Shown: one piece after another, positions 1 to 64,000 of the stretch
How positions within the stretch are numbered: the first letter of the stretch is position 1
Layout: every line of letters starts with the position of its first letter
From: Utricularia gibba
Lineage: Eukaryota > Streptophyta > Magnoliopsida > Lamiales > Lentibulariaceae
DNA: 64,000 nt
Reading direction: 5' to 3'
NCBI GenBank assembly: GCA_002189035.1
Contig: CM007992.1
Location: 2,108,001 to 2,172,000, forward strand
Notes under the pieces: generated by a model
The model's database searches: none
What the model was told of the DNA's origin: nothing
Seen by the model: only the letters and a program-made list of their open reading frames with translations
Position numbers and translations under genes: made by a program

Positions 1-780
1 CCCTAGCAATGTGGTTTTCCCTGAGAAGGCTAATGTGACACTTCGAAAAAATGTCCAACCAAGAAAGATCATTGTTAGCAAGACTCATTTGCTGTAGTCT
101 AATTGTGAAGCCAAAACCAAGAGCTTATAGGAAATGATAACTTATATTATGTGACTAATTTATGTGACCAACCTAAGGATAATGCTTTGGTGTGTAAAAA
201 GAGCTAGTTTCAATCCAATAATGTAATTAATTTATTTCCATACTGTTCTAGGAGAGGAGAGGGAGAAATACAGGTTATGTGACCAACCTAAGGATAATGC
301 TTAAGTGTGTAAATATGTTTCTTGTTGCTATCATGGAGTCGTCCAACTTATCTGGAGGTTGAACCTTGTCTATAAGAACGACAGCTCTATGGAACAGAAC
401 GACAGCTCTTGGAAGAACACAATGTCAGAAGGAAGCATTATGATAGGTCAAGTGCCCTGTTGTCTATAGTTAGGGGTAATTCCTCTTTTTCTTCTTGTCC
501 ATTCACTAGCTGCAAATTTCAATTATTTTATGATAAAAGAGTGCAACTACTAGTAAATCAAAGAAGTGGAAAGAGATAATGGAATAATTTCAACAATTCC
601 TCCTCTGTGAAATCTCTCTTTACCTCACTGGTTTATGATTGAGAATATTGATCTCTTACCGAGAGAGGCTCAGTAGAAGGCCATCCAGGTAGCAAGAGCA
701 ATAGCAAGGTGGGCACTGCCTGACAAGGCGTGCTTCAGTTCAAACATCAACTACGATCAGCATCATAGTAGTTGAGATAG
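1..780. other. Non-coding flank with a short direct repeat
   Basis: No gene is recognised here. A roughly 38-bp direct repeat is visible at 161-198 and 276-313, beginning TATGTGACCAACCTAAGG in both copies, and a 13-bp repeat GAACGACAGCTCT occurs twice near 377-410. The first 100 bases hold a short open frame on the plus strand that ends at a TAG near 97-100, but it matches no family I know. The part nearest 780 may be 3' untranslated sequence of the clathrin-assembly pseudogene that ends at 947 on the other strand; that is inference. Confidence 0.5.
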
Positions 781-946
781 CTGTTGAACACCAGCCATGG
801 GAGACAGGTTTTGGGTACATGTAAATGCTGAATGAACAGGAAGCACCGAAAGCAAACCCTTTTACAGACAACAGAGCACGGAATTGGCACAGTTTCTACA
901 GTGACGGTAAATTTGAATCCAAAGAATATAGAAATCCAACTGACGA

Positions 947-1500
947 TCAGTAAAGAGTAGTATGGTGATAACCAGCAGCAGGGGGCAATCCCATACTGCT
1001 CACCGGCAGCATTCCATAGGGTGGCATCATCGGCTGTATGCCCGAAGGATAATACACGCCGCCATTGCTTATTTTTGCCAAACTAGTTAGGCCCTGCATT
1101 CCATCTTTTCTGTAGTTGTTTTGCTCCTGAACCAGAAACTACTGCATCTTCTCCATATCTTCCCTTTGAACATAGGATGGTGGTGGAATGCTCAAAGATG
1201 CCACAAATGGATCTTGTCGTACAACTTAAATTGTCGATCCACCTTGTGCAGGGAGGGCAAGAACTGGAGTTGAGTTTTGGTTGCTCCAGGACGAGGTAAT
1301 GCCACACTGCTAGCGCTGTCATCACTCAACTACGCGGCACCAACATGGTGCCGGATGATTCCCTGGTCATACATGCCATTCAGCAACAATGGATCCAACC
1401 CATTGCGCATTGTAGATTTCTGGTTGGATAGAGCACTTGCGGACTCAATAAGAGCTAGCTCCCAATAAGCTTTGCCTGCCACAATAGATGGATTTTTAAT
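947..1500 (-). pseudogene. Broken C-terminal exon of an AP180/ECA4-like (ANTH) clathrin assembly protein
   Basis: The family consists of clathrin adaptors with an N-terminal ANTH domain that binds phosphoinositides and a long unstructured clathrin/AP2-binding tail. Only tail sequence is present. Reading leftwards I see YWELALIESASALSNQK, DPLLLNGMYDQG, ASSVALPRPG, TPVLALPAQGG, DPFVASLSIPPPSYVQ and a terminal GYHHTTLY followed by TGA at 947-949. These blocks and their order match the C-terminal part of plant clathrin assembly proteins as I remember them. The frame is broken by TAG at 1330-1332, a frameshift near 1270-1290, TAA at 1226-1228 and TAG at 1139-1141. No ANTH domain is found, so this is a gene fragment. 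The left neighbour on the coding strand is a copia RNase H scrap, with the junction near 1500. Confidence 0.8.
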
Positions 1501-1712
1501 ATAAATTGTAGTTGATTGAGAAATAATGTTTTGCCTTTTATGTACCAGGCTATTGGACATTGGTTCAAGAAGATGATGAATCCTAAAGTGCTCCTTAAAT
1601 CTTCTATCATGGCATAATCAGCATTAGAGAATGCCTTCAATGTACGTTCTGCATTACTTTTTCCATAAATGTAGTACTTTCTTGAGATTAAGCCTTGGCA
1701 ATTGATCATATG
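1500..1712 (-). pseudogene. Ty1/copia RNase H fragment
   Basis: The reverse strand reads FSNADYAMIEDLRSTLGFI then NQCPIAWYIKGK. This corresponds to the copia RNase H block usually written SDADWAGDxxxRRSTSGYxFFL...xSWxSKKQ. A frameshift then leads into QNIISQSTT, the next RNase H motif, just before the clathrin-assembly fragment begins. No LTR, reverse transcriptase or integrase belonging to this scrap is visible. It is not part of Copia-1, which lies on the other strand and starts at 1932. Confidence 0.7.
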
Positions 1713-1931
1713 TGATCTAACTGATCATCATGGTTAGCTGTCAGGCGGAGCATGTGTGACCACGCTGTATAGTTAATTCAGTGGTTATTTCCCTTGACAC
1801 ACAAGAAGGTTAGTGTTGGGAGTGCGATAGTGCTCCTCTGTGTATAACCGTGTGCAGTAAGGGAAAGGCGGTGGGTGTGCATATTTTTCTGGTTTTGATT
1901 GATCACAACGAAAGAGATCTGAGTGGAGTGC

Positions 1932-2233
1932 TATCACTGATACTGATCGTTCCTCTCATGACTAAGTATAACCATTTTTCCCTGCTAATAAGGCCATGTC
2001 CACCTGTCTCTGATCTCATGGAAACCGTTGGTGATCAAACATAGTTGGAGTCTGTTGCTATCTTTACGCTGCACTCCACCTCTAATTTCGTGTTGTTAGT
2101 TATGAAGTGTTTTTTGTTGTCTATTTATGACAGTGCTGCTGTACTGATGTAAGTGAAGTTCTTTTCCCTTTCCTTTACAATTCAGTCTTACATTCAACAG
2201 CAAAGCCTGAGAGTTACGCCTTCAAATTTAACA
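1932..2233 (+). repeat. 5' LTR of Copia-1
   Basis: It begins TATCACTGATACTGATCG, where the 3' LTR begins TGTCACTG, so the canonical 5' TG has mutated to TA. It ends TTTAACA directly before the primer-binding site region. About 94 percent identical to the 3' LTR by hand alignment, with roughly 17 differences including one indel. Confidence 0.93.
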
Positions 2234-2235
2234 AG

Positions 2236-2247
2236 TGGTATCAGAGC
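2236..2247 (+). other. Primer-binding site of Copia-1
   Basis: TGGTATCAGAGC, complementary to the 3' end of plant initiator tRNA-Met, two bases after the 5' LTR. This is the standard minus-strand primer site of plant copia elements. Confidence 0.93.
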
Positions 2248-3288
2248 GTGTCGATCATGGATGCTACTCAATCAGGTGCTGTCTGGAAGTTCAACGGCGA
2301 AGATTATGCAATATGGGCAGTACAAATGACTGCTTACCTACAAGCAATGAAACTGTGGGAGACCGTTAGTTCTAGCGTGCAGCCTGAAACTCTCTCGGCA
2401 AATGCTTCGTTGGAACGAGTTAAAAGATAAGAAGAACTCCAAGTTCGGGAAGGACAAGCCAAAGTCGTTCTCTACTCAGGTATGGATAAGTCCATAATTC
2501 CAAGAACACTAATGTGCAAAACAGCCAAGGAGATCTAGGATAAGCTCAAAATGGAGTTTAAAGGAGATGCACATTCTAAGGAGATACGAATCACAAACCT
2601 TGAAATGGAGTATGAAAGCATGAGAATGCTGCCATCTGAGACGGTAAAAATGTATGTTGATTGTTTTATGAAGGTAGTTACCCAATTACAAATGCTAGGA
2701 GATATCAAGAGTGAATTCACCCTAGCTAAGAAAATCATGCACACAGCGTTGCCGTGTTTCGAGCCCAAGATTTCCTCTCTAGAATGCAGCACTGATTATC
2801 CAAACCTCACGGTTGCAAAAATCTCTAGTGCTCTTCAAGCTCTTGAGTGTAGGGTTGCAGCTAGAGACCATGTGATGGAGAGAGCACTAGTTGCTTTGCA
2901 GCTTGGGAAGTCTGCTCTTAACCAATCTGGTCCTAAGGAGAAAACTGCTGAAGCAAGCAAAAATAAAGGACGCAAAAGAAAAGAGAAAGCAAAATTCCCT
3001 CCATGCAAGCATTGTAACAGAAATTCACATTCTGAAAGTTTTTGTTTCTGGAGGCCAGATGCACATTGCTCGGTGTGTAATCAATTAGGTCATGTGGACA
3101 AAGTATGCAAAAAGAAAAATCAGCCACCACAAGTTCAAGCCTCCGTTGCTGAAATTGTTACATATGGTGGGACTGAAAATTTATTTGCTACTACACTATT
3201 CTATCCCAGCAATAGTGGAGCAAAATCTCTGCTGCCAGATGCGTCAAAGGCCGAGGTTCTGTTTGCAGGTAGAACCCAAACAGCATAA
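2248..3288 (+). pseudogene. Copia-1 gag (nucleocapsid) region, interrupted by stops
   Basis: Gag forms the virus-like particle and binds element RNA. The frame starts right after the primer site and contains VWKFNGEDYAIWAVQMTAYL, the copia N-terminal block (WxFxGxxYxxWxxxM). The middle resembles the plant copia gag region with KMYVDCFMKVVTQLQMLG. Near the end are a lysine-rich stretch and cysteine-rich motifs CKHCNRNSH and CSVCNQLGHVDKVC, the latter a CCHC zinc knuckle. Stops at TAA 2428-2430, TAG 2536-2538 and TAA 3286-3288 interrupt it. All three lie in the same frame as the following protease, which suggests gag and pol once formed one polyprotein. Confidence 0.9.
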
Positions 3289-6200
3289 TACACTCCACTA
3301 ACTGGTTGGCTTGTGGATTCAGGGTGCTCTGCGCATATGATTGGAGATAAAAATTGCTTTGCAACATTAAACTACTCTAAGACTGCAAGCATAAGGCTTG
3401 GAAATGGTGAAATGCTGGAGGCCATTGCCAAAGGATCTGTTTTGGTGCAAACACCACTAGGAATCATATGCTTACAGGATGTTTACCTAGTTCCAAGGCT
3501 CAACATCAACCTGTTGAGTGTGAAAAAACTTGATGACAAAGGATTTAAAGTCATCTTCGAAGGTGGAACTTGCACAATCATAGACCCATCAGGGGTTGAG
3601 GTGATTAAAATATTAGCCACTGGAGATAACTATCATCTACCCTGGCCTCTCATTATGACTGAGTCAGCTAATGCAGCTGGTGTGGTGTCTCAGTCACGAT
3701 GGCATAAGGTATTTGGTCATATCAACAACCATACTCTAGAGCTAATGTCTAAAAGGCAGACTTGCAGAGATCTACCACAATTACACTCACTTGACAGGCC
3801 CAGCTGTGCCATTTGTTTGCAAGGTAAGATGAAGCAGGTTCCTTATCCACATCAAGCTGGGTTCAGGGCTGAAAAACATCTAGAGCTAGTACATTCTGAC
3901 ATATGTGGTCCTATGAAAGTAGAATCACTGGGTGGCAGCAGGTATTTCATAAGTTTTATTGATGATATGTCTCGATATTGCTGGATTTTCTTTATGAAAT
4001 ACAAAAGCCAAGCTCTGGAAAACTATCTCAACTATAAAGCCTTAGTTGAGAAGAGTTCTGGTTGTAAGATGATGTGTCTCCGGATAGATAATGGTGGAGA
4101 ATTCAACTCCACCCTCTTCAAAGATGAGCTGAGAAAGGAAGGGATCAAAATGGTGTAGTGGAAAGGAAAAATGGAGTGATCATGGCCATGGCTCGTTGCT
4201 TACTTCTAGAAAAGAGGCTACCCAAACAATTCTGGTGTGAAGCAGTGGCCACAGCTGTTTATGTGCAAAACAGGATTGCATCAAGCAGCTTGGATGGCAT
4301 AACACCATACAAAGTATGGCATGGTAGGAAACCAGCTGTTGGCCACCTCAGGGTATTCGGATCAATAGCATACACTCTAGTGCCAGCTGAGTTGCGGTCA
4401 AAGCTGGATAACCGTTCGTTGGCTGATATATTCATCGGATACTCTGAAGGTACTAAAGGCTATAGAATCTACAATCCACAAAAAAAAAGAGTAAGTATAG
4501 CTCGAAGTATGTGGATTGATGAGGATGACTTCTAGGATTGGGAGTACAACCTTCCTGCCTCACATGTGGTTAGTATCTCAAAAAAGGTCAATCTTTATTC
4601 CTCTAACGATTTTTCTCTTGATGACCTGGATGATGATGCTTATTCGGGTACACCCCCTCAACTTGATGATGTGAATAGCTCAGATAATCCGATAGATGCT
4701 CAAGAGAGCATCCACTCACCAAGTAGCACTCCCTCCAACCTTGATGAATCTGAGGGCACAAGGTTTCGATTGTTATCAGACATATATCACGAGACAGCAG
4801 AAAATCAAACAGGAACATCACTTCAAAGGACAAGGTCATTTACAGACATACATGAATATGCAAACCTTGCCATTGCATCCTCAGAACCGCAAACTGTTGG
4901 GGAAGCCTTACAACAATCCCATTGGAAAAGGGCTATGGAAGAAGAGCTCAAGATGATTCACAAACATAACACCTGGATTCTGGTCGATCCTTCACCTGAA
5001 GCCCATATCATTGGACTAAAATGGGTGTTCAAGATCAAGACTAATGCTGATGGAACTCTACAAAAGTATAAGGCAAGGTTGGTAGTCAAAGGCTACTCCC
5101 AAGAGTATGGTATTGATTACTATGATACCTTCGCCCCTGTTGCTAGATTTGATACCATTAGACTCTTACTTGCTATTGCAGCACAAGAGAATTGGAGAGT
5201 TCATCAGATGGATGTCAAGTCGGCCTTTTTAAATGGAGATTTACAGGAAAAAATCTACTGCAAGCAACCACCTAGATTCGAAATCCTAGGAAACAAGGTA
5301 TGTCTCTTACTAAAAGCCTTATATGGTCTAAAGCAGGCCCCTAGAGCCTAGTATGAACATTTGGAAAAGGCTCTATTGGATTTTGGATTTGAAAAATCCA
5401 AAAATGATGCAGCACTATTCGTCTATCTGGAGGATAACAAGGCAATCCTGATCACGGTTATTTATGTTGATGACATTATGATTACAGGAGAGAATGTCTC
5501 TCAGATAAACAAATTCAAGAGTTTTCTGAAAGGCGCGTTTGAGATGTCAGGCCTTGGGCTAATGCACCAATTTTTAGGTATGGAAGTTGAGCAACTACCA
5601 ATTGGAATTTTTCTCTCACAGACCAAATTCTCTACAAATATGCTAAGGAAGTTTGGATATTCAGAATGTTTTGCTGCCAACTCCCCTATATTGCAAAATT
5701 ACAAATCATTTTTTGCAGAGGAAGGGAAGGCTATTGACTTAACGCTTTTCAGATCAATTGTCGGGTCATTGATGTTCCTCACCAACACTAGGCCAGACAT
5801 TATGTTTGTAACGGGCCTTCTCTCTAGGTTTATGCACCAGCCTATGGAAAATCACTTGCAGTGTGCGAAAAGGGTTTTGAGGTACATTGCTGGAACATCT
5901 TCTTATGGCTTATACTACAAGAAAAGCAGCAAGGATTTATATGGTTTCGTTGACTCAGATTTTGCAGGAACCAAGGATTTCAGAAGTACTTCTGGTTATG
6001 TGTTCAAACTTGCATCGGCTGGTATATGTTGGAACTCAAAAAAGCAGGCGGATATAGCACAATCCACTGCTAAAGCAGAGTATATGGCTGCATCTCTTGC
6101 TGGAAACCAAGCTTGCTGGTTGAGAAAAATGTTCACGGATGTTGGAAAAAAAAATCAGGCAGCTACGCTGATATTCTGTGACTCCAAGAGTGCAATTGCC

Positions 6201-6452
6201 AAGATTAAAGATCCTGTTTTCCATGGAAGGACGAAACATATTTCAGTAAAGTATCACTGCATTCGGGAAAGACAAAAGAACAAGGAACTTAGTTTCTTGC
6301 ATTGTAGTTCAGAAGAACAAGTAGCTGATGTCCTCACTAAAGCATTACCTCTCGGACACTTTGAGCATATGAGGAATCAGCTAGGCGTGATTGATGGAAA
6401 AACGATCAAGGGGGAGATTGTCACTGATACTGATCGTTCCTCTCATGTCTAA
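3289..6452 (+). pseudogene. Copia-1 pol: protease, integrase, reverse transcriptase, RNase H
   Basis: Domains in order: aspartic protease LVDSGCSAHM (about 3310); GAG-pre-integrase with WHKVFGHINNHTLELM; integrase core with HSDICGP, RIDNGGEF and NGVVERKN, giving the D, D and E positions; reverse transcriptase with LKWVFKIKTNADG, QMDVKSAFLNGDL and the catalytic VIYVDDIMI; RNase H with VDSDFAGTKDFRSTSGY and ending VADVLTKALP. Near 4147 the frame shifts from +1 to +3 and the expected stretch between GIK and NGVVERKN is missing, a small deletion in integrase. TAG at 4533-4535 and at 5349-5351, the latter directly after YGLKQAPRA, interrupt it further. The last codons run into the 3' LTR and stop at 6450-6452. 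Confidence 0.93.
6408..6417 (+). other. Polypurine tract of Copia-1
   Basis: AAGGGGGAGA immediately before the 3' LTR. This is the plus-strand primer position of LTR retrotransposons. Confidence 0.9.
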
Positions 6453-6719
6453 GTACAACCATTTTTCCTTGCTAATAAGGCCCTGTCCACCTGTCCCTGG
6501 TCTCACGGAAACTGTTGGTGATCAAACATAGTTGGAGTCTGTTGCTATCTTTACACTGCACTCAACCTCTAATTTCGTGTCGTTAGTTATGAAGTGTTTT
6601 TTGTTGTCTATTTATGGCAGTGCTGCTGCATGATGTAAGTGAAGTTCTTTTCCCTTTCCTTTACAATTCAGTCTTACATTCAGCAGCAAAGCCTGAGAGT
6701 TACGCTTTCAAATTTAACA
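6419..6719 (+). repeat. 3' LTR of Copia-1
   Basis: Begins TGTCACTGATACTG and ends TTTAACA, with canonical TG and CA ends. It is followed by the TSD AGTGC at 6720-6724. Confidence 0.94.
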
Positions 6720-6899
6720 AGTGCATCTTTCTATATTGTGTATCATGTTCGAAACTTAGTGAATTTGCAGGTTGAGTGATTGGCTCAACACTAGGAGATT
6801 TCCCCGCTTGGGGTTTTACCTTGCTAAACATTGTGTTATGTTCTCTCATTACATTACTAATAACATCATTACACTTCAGATTGCAAGCACAAGCACACA

Positions 6900-9290
6900 T
6901 TAGAAGCACCTCATTTCTCGGGCAAAATCCAACACCATCAGCATTTTGCTTTTATATCCATTGGTGGGTTTGAAAGCAACTTCTTTAGGTCTTTCCACGA
7001 GTTCCCAACTAGTGTTCTTTTCTATTGCTTCAATCTTCCTTTTCATTTCATTTTTCCATTTTTCATTTTTGATTGCCTCAAAAAAAAAAACAAAAAACTT
7101 TGGATCATCCGTATCCATATATGACAAGATTTCATAATCAAACTTATGAGTGATGTTTTAGAGGTCATTTTGTCGTTTTTATCCTTCTGATTGCAGTAGC
7201 TCTTACCTCATCTTCATTGTAAATGTCATAGTCATCATCTTTAGAAGATAATCCTGATTGACTATGATCATTAGTACATTTAAAGAGTGACATCTTCTTG
7301 TCTTTCTATTATAGAGTGTCCTACTACATTTGCATCAAAACTTATTTCACTATTTTCATTTTCATAATTTGCATCCTCTTCTCCAATTCATAAGTGACTT
7401 CCTCTTTTCCTCTGATGTTCATTATATGATGTTCATTATATCTGTAGTTAAAATAGCGATTTTATTATTTAATTTATTTTCATCAAAGACTACATATTTA
7501 TTGATAAAAACTCTAATTTCAAGCAAATAAAGTCTATAGCCTTTTGTCATAGTGCCATATCCCACAACGACTTCACAATTAGATCATGTATCCGATTCTA
7601 TTCTAAGTGAAGTAAGAATTAGAATATGACAATGACAATGACTACTAAATATTAGTAGACGAGAATGGTTAGGCTTCTTTTTCATGTCATAATTCATATG
7701 TTTTTTTTCCAGAGATACCATTAGATGGCATTAACAAATTGATAGGCACTGCAATAGCTTCTGCCTAGGAATATTGTGGAAAGTATTTTTCATATAATAA
7801 GTATCTAGTCATTTATAACATTGTTAGATTTTCTCTCTCAGATACTCCATTTTGTTCTATCGAATACACATTAGTATGTTCATGTAGAATACCCGGATCT
7901 GCATTTCCTATGTTCATTACTTAGTCATGAAAACACTTGATTTGGTATTTAAATTGCATGAATTCAATGAGTGTCATGCATTTATTGTTACCATTAAAAT
8001 AGTATTAACTATTATAGGGTGTAGGTTAGGAATTTCTTACCATTTTTATTAGCACATGTGGATGTAAAATAACACAAAAAAAGAGCTCGGTGAGAATTAG
8101 TGAGCACTTTGACTCAGTTTGACTTGAGGTTTCTTTACTGTATTCGCTGCCACTGTAGTTGGCATCCAAAATATTTATTTTTATTGCATGTGCACTTATT
8201 AACACTCTATTCAAACCCCAATTTAACTTATAGTATACGTAAAACTTATTGCTAAAAACATATTCCTCTTTGTGCATTGACTTAGATTTGCAATTACTAT
8301 ATTTATTTACATGTTGAATATTTGTGAGATAATGGTTCAATTTATAAATGCTTTGATGAAGAGAGATCTTTAGAGCTGTGGTAGTTGGAGAATGTATTAA
8401 ATTTAATTTCTTAAATAATCTATTCACAAAAGGTACAAATATCTTTTTTACTTGTTTTACTTGTTGTCATGTTGCACATTCCTGATCAGCAAAGCATATA
8501 TCCTTAAGCTTCATGACTTCCGTATTTTTATGCAGAATACATAATTTTTTTGAAACGATAATGTCCAAGACTCTTATGCCATATGTTCAGCACTTACAGT
8601 GAAGTGACATTTCTTCTTATCATATGCATCAACTACGACTAGTTTCTTAGCAACAAGCACTGCATTCATAGATATTTGTTTTGCAGGTTCATTGATGATA
8701 CAATGAGTGTTTTTTTCTGAAGATTCCATTCCAATTCAATATCAAAGCCTTGCTTATCAATTGAACAATGCTGATAAGATTTTGAACTACTAAAAGAGTA
8801 TAGTAGATGTTCAATATTTCCAGCAATACTTGTTCCACTAGCACAAAACTGTTTTCAATACTACGTATGTCGATAGAGTCATGAGTGCTCCATCAATTAT
8901 TTTAGTATCATCAAGGTTTTTTTTTCAGGTCCCTAATTTCATTTACCATTCTAGAGATTCTTTCATAGTAATAGTTCATTGATTCTCTGTCTAGCATTTT
9001 GTTTCTTTTAAGCTTATTCAACTTGATCTCAAGGGTAAACTTCCTTTTTCTCATAAGTATCGTGCATTGACGACATCTCATATTTCTTTAGTCATTGAAT
9101 AAATTATCAAATATAGGTTTAGTAAGTGCTTCAAAAGTGCATTCAAGTCTACTACCTTAAGCTCTATTTAGGTGTTGAAGTGCCCATAATCATTGGATGT
9201 AGCTTTAAAAATCAAAGAACATTGGTTGCTTTGAGATATTTTGAAAATTTATCTTTTTTAAAGATTCAAGAATTTTATTCTGATACCATG
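6900..9290 (-). mobile_element. Copia-2: truncated, heavily decayed copia element
   Basis: Read from right to left: a primer-site-like TGGTATCAGA at 9279-9288; gag traces near 9000-9080 (KLNKLKRNKMLDRESMNYYY, MVNEIRDL, resembling the ERNKLxxxxSVxDYYxRxxxxVNELR region); an integrase trace near 7780-7870 (EQNGVSERKSN); and the start of the RT domain at about 6960-7100 with NEKWKNEMKRKIEAIEKNTS and WELVERPKE. Frameshifts and stops are frequent. The catalytic RT core, RNase H and the 3' LTR are absent, so the element is cut off near 6900. The 175 bp between it and Copia-1 hold no recognised coding sequence but resemble an LTR leader (GGGGTTTTACCTTGCTAAAC). Confidence 0.75.
9279..9288 (-). other. 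Probable primer-binding site of Copia-2
   Basis: On the reverse strand TGGTATCAGA follows an LTR-like end ATTCAACA. It matches ten bases of the initiator tRNA-Met site and sits at the correct side of the Copia-2 gag traces. Confidence 0.65.
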
Positions 9291-9527
9291 TTGAATATAA
9301 TGCTTTAAAAAAACGCAGCTTGCTTCAAGAAATCAATCAAAGCATTTTTTGCTTCAAGAGCTCGAGAGCAGCAGAAGAAGATGATCCACTCCAGTATCTA
9401 CAACCATCCCATCTGACAATCATTTTGTTTAATATTAGTGGTCATATGGCAAAACGTAACTACAATAAAGGAAACCAAAAACTACGGAGCATGATTTTCT
9501 TCCTAATCCTTCATAATTCAGCTTCAT
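9291..9527. other. Probable 5' LTR remnant of Copia-2
   Basis: This stretch follows the primer site on the reverse strand and starts TGTTGAATATAATGC on the plus strand, consistent with the inverted CA end of an LTR. No second copy is present in the window, so neither its outer boundary nor its identity as an LTR can be confirmed. Confidence 0.35.
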
Positions 9528-11926
9528 GATTTCCTTCCATTAGCTCACCTAAAAGTGGACATTTAGGAGGCAAATGTCTATAGGAGAGGTCTAGTAGAGC
9601 ATTACACTCTTGAAAATGCAGATCCAAAAGTTAAGTTCAGATGGAGCACTTCGCATGTTAGAATCTGTCAAAGAGGGACTTGAAGAAAGATAGTCATACT
9701 CCTCCATAAAAACCAAATCACTCGGAGTTGGATTTCTATAAGTATTATTTCCTATTTCGTTGTCATGATGATTTTGATATTCTCATTTTGTAAAGCACAC
9801 CGTTTGTGTATTAACATGTATTTTTTTTATGAAGCAAAGTGGAGTATAGATTTTTCCTACAATTGCATTGGGAAGCGGGATCCTTTTCAATGAAGCTCGG
9901 TGCATCGGACCAAATTTTTACATCTCTATAGAAGCTACTAGATCATTAGTTAAGGGTGCTTTGTGACATGGCATGTAGAAGTAAGACACCTACACCTTAC
10001 TTCAAAATAAATGATTGTGGTTTTTGCAACATAAGGTCAAAGAAGGAGGCTTTAAGGCTTTGCAAGCATTGATTTAAATGAAGCAATGTCGTGAAACATG
10101 GAACCAAATAAAGTTCATCCATCTAGAAGTTGGATTGGTTAATAATCACAATCCTTATTTAGTAGCTAGTACACATTGGCAGCCTTCATTTTCATCTTTC
10201 TCTATCATGGCGGTGTTAACCAAACACCAATCTCAACAGTTGGAGACCTTCTATCAAGCGTAGGAATGTCTCAAGATCTCCAATGTATTTCTTATTCGAA
10301 AGTCCATTATTTGTTTTCGGAATTTGTTTGGCCTAATTGGTACTCAAACCATCTACGGTATCCATTTCCAGACCACCCCAACACCAACAAGTACAGTCAA
10401 ACATGAATCTCCCTTCAATTCACCTGATGTGGTCTCGTAGTCAAATGTTCCTTTCTCATAAGTTTATTAAATCCTCATGTTTGGGTGGATGCGATCTCCC
10501 TCTTGGGTAGCTTGGAAAACTATCACAGTTATAGGCATGCTTTATAAAAGTGGAGTTCCACATTTAATAAATTACCAATTTTTTATATTTTAAAAAAACA
10601 TAGTATATTAAATTTACATTAAAATTATGTAACTTATTTGTATTTTTTTTTTATAAAAAGTAGTCTTTTGTTACTCTGAAAATTTTAATTAACCTACATT
10701 AGTTCAATGGATCGAAATGTCCATAAAAATAAAATTATGTAACCATTTTTGGTAGAATTTACAAAACTTATGTAATATATTTTAAAACAGATATATAATT
10801 TAAATTATAATAGTTTTTAAATTAGTATCACCAGTCATGATTTTTATTTAAATTCTATCATTTTGTAATTATATGTCAACCGTTAAATTTATATCTTAAT
10901 CTTTTTTCTTATTGAATTAAATTCAATACTCATTTTAGATTTTTGTATTAATATAAATTTCAGAATTTAAAGAGTAAGTTACATTGTAGAAAGAAATGTA
11001 AATGTTATATAAATAAAAGATGGATAATGTTATATTACTGTTATGTGTATATATGAAATTAACGATTTATGAATTAAAAAATAAATAAAAATATTAATGT
11101 TTATATAAAATATATGTTTTTTTTAAAAAAATTAATAAAAGATAGTTAGTTTTATAAGTAAAACAATAGTAGGTACTTTTATAAATTATATTTGACAGTG
11201 AGTACTTTTTTATATTATTCAATTTCTCTCTTGGTGTTGATAGAGAGTTTGGGCAAAAGTAGAGAAAGATTGAATAAGAAAATGAGTCGATGCAGATCTA
11301 GGTACTCTTTTTCCTGAGATGAGGAATGCGGCAAGTCGATCGGCCTCATAAAGTGCATTTGCTTGTTGGAAAGAAGCTGAAGCCATTTTTTAGAAAAGAA
11401 TATCCAATGTTTGGGATCCAAAGTCGCTCTAAGCTATCAATACTATAATCATTTCCATCACCAAGGCAATGATTATTGTTATGTTGCTGAACCTGTAATC
11501 GGGTTACTGGGCGAGCAAGATAACTGAAAGGAGGAAACTCAATCACATCTTCCAATATTGGTTGAAAAGTTTCTGTCATCTTCTTTCTACCTATGGTTGA
11601 AAGAAGGAAGATGAACTACAAAAGTCTGGAATTCAAAAACTATCCTCACAGCCACCAGCATTCGTCTCTAATGTGATGTGACTGCTCGCTTCTTCCTATT
11701 GCAGACTCTATCCCCTTGGTGAGTCTGACCGCCTCCTTTCCTTGTCTCTTCAGGTGCTGTCGGTCCAGCTAAACTGTTTGGTGGTGCTGCTGTCTCCTTG
11801 TGTTCCTGTTTGGGGTCTCCGCTTCCTCTATTGATGATCTGGCTGTCTCCAGCCTTGCACTGTTCGTTGGGGTTCATCACACTTATGCTTATAGTGTCAG
11901 CATTTCTTCAGTAGGAGTAGGAAAGA
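9528..11926 (+). repeat. Direct duplication, copy A
   Basis: Copy A aligns with copy B (13250-15466) over nearly its whole length. Shared landmarks: TGTCTATAGGAGAGG near 9575 and 13320; GAGGGACTTGAAGAAAGATA near 9670 and 13708; a region near 10210-10510 matching 14190-14530; and GAATAAGAAAATGAGTCGAT at 11271 and 15228. Differences are many small substitutions and indels, so the duplication is old. Small open frames appear in both copies but are not conserved in length, and none matches a family I recognise. Copy A carries about 416 bp (11472-11887) that copy B lacks. Confidence 0.8.
11472..11887. other. Segment present in copy A but absent from copy B
   Basis: Copy B runs directly from GACAATG into CTTATAGTG (15421-15436). 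In copy A those two anchors are separated by this segment. It starts after ...CAATG and ends ...TTATG, so a short ATG repeat may flank it. It is richer in GC than its surroundings and holds a reverse-strand frame at 11668-11880 with no recognised domain, and a second one starting at 11579. Either an insertion into A or a deletion from B explains it. Confidence 0.5.
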
Positions 11927-12279
11927 GCACTGTAATGCTTCCTGTTCTGCAAGTGAATCAAGGGATTAGTTGAAGTCTGGTGGCTTATGTTGTAATATTT
12001 TAATTACAATAGCAGAATTATTGGAAGAGGAAACACAAGCCAACAGACTATTCGTGTTGATGTACAGTAAAAACTTTGCACCTGCTCTAAAGGTTGTCTA
12101 TTAGTAGAACTTTGCCATTTGAAGAACTTTAACAGAGTTTTAATACCATTTGCATGTAAAACAGGAAAGATAAACACAATTTACAAATGCTGAAAATCAA
12201 ATGATGAAAAACAGGAAGGTGAAGTTACAGATAAAAAAAATAAAGTTAATTTAGTCTATATTATGTATAAAGATCAAGG
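11927..12279. other. Spacer after copy A, nothing recognised
   Basis: Unique AT-rich sequence between the end of copy A and the solo LTR. No frame, repeat or RNA signal that I can support. Confidence 0.4.
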
Positions 12280-12620
12280 TGTTGTATCTCTCTCACACAA
12301 GGGTTAGCTTACACCATATTATATCTCACATCACAAACTAATGTAAGCTCTCTTCCTTTGCGCAAGTCCTCCTCTTCTCTCCCTTGGGCGGGTGCCCCCT
12401 TCCTTCCAATGCCAATAATCCCGCCCAGGGATTTATTTTCAGTATTTATACCCTTAATTAGAACTAACAGGCCCCTCTTAAGAATATGAGAATACCCTAA
12501 TGACCACTCAGTCTATGCCTTAGTCTGTACCAGTTTCAATTACCTGTTTAGCCACGTCACATTTCACCTTGCGCCCGCATCCCAGTCACCTTACCAGGGG
12601 CCCCAACCAAGGGTGTTACA
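12280..12620 (-). mobile_element. Solo LTR (341 bp) between copies A and B
   Basis: On the reverse strand it starts TGTAACACCCTTGG, a common plant LTR start, and ends ATACAACA, so it has TG and CA termini. The flanks are CAAGG (12275-12279) and CTAGG (12621-12625), a 5-bp TSD with one mismatch. The reverse strand carries a TATAAATA box at 12443-12450. No internal retrotransposon sequence adjoins it, so it is best explained as an LTR left after recombination. I cannot assign it to copia or gypsy. Confidence 0.65.
12443..12450 (-). promoter_or_regulatory. TATA box of the solo LTR
   Basis: TATAAATA on the reverse strand, roughly 170 bp inside the LTR from its TG start. It lies in the expected place for the U3 promoter. 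Confidence 0.45.
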
Positions 12621-13249
12621 CTAGGAGGCCCAAATGGATTGAACCTAAGTAGGTTGAAAAAGGGCAATCAGTTTTGACAAGAAGAGCATTTTGCAAAATA
12701 TATGACATATGTTCCTTTAGGTTTTTAAATTTTGTGGGTGGCATAGCGACCAAGATTAATATTGTGAATTATATCTCCTAGAAGCTAGTGAACCACCTCT
12801 CATTTTGCTTAAGGGGTCTTCTTTTTTGCAAGTCATTTGTAGCTTATAAGAAGTGCTAATGCAGATGCAATAGGATATGAGAATAATTGATGGTGACTTT
12901 CAACTATTTCTTTCTATGACTCCGCTTCATTAAAATAATATATAAGATCCTTGAAGTAGGAATCCCTTTGATTAGATAGATGTTGTGTCCAAGTTATAGT
13001 TAACAAGTAAAAGTATTCTTTTTTTTTTCTGACTTGGCTAAGTCCTATAGTCATAGTCGAGCTCATTCTCCTTTTCTTTATAATATCAATCTATTCAACC
13101 CAATAGAAAAAAAATTGATTCAATGGACAAAAAAAAAAAAAAAAACAGAGATGGATACGAAATATTGATAGTTCATTAAGAACAATACTCATTTTTAAGA
13201 TTACTAGGTTTATCAACCATTCAACCATTTCTTCGAAAAGCAATTTCCA
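12621..13249. other. Spacer before copy B
   Basis: No gene recognised. A run of about 20 A residues at roughly 13125-13145 could be a retroposon tail, but no LINE or SINE body is recognisable upstream. Confidence 0.4.
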
Positions 13250-15466
13250 TTCCTTCCACTAATTCACCTTACATCATCCCATGGCAATCCCCAATAGAGT
13301 GGACATTCAGGATACAAATGTCTATAGGAGAGGCCTAGTAGAGCATCACACTCTTGACAATGTAGATTCAAAAGTTCTTGCAATTTCAGATGGAGCACTA
13401 TGTAAACAGATCGAAGACCATTAATCATACTGATCGGAATTCACCTTGTGATCGAGATGATCCAAACAATGTTTGAGAATCACGAAAATGAGAAGGAATC
13501 GTAATATCAAACGAAAATAGTTTTTTCCCACACACAGGAAGCATTATGAATCGAGTATTTATAAGCAAAATATCAGAGTAAGCAGCAAAGGAAAAATATC
13601 TCCATCTTCTGGAACCATCGGATAGCAGCGTCAAGCGCATGTCATCCATGCGCGGAAGGATGGAGAGCAGCAGCGTCTGTCTTCACTTTGCGTGCTAGAA
13701 CCCGTCAAAGAGGGACTTGAAGAAAGATAGTCATACTCTACAAAAACCAAATCACTCGAAGTTGGATTTCTATAAAGCATTATTTCCTATTCATTTTCAT
13801 GATGGTTTTGGTATTCTCATTTTGAAAAGCACATCGTCTGTGTATTTGCGTGCACTTTTTTTATGAATCGAAGTGGAGCAGGGATTTTCCCTACAATTGC
13901 ATTGGGAAGCGTGGGTGCTGTTGGACCAAAGATTCACATCTCTATAGAAGCTTCTAGATCATTAGTTAAGGGTGATTGGTGGCATGGCATGTACGAGCAA
14001 TGAGCCAAGTGGAGGCACAAGCATACACGTGCACCAATTTACTTCAAAATAAATGATTTTGGTTTTTACAACATAAAGTTGAACAAGGAGCCTTTAAGGC
14101 TTTGCAAGCATTGATTTAAACGAAAAGACTGGTTAATACAATCCTTATTTGGTAGCTACTAAACATGGCAGCCTTCATTTTCATCCCTTTTCATGGCGGT
14201 GTTAACTTTTAAGCAAGCAGCAATCTCGACGGTTGGAGTCATTTTATCAACCGTAGGAATGTGTCAAGGTCTCCAATGTATTTCTTATTCGAAAATCCAT
14301 TATTTGTTTTCACCATTTGTTTGGCCTAATAGGTATTTTCAAACCATCCACGATCCATTTCCAGACCACCAACACCAACAAGTTAAGTCAAAGATGAATC
14401 TCCCTTCAATTCACTGGATGTGGACTCGTATTCCAACTTTCCTTTATCATGCTTGTTCGTGTTCATTAAATCCTCTTCATGTTTGGGTGGATGCCATCTC
14501 CCTCTTGGGTAACTTAGAAAACTATAACTGTTAAAGACACACTTTACTAAAATAACCACTGTGGTGTTCCACGTTTACAAAGTTACCCATTTTTTTGATA
14601 ATTTTTAAAAAACATAGTGTATTAAATTTACATTAAAATTATGTAACTTATTTCTATTTTATATAAAAATTCGTCTTTTGTTACTCTGAAAATTTTAATC
14701 AAACCTGTATTAGTTCAATGGATCTAATCATCTCATAAAAATAAAATCATCGTAACCATTTTTGGTGGATTTTACAAAACTTATTTAATATATTTTAAAA
14801 TAGTTATATTATTCAAATTATAATAACATTTTAAATTAGTATCACCAGTCATGATTTGTATTTAAATTTTATCATCTTGTAATTATATGTCAACCTTTTA
14901 ATTGTATAGACATTTTTGTTTCCTTATTGAATTAAAAATACTAATTATAATTTTTGTATTAATATAAATAAAAGATGGATAGTGTTATATTACTGTTATG
15001 TGTTATATGAAATTAAAGATTTATGAATTAAAAAATAAGTAAAAATATTAATGTTTATATAAAATATATGTGTGTATTTTTAAAAAAATTAATAAAAGAT
15101 AGGTAGTTTTATGAATGAAACAATAGTAGGTAACTTTGTAAATTGATTATGATAGTGAATCATTTTCTAAATTCCAATTTCTCTCTTGGTGTGGAAAAAT
15201 CATGAGTAGAAGTGGGAAGGAAAGGTTGAATAAGAAAATGAGTCGATGCAGATGTAGGTACTCTTTCTTCCTCAGATGAAGAATGGGCCAAGTTGATCCG
15301 GCTCATGAAGTGCATTTGCTAGTTCAAAAGAAACTGTATCCGTTTATTAGAAAAGAATATCCAATAATTGGGATCCAAAGTCACTCAAGCCATCAACAAT
15401 ATATTCATTTCCATCATGATGACAATGCTTATAGTGCCGACATCTCTTCGGTAGGAGTGGGATAAC
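13250..15466 (+). repeat. Direct duplication, copy B
   Basis: Partner of copy A, same orientation, offset about 3.7 kb at the left end. The last 200 bp contain an open plus-strand frame at 15283-15465 that runs to the end of the duplicated unit (YAY/AYSxxISSVGVG is shared with copy A near 11888-11926). I do not recognise a product. A further frame at 14193-14534 is only partly open in copy A. Neither copy shows LTR ends, a primer site or inverted termini. Confidence 0.78.
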
Positions 15467-16016
15467 CATAGTTTGCCTCATTTTGCATACAAACATTTGT
15501 TAAAAACTTTGTCAATACAAATCTTTCTTTTTTCCAAAAAGTTTTAATACAAACGTTTCAAAATATTTTATTTTAGTACAAACATTTTATTATGTATAAT
15601 ATTTCAACCGCAACATTTAATCAATAAGATTTTTGGTACATATGTTGTCTAATTTTTTATGAAAATTATACAAACATTTCTTCACACATTATTTTTAATG
15701 TTGGACGAAATACATTACAAAAATTTTAAAATTCAAATATGTATATAAAAAAATACAAAAAAAATATTGGTTGACATTTCTAGTAGTTTTTCATTTTTTA
15801 TTATTAATTTTATTTTAATACATTCATCAAAATGTATGTACTACAAATATTAATTGGTAAATGTTTGTGTTGAAAATATTGTTTTTTCACAAACATTTGT
15901 TTCATAGCCAAACTTAGGAAAACGTTTGCATCAAATCACTGAAATATTATGAAACGTTTCTTTTCAATCTGATTTTTTACAAATGTGTGTATTCAAATGC
16001 ACGAAATTGCCCTATG
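15467..16016. mobile_element. Candidate MITE with imperfect inverted ends
   Basis: The left end CATAGTTTGCCTCATTTTGC and the reverse complement of the right end CATAGGGCAATTTCGTGC continue into TACAAACATTTGTTAAAAA and TACACACATTTGTAAAAAA. This is a degenerate inverted repeat of about 45 bp. The interior is very AT-rich and has many copies of ACAAACATTT or its complement, as in subterminal-repeat-rich non-autonomous transposons. No coding sequence. A clean TSD is not visible. Confidence 0.4.
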
Positions 16017-16230
16017 TTTGTACTAAAATTAAACGTAGCCTTAAAGAAAAAAAGAACTACAGCAAACGAAAGTGAAATCAGGGCCATTAAATAGGCATAA
16101 GTGCAACAGCCGATCCGCAAAAGTCTATGGGCACAGATCTCGACAGGCAGCGGCGGATGACTTGGAACCTCACTCAATGTATTCAACACCCTCCAAGAAG
16201 TTAAGGAAGACGCTCACGTGGGTTAACAAG

Positions 16231-16239
16231 CTCCCCCTT
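16231..16239 (-). other. Polypurine tract of Copia-3
   Basis: AAGGGGGAG on the reverse strand just after the end of RNase H, in the same position as in Copia-1. The 3' LTR starts at 16228 with TGTTAACCCACG. Its outer end is not defined. Confidence 0.75.
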
Positions 16240-17436
16240 GAGCATTTTCCTGTCCACAAGGCCAAGTGCATCTATCAATCTCTCAAATTGACTTGAAAGC
16301 AAAGCCTTTGTAAATATATCCGCAACTTGTTCTTCTAATGAACAGTGTATAAAGCTTAATACCTTGTTTTTTCTATCTCTCTCTAATGCAATGATACTTG
16401 AAAGAGATGTGTTTTGTTCTTCCATAGAAATCGGGTCTTTGATCATTGCTATTGCACTTTTTGAGTCACCTTGTGCAATATCCGATTGTTTCTTTGCATT
16501 CTAGCTAATTCTTGATGATGCATACTTGAAAATATAGCCAGACATGCTCATGAAATCATTAGATCCTACTAAATGAGATCAACGAAGCGATACATGTCTT
16601 TGTTGCTTATAGGGTGTTGGCATTTGTGACCTAAAATTTTGAAATTTTAGCATTTTTGACCCATAACAAAATGATCGGTTCGACATATTTGACCTGAACC
16701 GGTACCGGTTCAGTATATGTGACCCAAAATATTTATAAAATGATATATTTGACAAGTAAAAAATTTATTGCATGACATATTTGACCTATAAAAAATCAAT
16801 TTTGATACTTTTGACCCATAAAATATTATAACGGGGTATATTTGACCCAACGAAAAGTTATAAAAGTTTACAACGGAGTCCGTTTAACCCAATAAGTTTA
16901 ATGTTGGTCCCATGTTTAGTGTTCAGTTGGTATATTCAACCCAATAATTTGGCATATTTGATCTTTATAGTTTAATAATCTAACATTGTTGACCCTTAAG
17001 GTTCATTAAATCCGCATATTTAACTCATAAAGTGTGACAAATTAATATAATTAACCCAATAAGTTTATCGAATTGTCATAAATAACCTATAAAGTTTTTC
17101 AAAATTTTAAACAAATTAAATACTTTTTGAAATAAATATTGATCAATAAGTGCCCTATAGACATGGGCACAGCAGTCAATCCGAATATTTATCGTGTCAA
17201 CCCACTACGATTCGAACCCGTGATGTCGTTGCAAAGTGAACTTAAGATTATTATCAGCATTTTTATACATCAAATTTATTTCTAAACATATGATAACATG
17301 ACAAATGCAAGAATTACAAAAAAAATATTTTTATAAACATATGATATATGTTTCTTAAAATATAAATAACGTAAATATGTTATTTATTAAACCATATAAT
17401 AAATATGAAAGTTTTTTAGTTTTTAATTTTATTAGC

Positions 17437-17750
17437 ATTCAACCTTTAGTTATACTTTGGATGGAGTGTGTATTTTTATTCTAATCATTTTAATTAGTAT
17501 TCGATCCTTGATTATGATTCGAATCGAGTGCATATTTTTTATTTTAATATTTTTATTCTCATTCAACCCTTAGGTATGATTCGGATCAAGCATGTATTTA
17601 TTATTGTAATATTTTTATTAGCATTCGATCCTTAGATATGATTCGCATCGAGGGTATATTTTTTATTTTAATATTTTTATTAACATTCAATCCTTATGTA
17701 TACTTTGGATCGAGTGAATATTCATTTATTTTAAATCTTATTTAGCTTCT
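17437..17750. repeat. Tandem array of 62-bp units
   Basis: Units start at 17437, 17499, 17561, 17623, 17685 and, partially, 17747: exactly 62 bp each time. Each begins ATTC(A/G)A(C/T)CCTT and contains a TGGATCGAGTG-like core followed by a T-rich tail. The units differ by substitutions but keep length, so they expanded before the copies diverged. Confidence 0.9.
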
Positions 17751-17886
17751 ACCCTTAGGAGCAACTTAGATCGTGTACACATGACAATGCCACATGGGCG
17801 TGCCCGTAAGGCCTTGTTGCGCTGTTGGGTGTGTATACGGGTGTGGCTTATGCGTAACCCACGCCCGTATGGCTTACAGGTTTATC

Positions 17887-18410
17887 AGCGCTCGATCCGA
17901 ATCGCCCGTAAGGATCGAGCGCTGTTAAAAAGGCCTTATGCATAAACCACGCCCGTGTGGCTTACAGGTTTATCAGTAATCGATCCGAATATTGCGTAAG
18001 GATCGAGCGCTGATAAAAAGGCCACATGGCCCGTGTGGCTTACAGGTTTGTTAGCTCCATCCGAATCGCGTGAAAGGATCGCGCGCTGATAAAAAGGCCA
18101 CATCAGCGTGGCTTATGCGTAACCCACGCCCGTATGGCTTATAGGTTTATCAGCGCTCGATCCGAATCGCGCGTAAGGATGGAGCGCTGATAAAAAGGCC
18201 ACACGGGCGTGGCTTATGCGTAAACCACTGATAGCGCTTGATCCTAATCGAGCGTAAGGTTCGAGCGCTGAGCCTAAGCCACACAGTTGTGGCTTAGAGG
18301 TTTATCAGTGCTCGATCCGAATCGTGCGTAAGGATCGGGGGCTGAGCCGTGTGGCTTACAGGTTTAGTAGTGCTCGATCCAAATAACGCTTAAGGATCGA
18401 GCGCGGATAA
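17887..18410. repeat. Array of GC-rich hairpins
   Basis: About seven diverged units of roughly 60-100 bp, each with an inverted repeat. The clearest has arms AGCGCTCGATCC at 17887-17898 and GGATCGAGCGCT at 17912-17923 around a 13-nt loop. In others the arms extend through TTTATCAGCGCTCGATCC. Between hairpins are GTGGCTTATGCGTAAACCAC-like segments, themselves partly palindromic. This GC-rich island stands out from its AT-rich surroundings. Confidence 0.85.
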
Positions 18411-19663
18411 AACCGGGTTCAATTATGTAGGTCAAATATGTTAAATCGGTAAATTATTTGGGTCAAATATGACAAAATTGAAATTTTATCAGGTTAAATT
18501 TATTATTATTAAATGGGTGTGTTCTACAGTAACAAAAATCCATAGGTCAAATATGTCAATTCATCAAATTTATGGGTCAAATATGCCCATTCACGAAACT
18601 TTATGGGTCCGTTATGTCCCGTTATGAAAATTTCTAGGTCCGTTATATTTTAAGTCCAGAATTTTTAGGTCATATATGTAATTATCTCGTTGCTTATACT
18701 ATAGAGCAATCCATATGTTGATGTTCCTGCTTTGTTCTTAAGTACTCCTTTTGCATATTCTATGATTTTCCATAGGACACTGCATCAAACTAGATAATAA
18801 GCCGGTAGAAAATGTAATATCAGGTCTAGAATTTGTTAGAAATATAAGTGATCAAACAATTGACCTACAGAATGTGTGGTCCACATCATTTTCAACCTCT
18901 GGGAATATTTACTTACAGTTTCATTTCCTTAACAAATTACTTGTAAACTTGATTTCTGATAGAAGGATTCCATCTTACAACTGCTCAATCTCCATTCCCA
19001 AAAACTGATGCATGAGATCTAAATTCGTCATGTTAAATTTTGACTTCAGGAAGGTCTTGAATGTGTTGATCTAAGAGACACTATTATTCCTGGAAATAAC
19101 ATTTAACCACTAACCTCGCTTTGTACTTTCATAGAGTCCTATCTACATTTGTCTTGGTTTTGAACACCCATTTCAGGACAACAATGTTGGCACCATCAGG
19201 TGGATCAATCAAGTGCCAAGGTGTTATGTTATTGTATCATTTGCAGTTCTGTTTCCATGGCTTCTTTCCAATCAGGATGTAGTAGTGCCTCTCGCACCAT
19301 TTGAGTTTCAGAAGCTGCAATGGATATGTTTGCATACTCATATATGTTAGTGAGGGATCTTGTTCTTTGTAGTGGTGTGGCAGGTTGATTCTATGTAGCT
19401 TGATAGATCTTGGATAGTGATCTGAATCCGGGGAATCCTTTCCTCACCCGAATCATTTGAGGTCTCCCTGAGGTGTGATCACTCCCATGACTTTCACCTT
19501 TGTTATCTAGATCAAATGGATCATCAACACCTAGTGATCCTTCTTCTCGGTATGCATTCTCATCAAGATCATCAAGGAAAAAATCATCAACCGAGAAAAA
19601 GATTAACCTTAGGTGATGAAGTTACCACATGTGAGACTGGAATATTATGCTCCCCATTCCAAA

Positions 19664-19686
19664 CATCATCATCATCATCATCATCA
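19664..19686 (-). repeat. (GAT)n microsatellite in the Copia-3 pol linker
   Basis: Seven to eight GAT codons on the reverse strand encode a run of Asp where Copia-1 has DEDDF in the linker after integrase. It is followed by VWNGEHNIPVSHVV, which matches the Copia-1 linker DWEYNLPASHVV. Confidence 0.7.
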
Positions 19687-20080
19687 AGCCACAGGCTCCT
19701 AAAGATATTAAGCTTCTTGTTCAGAGCACAGATGAGGAGTCCCGCTAAGGAGTGATCATCTAGTTTGGATCTCGTCTATGTTGGCACCAAGGTATATGCA
19801 ACCGATCCAAATACCTTGAAGTGATTGACAGTTGATATTTCTCCATGCCAATCCTCAATATGGTGTCTTGCCATTTAGATTATTTGTTGCAATCCTATTT
19901 TGAAGGTAGGCAGCTGTTGCCACGGCTTCACTCCAAAACTGTTTTTGTAGCCTCTTTTCCTAAAATAGACAATGTGCCATGGCCATGGTTACTCCATCTT
20001 TCTGTCAACTACGCCATTCTGTGGTAGTGAATATGGCACAATGGTGTGTTGTTGATGCCATATGCCGTCAACTCAGTCTT

Positions 20081-20590
20081 TGATAAATGAAAATTCTTAA
20101 GTCATTGCAAAAATAGAATTTTCATATCACATAAATTTATAAATCCTAATTAGAATACAAATTCACAAAACTTGTATAGTAGATTTCAGGGTCGATCACA
20201 AAAAGTTGATGTTTACAAAGTGTTTTAATCTAAACTCAAACTAGTAGCAGTAGGCGAAATCAGTAAACAAGATAAAGTTTCAATGCTACGATACCTCAAG
20301 ATGGTTTAGGTGATGTACTGTTCAAGTTACTAATCTAATCTACAACTTGTCTACATGCATATTGTAAATAACCTAAATCTACCTAGGTTATTTCTCATAC
20401 TGTTGGCTAAATTAGTCCCTAATGTCATCGCTCACTTCACACTTAGGTCTACTCGCATACAAAATATGTAGAACTAGGTCTATTTGATTCCACTAATTCT
20501 ATCTAGGACTAATACCTACTGTCCACGTCTTGATTTGTTGATTTACCTTTAAATCAAGCTTTTGAATTGCACTATTATTTGTTCCCCCCT
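20081..20590 (-). mobile_element. Truncated or diverged TGATA-type LTR, copy 6
   Basis: Starts TGATAAATGAAAATTC inside the Copia-3 integrase region. As reverse complement it matches the 3' portion of the intact LTR at 45446-46852 for about 500 bp, including the motif TGATCGACCC and ATTTATAAATTTATxTGATA. Similarity fades near 20590, and no distal end or TSD was found. Confidence 0.6.
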
Positions 20591-21299
20591 AATTGTCATG
20601 CATAGTAGAGCCATAATTGGGATGGTTTCACTTATACGGGAAACATTGCTTGGGTTGTATAGTCAGCATAATTATCCTTATTGGTCCTCTCTTTGTTCCA
20701 CCAAGTAAGTGGCTTTTTAATACTTATATTGATATGGTGCAAGTTGAGTTTGGTGGTGAAGAATGATAGGGAGGCTTTGATCATTCACTTTGAAAGTATC
20801 TGCCATTGGTTGATGTGTGGGAGGTGAGAGGTCACTAAATAATAGAAAGCAATGTACCCTGTATAAAGTGAAAATTGAGCTCAATATGTTTACTATGAGC
20901 ATGGAAGATCGAATTCACATTGAATTATTGGGTGAAAGCGATGTACCCCCATACAGAAAATTGAGCTCAATATGTCACGAAGAAACAATGGCATTGCGTG
21001 AAGATGAATACCTAACTTGAAAACTCCACTGTTTCTTGGGTTCAGCTCATGGGTTGGCGAAGGGAGCTGAGGGAGAGGGAGGATGGGTGGAATAACTGGG
21101 AGAAATCAAGAGGGCGACAACTAGGGGAAAGGCAGCAAATGCGAGTGCTCCTCTGGAAGCCATCTTCAGAATCTGCTAGTTATGGTTTTGCATGGGTTGG
21201 AGTACATAATTGTTCCAATTGTTAAATATATTCCATCTTTTTTAAAAAATTTTGCAGACAATTATTTATACCAAAAACTATTTGAAATTTAAACTAAAT
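20591..21299. other. Unassigned sequence
   Basis: Small open frames exist on both strands near 20717-21020 but encode nothing recognisable. The sequence could be the decayed remainder of the adjoining LTR (weak matches such as AGAGCCATAA) or older intergenic DNA. Confidence 0.4.
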
Positions 21300-21760
21300 A
21301 CTATATAAATAGGGCAATACACAGTTCAATGTAATCAATTGGAGATATTTAAAACTACATTTGATCCTATTTTTCAAAAATTAATTTTGAGGTAAACTTT
21401 AGGTGTTTAATATGTATTCCAATGGAAGATATCTAAAGTTTTGTTTCATTTTATTTTTAAAAAATTAATTTTGAGAGACTAGATACTTGATAAATTTTGT
21501 TAACATAGAGTCCAATTAAACCAATGGTAAATATTTAAACTCTTCAAAAATTGGGTTTATTTTTTATATTAGAGTTTTGTTTGATTCAATCCTCCGAAAA
21601 GTAATTTTGAGGTATATTTTAGATTAAAAATTAGATAAATTAGGGTAATATATGGTCCAATTATACCAATGGAAAATATTTAAAGTTTTTTTATTTATAT
21701 TTTTAAAAATAATTTTGAGATACTGAATTCTAGATAAATTGGGTTAATACATAGGGATGT
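21300..21760. repeat. Degenerate tandem repeat, about 100-150 bp period
   Basis: Blocks containing CCAATxxxxCCAATGG(A/T)AA, a T-rich run and TAATTTTGAG recur four times (TTTTGAG near 21387, 21467, 21608, 21713). The spacing is irregular. No coding potential. I see nothing further in the AT-rich sequence from 21761 to 22102. Confidence 0.5.
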
Positions 21761-22204
21761 ATAAGAAAAATAGACACCAAATATATAAAAGATTAATCGT
21801 AATATTGTTAGTATATATGTTCTAGAGACAATCAACTTATTGGTAATTTTTATCTTTTGATATTGATTTTGAATTGTGATTATATTACTAACAAAATCGT
21901 CTACTTAATCTATATATTGTAGAAATTATGATGAGATTATGATGTGAGATTCTTCAAGCATTTATTTTCAAATTAAAAATTCTCTGGCTAAAATATTTGT
22001 GAAATAATGAGGATATTAAAAATAAGGATAATTGACACATATTGAGTTTTTTAAATTATTTAGATAATGAATTTCAAAATTGATGTAATGAGATTACTAA
22101 ATAATTGATTTTGTGTGAGGAGCTTGTCCCTGAAATTTAAGGGTGTTGAATCATCTTGTTCTTCAAAATTCATCCTTCAATCATTGAACATTCAAGGTAG
22201 AACA

Positions 22205-22214
22205 TGGTATCAAA
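22205..22214 (+). other. Primer-binding site of Copia-4
   Basis: TGGTATCAAA directly after the LTR end GTAGAACA. It matches the initiator tRNA-Met site except at the last positions. Confidence 0.75.
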
Positions 22215-22321
22215 TCTCCAAAGAGCTTGCTTGTGAACGAGTAAGTGAGTTTATTTGATGTCTTTAAAATTCCAGATCTGTTTTTATAGCAAAATAGAAT
22301 CTGGTATTATACCCCTTACAG

Positions 22322-23220
22322 TATTCCAAAGCTTGATGCGACGAACTATCATGAATGGGTGTTGTTGATGACTACTTTTCTGAAATCAAGAAAGCTGTGG
22401 GTATTTGTTGAAAGTGAGGTTGAAGAGCCAGAATTTTCTGCGAATCCCACAAATCCAGAGAAAAAGAAGTGGGAGGAATTTCATGAGAAACGAGATGCTA
22501 CCATGATGGCTCTCCAACTATCTGTTACAAGACCAATACTTCAAAGGATAACCAGTTGTATGTCATCATATGAAATCTGGTCTAGACTGAAAGATCAGTT
22601 TGCTGGAGATGACCAAATGCATAAGATTCATGCAAGAACAAAATTAGCAGAGTTTGAGAGGAACAAATTGAAATCCACAAAAACCTTGCAGGATTATTAT
22701 GATCGCACTCTTCAACTAGTGAATGAACTAGGAGCCATTGGAGAAGATATACCTACAGAAAAGATCATAGATAAAGCCATGAGGAGTATGCCTGCTAAGT
22801 TTGAAGCAAGGCTATGCAGTCAAGAGAAGTCTGAAAATTACTGAAAACAGACTTTTCTTCAGTAACATCAACTCATTGCAAGCATGTGAGAAACAAATGG
22901 CTATGGAGGAGGAAGAGGAAGAAGCTAGTGAAAATACTCAATCAGCATTCATCAGTAAGTCAAGGGGAAATGACACTAATAAAAGGAAAGAAAAGCAAGC
23001 AGAGAAACAAGTGAGTCAGGTATTCACGCAACCAAATGCTAAGTGTAACATCTGTGGAAAAGAAAACCATATAAGAGTGAACACTATTGGACAAAACAAG
23101 AAAATGCATGTACGCCTTGTGGCAGAAAATATCACTTTCTAGACACTTGCTGATGATATCCAGATGCAGTTTGAACTTATTGCAAGAGTAAGGACATAAA
23201 GATAGAGTTTGCTCGTCTCA
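22322..23220 (+). pseudogene. Copia-4 gag
   Basis: The frame begins IPKLDATNYHEWVLLMTTFL, the copia gag N-terminal block. It continues with WSRLKDQFAGDD, LAEFERNKLKSTKTLQDYYD and VNELGAIGEDIPTEKIIDKA, typical of the UBN2-type gag domain. A frameshift near 22800-22845 moves to a second frame with a Glu-rich run and a lysine-rich segment. A degenerate zinc knuckle, CNICGKENH, follows near 23046; the rest of the CCHC motif is damaged. Confidence 0.88.
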
Positions 23221-23339
23221 AAATCCTAAGAGCATACCACCTTCAAGGGAAGAACAAACAATAGTTTTCAGTTATTATGAAGGAAAAAAGGAAATTCATT
23301 TGGGGATGATCCACTTGATTTTGAGTTCCCATTGAAGCT

Positions 23340-26300
23340 ATCTGAACAATTATGTGATGAACGGTTCTTAGACAGCGGAACCTCGAAACATATGTGTAAA
23401 GAAGCTGCTTATTTTCACCATGTAGCTCAACTAAGTGTTGAGATGGTTAGGGGTGCTGTTTCTGGAAAATCAACACAAGTGAAAGGATGAGGAACCATCT
23501 CCTTACCTACACAAAATGGTTTTCTGGTGATTGAATATGCATGTTTCATTCGGATTTGACAGAAAATTTAATCAGCCTTGGACAACTGCAGAAACAAAAG
23601 TTTCAGGTGATACTTATGGAGAAAAAGATTCAGATCACAGATCTTTTTGGCAAGATAACAGTTGTTGGCTAATAATTTGTATAAGCTGGATGTTTGTACA
23701 ACTTCAGAAAGCTGCATCAAAATATCAGAAGAAGCCTACAAGTGGCATAACAAATTTGGTCATTTTGGTATGAAAAATTTTAAGATATTACAAAAGGATG
23801 ATAATATCTAAGATTTGCTAAACATAAAACTAGCTAATGTAGTGTGTGGTACAAGCAAGACTGTCATTTCAAACAAGTGAGTCCAAAGCCAAGAATAAAT
23901 TGGATCTCATACGTGAATGGTAACAAGTACTTTCTTACATTAATTGATGATTACTCTCGATTTCTTTGGGCATATTTCTTAAAGAGAAAAACTTAAGTCT
24001 ATGATATTTTTTCGAAATTTAAAACCATGGCAGAAACACAAGGTGAAAGGAAGATCAAAGCTTTGCGGTCAGATAATGGAGAGGAGTACATAGCAACCAA
24101 GCTCAAACAATTCTTTGAAAAGAAGGTACAATTCAATTCTATACCACTTCACATACACCCAGAGTAAAATGGTGTATATGAACAAAAGAATAAAACTATT
24201 TTAAACAAGACCAAGTGCCTATTGTATGAGAAATCTATATCTACAGTGTTTTAGGCAGAAACAGTGGCTACATCATTTTATTTGTTAAATTTACTACCCT
24301 CTAGACCTCTGCAAGGAAAATCACCTCATGAATTATGAACATCTTAAAATATTTGGATGTGTTTGCTATATTTATGTTCCAGATGCAAAACAAACTAAGC
24401 TTGAGGATAAAACATAGTTAGGAATTTTCATTGGATATAGAAATATGACAAAAGGAAATAGAATTTATATTCCTAAGTCAAAATCTTTGGTGATTAATTG
24501 GGATGTCATATTTGATGATGATTCAAAGTTTGATTGGAATAATAATACAGTGTATTGTGATTCTACAGACCAAAAGAAACCTGCTGACCAAAGCGTATCT
24601 AATACTGAAAGTTTGCCAAAACCTATGGAAATTATTAGAAACTTTGAAGAAAATGGCTTCGATAGCACCACTCCGGAAGTCACACATTCAAGTACATCAT
24701 ATCTTTACAATAGTAGTGAAATCATTGTTATTCCTAATGATTTCAATGTACCTTATGATGATGAGCATTATGAAAATTTTTCTAAGAACAGTAGCATAGA
24801 GATGATCATATCTTTAGGAAAAGGAATCTTAGTGAGTTGTATTCTTCAACTGACCCACTGACCTTTGATGCATTATCTTGCCTAGCTGTTACAGATCCTA
24901 CACATTATAAAGAAGCAGTGTTGGATGAAAGATGGAAAGTAGCCATGGATAATGAGATGCAAGCCATTGAGGAAAATGATGAATGCGAATTGGCCAAATT
25001 ATCTCAATGTACCTGATAGCACAAAATTTTTAGTATTTTAGTACTAGAAAATGATTAATATTATGTTATAAAATTAGGATTTCACTAAGCATTTATGTAT
25101 TTTCGAGATTAATAGTACTGTTTAGGTTTTTTATTTTAGATTGAGACTAAATCCTGAATTTAGCATCAATCTTTATTTTAATTACTTTCTTTGAGCAATG
25201 CAGCATGTTTTCAGCTGTACAAATCATAATGAGCTGAAAATGCACAATAAAAGTAGATGAAAATGGAGACCGAAGGAAGGAGAGAGAAGACCCAAGTCCA
25301 AAGAGAAGAAAAAGGAAAATTTTGTATAAAAAGACACACAAGATGGAGATAGAAAAATATCTCCCGTTGAAGAACACACAGCAAATCTGGGTGAGGGGTT
25401 ATGGAAGAAAAAATCACAAAATGATGAAGAAGATGAAGAACAAAGAACAAATCTAATGTTTAGAAAACTTCTTTTGTTCTGGAACATTGCTCCTAGTGAG
25501 GAGTAGATTGCAACATTTTAGGATTTTGCATGAACTATTTACATTTTTTTTTAGTATTTATGTTCTTTCTGCTATTAGATTTCAACTTAAATATGTTGTG
25601 GATGATGTTTTGTATATTAATTTTTTTCCCTTTATTATGAGTAGCTAGCACCAAATGGTGTTTTGGGATCAAAGGGGACAAATAAGCTCATTGTTCCTTA
25701 AACCATGCTAGCCATATAGTTACACGTCTCCTTAACAATTCAAGATAGATCCAGGAGAGTGAACTAGTGATACTCATATTAAATAACCCTAGTTACAGGT
25801 GGATCAAAGATTAGAGAAAAACAAAAGTTTAGGTAGAGTTAAACTTTTTTTTTATTAGATGCATGATTTTAGGTTGGGGTGGGATAATGATAACAATGAG
25901 CATGTTGCTCTTGTATGTCTCAAGATATTGCATTGTTTTTTTTAGACAAATATATGATTTTATCCTTTTATTTTTTTTTTGTATCTTATTATCGAACTGT
26001 CTTAATCTTAACTTAGACTTAATCTTCAAATGTGACAAAAGCAGAATGTATTAGCCTTCATATGACAAGCACATAGATCATTGTGTTCAATCATAATCCA
26101 CTATGCTGGTATTTGTTTTATGATTAAGTATGCATTAGGTATATAAATTTATATGATAGGAATAATTTGCATATTTATGACACGTTCAACATTTTTTGTT
26201 TATCAGTGCCAAACTTGAGATACTTACTTTGAAGTGGCTGTATAAAACGAAGTTCAATGCTGATAATACTAAGGAAAGATAAAAAGCTAGGTTATTGGCT

Positions 26301-27560
26301 AGAGGATTTACACAAGTCAAATGGATAAATTATAATGAGATTTTTGCCCCTCTAACTCATTTGGATACCGTTAAAATACTGTTGGCTTTGTCTTCAATGA
26401 AAGGTTGGCAGGTGCATCATATGGATTTAACCGCAACCTTCCTAAATGCGATTTTTGAAAATGAGGTTTATGCCTACCAACCAGAGGTTATGTAAAACCA
26501 GGACAAGAGCATATGGTGCTAAAACAAAAGAAGGTATTGTATCGCCTCAAACAAGCAATGTGAGCTTGGAATACCTAAATTGATAATTTCCTTGATATTG
26601 CATGATTTGTCAAAATTGAAGGAGATCATGGTCTGTATGAAAGTTGTTGGAAGTAATATTGTGTTGTTGTGTCTATATGTTAATGACCTTTTGGCGGCTT
26701 TCAACAGCAGCACACTACTATCAAAAACCATAGAGTGATGCTTGTTGAGTTCAAAATGGAAGATCTTAGGCCTGTTCATTACTATCTTGGCATGGAGATA
26801 TACCAACAAGAAGGTCTTGGAACATTTATCACAGAAAGAAGGTATTGTGAAGAGATGCTGATGAAATTTGAGTCGATGGGTTTAAATGGCACAGTACACC
26901 ATAACTAGAAAACTACTCTTCGATTGGAGCATCAAGGAAAAAATTCAGATGCAACACTCTATCGCAGTATGGTTGGGAGTCTACTATATCTCTCCCATAC
27001 CTAGCAGACTTATGCTTTATTGCTAGCTTACTATCCAGATTTTTGAAGTGTCTCAAGCTAAGTCATTTTGCTGCAGCCAAGAGAGCTATGCATTATATGT
27101 TAAAGCAATTGTAAACTTGGAAATCTATTATCCTATTGGAAATGAAAATGAGATATCCAGCCTGTTTGGGTTTGCTGACAGTGATTATGCAGGTACAAAA
27201 GATGCTACAAGCACGCCTGGATTTATATGTGAGTTGAATGACAGATTCTTCAGTTAGTGCTCAAAGAAACAGAATGTAGCAACACAATCCACAGCAGAGG
27301 CAGAGCATATTGCTGCAAATTATGCTTCAAATCACTGTATTTGGCTACGGCAACTACTATTAGAGATTGGGTTTGATCAAAAACATCCTACAATAATACA
27401 TATGGACAACAAGGCTGTGATCCCCATCTCTAAGAACCCAGTTCAGTTCAACAAGGTTAACTCAAACAAATGAATCAAGCATGTAGAGACTTTAGAACAA
27501 TGTGCAAACATCTTTATCAAACTAGTGGGAAGATTGGTTTTTGAGAAATTGAAGAACATG
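23340..27560 (+). pseudogene. Copia-4 pol, broken and split by an LTR
   Basis: Protease LDSGTSKHM (about 23365); GAG-pre-integrase WHNKFGHFGMKNF (about 23745); integrase traces such as LRSDNGEE and IPLHIHP (about 24065-24160); an acidic linker frame at 24445-24861; RT start EAVLDERWKVAMDNEMQAIE just before the inserted LTR; and after it LKWLYKTKFNADN, LLARGFTQV, HHMDLTATFLNA and LCLYVNDLL (the YVDD position reads YVND). RNase H follows with FGFADSDYAGTKDATSTPGF and TQSTAEAEHIAANYA. The VDD to VND change and many stops rule out activity. Confidence 0.87.
25014..26205 (+). mobile_element. Solo LTR of the TGATA family, copy 4, inside Copia-4 RT
   Basis: Starts TGATAGCACAAAATTTT and ends TTTGTTTATCA. 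Flanks are GTACC (25009-25013) and GTGCC (26206-26210), a 5-bp TSD with one mismatch. The copia RT reading on either side belongs together. No internal retrotransposon region, so a solo LTR of 1,192 bp. Confidence 0.85.
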
Positions 27561-27891
27561 ATTGGTATGATGAGCATAGATGAGTTTGAAAAACACAAAC
27601 AAATCAATCTTTCCGCTGATAGGGGGTATTGGGGTCAGCTCCCAGCTTGGAGAAGAAGAAGAATGAAGCTTAAGATAAATAAATTACTTTTGTTATTGTA
27701 TTTCTTTAGCTCTTTTGAAGCTTGTGGAAGGTACCCGTAATGTGGGTATAAATATCCAAATGTGTTAAATACTCAGGTTGTTGGGAACAATTGATTTTGT
27801 GTGGGCAGCTTGTCCCTAAAATTTAGGGCTGTTGAATCATCTTGTTCTTCAAAATTCATCTTTCAATCATTGAACATTTAAGGTTCTAACA

Positions 27892-28680
27892 GGTCAAAAG
27901 TTGATCAATTTTTGATAGCATACTATGCTTGATAGCAAAGGCGTGGGTTTGGGCTGGCACTGGATCATTTGGAAGCAGTCTAAAAGTTTGATAGGAGAGT
28001 GTGTTTGAGAAAAATGTAGTTCATGGGCATTGAATAGATTTCAACTTCGAGGAAGTGATATGAAGGGGCTGAGATCCTTTATAGCAAACTCCAAGCTTAA
28101 AGAAGCAATATACTTGTAGACAAATGATGATGAGCTACCTATAGTCAAAATGTTATCCATATTGATGCTATCAAAAATCTTGCCTTTCGGGATCGACTTC
28201 GAGCAACCTCAGATTCTATGTTTGTGTGATTAAAAAGAGGTAAAAGACATTGAGAAGACCCTAGGTCAGGAGCAAACCCCGTGAAGACAAGGCTCCTTGT
28301 AAAATCCAACTTTTAGCTTTGCGACATTAGAGCATTTGACACCTGAATGTCTTCTCGAGCAAGTTGTTCAATTATAAAGTTAACTTGCTCATGACTTCTT
28401 TTAGCTTTGTAATGTAATCCGCCATTTGCTCATGGGTGATGGCAAAGTTCCTAGTGTATTAATCAACAACCAACCCTGAGTCTAATAATGCTTCGATGCT
28501 TATTTTTTTAAAAAATAAGTCCCTAGGGCCCCTTTCATATTATGGTCGAGCATTCATAGATATCTCAAAAAAGAAATTTTGGATTTGATTGTGTGTTCAT
28601 TGGAAAGATATGAGACTGAGCGAGGATACCAAAGACTCAAGTGCATAGCCGCTCCTCTCAAGAAGCTTAGGCCATAGTTT
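27892..28680. other. Unassigned sequence after Copia-4
   Basis: No coding region or repeat is recognised in this mixed-composition stretch. Confidence 0.4.
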
Positions 28681-28683
28681 TAG

Positions 28684-29035
28684 TATAAATAGGAATAGAT
28701 ACACCTCCTTCACAACTCATTTGTCTCATATTCGAGGGTTCAATAAAATAGCAATGGCAGATCTGGATCCACATGTCAACCCTGGTAGTACGCAATCCGG
28801 TTAAACAAAGGTCATGACTTCACAAAAAACTACCACATTGAATACCGACCATACTCCAAATGTAGGCTCATTTCCCCAAATAAAAAGTGAGCACCTGGCA
28901 ATTAATAGTGTCTCTCGAGCAGCTGCTAGCCAACCATTTAAATGCTCCTTGGAATTGGGGGATGCTCTAGTGTACAAGCTTCTCTTCACTTATTTCTTAT
29001 ACCATTCTCAACTATTCTCATTTCTTTAAGTAAAG
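28684..29035 (+). pseudogene. Possible promoter plus interrupted short ORF, unknown product
   Basis: TATAAATA at 28684-28691 is followed about 60 bp downstream by an ATG at 28754-28756. The frame reads MADLDPHVNPGSTQSG, then TAA at 28802-28804, then stays open from 28814 to 29029 (TSQKTTTLNTDHTPNVG and on to a hydrophobic end). The spacing of TATA box and ATG is right for a plant gene. I do not recognise the protein, and the frame could be chance. Confidence 0.3.
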
Positions 29036-30179
29036 AGAATTTCTTTTTGAGTCTATCCTAACAAAGTAGATAGAATAGCCGGAAGAGAGATTTTTTTATC
29101 TCATGTAATATTTCCGCCACTTCCAAAAGACAGACGATAGATGTGAAAGGGAGAGTGTGGAAGCCCTATGGCTGGGTTTGGATGTGGTAATTAGAAAGAG
29201 GGTCAGGATGAATGTGAAGTGGAAACAATTTTAACAATATTTCATATCTAAAGCTGTGTTTTGCACACATTCTAATTATCATTTTGTATTCTTAAAATGA
29301 GAATTTGATAATTTTCAAGAATATAACTATTCTCATTTTCTAGAATGAGAATCATTCTAAAAAATGGCACATGAATGCAAAATAAAATATTTTGGTCATT
29401 CTGACTTCCATTCTCATTCTAACAATTTTTTTTTTTCATAAATGCTATTTTTCTTACCTATTTCAATTCATTTCTTTAAATTCCTTCTCTACTTTTCCAT
29501 TGAAAAGTTTTGAGCAATTAAAAGATCAAGTCTATTGTGTGAATTATCATTTGTAATTTGTTAAAAAGTAATTTCACACTTGAAGTGAAACATATTTCTT
29601 TTTTTTACAATCTCTTCTTAAAACTACAGAAACAAACTCATTTTTTATCATTCTCATTATAGTTCTTATTCATATCGTTTGATATGAATATTTAAGTTTA
29701 ATCTGGGTTTTACTTAAATGGTTATATATAAACAAGTATCGAGGATTTCAAAATCAAAATGTTTTTGATATATATGTACGAATTATTATGATTTATTTTC
29801 TTTGTTTTGGTTTAAAATATAAGGATTCAGTAGTTTATATATATCATTATATTTATACCCTCATCAAAACATTTAAAATACCATATCACCATTATAGTAT
29901 ATTTTTAAATGGAAAAGCATATCATGTATTTAATTCAAATAATAGGATATGTTCTTTTTTTTTAATTAAAAAATATTGCGTACGCAATATGATCGCAATC
30001 ATGATGTTGATGTGATCCTATCATACTTACAAAAATATATATCATTTTTTAATTTAGTATGAAATTAATATTTTTTAATGTGGTCGCAGGAGAAATAAAA
30101 AATGAGCACAATTGAGTATGAAATTAATATTTTTTTAATGTAATTAAACTCACTGCCTACCTATCAGATTGGGTCCTTT
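29036..30179. other. AT-rich sequence, possible DNA-transposon end
   Basis: GGCTGGGTTTGGATGTGG at about 29168 resembles the ends of plant Harbinger- and hAT-like elements. It is followed to about 29480 by repeated AATGAGAAT and ATTCTCATT words. Similar word-rich sequence occurs near 40560-40690 and at the edges of the Harbinger element at 59.4 and 63.8 kb. From 29500 to 30179 I see only AT-rich sequence. Confidence 0.35.
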
Positions 30180-31790
30180 GAGAATGAACTAGATGACAAT
30201 CTGATCATCAATGGGGGTATTTACCACATTTGGAGAACGGAGTCAACGTAATTGTTGGACTTCATTTACAATTTAGGAATTTCAATGAAAAGGGTTTCAC
30301 GTCTTCCAAATATTTATTTCCGTATCTTTGCTGGGTTTGATAATATTGTTCTTTGTATGTTTTCTATGGAACACTCTAATAAGCATATAATGAAAACTTT
30401 ATTTAGAAATCATAAGCTTTATGAGCTGAAGATTTATGTCAGTCAAAAAAACATAGAGAATAAGAAGCAGCCAAAGAAACTCCTCTTGCATTTCCATGAT
30501 TTGTCAGTCTTGCTTCCAGGATTTCTTGAGAAACTGGCTGACTTGTTGTGTCCATAATTTCTTCATGAAGATGTCGTTCTGTTGGGTAGTGTGATCTTGG
30601 AAACGCAATCCATTTTTATGTATGGTATTGAGGATTTGATGACATTGTATTCTCTTTCATTGAAGATCTTCCGTGATCATTATTTGCATGAGGATCCCTT
30701 TCATATGCATATCCCAATTCCTTTATCATGCCGACATGTCGATGTGTACGAACCGTATGATGAAATTTTTTACTATTATGATGTGAACTCTTTGTATCCT
30801 TGTGATGGAGAATTATCCTATGCCTAGTGGTATACCATATGGAGAAATCAATTGGAGCCGGTTGGTTTAGACATCGTATTTGGATTTATTGAAGCATACA
30901 TAGCATTTCCTACATTTATAACCATGGATTTGTGTCTCATAAAGATAAACATGGTACTTTAATCTTTCCAACTTGTAAATTGGAAGGCATCTTTTATAGT
31001 GAGGAGTTGAAGTTTGCTCGTGATTTATGTTATAGTATGATCCTTCTAAACGAGTACATGTTTAAGAAGAAGGCAAATTCTTTCGACAATTTTATTAATG
31101 ATCTATATGAAAATAGACTGGAGGTTAAAATGAATGGTGATGAAGCTATGATGAGTCTTGTATATAAAATTTGATGAAGTTGCTCTATGGCCTGTTTGAG
31201 ATGAATCCTGAAAATTTTATCAATTAGAATTGCGATAAAAAATAATAAGAGAAATTGTTGATGAATGATAATTTTCAATCTGCTTCAAAGCTCATGGATC
31301 ATTACTATGGCATTAATTACGTTCCTATTTAACCCATTCAAATAATGACAACTAGATGGCATGGAAAGCATCGATGGTTCAATTGTATGTGGCTACAATC
31401 GATTATTTGAGAATTCAATACTCTCAGGACCAAAGAATTATGGGAAATCCTCTTGATGATGATGCTTAAATCCATCAGATCGAAATTTGTATGTTTAAAC
31501 TTGAATATTAAGTGAAAATGATATATTCTTAGCACCAAAGCGTTACACCATAACAAAAGAAAAGGGTTCTAATGCATTAAAATATAAGAACCTAGCTAAA
31601 TATTTTCACATTGGAGTAATATAAAAAAAGAATAATTAGTAGACCTCAAGCAAACCAAGAAATCTACGAATGGTAATTTCCGAACTTGCACTTAAAATTG
31701 GGATGCCTAAGAATACCAAATGCAAAAATAAATATTCAGATAATGAAGAATGGATAAACTTACAAGATCATGATGTTAATATTAATTTCC
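30180..31790 (+). pseudogene. B-family DNA polymerase of the mitochondrial linear plasmid type, decayed
   Basis: These protein-primed polymerases replicate linear plasmids of plant and fungal mitochondria. Seen in order: an exonuclease-domain stretch with FAGFDNIVL, KTLFRNHKLYELKIY, LLLHFHDLSVLLPGFLEKLA and ALCP-like LADLLCP; then EDPFHMHIPIPLSCRHVDVY and the polymerase motif A YYYDVNSLYP (about 30772-30801). Next comes a frameshift straight into VMENYPMPSGIPYGEI; then FPTCKLEGIFYSEEL, YENRLEVKMNGDEAMMSLVY and a damaged motif B (LLYGLFEMNPE where family members have NSLYGRFG). Near 31545 LAPKRYTITKEKG and LKYKNLAKYF fit the C-terminal part. Motif C (DTDS) was not found. Stops and frameshifts show it is dead. 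Transfer from a mitochondrial plasmid is inferred. Confidence 0.85.
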
Positions 31791-31988
31791 AATATGGATT
31801 GTGTCCCGAAACTTGAAAATACAAAAAAACAACCCGAACACATTAATGACAGAGTTGATAATAGCATGGATTTGGAGATACTTGATGTTGATCTGCATGG
31901 ATATGAAGATAGCTGAAGTTACATGGATTGAAGAAACCATTGGCCACTCAATTGTCCATGGCTACAATCGATTCTTTGAGAATTCATA
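31379..31988. repeat. Direct repeat of about 41 bp in the polymerase 3' region
   Basis: 31379-31419 and 31948-31988 both read TCAATTGT....GGCTACAATCGATT.TTTGAGAATTCA, with about five differences. Between them lies polymerase C-terminal sequence and unassigned DNA. The arrangement suggests a local duplication or insertion after the gene had arrived. Confidence 0.65.
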
Positions 31989-32429
31989 TGTACCCAGACA
32001 TTTAATGACCTGAACCTCAGATCTAGATGTTTGGACTGTTACCGGATCCAAGTGAGTCATCGGTTCCTTCAGCATGGTTCTTCCCTTTGGTGGTTATACT
32101 CTCAAGTCATTCATTTGTTGTGGTTGCATGATTTCTAGGGAATAATAGCACATAAACTTAATGGAGAAACCGATTCTGACACAGCATTCAAAGGAGATAC
32201 ACATGGAACACTTAGAAAATAGAGATTTTATTCCCCAATCACTAAGGTCCTTGGTTCACTCTGCCACTTCATCGGTCGCTCTCGCCGCAATAGTCTATTG
32301 AAGGTGCCAGATCACATTCACAAATCGACTTACACATCACCTTCTGAAGATGCTGATGCATAACTTCCTCTTGAGCCAAATTTACTTGATTTTAGTTTTT
32401 ACTCCATTGTAGTGCGCTATAAGTCCAAA
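31989..32429. other. Unassigned sequence, may include part of the Copia-5 5' LTR
   Basis: Nothing coding is recognised. The stretch leads without a visible border into the LTR-like sequence that ends at 32536. Confidence 0.35.
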
Positions 32430-33790
32430 TCTATATATACACATTGTGTTGCATTAGAAAACTCATGAAATGGAAAAAAAATTTCAGCAACATCTATGAC
32501 TTCTAATTTTCATTTTCTTATTTTTTCTTTTGAACATGGTATCAGAGCCATAGGTTTGTGATCTCGTTCTTGAGCGTTTTCTTCCTCCTTGGTTCAATTT
32601 CTATCTAAGTAACATTCATCAATGGCTAGAGCATACAATTCATGATCTGCAAATGTAATGAGTGGGCGGAATGAAAGGAATTCCAATCTCATGTCACTTG
32701 CTTGTAATCCGATGCTTCTTTTGACATCATCAGAAAATCTTGGTACTGCTTTGATTAATTTTCCACTTACCACTACTAACTTCAGTAATTGGAGTGGTGC
32801 TATCAAATTGGCTTTGTATTGCAAAAAGATAAATTGGAATTTGTCACTCGTGAGATGGTTATACCTAAGCATGATTCTCCTGAGTTCAGATTATAGCAGA
32901 AAGCTGATAGTATGGTGCGTTCACGGGTGTTGCATGATATTTCTAGAGATCTGACTCCCACTTTTAGTAAGGCTGTAACTGCACGTGAAATGCAGATATC
33001 TCTTGAAACTCATTTTGGCCAACTAGGCACTTCAACTGTTTTTCATCTTTTTAAAGAACTATTTGTATTGGAACAAGGAATATGAATAGTATGGATTATT
33101 ATTTAAAAGTGCATACTCTATGGCATGAAATTTTCAACAATTTACCTATCTCTCAGTGTAGTAATTGTGGCACTGATCTAGATGCGGATGGAGGCTTGGC
33201 TATGGTTCGTTTCACATTTTTTAGCAAGATTGATGGACTCATATGACTCAACTCGAAATTTCATATTAACATGAAACCAACACCTACCTTAGAAGAGTCA
33301 TTTTCTATCGTACTCAACACAGAGCCTGGTAAGAACGAGATGACTGATGTTATTGGTCCAGCATTATTGAGCAAGGTTGCTGATGATTTTAACATGCTAG
33401 CATATTGAAGTTCAAGAGAGATGAATAAAAAGTCGAGATTCTGTACAATGTTTTAAAGGAATATGAAATGCTGAACTACCTAGTTGGTTTCTTGAGTTTA
33501 AAAGGAAATCTGGAAAACAAGTTTGTGGAAAATCATCGAATTAAACAAATGGCGTGAAGAATATTAATATCTCATATGCTACTAAATCAGGACTTTTGAG
33601 TGCAGACACCACCAATTTAATTAAATACGAGATACTGAAGATATTTAGAATATCAGGGATGATGGCCCAATAAGATGAGCAACTAGCAAAGGCCAAATTG
33701 GCTGGAGTGAGTGAATTCAGTGATAATTGCTTTTCCTTTCATCTCTCACTTGGTGCTTTGCATGATTCATATGATTTATGTGATCATTCT
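32430..33790 (+). mobile_element. Copia-5: LTR end, primer site and gag of a copia element
   Basis: The LTR-like stretch has a TATATATA box near 32432 and ends TTTTGAACA at 32536. TGGTATCAGAGCC follows at 32537-32549, an exact tRNA-Met site. Gag starts near 32620 and contains SSENLGTALINFPLTTTNFSNW, the N-terminal motif of the second major copia gag type (DxPGxxLVxxxLxGxNYxxW). After a frameshift it continues ISRDLTPTF, ETHFGQLGTSTVFHLFKEL and SARFMDSYDSTRN-like sequence to about 33400. Pol is absent: the element is replaced by the Q1 unit from about 33791. Confidence 0.75.
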
Positions 33791-36230
33791 AAGAAGGGAA
33801 TGGCATGAGCAGAAATGTAAAAAGTAAATATGATGATTTCTTATAAAATTCCATGAGATAATGGCCATATTACACCACTTTGACAAAAAAGAGAGATAAG
33901 AAAGAAGGAGATATTTTCACAATCTCCAAAATCATTTTTATGAAATAAAGAAACAATTTTCAAAGACACACTCACGTCCATAATAGAGAAGAAGGCAAAC
34001 CAAAAAGAGGAGGAAGAAAAAGGAGCATTTTCTTTCAACCAAAGAACCATAAATCCGACTCCAAGAAGGCATTACATCTAGTTGGGAACAGTCATCAGAA
34101 CATGACTTATTATAGCGATATTTCATGTATTTGAACATTTTATTTACACTTATTGCTTTATTTTCGTAATAGTAGCTATCAACTAGTTATAAATACAAGG
34201 AGAGAAGAACGTAAGAGAAAAACACCTAATTTATGAGTCCAACTTAAAGGTTGATCAAAAGGCTGAAAGATAGGTATATAGGTTAATTTTTTTGGATAGA
34301 GACTAATAGAGTCTGATGTGTATTATGTACCTTATGAACTTGTAGATCCAAGTGTAAGGTGATTTATGAAATTTAAGAAAATGAAAAACAAAAAATAATA
34401 AAGATAAGTGATAACACATATTTTTGACTAATTGAATACAGGAAAATGACTCATATTGTGCTACAAAATTTAAGCTTTACTATCTAGTTCTATATTTTAG
34501 CGCATAGTACCGTAGTTATATTATTTTTGTCTGAGTTAGATTTAGTCCCAACCTTACTTCTAATAGTTTTCTTTGAGCAATGCAGCACATGTCAGCAACA
34601 CAAATTCCAAGAAACCGGATATGAACAGTGTGATAGCAGAGGATGAGGCAAAAAGTCTGAAAAGAAGAACACAAAATTCAAGAAAAAGAAAAAGGAGGAT
34701 TTTGGACAAAAAGGGGGACAAGATGAAGAGAGAAACAAGCTCCCCATTGGAGCACATGACACAGCTTTCTGAAGACGGTTTTCTGGGGGGGGGGGGAAGT
34801 TGTAGAAGAACCATCGGGAAGTAGTGAAACTTATTTTGACAACCCTAATTAGAGGTAGACCCAAAGATTAAGGGGAAAATAAGAGTTCGGGTAGACCTAA
34901 ACTTTGTGTGTTAGTTGTTTGAATTATGGTTTGCGTGAACTTGTTTAGTGATAAACATACATTTCCTAAGAGTCCCAAGGCATCACCCATTTCATTTCAG
35001 GAACAACCGAGTTCAAAAGCTTGTTACTTTTCTTTACTTTATTTTATCGTAACTTTGTCTTAGTTCTAGTTAAGACCAAATCTATCAACATGACACTTAT
35101 TTCATGCATTGACTTTCACATAGCAAACACCTAACTCCTTGTGTTCGACCCTAATCCACTATGCTCATATTTTTCATATGATTTGATGTGAATTAGGTTT
35201 ATAAATTTTATTTGATAGGAGAAATTTTCAATTCTAGCGACGTTGTATCAATTTTTCGCTTATCAATAAGTTTGAAAAGATCTAGAGCCTGTTGGATTAG
35301 TAGCACTTTAGAATTCTAAAATAAAAGGTTAAATAAGCACAATTTCATGAAATCACTAAAGCATTCATGTTTTAAGTTTGGTAAAGTTGAAGTTTAATAT
35401 TTGCTATATTGTCATCGTAATTTCATATCTTTGTTGTAATTTGATATCATTGTAATATGTCGTTATAGTTCAATCCCAAAACCACAATGCATCCATGATT
35501 TGTATTTAGTGTGGAATATTGATTATAAATTTTATTGATACAAAAATTCTATTTTATAATATTGTTAAAAAATTTTGTTTATCACACAAATTATGTTGTT
35601 GTACATTTTAATTCAATAAAAATTGTAACTTTTTGAAATACCCTACCTCATCTTCATTAGATCCCAATTCCTATGAATGACATTTCTTTTAGAAATGTGA
35701 TACATGTAAAATATTCCCTTGCATTTTATGGACCCAATACCCCATTCTCGCAAATGTCATCTGACTCTTCTCTATAGTATTAGGCAACCCTCACTATTTG
35801 CATAACTGTTGTCATGTAAATAAATGGTGAACCTGCAACTTAACAAGAAGATGGAAGTGGTGAGGTGCTTATTTTTGTGAATGGTGGGTGAATATCCGCA
35901 ATCCGCAAATTGCATCTCGCACGATGTTGTTTTAATCAACTATATCTTTCCAACTAGTCAACAAGTGGATGAACGTTAGTTTGTCATTTGAGACTTCTAA
36001 TATGTTAGTTGAAAGTATCCACTTATTGTTAGATTTTCCCTAATTCTTTTTAATTTCAAAATAGGAACTTTCTAATGCATCTAGCAAAATTCTAGAAACA
36101 TGCTTGTATGGTGTAAAAGGCATAGCCAAAGAATGAAATTAAGGCTAGTAATGCATAACTCAAAAAATCTAAAAGTAGATCTGTGGTTGGAGCTATCAAT
36201 CTTTATAAACTTCTTTCCAAATATTGAAAC
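33791..36230 (+). repeat. Dispersed unit Q, copy 1 (contains a solo LTR)
   Basis: Excluding the solo LTR at 34409-35267, this stretch aligns with 52375-53591. Shared landmarks include GGGAATGGCATGAGC, AGGAGATATTTTCACAATCTC, TTCTTTCAACCAAAGAACCA, GACTCTTCTCTATAGTATTA and AACTCAAAAAATCTAAAAGT. The portion ending TTTATCA at 35584 resembles the 3' end of the TGATA-type LTRs. The rest has no known homology. Copy 1 keeps about 450 bp, on both sides of the solo LTR, that copy 2 has lost. Confidence 0.75.
34409..35267 (+). mobile_element. Solo LTR of the TGATA family, copy 1
   Basis: Starts TGATAACACATATTTTTG, ends TTTTTCGCTTATCA, and is flanked by ATAAG at 34404-34408 and 35268-35272, a perfect 5-bp TSD. 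859 bp. It contains a run of 12 G at about 34785-34796 and shares blocks with copy 3 at 61051-62192, such as GAGCAATGCAGCAC and AAAAAGGGGGACAAGATG. Confidence 0.92.
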
Positions 36231-36289
36231 AGATTTGGAATATTGTTTAAAGATAGAAAATCCAGTGGAAAGTCTAGTAGATTCCAACA

Positions 36290-38290
36290 CTATCAGGCCA
36301 AGGAATGAAATTCAGGCCCATAGTTGAAAGTGATGAGGACCATGCAAAACAGGAAATAGAGCATCCCATGGGAAGAGGCCATGGATCTAAGAGATTACCA
36401 CCTTGGGTGAATGACTACACCATGATGACTATGACATAAAAGAATGAAGAATGGTTGAGTAAATACGTTATGATGGCAGCATCAGAGGAGAAAATAGAGG
36501 ATATGGAGACATGGAATGCAAGAGTTGGATATTGAACCAAGAAAATACTCCGAGCCTTATGGGAACCCAAAATGCACGAAAAAATAAGATCTCTCAAAAA
36601 GAATGAGACGTGAAAAGTCACCACTCTACTGTTGGGTAAAAGAACCATAGGACATGGGTTCATAAGACATAATTAATTTTAGATAGAATCATTTCAAGAT
36701 ATTAAAGCTAGGTCGGTGACAAAGAGGTACATGTAAAATGAAAGAGTGGATTTTGTTGAAAGCTTTGTTCCAGTAACCAAATCCACAACAAGAAGGTTGG
36801 CCTTAGCACTAGTGACAAAACATGGATTGAACTTTCAATAAGTGGATGTTAACAACACAATTTTACATGGAACCTGAACGAAGGTGAGGTTTGTGAATTG
36901 AAGAGGTTATTGTATAGACTCAAACAAGCTTCTATACAGCCGTACCTTGAATTGAGTGAATTCTTAACATCTTTAAATTTTGTTCAATTGAAGTTATGAC
37001 TGTTTTTCTTGTATACAAAGATGACGTTATGATAGCAGAATCATCGTTAGATCAAGTTTTAGAGACAAAAAAAGTATTGGACAAAAGTTCACAATCAATG
37101 ATCTTGGAAATACATCTATTTTTTTAGGTTGGAGATCATGGAGAAAGCCGATGGGTTATACATATCACAAAAGAGATATTTGAAAGACATATTAGAATTT
37201 GTACATGACATGTGATTGTATTTTAATATACCTATTGCTCAAAACAAAAAACTGCTACATAATGGTGAAACTATTGATGATAGTGGTTATAGGATCCTTG
37301 TTGGTAAACTGGTATATTTGAGATTTGCAAGACTAAATATTGCTTTTACAGTATAGGGTTTTGAAATATTTGGAAGAGACCTCAGAGCTTGGTTTGTATT
37401 ACCTTTATGGATGAAAAATAGAACATGAATCATATAGTGATGTTGACTAGGGGACTTGCATATTAACATGAAGATCTACATTTGGTTATTGCATATTTGT
37501 GGGTGATTGCTTGGTATCATGGAAAAAATATGAAGCAAAAAACTATTTCTAGACCTTCAATGGAAGTAGAATATAGAAGTCTAGCCACAACAACAACAGA
37601 ATCAATGTGGCAATCTAATCTTCCAAAGGATCTATGTGAAGTTATCAATGCTCCTATTTGGTTGTGGTTTGACAATCAATCTGCCATTCACATAATAGGG
37701 AATCTGGTATTTCATGACAGAATAAAACACTTGAATATGGATTGTCATCTGGTTAGGGACAAATACAAAGAAGGTTTCCTATGCCCAGATTTCATTCCAT
37801 CATGACAACAACTTGCGGATATTTCACAAAACCCCTACAGAGCGCTCAACACAACAGCTTGGGGGAGGGGAGGTTGATAAAGATAATATTTTATATTTAT
37901 AATTATAGTATTATGAATATATTATGCTGTCTGTAAATATATTTTTCATATATTGCATCCTCATGTGACTTAGAATTATATTGTTCCCATAATTTCTCTA
38001 AAAGTCAAATTGATTGCACTTGTTATTATTGATTTAATTGGTCAACATTTGTATAGTATGAGATTTTTTATTTTCATCCTATAGCACTATTACTCTGAAT
38101 ATTCAAGAAAAAAATTCAATAATCTTATTTGTAATAGCACTATTTATTACAAATAAATAAGTATTTGTCATGATTGCAATATAGTTAAGTGCAAATGTAT
38201 TCAATAGGTTATGCTACTTACTAGAAATTACAAAAACCCTAGGCCTTCTAGATATGTAAAACAATAGAGTGAAAATTAGTTAATATAATA
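36290..38290 (+). mobile_element. Copia-6: RT, RNase H and 3' LTR of a copia element
   Basis: RT traces start near 36370. Recognisable are SVTKRYM near 36715, then VDFVESFVPVTKSTTRRLALAL, VDVNNTILHG and FTINDLGNTSIFLGW. In RNase H: RSTFGYCIFVGDCLVSW, SMEVEYRSLATTTTESMW, LWFDNQSAIHI and FHDRIKHLNMDCHLVRDK. Then come ADISQNP-like sequence, a PPT GGGGGAGGGGAGG and the 3' LTR at 37875. It is close kin of Copia-8 on the other strand at 53.6-56.0 kb. Gag, protease, integrase and the 5' LTR are missing. Confidence 0.85.
37875..38290 (+). repeat. 3' LTR of Copia-6, internally deleted
   Basis: Starts TGATAAAGATAATATTTTAT after the PPT and aligns with the reverse complement of 53592-54265. Relative to that copy it lacks about 170 bp after the first 40 bp. 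It breaks off where Copia-7 begins. Confidence 0.75.
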
Positions 38291-40110
38291 AAAGAGATAA
38301 AAGTATGTTAAAATACTTGAGGAATAAGATAGATTCATAAAAGACAACATCTCTAGCCACAAGTATATTTCCAATCTCCTAGTCATATACCTTATATGTC
38401 TTTTATTTAATTGGGTATCCAACCAAAATACTTTTTTTTATCTCTTGGAGATAGCTTATCCTTATTTAGGTGTTCTCATATATATCATGAAGAATCAAAC
38501 ACCTTCATCCATTTCAAGAGTTTGAATGACATTCTATTGGCTAAATATGTTGTAAAACGAGACCTACCCCCAAAAATGGCTAGTAACTGGCAATGAAAAA
38601 TCATTGTTATTGTCACTTTAAGGTGGTGTCTATAGTTTCCTCTCAACTCTCCCATTTTATTGAGATTTCCCAACACATGAAAATTTCTGTTGTTCTCTCT
38701 TTTATGAAAAGCTTCACGCAAGCTACTATCGATGAACTCTCCTCTCTTGTTGCTTCTAATCTACTTAATTTGATGACCATATTAAGTTCTAGCATTTTTC
38801 ATGAATTTAATGATCAAAGAAGGGTACATCTGATTTTTGTTTGATCAAGAACATCCAAGTACATCATGTGTCATCATTCAAAATTGAGAGAAATCCTGTG
38901 TGGCCTATGAGGGTGAGTGTATGATATGAACCCCATAAATCACCATCTATTAAATGCAACGAAAAATCATCAATATGATCATTAAGAATAAAGGAAGGCC
39001 TTTAAAATTAGAGAACGGACAAATGTCATAGGAAAGTTTTTCATAAAGTACATAGAACTTCCATATGTGCATTTGTAATATGATCTAATTTATAGTGTTA
39101 TACATGGATGGATCTATTTCTTTAGTAGATCTAGAAAGTAAATATGTTATACTCAAAATTTGAGACAAGTCCATTAATGGTGCACCGTTTTGTTTTCTCC
39201 TTATTCTCAAAACCTTTCAACACGCATGGCAAAAAAGATCTCTCATCCAAATGTATAGCTCTCTCTTAATCCTCTCAACTCCTAATAATTAATTTGCTTC
39301 CCGATTCTGCAGCAAGCAATAATCTCTATTGAAAGCTTATTTCTCAACTACTTCACTGACAACAAGTTATGCTTGAAAGCTGGCACATAAAGCATTTGAT
39401 CCAATAATAATTGATAAACCCACCTTGACCTTCTCAAACTTAGTCACTACTATGCATTTGTTGTCAGATATGGTGATGAATAAATTGTTCAAATCTCTAG
39501 TATCATCAAACCTCTCCAAATGACAACAAACATGGATAGTAACACCATATTCTATGACTCAATCATAAGCATTCGAATTGGAAAATTGGGAGGAGGAATT
39601 ATACCTGAAAATTCAAATTTCCCAGTTGCCATATTGGGTTGAGGGTTTGCCACATTGTCGCTGATGGTTCTGATTTAAGATATATTTTGATGTGGATTGA
39701 GAATTGTCGGGGACCTAAAATACTTAACACCTCCTGCTATACCAATTGAGCGATGCATGTGATACATTACCATGAGAATTCCAGCGACTTCGTGTCTCAC
39801 TTAGAGATTCAACATTACTCCAACTATCCCAATATTCATCCAAGAGCATCTGTGGAATCTCAACAAAATTAGCCGTAGGATAGTGTTGAAAATGTTGAGG
39901 ACTTGTTTGGCTCTATTGAGGAAATTGTTGTGGGTGCCTAGCCATTTTTTTGCCCCATCTAATGGGATAACCATTGATTTCATAACATTGATCCTTGAAA
40001 TGTCTCACTTAGAGATTTGAACGTTCCTCGTATGATACTAGCCACTTCAATGATGGCATGTCTCGTTTGGATGAGGATTTAAGCCATAGTAGGTCTAGTT
40101 GCAGCATATC
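38291..40110 (-). mobile_element. Copia-7: reverse-strand copia relic (gag end to integrase)
   Basis: Right to left: a gag zinc-knuckle-side motif CYxxNGYPIRWGKK-like (INGYPIRWGKK near 39965); a protease trace WVIEYGVTIHVCCHLERFD near 39500-39570; GAG-pre-integrase traces; integrase RSRFTTYLANRMSFKLLKW near 38520-38580; and the linker ARDVVFYESILFLKYF near 38300-38360, equivalent to the copia SRDVxFxExxFP motif. RT and both LTRs are absent. The left edge abuts the broken Copia-6 LTR. Confidence 0.7.
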
Positions 40111-41142
40111 ATGAGTAAAACAATCAATTCCTAATCAGTCCTTATTATTTGATATCTTAATGGTCATGATTCTTCAGCTTACAACTCATTTTATATGAAT
40201 GTTGAAATTTTTCTACAATGACAATATAAAATTTTTATGTAAAGTGGATGCAAGCAATGATAGTCGAAATCTAGATGAATATGCCAAAAACCATCAGTGG
40301 TCAATAATGAATGATATTACAACAAATTGTAATTCAATTGATGATTTGAGGAATAGCATTTGTTCTATTATGTGGTGGAAATATTATCACCAATATTGAA
40401 ATACAACATGTAGATGAACATATTAACCAATTTGCACCATTTGTTATTGTATTTCATGAATTTGAATAATTTAAACTTTGTTGTCATCGGATTAATATAA
40501 AGAAAATGAAAATATTAATGTTTTTATTTTTAAGGTATTTTAGTTGTTTATCAAACAATTTTATTTTACATTCTCATTGCATAACACAGCATTATTATTA
40601 CATATTTTATATTCTATTAAAAACTCATTCTTATTCTTAAGAAAATGAGAATATGAAGTAACGAAAGTATTCCGAATTGACCCCAAATACCAATCAAAAA
40701 ATTATGCCGTGAAACTGCGTCTGCTTTGGTGGCTAATTGTGGTGTCCTTTGCCCTCTGCTTGTGCTAGGGGATTGAGTTAAAAAGGGAAATGATCGAGGG
40801 TTCGGGAGAGTTTGAGAAATAGGATATAAATTTCTCCTATTTCATATTATTTTTATCAATTTTATATTTCCATTTTATGTATTTAATTCTCAAATTTAAG
40901 AATTGCTTCAAATTATTAAATTCATCATGCACCCATTTAGATACTGGTGATTTTTGTATTCAGTAAACGTCGTTTTGTGGGCTTAGTATGTTTGAAAGTG
41001 GTATTTCATGCAGCATGAATTTGAGATGTCGGAAATTATTTAATTCATTATATTGATTTCTACTCCAATGCTTGCAGTCCCTAGACGCAAACTCTAGTAT
41101 ATGGGTTCTGTTATTTGCTTTGACAAAGGATAAATAAAAAAG
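40111..41142. other. AT-rich flank left of the MULE
   Basis: No gene. 40560-40690 holds TACATTCTCATT and GAAAATGAGAATATG words and ends GAATTGACCCCAAATACC, which may be the end of a Harbinger-like element. 41088-41142 begins the tandem-repeat sequence into which the MULE inserted. Confidence 0.4.
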
Positions 41143-41151
41143 TTCTCAGTA

Positions 41152-41320
41152 GGGATAATTTCAAAAACTAGTCATAATGTTGTCTTGTTTTCAAACATGC
41201 GTTATAATGTATAAAATGAGTTATATTTAGTCACAATACTTTTCATTGATTGTAAAATTCGGTCACACAACGGAATTAGTAACTGGAGATTATAGGAAGT
41301 TACTAAAATACCCTTGAAGT
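41152..41320. repeat. Left terminal inverted repeat of the MULE
   Basis: Pairs with 48746-48913 in inverted orientation. Shared inner landmarks are TGTTTTCAAACATG, ATAAAATGAGTTATATT, CACAATACTTTTCATTGATT and GATTATAGGAAGTTACTAAA. Roughly 88 to 90 percent identical by eye. Confidence 0.93.
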
Positions 41321-42427
41321 TAATAAATAAAAAATAAGGAAATAAAAGTTACAATGACTAAAGTTGCAATTTTAGTCACAATTAAGAGAACTATGCTTTT
41401 ATTAGTGTTATCCTCCACTAAGTAACAAATTATAGAATTATTTGGCATTCGATGCTAGGGCTGACTAGTTTTCAATCCCAACCATCTTTTTTTCTTTTTA
41501 ATATTAAATAATTGGAATTTCAATAACTAGATAGTCTTAATCGATTGATCATATTATATATTGATGGAGTTTGAATCGAAGTGAGGTAATCGGCTACTAA
41601 AAAGTAGCCAAAAGGTGTTATGACGGACTAGCGCAGGCCGACATGCCGATAAGTATCATAGTTTGTCAGCAATAGCCATTTTGGAGAGTTTGAAAAGTAG
41701 CCGAGTTACGACAATGACAAAGCAGTCGGCGGTTATCCAAAAGCAAAACCACAGTACGTACAGTATGTGCAGAAAGTAGCCAATATATACAAAATTCAAA
41801 ATTCGGTAGACTAGCCTCTTGTGTAAATATAAGAAACCCTGAAGAAGAAAGAGTTGAACTCCAAGTTCCCTAACTTGTATCCTTTCCCCACCCCATCTAG
41901 TGAAGTCATTTTTCTGGAGAGCTTCGACAGCTCCGTGATTTTTTTGTTATTTGATGGTTTCCACATTAAAATCCCTATTTTTCTTCATTTCTATTAATTG
42001 CATCACACAAAACTCTAATATCTTAATTGGTCCGACTGCATCCCTAAGCCGGACCACAACATATATATTTAATGATAACGCTTATTTATTAAATGATTCC
42101 ACACTTATTTCCATCATTTTACTAAAATTTTGATATTGGTTAGCTAAATAATTTTATTTAAATTTAAGAACTCAAAATAGTCATTATCATTTTAATCATA
42201 TATGTTTTTTAAAAATAAATTTAGATAAATATAATATTTTTTATTTTTATGACTTAATGAATATGTGTACGATTTTCAAGTCTTTTGGATTTCTTATAAA
42301 TTGAATGATCGTATTATTGGATACTTACAATATGTCAAAATGTCAAAGATCAAATCTTATTCACATAAAATACATTAAAATGTCAACAACAAAATCTCCA
42401 TAAAAACATAGTCCTTGAAACATTGTC

Positions 42428-45060
42428 TCAACGTTGATGGTTTGGCTGGTGGGCAACTATTTTTTTCAAGCTATTTTTAAGGTTAGACAAAATGGTATAG
42501 TTGTTTTTACCTTTAACAATCACTGGTGTATTCACAGCTCTTATGTTATTTGAAACAGGAAAAGTTAATTGTGTAGATGCATGTGTAGTGGTAGCCTTTG
42601 TATAATAAGCAAAGTAAGCCTCGTTACCCACAATTTTTTTTCTTCTTATGTTGTTCTGCAGGTTGATGTAGAGATGCTGGTCGTTTCCCCTTTGTAGCAA
42701 TCTGAAAAAGGACATACATTTTGTATACCACACAAAATTTTTGGAATCACAAGTTTGAATAGAACATACTTGATCTGTGAAACCCAATGCTGTTATTTGG
42801 TTGGTAGTTTCTACTTGTGGTGTTGGATCATCTGTAGAAACTAGAGCATCATTTCCAACTAGTTGATTTACAGTGCTTTCTTGAGTTTGCTATGGCATGA
42901 ATGAAGAACAATGTTAGCAATAAATTGTAACAGAAAAAATGTGTGTGACAAACTTTAAAGAAAGCTTACTGAATGCTCTTTGTTTTTTTGTAGCTTCTTG
43001 CAAGTTCGTTTATTGTGGCCAACTTGTTGGCATGAGCTGCATTGGTTGGACTCCCTTGTTAGCCCTTGTGCTCGGTTCGGATTTTTAACTGGGGGAGGCT
43101 CTTGAGGATTGCGTTTCCTCACCTTTTGTGGCCTGCCAGCCCCTTTTGCATAATTTGGGGGTAATGGAGAAGGAACAACAGAATGCTTCCATAGGTCTTC
43201 ACTAGAAACACACTCAATTGAATGTTGATATTGGCTGATCATGGCACTTGTCTTGTAGCACTCATCAATATAGTTTTCAACCTTATGACCTTACGCCATA
43301 TTGCAGCCACCGCATGACAAAATGGAAACGAAGTTAATTGCCAAGACCCGCAATTGCGTGTTTTTTCCAGTAAATTGATAGTTCTAGTCATGTATGGACC
43401 AACTACTTGATAGTTGTTCTCATCACTCCACATTGCAAAGTATTTTGTTGCATCAACCTCTAATTTTTCCAATCAAGATTTTATCATGGGACATAACTGG
43501 CATTCCCATTTTAAACATTGAGTCCTTATGCTATCAATCCGAATCATCAACAAATTTCTAGGAGAGCATCACACTTAGCAAATAGAGAAAAAAATGCCTT
43601 ACTCCATTCTGTCATATCCCTTTTCTGAAGCCATTCATATGCAGCATGAAATTGTTCTTTCATCTCATCCATGAGATGCTTCCACACTTCCAACCGTGAT
43701 GATCTAGCTGCTGCCCACACCAGTTTTTTAACTGCCATACCAATGAACCCTACCCTTTTCATATTACCGTGCAAGTGCCAGACACAAAAACTCCGTTTCA
43801 GGTAGTAGCTCTTCAAAGCATTCAACTAATCTCTTTTATTTAACGGACATGAATGTCCAAAACTTCCCATTGCCACCTTCAGTTGACAAAATTATCCTTC
43901 TCTACTACAGCAAAAGCATAAGAAAAAATCGAGTTGTTCGCATCTAGGCCAACAGTAATAAGTAACTTACCACCAAACAATCCTTTCAAGAAGCACCCAT
44001 CTAGTCCAATGAATTTACGACAACCATTTTTAAAGTTCTTCTTAATGACTCCAAAACATATATAAACTCCCTGGAATTTTTTGTCTGCATCATTTGTTTC
44101 ACTAGTTGTCTTCAACACAATAATGGAGTCTGGAGTGGCAACTCGTAGCTCACCTAAGTAACTTCTAAGTTTGCTCCATTGCTCATGTGCTGTCCCATCA
44201 AATGCTGCTCTAGCTGCTGCTTTACCATGATGAACCTGTGCCTTAGAAATATCCACCTTTAAGGATGCCACAACATGCTTCCTAAAATCTTGAATTGACA
44301 CTTTGGGATGTTCAGCAACAAACATAGCATACTCCGTACCTAACCACCGTGATTTCATTGACATCAACTTACGCAGCCTACCACAAGCAATGTGCTTCTC
44401 ATGATATGATTTCACAGTCCATCCTTTGTCATTTTGTGTCTGTGAAACGTTGATCATCCACTTACATGCTTTTATCCTGCAGTATGCCACCAACCGTTGT
44501 GGATTGTTGGTCAAAAAAATGGTGTCCTTCCCATTCTTAAAGTTGTAGTTTTCAATTGCCATCTTTGCTTCCTGTTTACTACTAAAAATAAGGTCTTTTT
44601 GTAGAACAGGATTGGCCATTTTTATCTTTAAGTTGAACCTTCTAACCTTGGCTTGGCATCCTAGTTGTAACTCATCTTCATCACTATCTAAACTATCAAA
44701 GTCTTCATCTTCAGTTACCATACCAACCTCATTATCTTCAAAGATATTAGGCATACTTTTTTTTTGCAGCTGTAGACGTCTAGTGAGAGGTAGCAGCTTG
44801 CCCCATGAGAGCCTCACTTGTTGTAATATGCTTCTCAAACACATTTAACTCATCCCTTAAAAATTCTAAATCTGAACCACCTAACTCATCTGGCTGATGA
44901 GTTTCATGTGTATTCTTCCCTATATCATGTTCATATTCTTCGGCTATAACATTATCTTTGTCTATTGACTTGCTTTTTCCTTTTCGACCGTGGCATCTTA
45001 TAGCATTATCTGAGAACTTACAACCTGAGGCGTGATCAATGTTATCCTCTCCAATACAAC
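42428..45060 (-). pseudogene. MULE transposase (MuDR/FAR1-like), main coding part, inactivated
   Basis: Right to left: an acidic region (DELGGSDLEFLRDELNVFEK, then after a frameshift DEDFDSLDSDEDELQ); the MuDR DNA-binding domain with KMANPVLQKDLIFSSKQEAK, CRIKACKWMINVS and KSYHEKHIACGR; the MULE DDE domain with CRKFIGLDGCFLKG (first Asp) and AYAFAVVEKDN-like YAFAVVEKDN; CVWHLHGNMKRVGF and FFSLFAKCDALLE; the SWIM-type C-x-H segment CGSWQLTSFPFCHAVAAI; and a zinc knuckle CSSCQQVGHNKRTC. At the second catalytic Asp, in the block normally reading SD(K/R)QKG, the codon at 43842-43844 is GTT (Val) and the next Gln codon is TAA. The 42428-42787 frame is probably the C-terminal tail. Confidence 0.9.
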
Positions 45061-45445
45061 CTAAAAGAATATTATCTTATGAAATTTAGAAAAAAAAATT
45101 CATAATGTGAAATCAGAAAAGTTACCCTATAGCTAACCTTTTTTCCAACCTCTAGAGCTTCTTTTCGCAGCTATCTTTTTGCGTTTCGGTTTAGTTGAAC
45201 AAGAACTCTCTACTAAAGGATTTAGAATTTTCGATTAGTATTCTTTCAGTTGTAAACATCACTAAAAATGTAAACTTAGCTTTCACAGCCTTACTTTTTG
45301 ATGCACATGATGACTTACTTCCAGCAGATTTGTCAACCTTTTTAATCACCATATGTGTCACAAAATTCAAGGTAACAATATAGCAAAATACCAACAGCTA
45401 AAGGATGTGCAAATTAGCTTCAACACAAGTATGCTTTATGTTAAG

Positions 45446-46852
45446 TGATAACACACATTTTTCCTGAAATTCATAACACAAAATAGCTATATTTTATTTT
45501 GAAAGTTAGATAAATATGGTTTTTAATGTTTTAGTGGTGTTTATGTTAATCTTGTGTGATTATGCTAAAAAGTGGACTAAATCCTTTGATTTAGTTCACA
45601 ACTTTTGTTAGTAATGTTTCAGTAAGTTTAGCAGGGAGATCAGCAGAAAATCAGACGTACAAATGTGTGGAACAAGTGAAGAAGGGGCAAAATCCTGAGA
45701 AGGACAAAGAGCACTGTTCTGCTGCCATCGCAGTCTGCAAGTTCAGGCCGGGAACAGTGCTGGCGGCCAGGAACAGTACTGGTAGTCAGAAACAGTGCAA
45801 TGAAGTGAAGCAAAAGAAAAGGAAATTAATTCGAAAAAAAAGAAGTAGAGCGCAGAATTGGAGCGACGAACAGGGGGACGAGGGGTTTCTCCCCCAACCT
45901 CCAACTCCAATACGAAGAACACAAATCAAGGGAGAAGAAGGAGGACTGCATCCTCAAGAATAGCATCATAACCCAGCCCAGCACTACTGTTCCGGCCAGG
46001 GAATAGTAGCAGACGGAAAACTGAACTCTTACTGCTTTATTTTAGTTTGTTGATGTTTTCAGTTTCTGCACGCAACTCTTTCACAATGTTCTTGACATTT
46101 TCGTTGTTTTATATTAATGCTATCATGCTTAACCTTCAAAGTATGAGTAGCTAGAACCCTAAGGATGTCTTAAGGTGAAACATGGTGGTGTGGCTCTAGG
46201 AGTATAAGAAGAATTCATTATTGTTTCTTAGTTCTTGTTTCTATCATTCTATGGGTAGACCTGAGGAGGAGAACAAGTAACTTCACAACTAAGAAGCTTG
46301 GTTTAGAGGTAGACTAACAAATCAAGGCGCGCACAGTAGGTGTTAGTCCGGGGTAGAACCAGTAGAACTGGGTATACCTAGTTCTATATACTTTGCATGC
46401 AGGTAGACCTAATTGTAAGGTTGGTGATGATATTGGAGACTAACTTAGCCGAAAATAGGACAAATAACCTGGGTAGATCTAGGAAATTTGAAGTTTTGAG
46501 TGTAGGAACATGGAAAATTAACTTAGACATTTTAGCATCATACTACGTGCAGACCCTTAAGGCATCATCGTATTATTCTGAGTTAGAACCAGTACTTGTT
46601 ACCTTTTGCATTTAAACTTGATTTCGTTTACTGAACTTACCTGCCACTGCTATTCCAAGTTTAGACTAAGACCACTGTTATTCCGAATTTTGCATCTGCT
46701 GAAACACTTAGCAAGCACAAGCTCCTCGTGATCGACCCCGAAATCCACTATACAAGTTTTCTAAATTTGTATTTTTGTAAATTAGGGCTTATAAATTTAT
46801 TTGATAACAAATTTTCTATTTTTGCAACGACACTAGGAATTTTCGTTTATCA
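45446..46852 (+). mobile_element. Solo LTR of the TGATA family, copy 2, inside the MULE
   Basis: Starts TGATAACACACATTTTTCC, ends TTTTCGTTTATCA, flanked by TTAAG at 45441-45445 and 46853-46857, a perfect 5-bp TSD. At 1,407 bp it is the longest copy. It carries TGATCGACCCCGAAATCCAC near its 3' end, a motif shared with copies 1, 4 and 6. An ORF at 45667-45963 has no recognised domain. Confidence 0.92.
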
Positions 46853-46857
46853 TTAAG

Positions 46858-48240
46858 TGTCATTTTCTAGTTTATTATTCAGTATTATTATGTATTAATT
46901 TAGTGTTAAGTTGCCCAATTAAGAGTTATATTGATAAGTAATTGATTTTCCTAGAAAAATCTTATTTTCCTATTTTATATATGTTTTCTTTGTCTTTTTC
47001 ATACACTTTGACCGAGACATGTGAGGAGGTAGTCGTAGAGTGTTGCAAGAGTAATGCACGAGGTCAAACTTTGACTTTTCATGCCTTGTACGCGACTTGG
47101 AACGATTGTGGACGGAAGACTGACACTGGTCAAGGCCCCTGACTTACGGTATGTCAGAGTCTACAAAAATGATTGAACACTAACTTGCACACAAAGGAAA
47201 GATGGTGACGCACGCAAGACAGAAGGAGTTAATGTACTTGGGGAGTGAGATAAAAGCAAATTGAAACACTTATTTTGTAGCTTTTGAACCTTTTCGCACT
47301 TTAGCTTTGTACTTAGAACTTTTGAGTTCTTCCTCTCCTCGAAGGGAGGAAAAACACTTAGCTTCCATTTTCATTTCTGTTTTCATGGCCCTTTCGGGCT
47401 AAACTCCTTTAGTTTCTAGAAGAAGATGAAGTTTCCTTCCAAGTCGTGAGCAATACTCTCGGTTCTTTGTTGAATTTATTTATGATTTCGCATACTTCTA
47501 CGCATCTTGTTGCAGTCTTTCTATAACGACTCCTAGTTAAGGTCCATGAATAGCAAGTCACTCCTCGTGGATTTTGGTTAAGATCATGGTGAAAAGCACC
47601 AACTCCAACCCTATCAGTTCGAGGGAAGTAGTGAATTGTTTGTGGCCTAGATACCACGATAGTGGATAGGTTGTGACCTTATACCTGCCACTAGCTATTG
47701 GCAACAGCTAGGCACACATGTGCAATCGAAGGCAATCCTTTTGTCTTCTTAATCGTCCAAGGGGGAATGACATGAGGCTATTCCCGTACCTCCTTATCAA
47801 TCAGATTGTAAGGTAGAGTAGGCTGTTCCTTGCTCCTATAACCAGCTATTTGGAAGAAATCAGTGACAACCGATGCAAGAATGGACACAGGAAGGAGACG
47901 GAATCTCATTTCCATGAACTGCATCCTATAGTCAAGGTCCATCACTTAGGTTGCAACTTTTATTTTTGCATTTCACAAACCTCCTTTTACAAAACTGTGA
48001 CATTTTGTAGAAGATTTTTACAAAACACTTTTCACGAAAAACAACTTCCTGAGATCGATACTTGTACTACACTCTTTTGTGTTTTACGTTTTATACTTTT
48101 AAAATTTATTGAGGAAACGACACGCAGCACTCTTTGGGTAACCTTTTGTTGCCTTCTAACACATCTCCAACCTCCTCAAACATGCTTCCTGCAAAGTTTA
48201 TTCCAAATACTATTAAATCATAATCCACTGACCATAATGC
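46858..48240. other. Foreign sequence inside the MULE, probably LTR-retrotransposon derived
   Basis: This stretch separates the N-terminal transposase exon from the remainder. It starts TGTCATTTTCTAG and contains GAGATCGATACTTGTACTAC, reminiscent of LTR or leader sequence of large gypsy-like elements, but no coding domain. TGTCAT at the start and ATGCCA at 48237-48242 with TTAAG and TTAAA flanks could be LTR ends, which is speculative. Confidence 0.35.
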
Positions 48241-48249
48241 CATTAAACT

Positions 48250-48640
48250 ATAACAATAAATTACCGAAATTTTTTGGCATCAAATCATCATCATGCTTCT
48301 TGGCTGCGCTGGAATTTCTATCTCGTACCAGTAGTATTTCAAAGGGACCATCTTTTTCCAGTATATCAATACATTCATTAAGTTCAATCTCACTAATTAT
48401 TTCATTTATATCATTGCAACATTTCATCCACACACTAACCAATTGCGCATTTTCATAACCATAGGAAGCAGCAATTTCACGAAAGTATTGCAATGAAAAA
48501 ATTCTCGGATCTAACACATCAATGTAGGTATCCTTAACATCAACATACTTTTGTCTCACAAATCAGCAGATAATTTTTCCACCATAGTGTAAACCGAAAA
48601 ATTTACCTTCAAAGTGCAACTCGCTTGTGCGATTCCATAA
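48250..48640 (-). pseudogene. N-terminal exon of the MULE transposase gene
   Basis: Just inside the right TIR the reverse strand reads EGKFFGLHYGGKI, then after a TGA, KYVDVKDTYIDVLD, IFSLQYFREIAASYGY and ELNECIDILEKDGPFEI. This is the N-terminal pattern of plant MULE transposases (HxGGxF...YVxGxVxxxDxxDxDxxS...ELGY). It is now about 3 kb from the rest of the gene because of inserted sequences. Confidence 0.75.
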
Positions 48641-48745
48641 CCACCACTATTATCCAACTCCGTTTTCTCCCAATTTTTGGTGTTCGACCAACACCTAGAA
48701 TCACACCCAAATGAGGTGAAATTGAAGGAAATAGTGCTTTATATT

Positions 48746-48913
48746 GGGGAGGGTATTTTAGTAACTTCCTATAATCTCCGTTTACTAATTCTGCCATGTG
48801 ACCGAATTTTGCAATCAATGAAAAGTATTGTGACTGAAATATAACTCATTTTATATATTATGACACATGTTTGAAAACATGATAACATTATAACTAATTT
48901 TTGAAATTATCCC
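48746..48913. repeat. Right terminal inverted repeat of the MULE
   Basis: Inverted partner of 41152-41320. It contains GGGTATTTTAGTAACTTCCT near its inner edge and AATTATCCC at the outer end. Confidence 0.93.
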
Positions 48914-48925
48914 TTCTCAGCACCA

Positions 48926-49230
48926 CAAACTCTAGTGTACGATATCTATTATTTTTTTCATTTTTAATTACTTGAAAAATTTCAGACATTGTAAATCAAC
49001 CACTACAAATCAACATTAGCAGTATCATGGAGAATTAATAAATAAAATAATTCTCAACATTGCAAATTAGTTTATGATGCGCTTGCGGCATACATTACTT
49101 TGGGGCACCCAAAATTCATGTTTGCAATGCCTACAAGAATTAATAAATAAAATAATGCGAAACACCACAAATCAATGCTTGTGGTGTCGGAAGTTCTAGC
49201 ACACAATACTTATAGACCTACACAGTACAA
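48926..49230. repeat. Degenerate tandem repeat flanking the MULE
   Basis: AATTAATAAATAAAATAAT occurs at about 49034 and 49137. CAAACTCTAGTxTAxGxxxT at 48926 repeats the sequence at 41088 on the other side of the MULE, and TTCTCAACATTGCAAATTAG resembles the TSD region. The unit is near 105-110 bp. The MULE therefore landed in an existing tandem array. Confidence 0.6.
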
Positions 49231-52200
49231 AGCAACACCACCACCTGGGATATTTGAAATGTTGATATTTGTAATTAAGTAAAAATTACAAAAAATTGCG
49301 ACATCAATTCCTGTTGTGCTTGGGAGAATCTCATGGATGTTACTTGTTTAATCCAAAGCAAAAGACAACCCTTACAACATGTAAATCGATAATGAAATGG
49401 AACTTGCCTACCCAAAAAATAAGAAAGTAAGGATTTTATTTATTGCTCATAAATTTTTGGCAAATAATCAATGACAGTAAACATATATGACCCCATATCT
49501 AGGTATTGAGAATCATTTTCAACAAATTCTAAATAAAACAAATATAAATACAATGAAATCATAGTATGAGTGTCTATAACAATGAGTTGATACTAAAGAA
49601 AAAGGTGAAATTGTAACTAAATACAAATTGTCATAAGTAAATGGATTTTAAGAACCACAATAAAACAAAAAATAGAATTAAAACTGATCGATCTTGAGCA
49701 AAAAAAATATTCTTAGGAATATAATCCAATTTCATGTTTATCTTTTTCTCGAGTGTGTCTTTAGTTTCTTTCGGATAAATAATTATAAGACTAAGGAATT
49801 ATTTATACTTTCTTATATTCTTAGGTACGAAATGGTATAAATACGAGATCATTATTTATTCACTTAATGAAATATCTTAGTTACAAACATATCATTACCT
49901 CTACAAAATTAAATGATTAAGAGATAGTATTTTTCATCTTGCACCAAATCAAAATCTGTAAGTAGTAGTCATGTATACATAAACCTTAACAAGTAGATGT
50001 TGCAAATTACTACAACTTGTAGACATAGAAATATGTGAAACATGAAACAAATCTAGAAAAATGTAACATTTGTACTCAAGATGTCAAACGAAACTTGTTA
50101 TATTTTAGCATATAGCTAAAAAATCTCAAAGAAGAAAAATCGAGGAGTAGCTTGACATGAATTATGTTTGATTCAAAATAAGTTTGTGTTTGTGTGGTAT
50201 TGATGCAAAACAAAGACCACCAAATTTACGTGAAAACCTCGAGGGGAAAAAACCACGGGCGAAACATCACTCAAAGATGAACGAATTTTGGGGAAATCTA
50301 ATTACAACTACAAGCCATACTCATAAACTCAACTCACACCTCCTAAAATTAGAACTCAACCTCCTTATATCGTGTGAATGGAGGTTAGTTTTAATGGAAA
50401 AGATAGATACCCAACTTTTTTTTCTTGAACCAACTTTCCTATTTTATTATGTAGTTGAATACCACACATCAGGGTTGTTCACAAATAGAAAGCAATCAAA
50501 TCATTTGATTGCTTATCTTAAACATGAGTCATACTTGGTGGTTTGAAATACGAATAAATGGCCCCAACTAAAGAAGTGATTTTTTTGTCCATTCCACAAT
50601 GACTTCACTTGATCTCTCATCAATATTTCAACAAAACTTAATTCAACCAAGAAATAAGGTGCTTAACTGTGAGTGACCATTGCAAATTGGGAATCGAAAA
50701 TGAAATCAAGTTCACTCCCTACTCCAACAGATGGAGAAGGGAAGATTGAACGATGGTTTCCAATTCCTTTTTCCAGTTCTAAAAGTGTTCCCCTTTGACA
50801 AATGTCGAAAAGTGTAGAACACTCTGTCAGCTCCCTTGAATTCCCATCCCCAACAAATTCTAAGCATAAAACGAAAGTGTTCATGTTTGTTCCTCTTACC
50901 CACTCTCGCGTACAACTACCTCCAATAATGGGTCATTTTCATGCATATTGCTTCTCTTAATCTCCAACATACGTTTCACCACTGTTGCGAGCTCTTCCTT
51001 TGACACCTATCTCAAAAATCCTCCTAAAACAAGGAAAATTCAAACATAATATAAATATTTACATTTTCATATTATTTAAATATCTAGTTTAATACCTAGT
51101 TTAGCGATTCTCAAATAAATTAAACTATAAAAATACATATAAAAATATGTAGAAAATTACATTTCACACCATGCGCATTTTATGACAACATTGTGAATGC
51201 GAAGACAATTTTTTATAAGAGAAAAGCATTAGTATTTTCTTAATCTTTATAAAATTCTTATGAGTCCAACTCTTGTTCGATTGCTATTTCACCATTAATC
51301 AAAAATGGATATGGCCAAATCATCACATTATTGTATCCATTCAACTATGCTGGCGACTAAAGAATCTCTTGGTTATCATCATACTCTTGAGTATATGGAT
51401 TCCCGTACTCCTCCGAGACCAGTTCCACCTATAAATTAGTTGACATCTCCCTCATAATAAAGTTATACAATAAAGTTCATGCAAGATAATAACTCGTATT
51501 TTTTTAGTAGTTTTAGGTTATGAAATTAATGTATTTCTAGTGGAATTGTGTGTTTTAAATATTATTTTATATATTTTCTAATTTTGATTATTATTGTGTT
51601 TTGATTAAAAAAGTGTTATCAAAGCAGCAACGTTTATTATTTAGACCTATTTATTGAGTTTAGCATCAAGGCTTTTTATCAAAGTAGCACAATATTCTAT
51701 ATCTAAAATCAATAACCGATGAGAGCATGGATATCAGAAACAAAAAGAATGGAGATGAGGGAAATAAAACCCGTAATCCTCTTGTAAATTCTCTTGAGTC
51801 AATCACATGATCAAACCTACAAAAGAATCAATAGGTTCTTAAGGATTATTGGTCAATCAGTAAAATTACAAGTATATGGTATTGAGTTCAACCTATTTAA
51901 AATGAATCAATAAAAATAAAGTTGGGTCATGATTTCCTAGTTCACTACTAACAACATTCTTTTGACTACACTCATTTCTCTATTTATATAAAAAAGAACT
52001 CATCTTTGTTGATAGATAATTATTATTGTAATTATTGTGAGAGCAATGTTTCTACTTTAAGTTTTTGAAAAACTTTAGATCTATCAAATTTTGTTTGTGT
52101 TATGTAGTTTAATTTATCTCATCTTTTTCTTTATTTTGTAAGTATGATATTTTTTTTCCATAAATTGGATTGTAAGGATATTCATTTCTTAAGGGCCACC

Positions 52201-52374
52201 TTTTTTTTTTGATGAATTGCTTTTATTGAAAATTGAAATATTTGATTTTCCAAATACTTTTTATTTGGAGGATCACATCAATAATATATAACATGAGGAA
52301 GAAATAAAATGGATAATTTAATAACAAAAAATGAAGAAAATAAAATAAATAAAAATTTTCCTACAAGGGAATGG
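49231..52374. other. AT-rich region with no assignable gene
   Basis: TATAAATA at about 49834 and a leader-like sequence after it suggest an old LTR. ACCTCGAGGGGAAAAAACCA near 50235 resembles LTR leader sequence of copia elements. On the reverse strand near 50890-51000 a short frame reads EELATVVKRMLEIKRSNMHE and could be an exon trace, but I do not know the family. 51430-52374 shows nothing recognisable. Confidence 0.35.
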
Positions 52375-53591
52375 CATGAGCTGAAATGCAAAAAGGAAAT
52401 ATGATGATTGCTTATAAAATTCCATGAGATGATGGCCATATTACACCACTTGGACAAAAAAAGAGACAAGAAAAAAGGAGATATTTTCACAATCTCCAAG
52501 ATCATTTTTATGAAATAAAGAGACAATTTTCAGAGACATACTCACATATAGAATAGAGAAGAACACAAACCAAAAGAGGAGGAAGAAAAAGGAGCATTTT
52601 CTTTCAACCAAAGAACCACAAATCCGATTTCAAGAAGGAATTACATCTTGGTGGAAATAGTCTCATCGGAACATGACTTATTTTATTGATATTTTATATA
52701 TTTGAATATTTTATTTACACTTATTACTTTATTTCCCTAATAGTAGCTATCAACTTGTTATAAATCCAAGGGGAGAATAGGGGAATAGTAAAACACCTAA
52801 TCTATGAGATTCAACTCCTTTAGTTCGATCCCAAAACCACTATGCATACTTGATTTGTATTAAGTGTTGAATATTGTTTATAAATCTTATTTGATATGAA
52901 AATTCTATTTTTATAATATTATTAAAAAAAAATTTTTATCAGAAGGATTATGCTGTTTTACATTTTAATTCAATAAAAACTGTAACTTTTTATATACCAG
53001 ACCTTATCTTCATTAAATCCCATGTCCTATGAATGGCTTTTTCTTGCACAAGTATGATACATGTAAAGTATTCCCTTATATTTTATGGAGTTATTGATGG
53101 CATATGACTCTTCTCTATAGTATTAGGCAACCCTAACTATTTGTACACCTGTTGTTACATAAATAAAATTAGCTTAGAAAAGAATAAATGGTGAACCTGC
53201 AACCTAACAACAACACACGATGGAAGGATTGGGATGCTTACCCTTGCAAATAGTGAAAATCGGCTATCCACAAACTGCATCTCACGGGATGTTGTTATCA
53301 CCCACTAAATCTTCCCAATTACTACTCAACAAGTAGATAAAAATTAGTTTCTCATTCGAGACTTCTTCTAATATGTTAGTTGAAAGTATCTCCATGTGCT
53401 TAGGTTTTCCTAATTCCTTTAATTTCGAAATATGAACCATTTTAATGCATCTAAGAAATTTTAGAAACATGTTTCTATGATCGAAAAGGCATAGCCGAAG
53501 AGTGAAATCAAGTTTGGTAATGCACAACTCAAAAAATCTAAAAGTAGATTTGTGGTTAGAGCAATCAATCATTATTAGCTTCTTTAGAAGC
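52375..53591 (+). repeat. Dispersed unit Q, copy 2
   Basis: Second copy of the unit at 33791-36230, lacking about 450 bp in the middle and lacking the solo LTR. It ends exactly at the border of the Copia-8 LTR (TTAGAAGC then TGTTGATATAAT), so Copia-8 probably inserted into this copy. A reverse-strand frame at 53282-53626 (SNHKSTFRFFELCITKLDF) has a diverged counterpart in copy 1, but I cannot identify it. Confidence 0.72.
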
Positions 53592-54265
53592 TGTTGATAT
53601 AATAAAACTACAGATAAAAGGACCATGTTAAAATACTCAAAGAATACTTGATTTCATGAAATCAAATATTTACTCTATTGTTTCATATCTAGTAAGTAAC
53701 ATAACTTATTGAATACATCTGTACTTAACCATAATGTTGTCAAGACAAATACTTCTTCTATTGGATACAAGTGCTTTCACATGTTTGATTTATCAAGATA
53801 TTTTCTTGTGATACGATTATTTAATTTTTTTTTCTTGAATATTCTGAGTAACAGTGCCACATGATGAAGATGAAAAAATCTCATAATATGCAAATGTGGA
53901 CAAGTTAAATGAATAATAACAAGTGCAATAAATCTGACTTTTAGAGAAATTATGGGAGCACTATAATTTTAAGTCACGCGAGGATACAACACACGAAAAG
54001 TATGTTTACAGAAAACATAATATAACAACCAATATATACAAAGTAATCTCTAACATCATGCACCATAACACCCACAGTTACAATATAGATTAACGTAAGA
54101 GCCACATAAAATGAAAATAATGATGAACATTGCTAAAACTCAGCAATCAAAAACCAGGATCATATTTCATCTGGTAAACCGTATTTATGTCTGTACAAAT
54201 GAGGGGAATAAATGTAAAAAATATAATATAAATACAATTATAAATATAAAATGTCATCTTTATCA
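53592..54265 (-). repeat. 3' LTR of Copia-8
   Basis: On the reverse strand it starts TGATAAAGATGACATTTTAT after the PPT and ends TTATTATATCAACA. 674 bp, TG and CA ends. Base 53591 and the four before it read GAAGC, the expected TSD half; the other half is not visible. Confidence 0.8.
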
Positions 54266-55051
54266 CCCCTTCAAGCCTGACAGAATCCAAGCTTGTGCGT
54301 TAGGCTGTTGTGCTGAGCACTTCCCGAGGGTTTTGTGAATATACGAGCGAGATGTTGTCATGATGAAATGAAATCTGAGAATAGGAAATGACAGTCAATA
54401 TTGTTTTGGTCTTTCATGAAATACCAGATTCGCTGTTATGTGAATGGCAAATTGATTGTCAAACCACAAAGGAATTGGAGCATTGGTAACTTGAAATAAA
54501 TCCTTTAGAAGATAAGGTTGCCACATTAATTCTGTTGTTGGTGTGGCTAGACTTGTATATTCTACTTCCATTGAAGATCTAGAAATAGTGTTTTGCTTCT
54601 TCATTTTTCCATGATGCCAAGCAATCACTCAGAAATATGCAATAACCAGATGTAGTTCTACATATTAATACACAACTCTCCTAGTCTGCATTGCTGTATG
54701 CTTCAAGTTTTGTTTTTTGTCCATAAGGTAATAGAAACCAAGCTCTCAGGTCCATTTCAAATATTGTGATTGCATAAATTAACTTAGCAGCTATATTGTA
54801 ACAGCAACATTTGGTGTTGTAAATCCTAAATATAGTAGTTTACCAACAAGGATCCTATAACCACTATCATCAACACCTTCACCATCATGTACCACTTTTT
54901 GATATTGAGCCATAAGTATATTAAAATTCTTAATTATAATCTATCATGCACAGATTCTAAAATGTCTTTCAAATATTTCTTTTGTGATATGTATAACCCA
55001 TTGGCTTTCTCCATGATCTCCAACCTAAAGAAAATAGGTCATATTTCCAAG

Positions 55052-55292
55052 TAGGGCTGCAAACGAATTGAGCCGAGCCAAGCTTTCTGGAAAAATTCAA
55101 GCTTGAGCTTGATCGCACACTTTTAAGCTCGGGCTCAATTCGAGCCCGAAAATGTGCCTCAGGTCTTGAAATACTAAGCTCAACTTTGGCTTGACAGCTA
55201 CCTCAAGCTCAATCGAGCCGAGCTGTAGTCAAGTCGAACTCAAGCCAGCTCAAAAAAAGCTCACAAGCCGGCTCGACTCATTTGTAGCCCTA
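55052..55292. mobile_element. hAT-type MITE (241 bp) with perfect 8-bp TSD
   Basis: Left end TAGGGCTGCAAACGAATTGA and the reverse complement of the right end TAGGGCTACAAATGAGTCGA form a terminal inverted repeat of nearly 30 bp. TTTCCAAG flanks it at 55044-55051 and 55293-55300. The 8-bp duplication and TAGGGxTGxAAACGA ends are typical of plant hAT non-autonomous elements. The interior is rich in GAGCTC and AGCTCGA words and largely self-complementary. It lies in the RT domain of Copia-8, whose reading continues across the TSD. Confidence 0.95.
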
Positions 55293-56040
55293 TTTCCAAG
55301 ATCCTTGATTGTGAACTTTTTGTCTAAGATCTCTAAAATTTAACCCAATGATGATTCTAATTATCATAATGTCATCTATGTATATAAGAAAAATAGTTAT
55401 ATTGTCTCCAAACTTTCTAAAAATAGGCAGACATTAAACTTCAATTGACCGAAATTTAAAGATATTAAGAATTCACCCAATTCAAGGTACAACTGTCTAA
55501 AAGCTTGTTTGAGCCCATATAATGACCTCTTTAATCAACATACCTCTTCTTTGTTTAGGTTCCATGTAAAAATGTGTTGTTAATATCTACTTGTTGAAGG
55601 TTCTGCCTATGTTTTGTCGCTATTGCTAGGACCAACCTTATTATTGTGAATTTGGCTCTAGAGGGAAGCTTTCAACAAAATCCAGTCCTTCATTCTACAT
55701 AGACTTCTTTGCCACCAACCTAACTTTATATCTTGAAATGCTTTCATTTGGATTTAATTTGGTCTTTTGAACCCATTTACATCCTATGGCTCTTTTATTC
55801 TGCAATAGAGTGGTGGCTTTCCATGTCTCATATTTTTTTTAGGGTTCTTCTTTGTTCCTACATTGCAACTTCCCATTTTGGGTTCCCACAAGCCTCGGAG
55901 TACTTTCTTTAATTTTTCTCTCACACCCAATGCCCATATTACTGCATTACACCATTGGAGATAATTTACGGTATTGAGAAGTGTAGTTACCAGGCCTATG
56001 GTTGGTTTTTCTTGAACAAGTGAAGAGATTAGAGAGGTCA

Positions 56041-57060
56041 AGCAACCCTACGTGACACAGATGCAAAGGAATTTCCTTTCTCTCATGAAAATCTCTCAAA
56101 CTCAAATTCTATACATTGTTCAATTTACAAGGAAACCTAAGGGAAATTATGTAACTTTATAATTGATAAATTTAATAAACAAAAAGGAAACTATTTCACA
56201 ACATCCACATGGTCTCTTGTCCTCTATAATGTTTCTATCTCTTTGGTTTGAATTGTTGTAATAGGATGTAGTCAAGCTTGTCCATAATATTGTGAAATGT
56301 AGCAGATGCCAAGCTCTTGGTCAAATAGTCAGCAATTTGCAACTTAGATTATAGATGTGCTAGAGCTAGAAATCCCACCTTGTATAAATCTCTAACCAAA
56401 TAACCATCAATGTCTAAGTGCTTAGTTCTTCCATGAAACGTGAGATTTTTCATGATATGAATTGCTGACTGACTATAAACCACAATGTGATTGGTCGTGG
56501 AAAAGATATGTGTAGATCACTTGCCAAATAGAAGACCCATAACATCTCAACTGATGTCGATCCCAAACTGCGATACTCAGCTTCTATGGAAGATCTAGAG
56601 ATTGTGGATTGCTTCTTGGTTCTCTAGGATATCAAACATTCTCCCATAAAAACACAATATCCACTGATTGATTTTCTACTGTCAATGCACACTCCCCAAA
56701 CAACATCCACGGAAACAAAAAGCTTATTTTCATATGAAAGAAACTCTTTCTCAGAAGTAGAAATAGATGGATAATAAAGACCACAGATGATATAAGCATT
56801 CAGATATCTCAAGACTCGACATGGACCCTCCCAATGAACTACTTTCAGATTTTGCATGAATTGGCTAAGTCATTGAACTACAAATGCGAGGTTCAGATGT
56901 GTGAAATTCAGATAAAGTAATCTGCCTATCAAATGTCTGTACCGATTCACATTCACATCTAAATCATCAACAAATCTGGAGGAGTACAACGAAGCCTACT
57001 TTTATAAGGTATGAGTGCTTGTCCAACACTCAGATAAAGAAAAAGCAATGACATTATGCC
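56041..57060 (-). mobile_element. Copia-9: RNase H and 3' LTR start of another copia element
   Basis: Right to left: RT end VDDLDVNVNRYRHLIGRLLYL; RNase H start with CRVLRYLNAYIICGLYYP, DSRKSISGYCVFMGECLIS, then further blocks equivalent to SRSSxEAEYRSL. An LTR begins at 56203 (TGTTGTGAAATAG on the reverse strand) and runs to near 56053. Different lineage from Copia-8, against which it abuts. No 5' half. Confidence 0.8.
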
Positions 57061-57377
57061 TAGATTAGTCTGGAACAAGCTGCCCCTTCACTACCCAAAG
57101 AAAAAAAAGGAAATAAAAAAAATGAGTTAGCAACCATGATCCTAGGTGACCTTTGATAGATCAACTCTATAAGACATGATCTTCGAAAACACTCTTCAAG
57201 AGGAATCTATCCATGCACATTTGAGTGATGAAATGACATGCACACTAGCACTTATGTAGCTCATGCATCATAAATTACTCTTAGTTGTTTATGTTCATCA
57301 TTGACATTGAAGGGATCAGTTTTCTATTAATCTTAGGTAGGACTTGGGGACAAGTCTAGTATCGTTGTAGCATAGTG
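57061..57377. other. Unassigned spacer
   Basis: An A-rich run followed by unique sequence. GGGGACAAGTCTAGTATCGT near 57350 resembles LTR-element leader sequence. No coding region. Confidence 0.35.
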
Positions 57378-57962
57378 TGATAGCACAAAAATTTTCCTAT
57401 TTTTATGATATGAAAATTCTAAGTTTTAATTATGTTTTAGTTGCTTAGTTTGTAGTTTGAAGTATTTTCATATAATTTTATAAATATATGAATTTTGTGT
57501 GCAAATAAGCTAAATCTTTGAATTAAGCCCATTCTATGTTACTAAAGTGTTTTGAGTCTAGCACCAAGTCCCAAAAATCAGAAAAGAAGGAAAATATTTC
57601 ATGTAAGGAACAACTTAGCAGATGTGCAGCATAACAGAAGAGACAATGAGTGTACTGTCGCGACAACAATCGGCAAGTTAGGGGCAGGAGCAGAAGGATT
57701 GTCAAAAAATCATACTTGCTTTCGGAAATGAAGAAAATATTTTTCTTGCGAAAGAGAGAAAAGAAGGAACAGCTTCGGGAGCTTCAGCAGTGGCGACACA
57801 CAAGGGGGTTCTCCTTCAACACTACGAACACCGATCAGAAGTGGAGAAGGAGATTCTCGTGAAGAAGCCTCCCCACTTGCAAGAACACTATTAAGATCCA
57901 GTTTTGCACTACTGCTTCATGCTGTGAATAGTAGCAAACGAAAAACAAAACACTTTATTTTT
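57378..57962 (+). mobile_element. TGATA-type LTR, copy 5, truncated at the 3' side
   Basis: Starts TGATAGCACAAAAATTTTCC and follows copy 2 in layout through GAATAGTAGCAAACGAAAAA (compare 46000-46020). Similarity stops near 57962, where the Copia-10 RT sequence begins. No TTATCA end or TSD. Confidence 0.65.
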
Positions 57963-59385
57963 CATTGACTCAAATACTAAGAAAGAAACAAGCTTCTCCT
58001 AGATCCTTTATAGTAAAAATAGTAGTTAACCTATTTTTAAGCATTTGAATAGAAGACAAACTAGATCCAGCTACCAAGATATCATCCACATAAACCACTA
58101 ACCTCAAGAATGAATCAGCCAGATGCATGTACACAAGCATGAATCAGTATAGGATTGAATAAAACCTTGTTGTAAAAGGTACCTAGTCAGCTCAATGTTC
58201 CATTGACGATAGGCTTGCTTGAGCCCATAATGGCCTTCTTAAGTAGATACACTTGGTTGGGAAACATTTTTGGATAACCATTGAGTAACTTCATGTAAAT
58301 CTTTCCACCCAGTGAACCATGGAAGAAGGCATTATTAATATTCAATTGACGTAAGAAATAACCTTTGGCAGCATCCAAAGCAATAAGCAATTGAATGTCA
58401 CCACTTTAGCCATCGGTGCATAACACTCGAAGTAGCCACACCTTCAACTTGTGTATGACCTTGGACAACCAACCTAGCCTTTCAACATTCGAGAGAGTGA
58501 TTGCCCTTAAGTTTGTTTTTGTAAATCCATTTAGACCCTATGGTCTTTGCTCCACGTGGCAGCTCAACAATCTCCCATGTTTGGTTTTTCTGCATTGCCA
58601 ATAATTCATCCTACATTTGTTTCACCACATTCTTGCATTGGGCAGCTTGCTGATAGGTATGTGGTTCACGAAACATAGTTGCTAGAGCCATTACTTCATC
58701 ATATATGGCTGATAAGAGGAGATAGAGTGTATGGCAGATTGAAAAAGGTTATAAGTAGCAATAAAGGGATAATCATTATGCCAAGTTGGAGAGTATTGAG
58801 GACGATTATTGCACCGAGGTGATACAATTGATGATGATGATTCGATGGAGTTATCATCATGCTGGAGAATGACATCAGTGGGAGAGCCACGGTTAGTGTT
58901 CAAGAACACATTAGCAAAATTGGACAAAAAAAACTACTACTGGACAGGTAACTTATTCATCAAAGCAAGAGCATATAACTTAAGATTTCTAGGCAAAAAA
59001 GATCTTTGTTCCAGAATATATGGACAATTGCACAAAACTCCCACCCCCAAGATAGTCTTAGAAGCCTAAAGAAGGATATAATAGTAGCTAATTTAGAGAC
59101 TCAGAGCCGATGATGTTGAAAACTGGGAGCATAAAGAACATCATGTAGTGTGATGGTTTTGGTGAGGAAAATAGAACTTATGTGAGTACCTAAGTAAGCA
59201 GAACCATCTTGTACTAAGATATTACTAGGTTTTGGAAGGATGTTTAAAGTGGAAAACATTGTTTCATCTGCACATTAATGAGAATTGGCTCCAGTATTTA
59301 TGATCCAGTGCCTACCTAATAGCAATGTTAATGCATTATTTAACTCAATAGTAGCACCTACAAAATCCTTGAAGATATAGAGAGT
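57963..59385 (-). mobile_element. Copia-10: reverse-strand copia relic lacking integrase
   Basis: Right to left: protease WIINTGANSH near 59270-59300; GAG-pre-integrase side (LHDVLYAPSFQH, FWNKDLFCLEILSYML-like frames) to about 58940; then, with integrase deleted, the linker (NVFLNTNRGSPTDVI); RT start (DELLAMQKNQTWEIVELPRG near 58600) and RT core IALDAAKGYFLRQLNINNAF; GYPKMFPNQVYLLKK; and VVYVDDILVAGS near 58090. RNase H and LTRs are absent. Confidence 0.82.
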
Positions 59386-61050
59386 GTTCTAATCTCCTTC
59401 TCATTTTTCATTTTCATTTTTTTTAGAATGAGAAGTTATAAAAATACATTTTCTTTTTTATTTTAAGAAGTAAAATGCATACATAACATGTTCTGTTTGG
59501 GAAAGAGAATGTAAATTTAATAACAATGTAAATGACATTTTTGACCTAATAATAAAATATATTTTACCAAAGTGATCTTTTGGTTTAGGGTTTATAGTTA
59601 CATCCAAATAATTATAATAGTGCACATGATTGTTGTTAATGATTATTTTTTTTTCCATATGATACAGATTCTAAATTATATTTATAAGTTCAAAGTTTCA
59701 ATCCTTTTTATCTTAAATTTCACTAAATATGAAATTTTAAATAAAGGAAAGTCTGAAAGTGAAAGGAACACAAATGTCATAACAAATACATAAACAACGA
59801 CAAATACATCATAAAAATACAATATGCTCATATGATATATTAATTAACATCCCATTGTCATTTAGGTGCGTCTTCTAGAGAAATGATTACCTTGATATGT
59901 TTGCCATAACTCATTGCAAATAGAGTTTCTTTTTTGGTCCATTGGAGTCTCGCTGGGGCTTCATCATTCTGCTTCTCTATCATAGGTAGTGGAAGTTTTT
60001 TTTTATACTCATCCAAATGTGCACCATCATCTTCTACATCGACTTGTCGTAGAAAGTTGTGTATTGCCATTGTAGCAAACACTAGGTGAACTTGCTTTCG
60101 AAATAGTAAGTTAGGAGGTAAATCATTCACCATGTGAAATCTGTTCTTCCACACACCAAAAGTTCGTTCAATAATATTATGCAGTGATGAATGACGATAA
60201 TTGAAAAGTTCCTTAGCACTTCGAAAACCACACGAGCGTTGAAAATTAGGTAGATGATATTTCTCATTTCGATATGGAGTTAAGAATTATGTTGTATTTG
60301 CAAATCCAGAATCAGCCACATAATATTTTCCTATAGAACAAAATTATATCGAATGATAATAGTTTAACATGAAATTCCAAATATTTACACATGATAAAAT
60401 AAAAGATGTACCTTGTGGTGGATTTGGAAAATTGCATCGCTCATCACCTAAACAATCTCGCAATATCTTACTGTCATGTCTTATCCCTTCATATCCATCC
60501 ATAGCAAAGACAAAGCACATATTGAAATCACAAACAACAAGGATATTTTGAGTTGGCTCCCCTTTACGCCCAATAAACCAAACACGGTCTTCAGCTGGAA
60601 CTGAAGCCCGAATGTGTGTCCCATCTATTGTACCAATACAATCTTTGAAAAAAGGATAGTACCTAAAATCTTGAAGCACGTAAAGATCAACAATAGGATA
60701 TTCTGAAGGCAGCTTCACCCACACCATGGACATTCAAACACAAGCATTGACAACATTCTTAAAAGACTTATGGATAGTATCAGCACCATGTTGGAAAAAT
60801 TCTTGGAGACTTCTATTAGATTCTTGATGCCCTACAGCTTTGAGGAAGATGGCCACCTCCTCTTCCACAGCCATATACTTTCGTCGCTTCAAACCATATT
60901 CATTGACCAATAATGCACACAATTGCAAAAATGTGCCAGTGTTCATGCGCAATGACCGATAAGCTCGTGAATCATGGCCAGTAAGCATATCCAATAACAA
61001 CAACCATCCGCTTATCATTCTATTATTAAGTGGCTGCTTTGCTAAGTACC

Positions 61051-62192
61051 TGATAAACGAAAAATTTACACATCATGAATATAAATTCTCCTATCAAATA
61101 AATTTATAACCTAATACACATTCAAGCATAAAACAATTATGTAGTGATTAGGGTCGAACATGATGAGCAGGTGCTTGCTATGTGAAAGTTAATACATGAA
61201 ATTGGTCTTAGCTAAGACTAAGGCAGAACTAAAACGAAATACAGTAAAGAAAAGTAATAAATTCTGGAGCTCGGTTGTTTCTGGAATGGAATGGGTGATG
61301 CCTTGGGAATCCTAGGGGATGTATGTTTATCACTAAACAAGCTCACACAAACCACAAATCCTACAACTAACTCACAAGATCTAGGTCTAACCGGATTCTT
61401 GTTTTTCCCCTAATCTTTGGTCTACCTCTAATTAGGGTTGTTAAGTTGAGTTTCACTACTTCCCTCTCCTGGATCTATCTTGGTTTGTTAAGGAAGTGGC
61501 GTGACTTATGGTTTATTAAGTCTAAGGATGGACTAGTATATTTCTCCCTTTTCACCTCAAGGCACCCCCCTAAGTGCTTAGCCACTCATGCTTAAGACAA
61601 ATGAAAATAGAAGAGAAAACTTCATCCACAATGCATTCATATCTCAGTCGACTACTAGAAAATAAACAAGCAGAAAACTGAAATGTTTGACAGAAAGCTA
61701 GAAAACTCTCCTAGCTAATCTTAGTTAGGAGTAATAATCCTTGGAAACTAGAAATCTTCAAGCATGAGCTTAGTTCTTGTTCGTCTTCATCCTTCTTCCT
61801 CCCCAGAAAATCTTCTCCAGAAAAACCGTTCGTGAGTCTCCAATGGGGAGATTTGCCTTCTCTCTCCATCTTTTCCCCCTTTTTGTCCAAAATCTCACTT
61901 TTCATCTCCTTGGATTTTGTGTGTACTCCTTTTCAGACTTCTGTCACCTTCTCTACCACTACACTGTTCATATTCAGCTCTTTGGGATTTGTGTTGCGAC
62001 CTGTGCTGCATTGCTCGAAGGAAATTGTTAGAAGGTTGGGACTAAATCGCAGATTTAATCCCAACTACGACTAAATTGGCACTACTACGGTACTTATGTG
62101 CAAAATTTTAGAACTAGGTAATAAAGCTTAATTTTTGTAGCACAAAATGAGTAAAGTCCATGCATTGAGCCACTCAAAAATATATGTTATCA
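61051..62192 (-). mobile_element. Solo LTR of the TGATA family, copy 3, inside the Harbinger gene
   Basis: On the plus strand it starts TGATAAACGAAAAATTTAC and ends ATATATGTTATCA. GTACC flanks it at 61046-61050 and 62193-62197, a perfect 5-bp TSD. 1,142 bp. Removing it with one TSD copy restores the Harbinger reading frame (YHERY then LAKQPL). Shares blocks with copies 1 and 2. Confidence 0.94.
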
Positions 62193-62330
62193 GTACCTTT
62201 CATGATAAGCTCCTAAGACACCAATCACCTCTACATTGGACTTGAGCAGATTATCGATCTCATCTGAATCAGTAGAAAAAACATCATCTAAGGCTTCACT
62301 TGAAAAACTTGAGGAAAACATTGATGCTAT

Positions 62331-62461
62331 ATCACTATTGCTGGAGCGTGCTTTCTTTCGTTTTAAAAACTTAATGTGCTAAATATTGGAATCAGCAATT
62401 TGCCGTATAGATTTGGCAATGGAATCACTATTGCTGGAGCGTGCTTTCTTTCGTTTTAAAA
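62331..62461. repeat. In-frame duplication in the Harbinger gene, 93-bp spacing
   Basis: ATCACTATTGCTGGAGCGTG and the following 18 bases occur at 62331-62368 and 62424-62461, 93 bp (31 codons) apart. On the coding strand both encode FKRKKARSSNSD-like basic segments (LKRKKARSSNSD). One of the three stops lies between the copies. Confidence 0.85.
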
Positions 62462-63358
62462 GCTGCGAACCAATGTCACTCTCCTTGTTTAAATGTGTGG
62501 AAGCCTGCTTCATTGAAGGAGTACATAAATCATCAAGACAATGTGTTAGTTCAGTGTTCAAACCTGTTTCTTCATTGATTTCAATATCTGTAAAATCAAT
62601 TTCACGTGATAGAATTCCTGAACTTGGAGTGAATCTATTTTGACCATATGCAACAATGTCAAATAATTGCTCTTGTAGGTCCTTGTAAGGTGGTGGTACT
62701 TCACAGATCTTCTTAGCATCAGGATTTTCCTAAAATATTATATAAAAAAATAACTAAAAATGAATTACAATTAGAAAAACATCTCAAGAATCAAGTTAAG
62801 ATGTTAAACTAAAATAATCAATTTCTCATTGATATCTTAAGAGGAATAAAGAGATCAACAAAAGCATAATTTGCTGCACATTTAAAGAAAAATATAATTC
62901 ATTATCATCCTCTTCTTTCATGTTAAGATAACAAAATACGAAAAATATGGTTAAAAATAAAATGTTGAAACTACAAATGTTCCTTCAAATATAGAACATG
63001 GCCTTACCGCTATCCTTTCTGTCCACCACTTGTCATCAGCACGGATCGTATTTTTGGTTGAATCCCATCCGTTTCCAGTCCAATTCTTGAGTCTTATCCA
63101 AAGCGTCCAAGAAGCTCGGAGATCAAGCCACTTATTTTTGACTTGTTTGATTGTATATTCAGCTCTAGATCTTTGATTCAATTTTTCTAAAATGTTTTGC
63201 CAACCAATTTTATTAAAAGATGTTGTGGGTCTATTGCCAGCAACAAGTTCTTCTAGACATATTTCCAAGAACATTAGAAGACGTCCAGATATCTTTTCCC
63301 ATTGTGCACCTACCTTGGATCCCATTATTGCTCTAGTTGTTGAATTTCTTTTATCCAT

Positions 63359-63969
63359 TCATGTATACAACAAAAATGAAGTCAAACAATAGAACTATGG
63401 ATTAATCAGAATGTTAAATGCAGCAAGTAGAAAACTTTGAAGTGAAATTATCATAACCATTCTAATGCAAAAAAAAAACTACTGGGTGTAGAAAAAAGAA
63501 ATCTTGACATTCATTGAATTTGAAAACAATGTATAAACTAGAAAGATAATATATGAAAATCATATGAGAAAATAAGCAAGTTTGAAGCAACTGACTCTAA
63601 ACAAGATCTTCCTCTCGAGTAAAGGAAAGTAAGAAAATAACAAGAAATAGTGTCAATCTCAGAAGACCCGGAATGGAAGGAGCACCAAGGATAAGATTTG
63701 GGAATCGGGATATGAATTTTTCTCGTTAGGGTTTTCATTTTTTAATGAATAAAAATTATGGATATAAAGGTAATTTTATCTCTTACATTTAATAAGAAGT
63801 TAAAATGAGAATGTAAAAGTTGGTTTGGATCTCATTCCAACGTAAAGAGAATAAATGGAGAAAGAGAAAGAGAAATTTTAAAAGAAGTAAAAAGTAGAAG
63901 AACAATGTGTTCTGATAGAATTGCATTCTCATGCTTGTAAAAGTAAAATTAACTTAAAAAAGGCATCCA
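63359..63969. other. Upstream region of the Harbinger gene
   Basis: Non-coding 5' part of the element. On the coding strand it includes AACCCTAACGAG near 63730, a common plant leader-type word, and AT-rich sequence with ATTCTCATTT near 63790. A 66-codon reverse frame at 63538-63738 has no recognised domain and is likely chance. Confidence 0.45.
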
Positions 63970-64000
63970 AAACATATGGACAATTGCACAAAACTCCCAC
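63970..64000 (-). mobile_element. Start of a second copy of Copia-10-type sequence
   Basis: ATATGGACAATTGCACAAAA and the next 7 bases repeat 59018-59044 of Copia-10 almost exactly, in the same orientation. The window ends here, so extent is unknown. Confidence 0.6.

Follow-up and report, generated by a model that had tools for sequence, protein, structure and literature searches.

The window (the whole 64,000-nucleotide stretch of DNA that was analysed) contains at 16612-18688 a mobile element of 2077 bp inserted in a copia pol gene. The element, its repeat layers and its flanks were observed as follows:

16200-16601, minus strand: copia pol (RNase H end), the interrupted host gene, left flank (joined-flank alignment, restored reading)
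16602-16611: target-site duplication, left copy, GTTGCTTATA, abutting the left end of the element
16612-18688, plus strand: the 2077-bp element, read as a non-autonomous Mutator-like (MULE) copy (borders common to other copies; duplications of 9-11 bp in other insertions)
16612-16641, plus strand: left terminus, GGGTGTTGGCATTTGTGACCTAAAATTTTG, an imperfect inverted match with the right terminus
16625-17088, plus strand: left subterminal array, ~31-bp units around the core CATATTTGACC, with spacings of 30-33 bp between the first eight motifs
17412-17758, plus strand: AT-rich 62-bp tandem array (about 5 copies) whose unit is a homologue, in reverse complement and more degraded, of the hairpin unit
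about 17837-18412, plus strand: GC-rich hairpin array with periods of 74-101 bp (folding, genome search)
18430-18674, minus strand: right subterminal array, the same motif inverted, GGTCAAATATG (motif counts, averaged unit)
18659-18688, minus strand: right terminus, reading inward GAGATAATTACATATATGACC, its first nine bases being those of a maize MuDR terminal inverted repeat (TIR) primer
18689-18698: target-site duplication, right copy, GTTGCTTATA, abutting the right end of the element
18699-19100, minus strand: copia pol, the interrupted host gene, right flank (joined-flank alignment, restored reading)

The 10-bp target-site duplication (TSD) was perfect, with GTTGCTTATA observed without mismatch at both borders. 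When the flanks were joined with one copy of it retained, they read AGTSTYGLLYSISNKDMYRFVD, a gap-free match to AGTSSYGLYYKKSSKDLYGFVD of another copia in the window (5361-6452), and the frame was restored, in agreement with the first-pass annotation, which had described a copia reading that resumes across the insertion. A diverged, related copia copy (L039) provided the empty-site check, aligning uninterrupted through the joined flanks where the window copy has its insert and containing the 10-bp stretch only once. The flanking copia carries stops and is therefore an old copy. The copia used as the empty-site reference lies at window 2551-6452 (+), has long open frames with an RVT_2 domain (2.6e-20) and is related to the degraded copia that holds the insertion. 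The interior of the element was coding-free, as first described, with no ORF >75 aa observed within 16612-18688.

The element's own genome (100.09 Mb, 516 contigs) was searched with the left 149 bp and the right 153 bp of the element, and paired matches were fetched with their flanks. We found at least 28 matches to the left end and at least 27 to the right. Many copies aligned from and to exactly bases 16612 and 18688, so both proposed borders were retained, and other copies have both ends of the window element in common. The family is mobile: seven further copies, representing six distinct insertions, were bounded by perfect duplications of 9-11 bp, some of these located by letting the border shift by up to 3 bases and two of them (L010 and L019) having less certain exact ends:

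L009: CTGAAAATTC (10 bp)
L018: GTAATCGAGG
L010: GTAGTTGGTG
L019: TTTTCTACACA
L015 and L016, one insertion: CCCATGAAG
L017: GTTTTGAAA

The flanks of L015 and L016 were identical, and these copies are thus a single insertion present on two contigs. Two other copies (L012 and L011) had duplications with one mismatch each. We also observed two same-strand copies with 4.7 kb between them, L013 (G000:C4:1959125-1962344) and L014 (G000:C4:1967032-1970073), whose duplications were swapped, the outer flanks reading TTAATSTATA with one mismatch and the inner flanks matching exactly as GTTCTAAAAG. This arrangement suggests an exchange between two copies, e.g. a circle with one copy integrated into the other.

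The imperfect inverted ends noticed at first were present, with an alignment score of 7 over 30 bp, a value also attained by 7 of 5000 random pairs. This short terminal repeat seems to be made of the outermost ~31-bp unit of each end, so that beyond this unit the two ends have little in common. The left terminus usually begins GGGGTG in the family and GGGTG, shorter by one G, in the window copy. Duplications of 9-11 bp at common borders place the family in the Mutator superfamily, for which a TSD of 8-11 bp (10 bp in the window and 9-11 bp in the six other distinct insertions), terminal inverted repeats (here short and imperfect) and ends in common with a copy coding for a MULE-domain (DDE) transposase (L009, below) were all observed; the Mutator-like partner that the 10-bp TSD had first pointed to was therefore found. 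A CACTA element, which also has subterminal repeat arrays, was considered on account of the short inverted subterminal motifs and was rejected as extremely improbable, as the TSDs are 9-11 bp rather than 3 bp, the termini read GGGG.../GAGATAATT rather than CACTA, and the coding sister is of MuDR type. Long fold-back arms of the Foldback kind were also not found, the two arms sharing imperfect stretches of 47 bp at most. This low-copy MULE family, whose ends are short and match poorly, may already bear a name in Repbase or PlantRep.

The coding sister (L009, C1:3322134-3328982) is 6849 bp long, has a perfect 10-bp TSD and has the same ends as the window element, to which its left 795 bp are 91% and its right ~342 bp 93% identical. 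Searching the genome for the MULE domain (PF10551) yielded 150 scored matches; one lies within L009 (C1:3326274-3326543), and more were observed in or beside other copies with these ends (C2:3294659, C213:3349799). Between the shared ends, the minus strand of L009 carries exons with DBD_Tnp_Mut (PF03108, 8.3e-9), MULE (PF10551, 2.6e-10), SWIM and CCHC domains, the SWIM and zf-CCHC matches falling just short of their cut-offs. The zinc-ligand spacing C-X7-C-X21-H could be read directly from the DNA-binding exon, and a PDB search with this exon returned nothing usable. A coding element with matching ends, which the first-pass annotation had proposed to look for, therefore exists and holds a MuDR-type transposase. 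The genes of L009 were observed again in L020 at 90-96% DNA identity; a right end for L020 was not found in the right-end genome search. L009 has an in-frame stop, other coding copies have stops or frameshifts, and among the copies fetched no intact transposase source was observed, the best coding copies being damaged.

A second ORF, on the transposase strand, recurs in many copies (L009, L010, L020, L025, L028, L034). Its similarity to the end of a Ulp1 protease lies below thresholds (Pfam C48, E=0.25; SENP7 in a PDB sequence search, E=0.23) and is no more than suggestive of a C48 protease. An apparent intron of the transposase gene has tandem repeats of its own, with periods of 58-69 bp and variable copy number (L009 3637-3772; L020 3470-3855; L010 2408-3094), and array growth thus extends beyond the ends. 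An open frame at L009 7076-7447 (-) starts in the right end and continues into the right flank, where it reads by eye as leucine-rich repeats of a receptor-like protein; the L009 copy may sit in a gene.

The window element is gene-free and has its ends in common with transposase-coding L009, which identifies it as a non-autonomous deletion derivative. We consider it highly probable that it arose by internal deletion and was mobilised in trans by a MuDR-type transposase from larger sisters like C1:3322134-3328982.

The inner arrays bear on how the coding core was lost. Both the 62-bp tandem array (17412-17758) and the GC-rich hairpin array (about 17837-18412) were present as first described. 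Two hairpin units folded as single-stranded DNA gave z-scores of -5.6 and -5.1 against shuffles, while two tested AT-rich units folded no better than shuffles. A genome search with a 93-bp hairpin-array query matched copies of this family only. The 62-bp unit aligned with the hairpin unit in reverse complement (TTTTTATCAGCGCTCGATCCTTACGCGCGATTCGGATCGAG against TTTTTATTAGCATTCGATCCTTAGTTATGATTCGGATCGAG), with a score of 25 against a shuffle maximum of 13, and the idea of three independent repeat layers was therefore rejected. All three arrays exist, but two of them are homologous, which leaves two unrelated layers. On this alignment the 62-bp and hairpin arrays are one repeat in two states. Differences between the units were mostly C/T or G/A, which fits decay, and we infer that the 62-bp unit is the decayed form of the hairpin unit.

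The GC arrays flank the coding core of L009 as direct repeats, and recombination between them is the likely route of deletion and the simplest reading of the copies. The coding core would have been lost by such recombination, leaving products such as the window copy and L018 (1453 bp), the latter consisting of left end, one array and right end and nothing more. A simple route is thereby suggested by which direct hairpin-array recombination converts gene-carrying copies to gene-free ones.

The outer layer consists of one ~31-bp unit with the core CATATTTGACC, inverted between the ends and beginning ~13 bp inside each terminus. Allowing one mismatch, the left arm held 11 copies of TTTGACC (mean of 1.4 and maximum of 6 in shuffles) and the right arm 6 of GGTCAAA (mean of 1.4 and maximum of 5), and neither arm contained its motif in the reverse orientation; the inverted motif arrays seen at first behind each end were thus present, in one orientation per arm. 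The first eight left motifs were separated by 30, 33, 30, 30, 32, 30 and 31 bp, a spacing coherence of R=0.99 at 31 bp whose observed best was reached by 0 of 1500 random sets. Coherence was weaker in the right arm. The averaged unit reads RCATATTTGACCYATAAAAtTT. A paired pattern, TATTTGACC-N18-25-TTTGACC, had 40 matches in the genome, nearly all at the ends of this family, and its reversed control had none. A general W-box array across all MULEs of the genome was rejected because hardly any matches to the paired pattern lie outside this family.

Whether the motif columns are under constraint was judged from the copies of the family. In a plain column-conservation test the motif columns were no better conserved than their neighbours. 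Substitutions among the copies were mostly C>T and G>A, so this test penalises GACC. In a base-matched test, a second look at the same data, conservation of the motif columns exceeded that of 427 of the 429 shifted masks for the left end and 270 of the 289 for the right end, counts that are not strict probabilities since the copies are related. The base-matched result lends modest support to constraint on the motif columns. Binding of the motif arrays by a transposase, as first suggested, is plausible and weakly supported by conservation, with the base-matched result in its favour and the null result of the plain test against it.

The arrays might instead be without function, the ends having grown by slippage or unequal exchange with only the terminal ~30 bp being of importance. 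Slippage can make tandem arrays that have no binding role, the inner repeat sets grow and shrink between copies, and the plain test gave no excess for the motif; however, the base-matched conservation exceeded that of most shifts and the ~31-bp spacing was kept in copies up to about 19% diverged, and we regard this explanation as unlikely.

TTTGACC contains TTGACC, the plant W-box core. We also weighed a role in expression or anti-silencing, in which an element or host factor (VANC-like or WRKY) binds the arrays so that the element stays hypomethylated or transcribed. Noncoding parts of VANDAL MULEs accumulate tandem arrays, in the same orientation, of the short motifs to which VANC proteins bind (PMC5735166), and the second ORF is recurrent in many copies, but this ORF looks weakly Ulp1 protease-like rather than VANC-like. 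The arrays also lie ~13 bp from the termini and are inverted between the ends, as transposase sites should be, and the predominance of C>T and G>A is what methylated copies would show, so we hold such a role to be doubtful.

Binding by the transposase remains our preferred reading, and it most likely takes place at the phased TTTGACC motifs. The DNA-binding domain DBD_Tnp_Mut belongs to the WRKY-GCM1 superfamily (PMC9569675), and this kinship together with the W-box core in the motif makes the pairing attractive. A MuDR-type transposase from larger sister copies would mobilise the window element in trans, its N-terminal WRKY-GCM1-type zinc finger (DBD_Tnp_Mut) docking on the phased, inverted, W-box-like TTTGACC units of both ends, and the docked transposase would bring the two ends together for cutting. 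More tentatively, the WRKY-like zinc finger may read W-box-type sites three helical turns apart, in which case a single protein fold and an almost identical DNA word would serve both plant WRKY transcription factors and this MULE lineage, and the ends could be contested by WRKY factors of the host. A MULE can apparently keep working ends almost without a terminal inverted repeat, both ends being arrays of one phased unit. In CATATTTGACC, repeated every ~31 bp, the family also offers a concrete candidate site at which the WRKY-GCM1-type DNA-binding domain of MuDR-like transposases may dock; a relation of this domain to WRKY factors has been argued from protein sequence.

Subterminal arrays and dissimilar ends are already known in MULEs, and this family is a further member of that kind. 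MULEs of the non-TIR type, whose ends are short and dissimilar, form a recognised class (PMC3903597), into which the terminal repeats of this family fit. Like such plant elements (VANDAL, Kaonashi) the family has 9-11 bp TSDs, short and poorly matching terminal repeats, a MuDR-type transposase with DBD_Tnp_Mut, MULE, SWIM and CCHC domains, and derivatives that lack coding sequence. With VANDAL it also shares tandem arrays of a motif in noncoding DNA, while the motif CATATTTGACC at ~31 bp, inverted at both ends, differs from VANDAL and Kaonashi. In KI-MULEs a Ulp1-type ORF is opposite in orientation to the transposase (PMC2528002), whereas the weakly Ulp1-like second ORF observed here is on the transposase strand. 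Muta1, a MULE of Aedes aegypti, has 145-bp TIRs each with nine 12-bp repeats and 8-9 bp TSDs (PMC5225508); in both families each end has a terminal motif with subterminal tandem repeats behind it, and nonautonomous derivatives vary in repeat number, but our unit is ~31 bp and the ends share little besides it. Composite, repeat-built ends and 9-bp TSDs recall Foldback-type MULEs (Tm1, with ~14-bp repeats, PMC3169594; FARE and MuTAnT, PMC4486113), and the number of terminal Gs varies as in MuTAnT, which has a terminal G run of variable length (PMC4486113). Unlike these, the window element has no long fold-back arms, and its hairpin arrays lie inside the ends and are direct, not inverted, repeats in L009.

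The transposase domain set is like that of maize MuDR, for which we know of no described phased motif array. The right terminus starts with the same nine bases, GAGATAATT, as a MuDR primer (PMC2563033). Mu element TIRs are reported to be ~215 bp long (PMC2774946), and the short ends of the window family differ from the long TIRs of MuDR. A separate MuDR-type transposase fragment was observed elsewhere in the window, at 43879-44844 (-), as a 321-aa ORF with a PF03108 match (E=8.6e-5) just under the curated cut-off.
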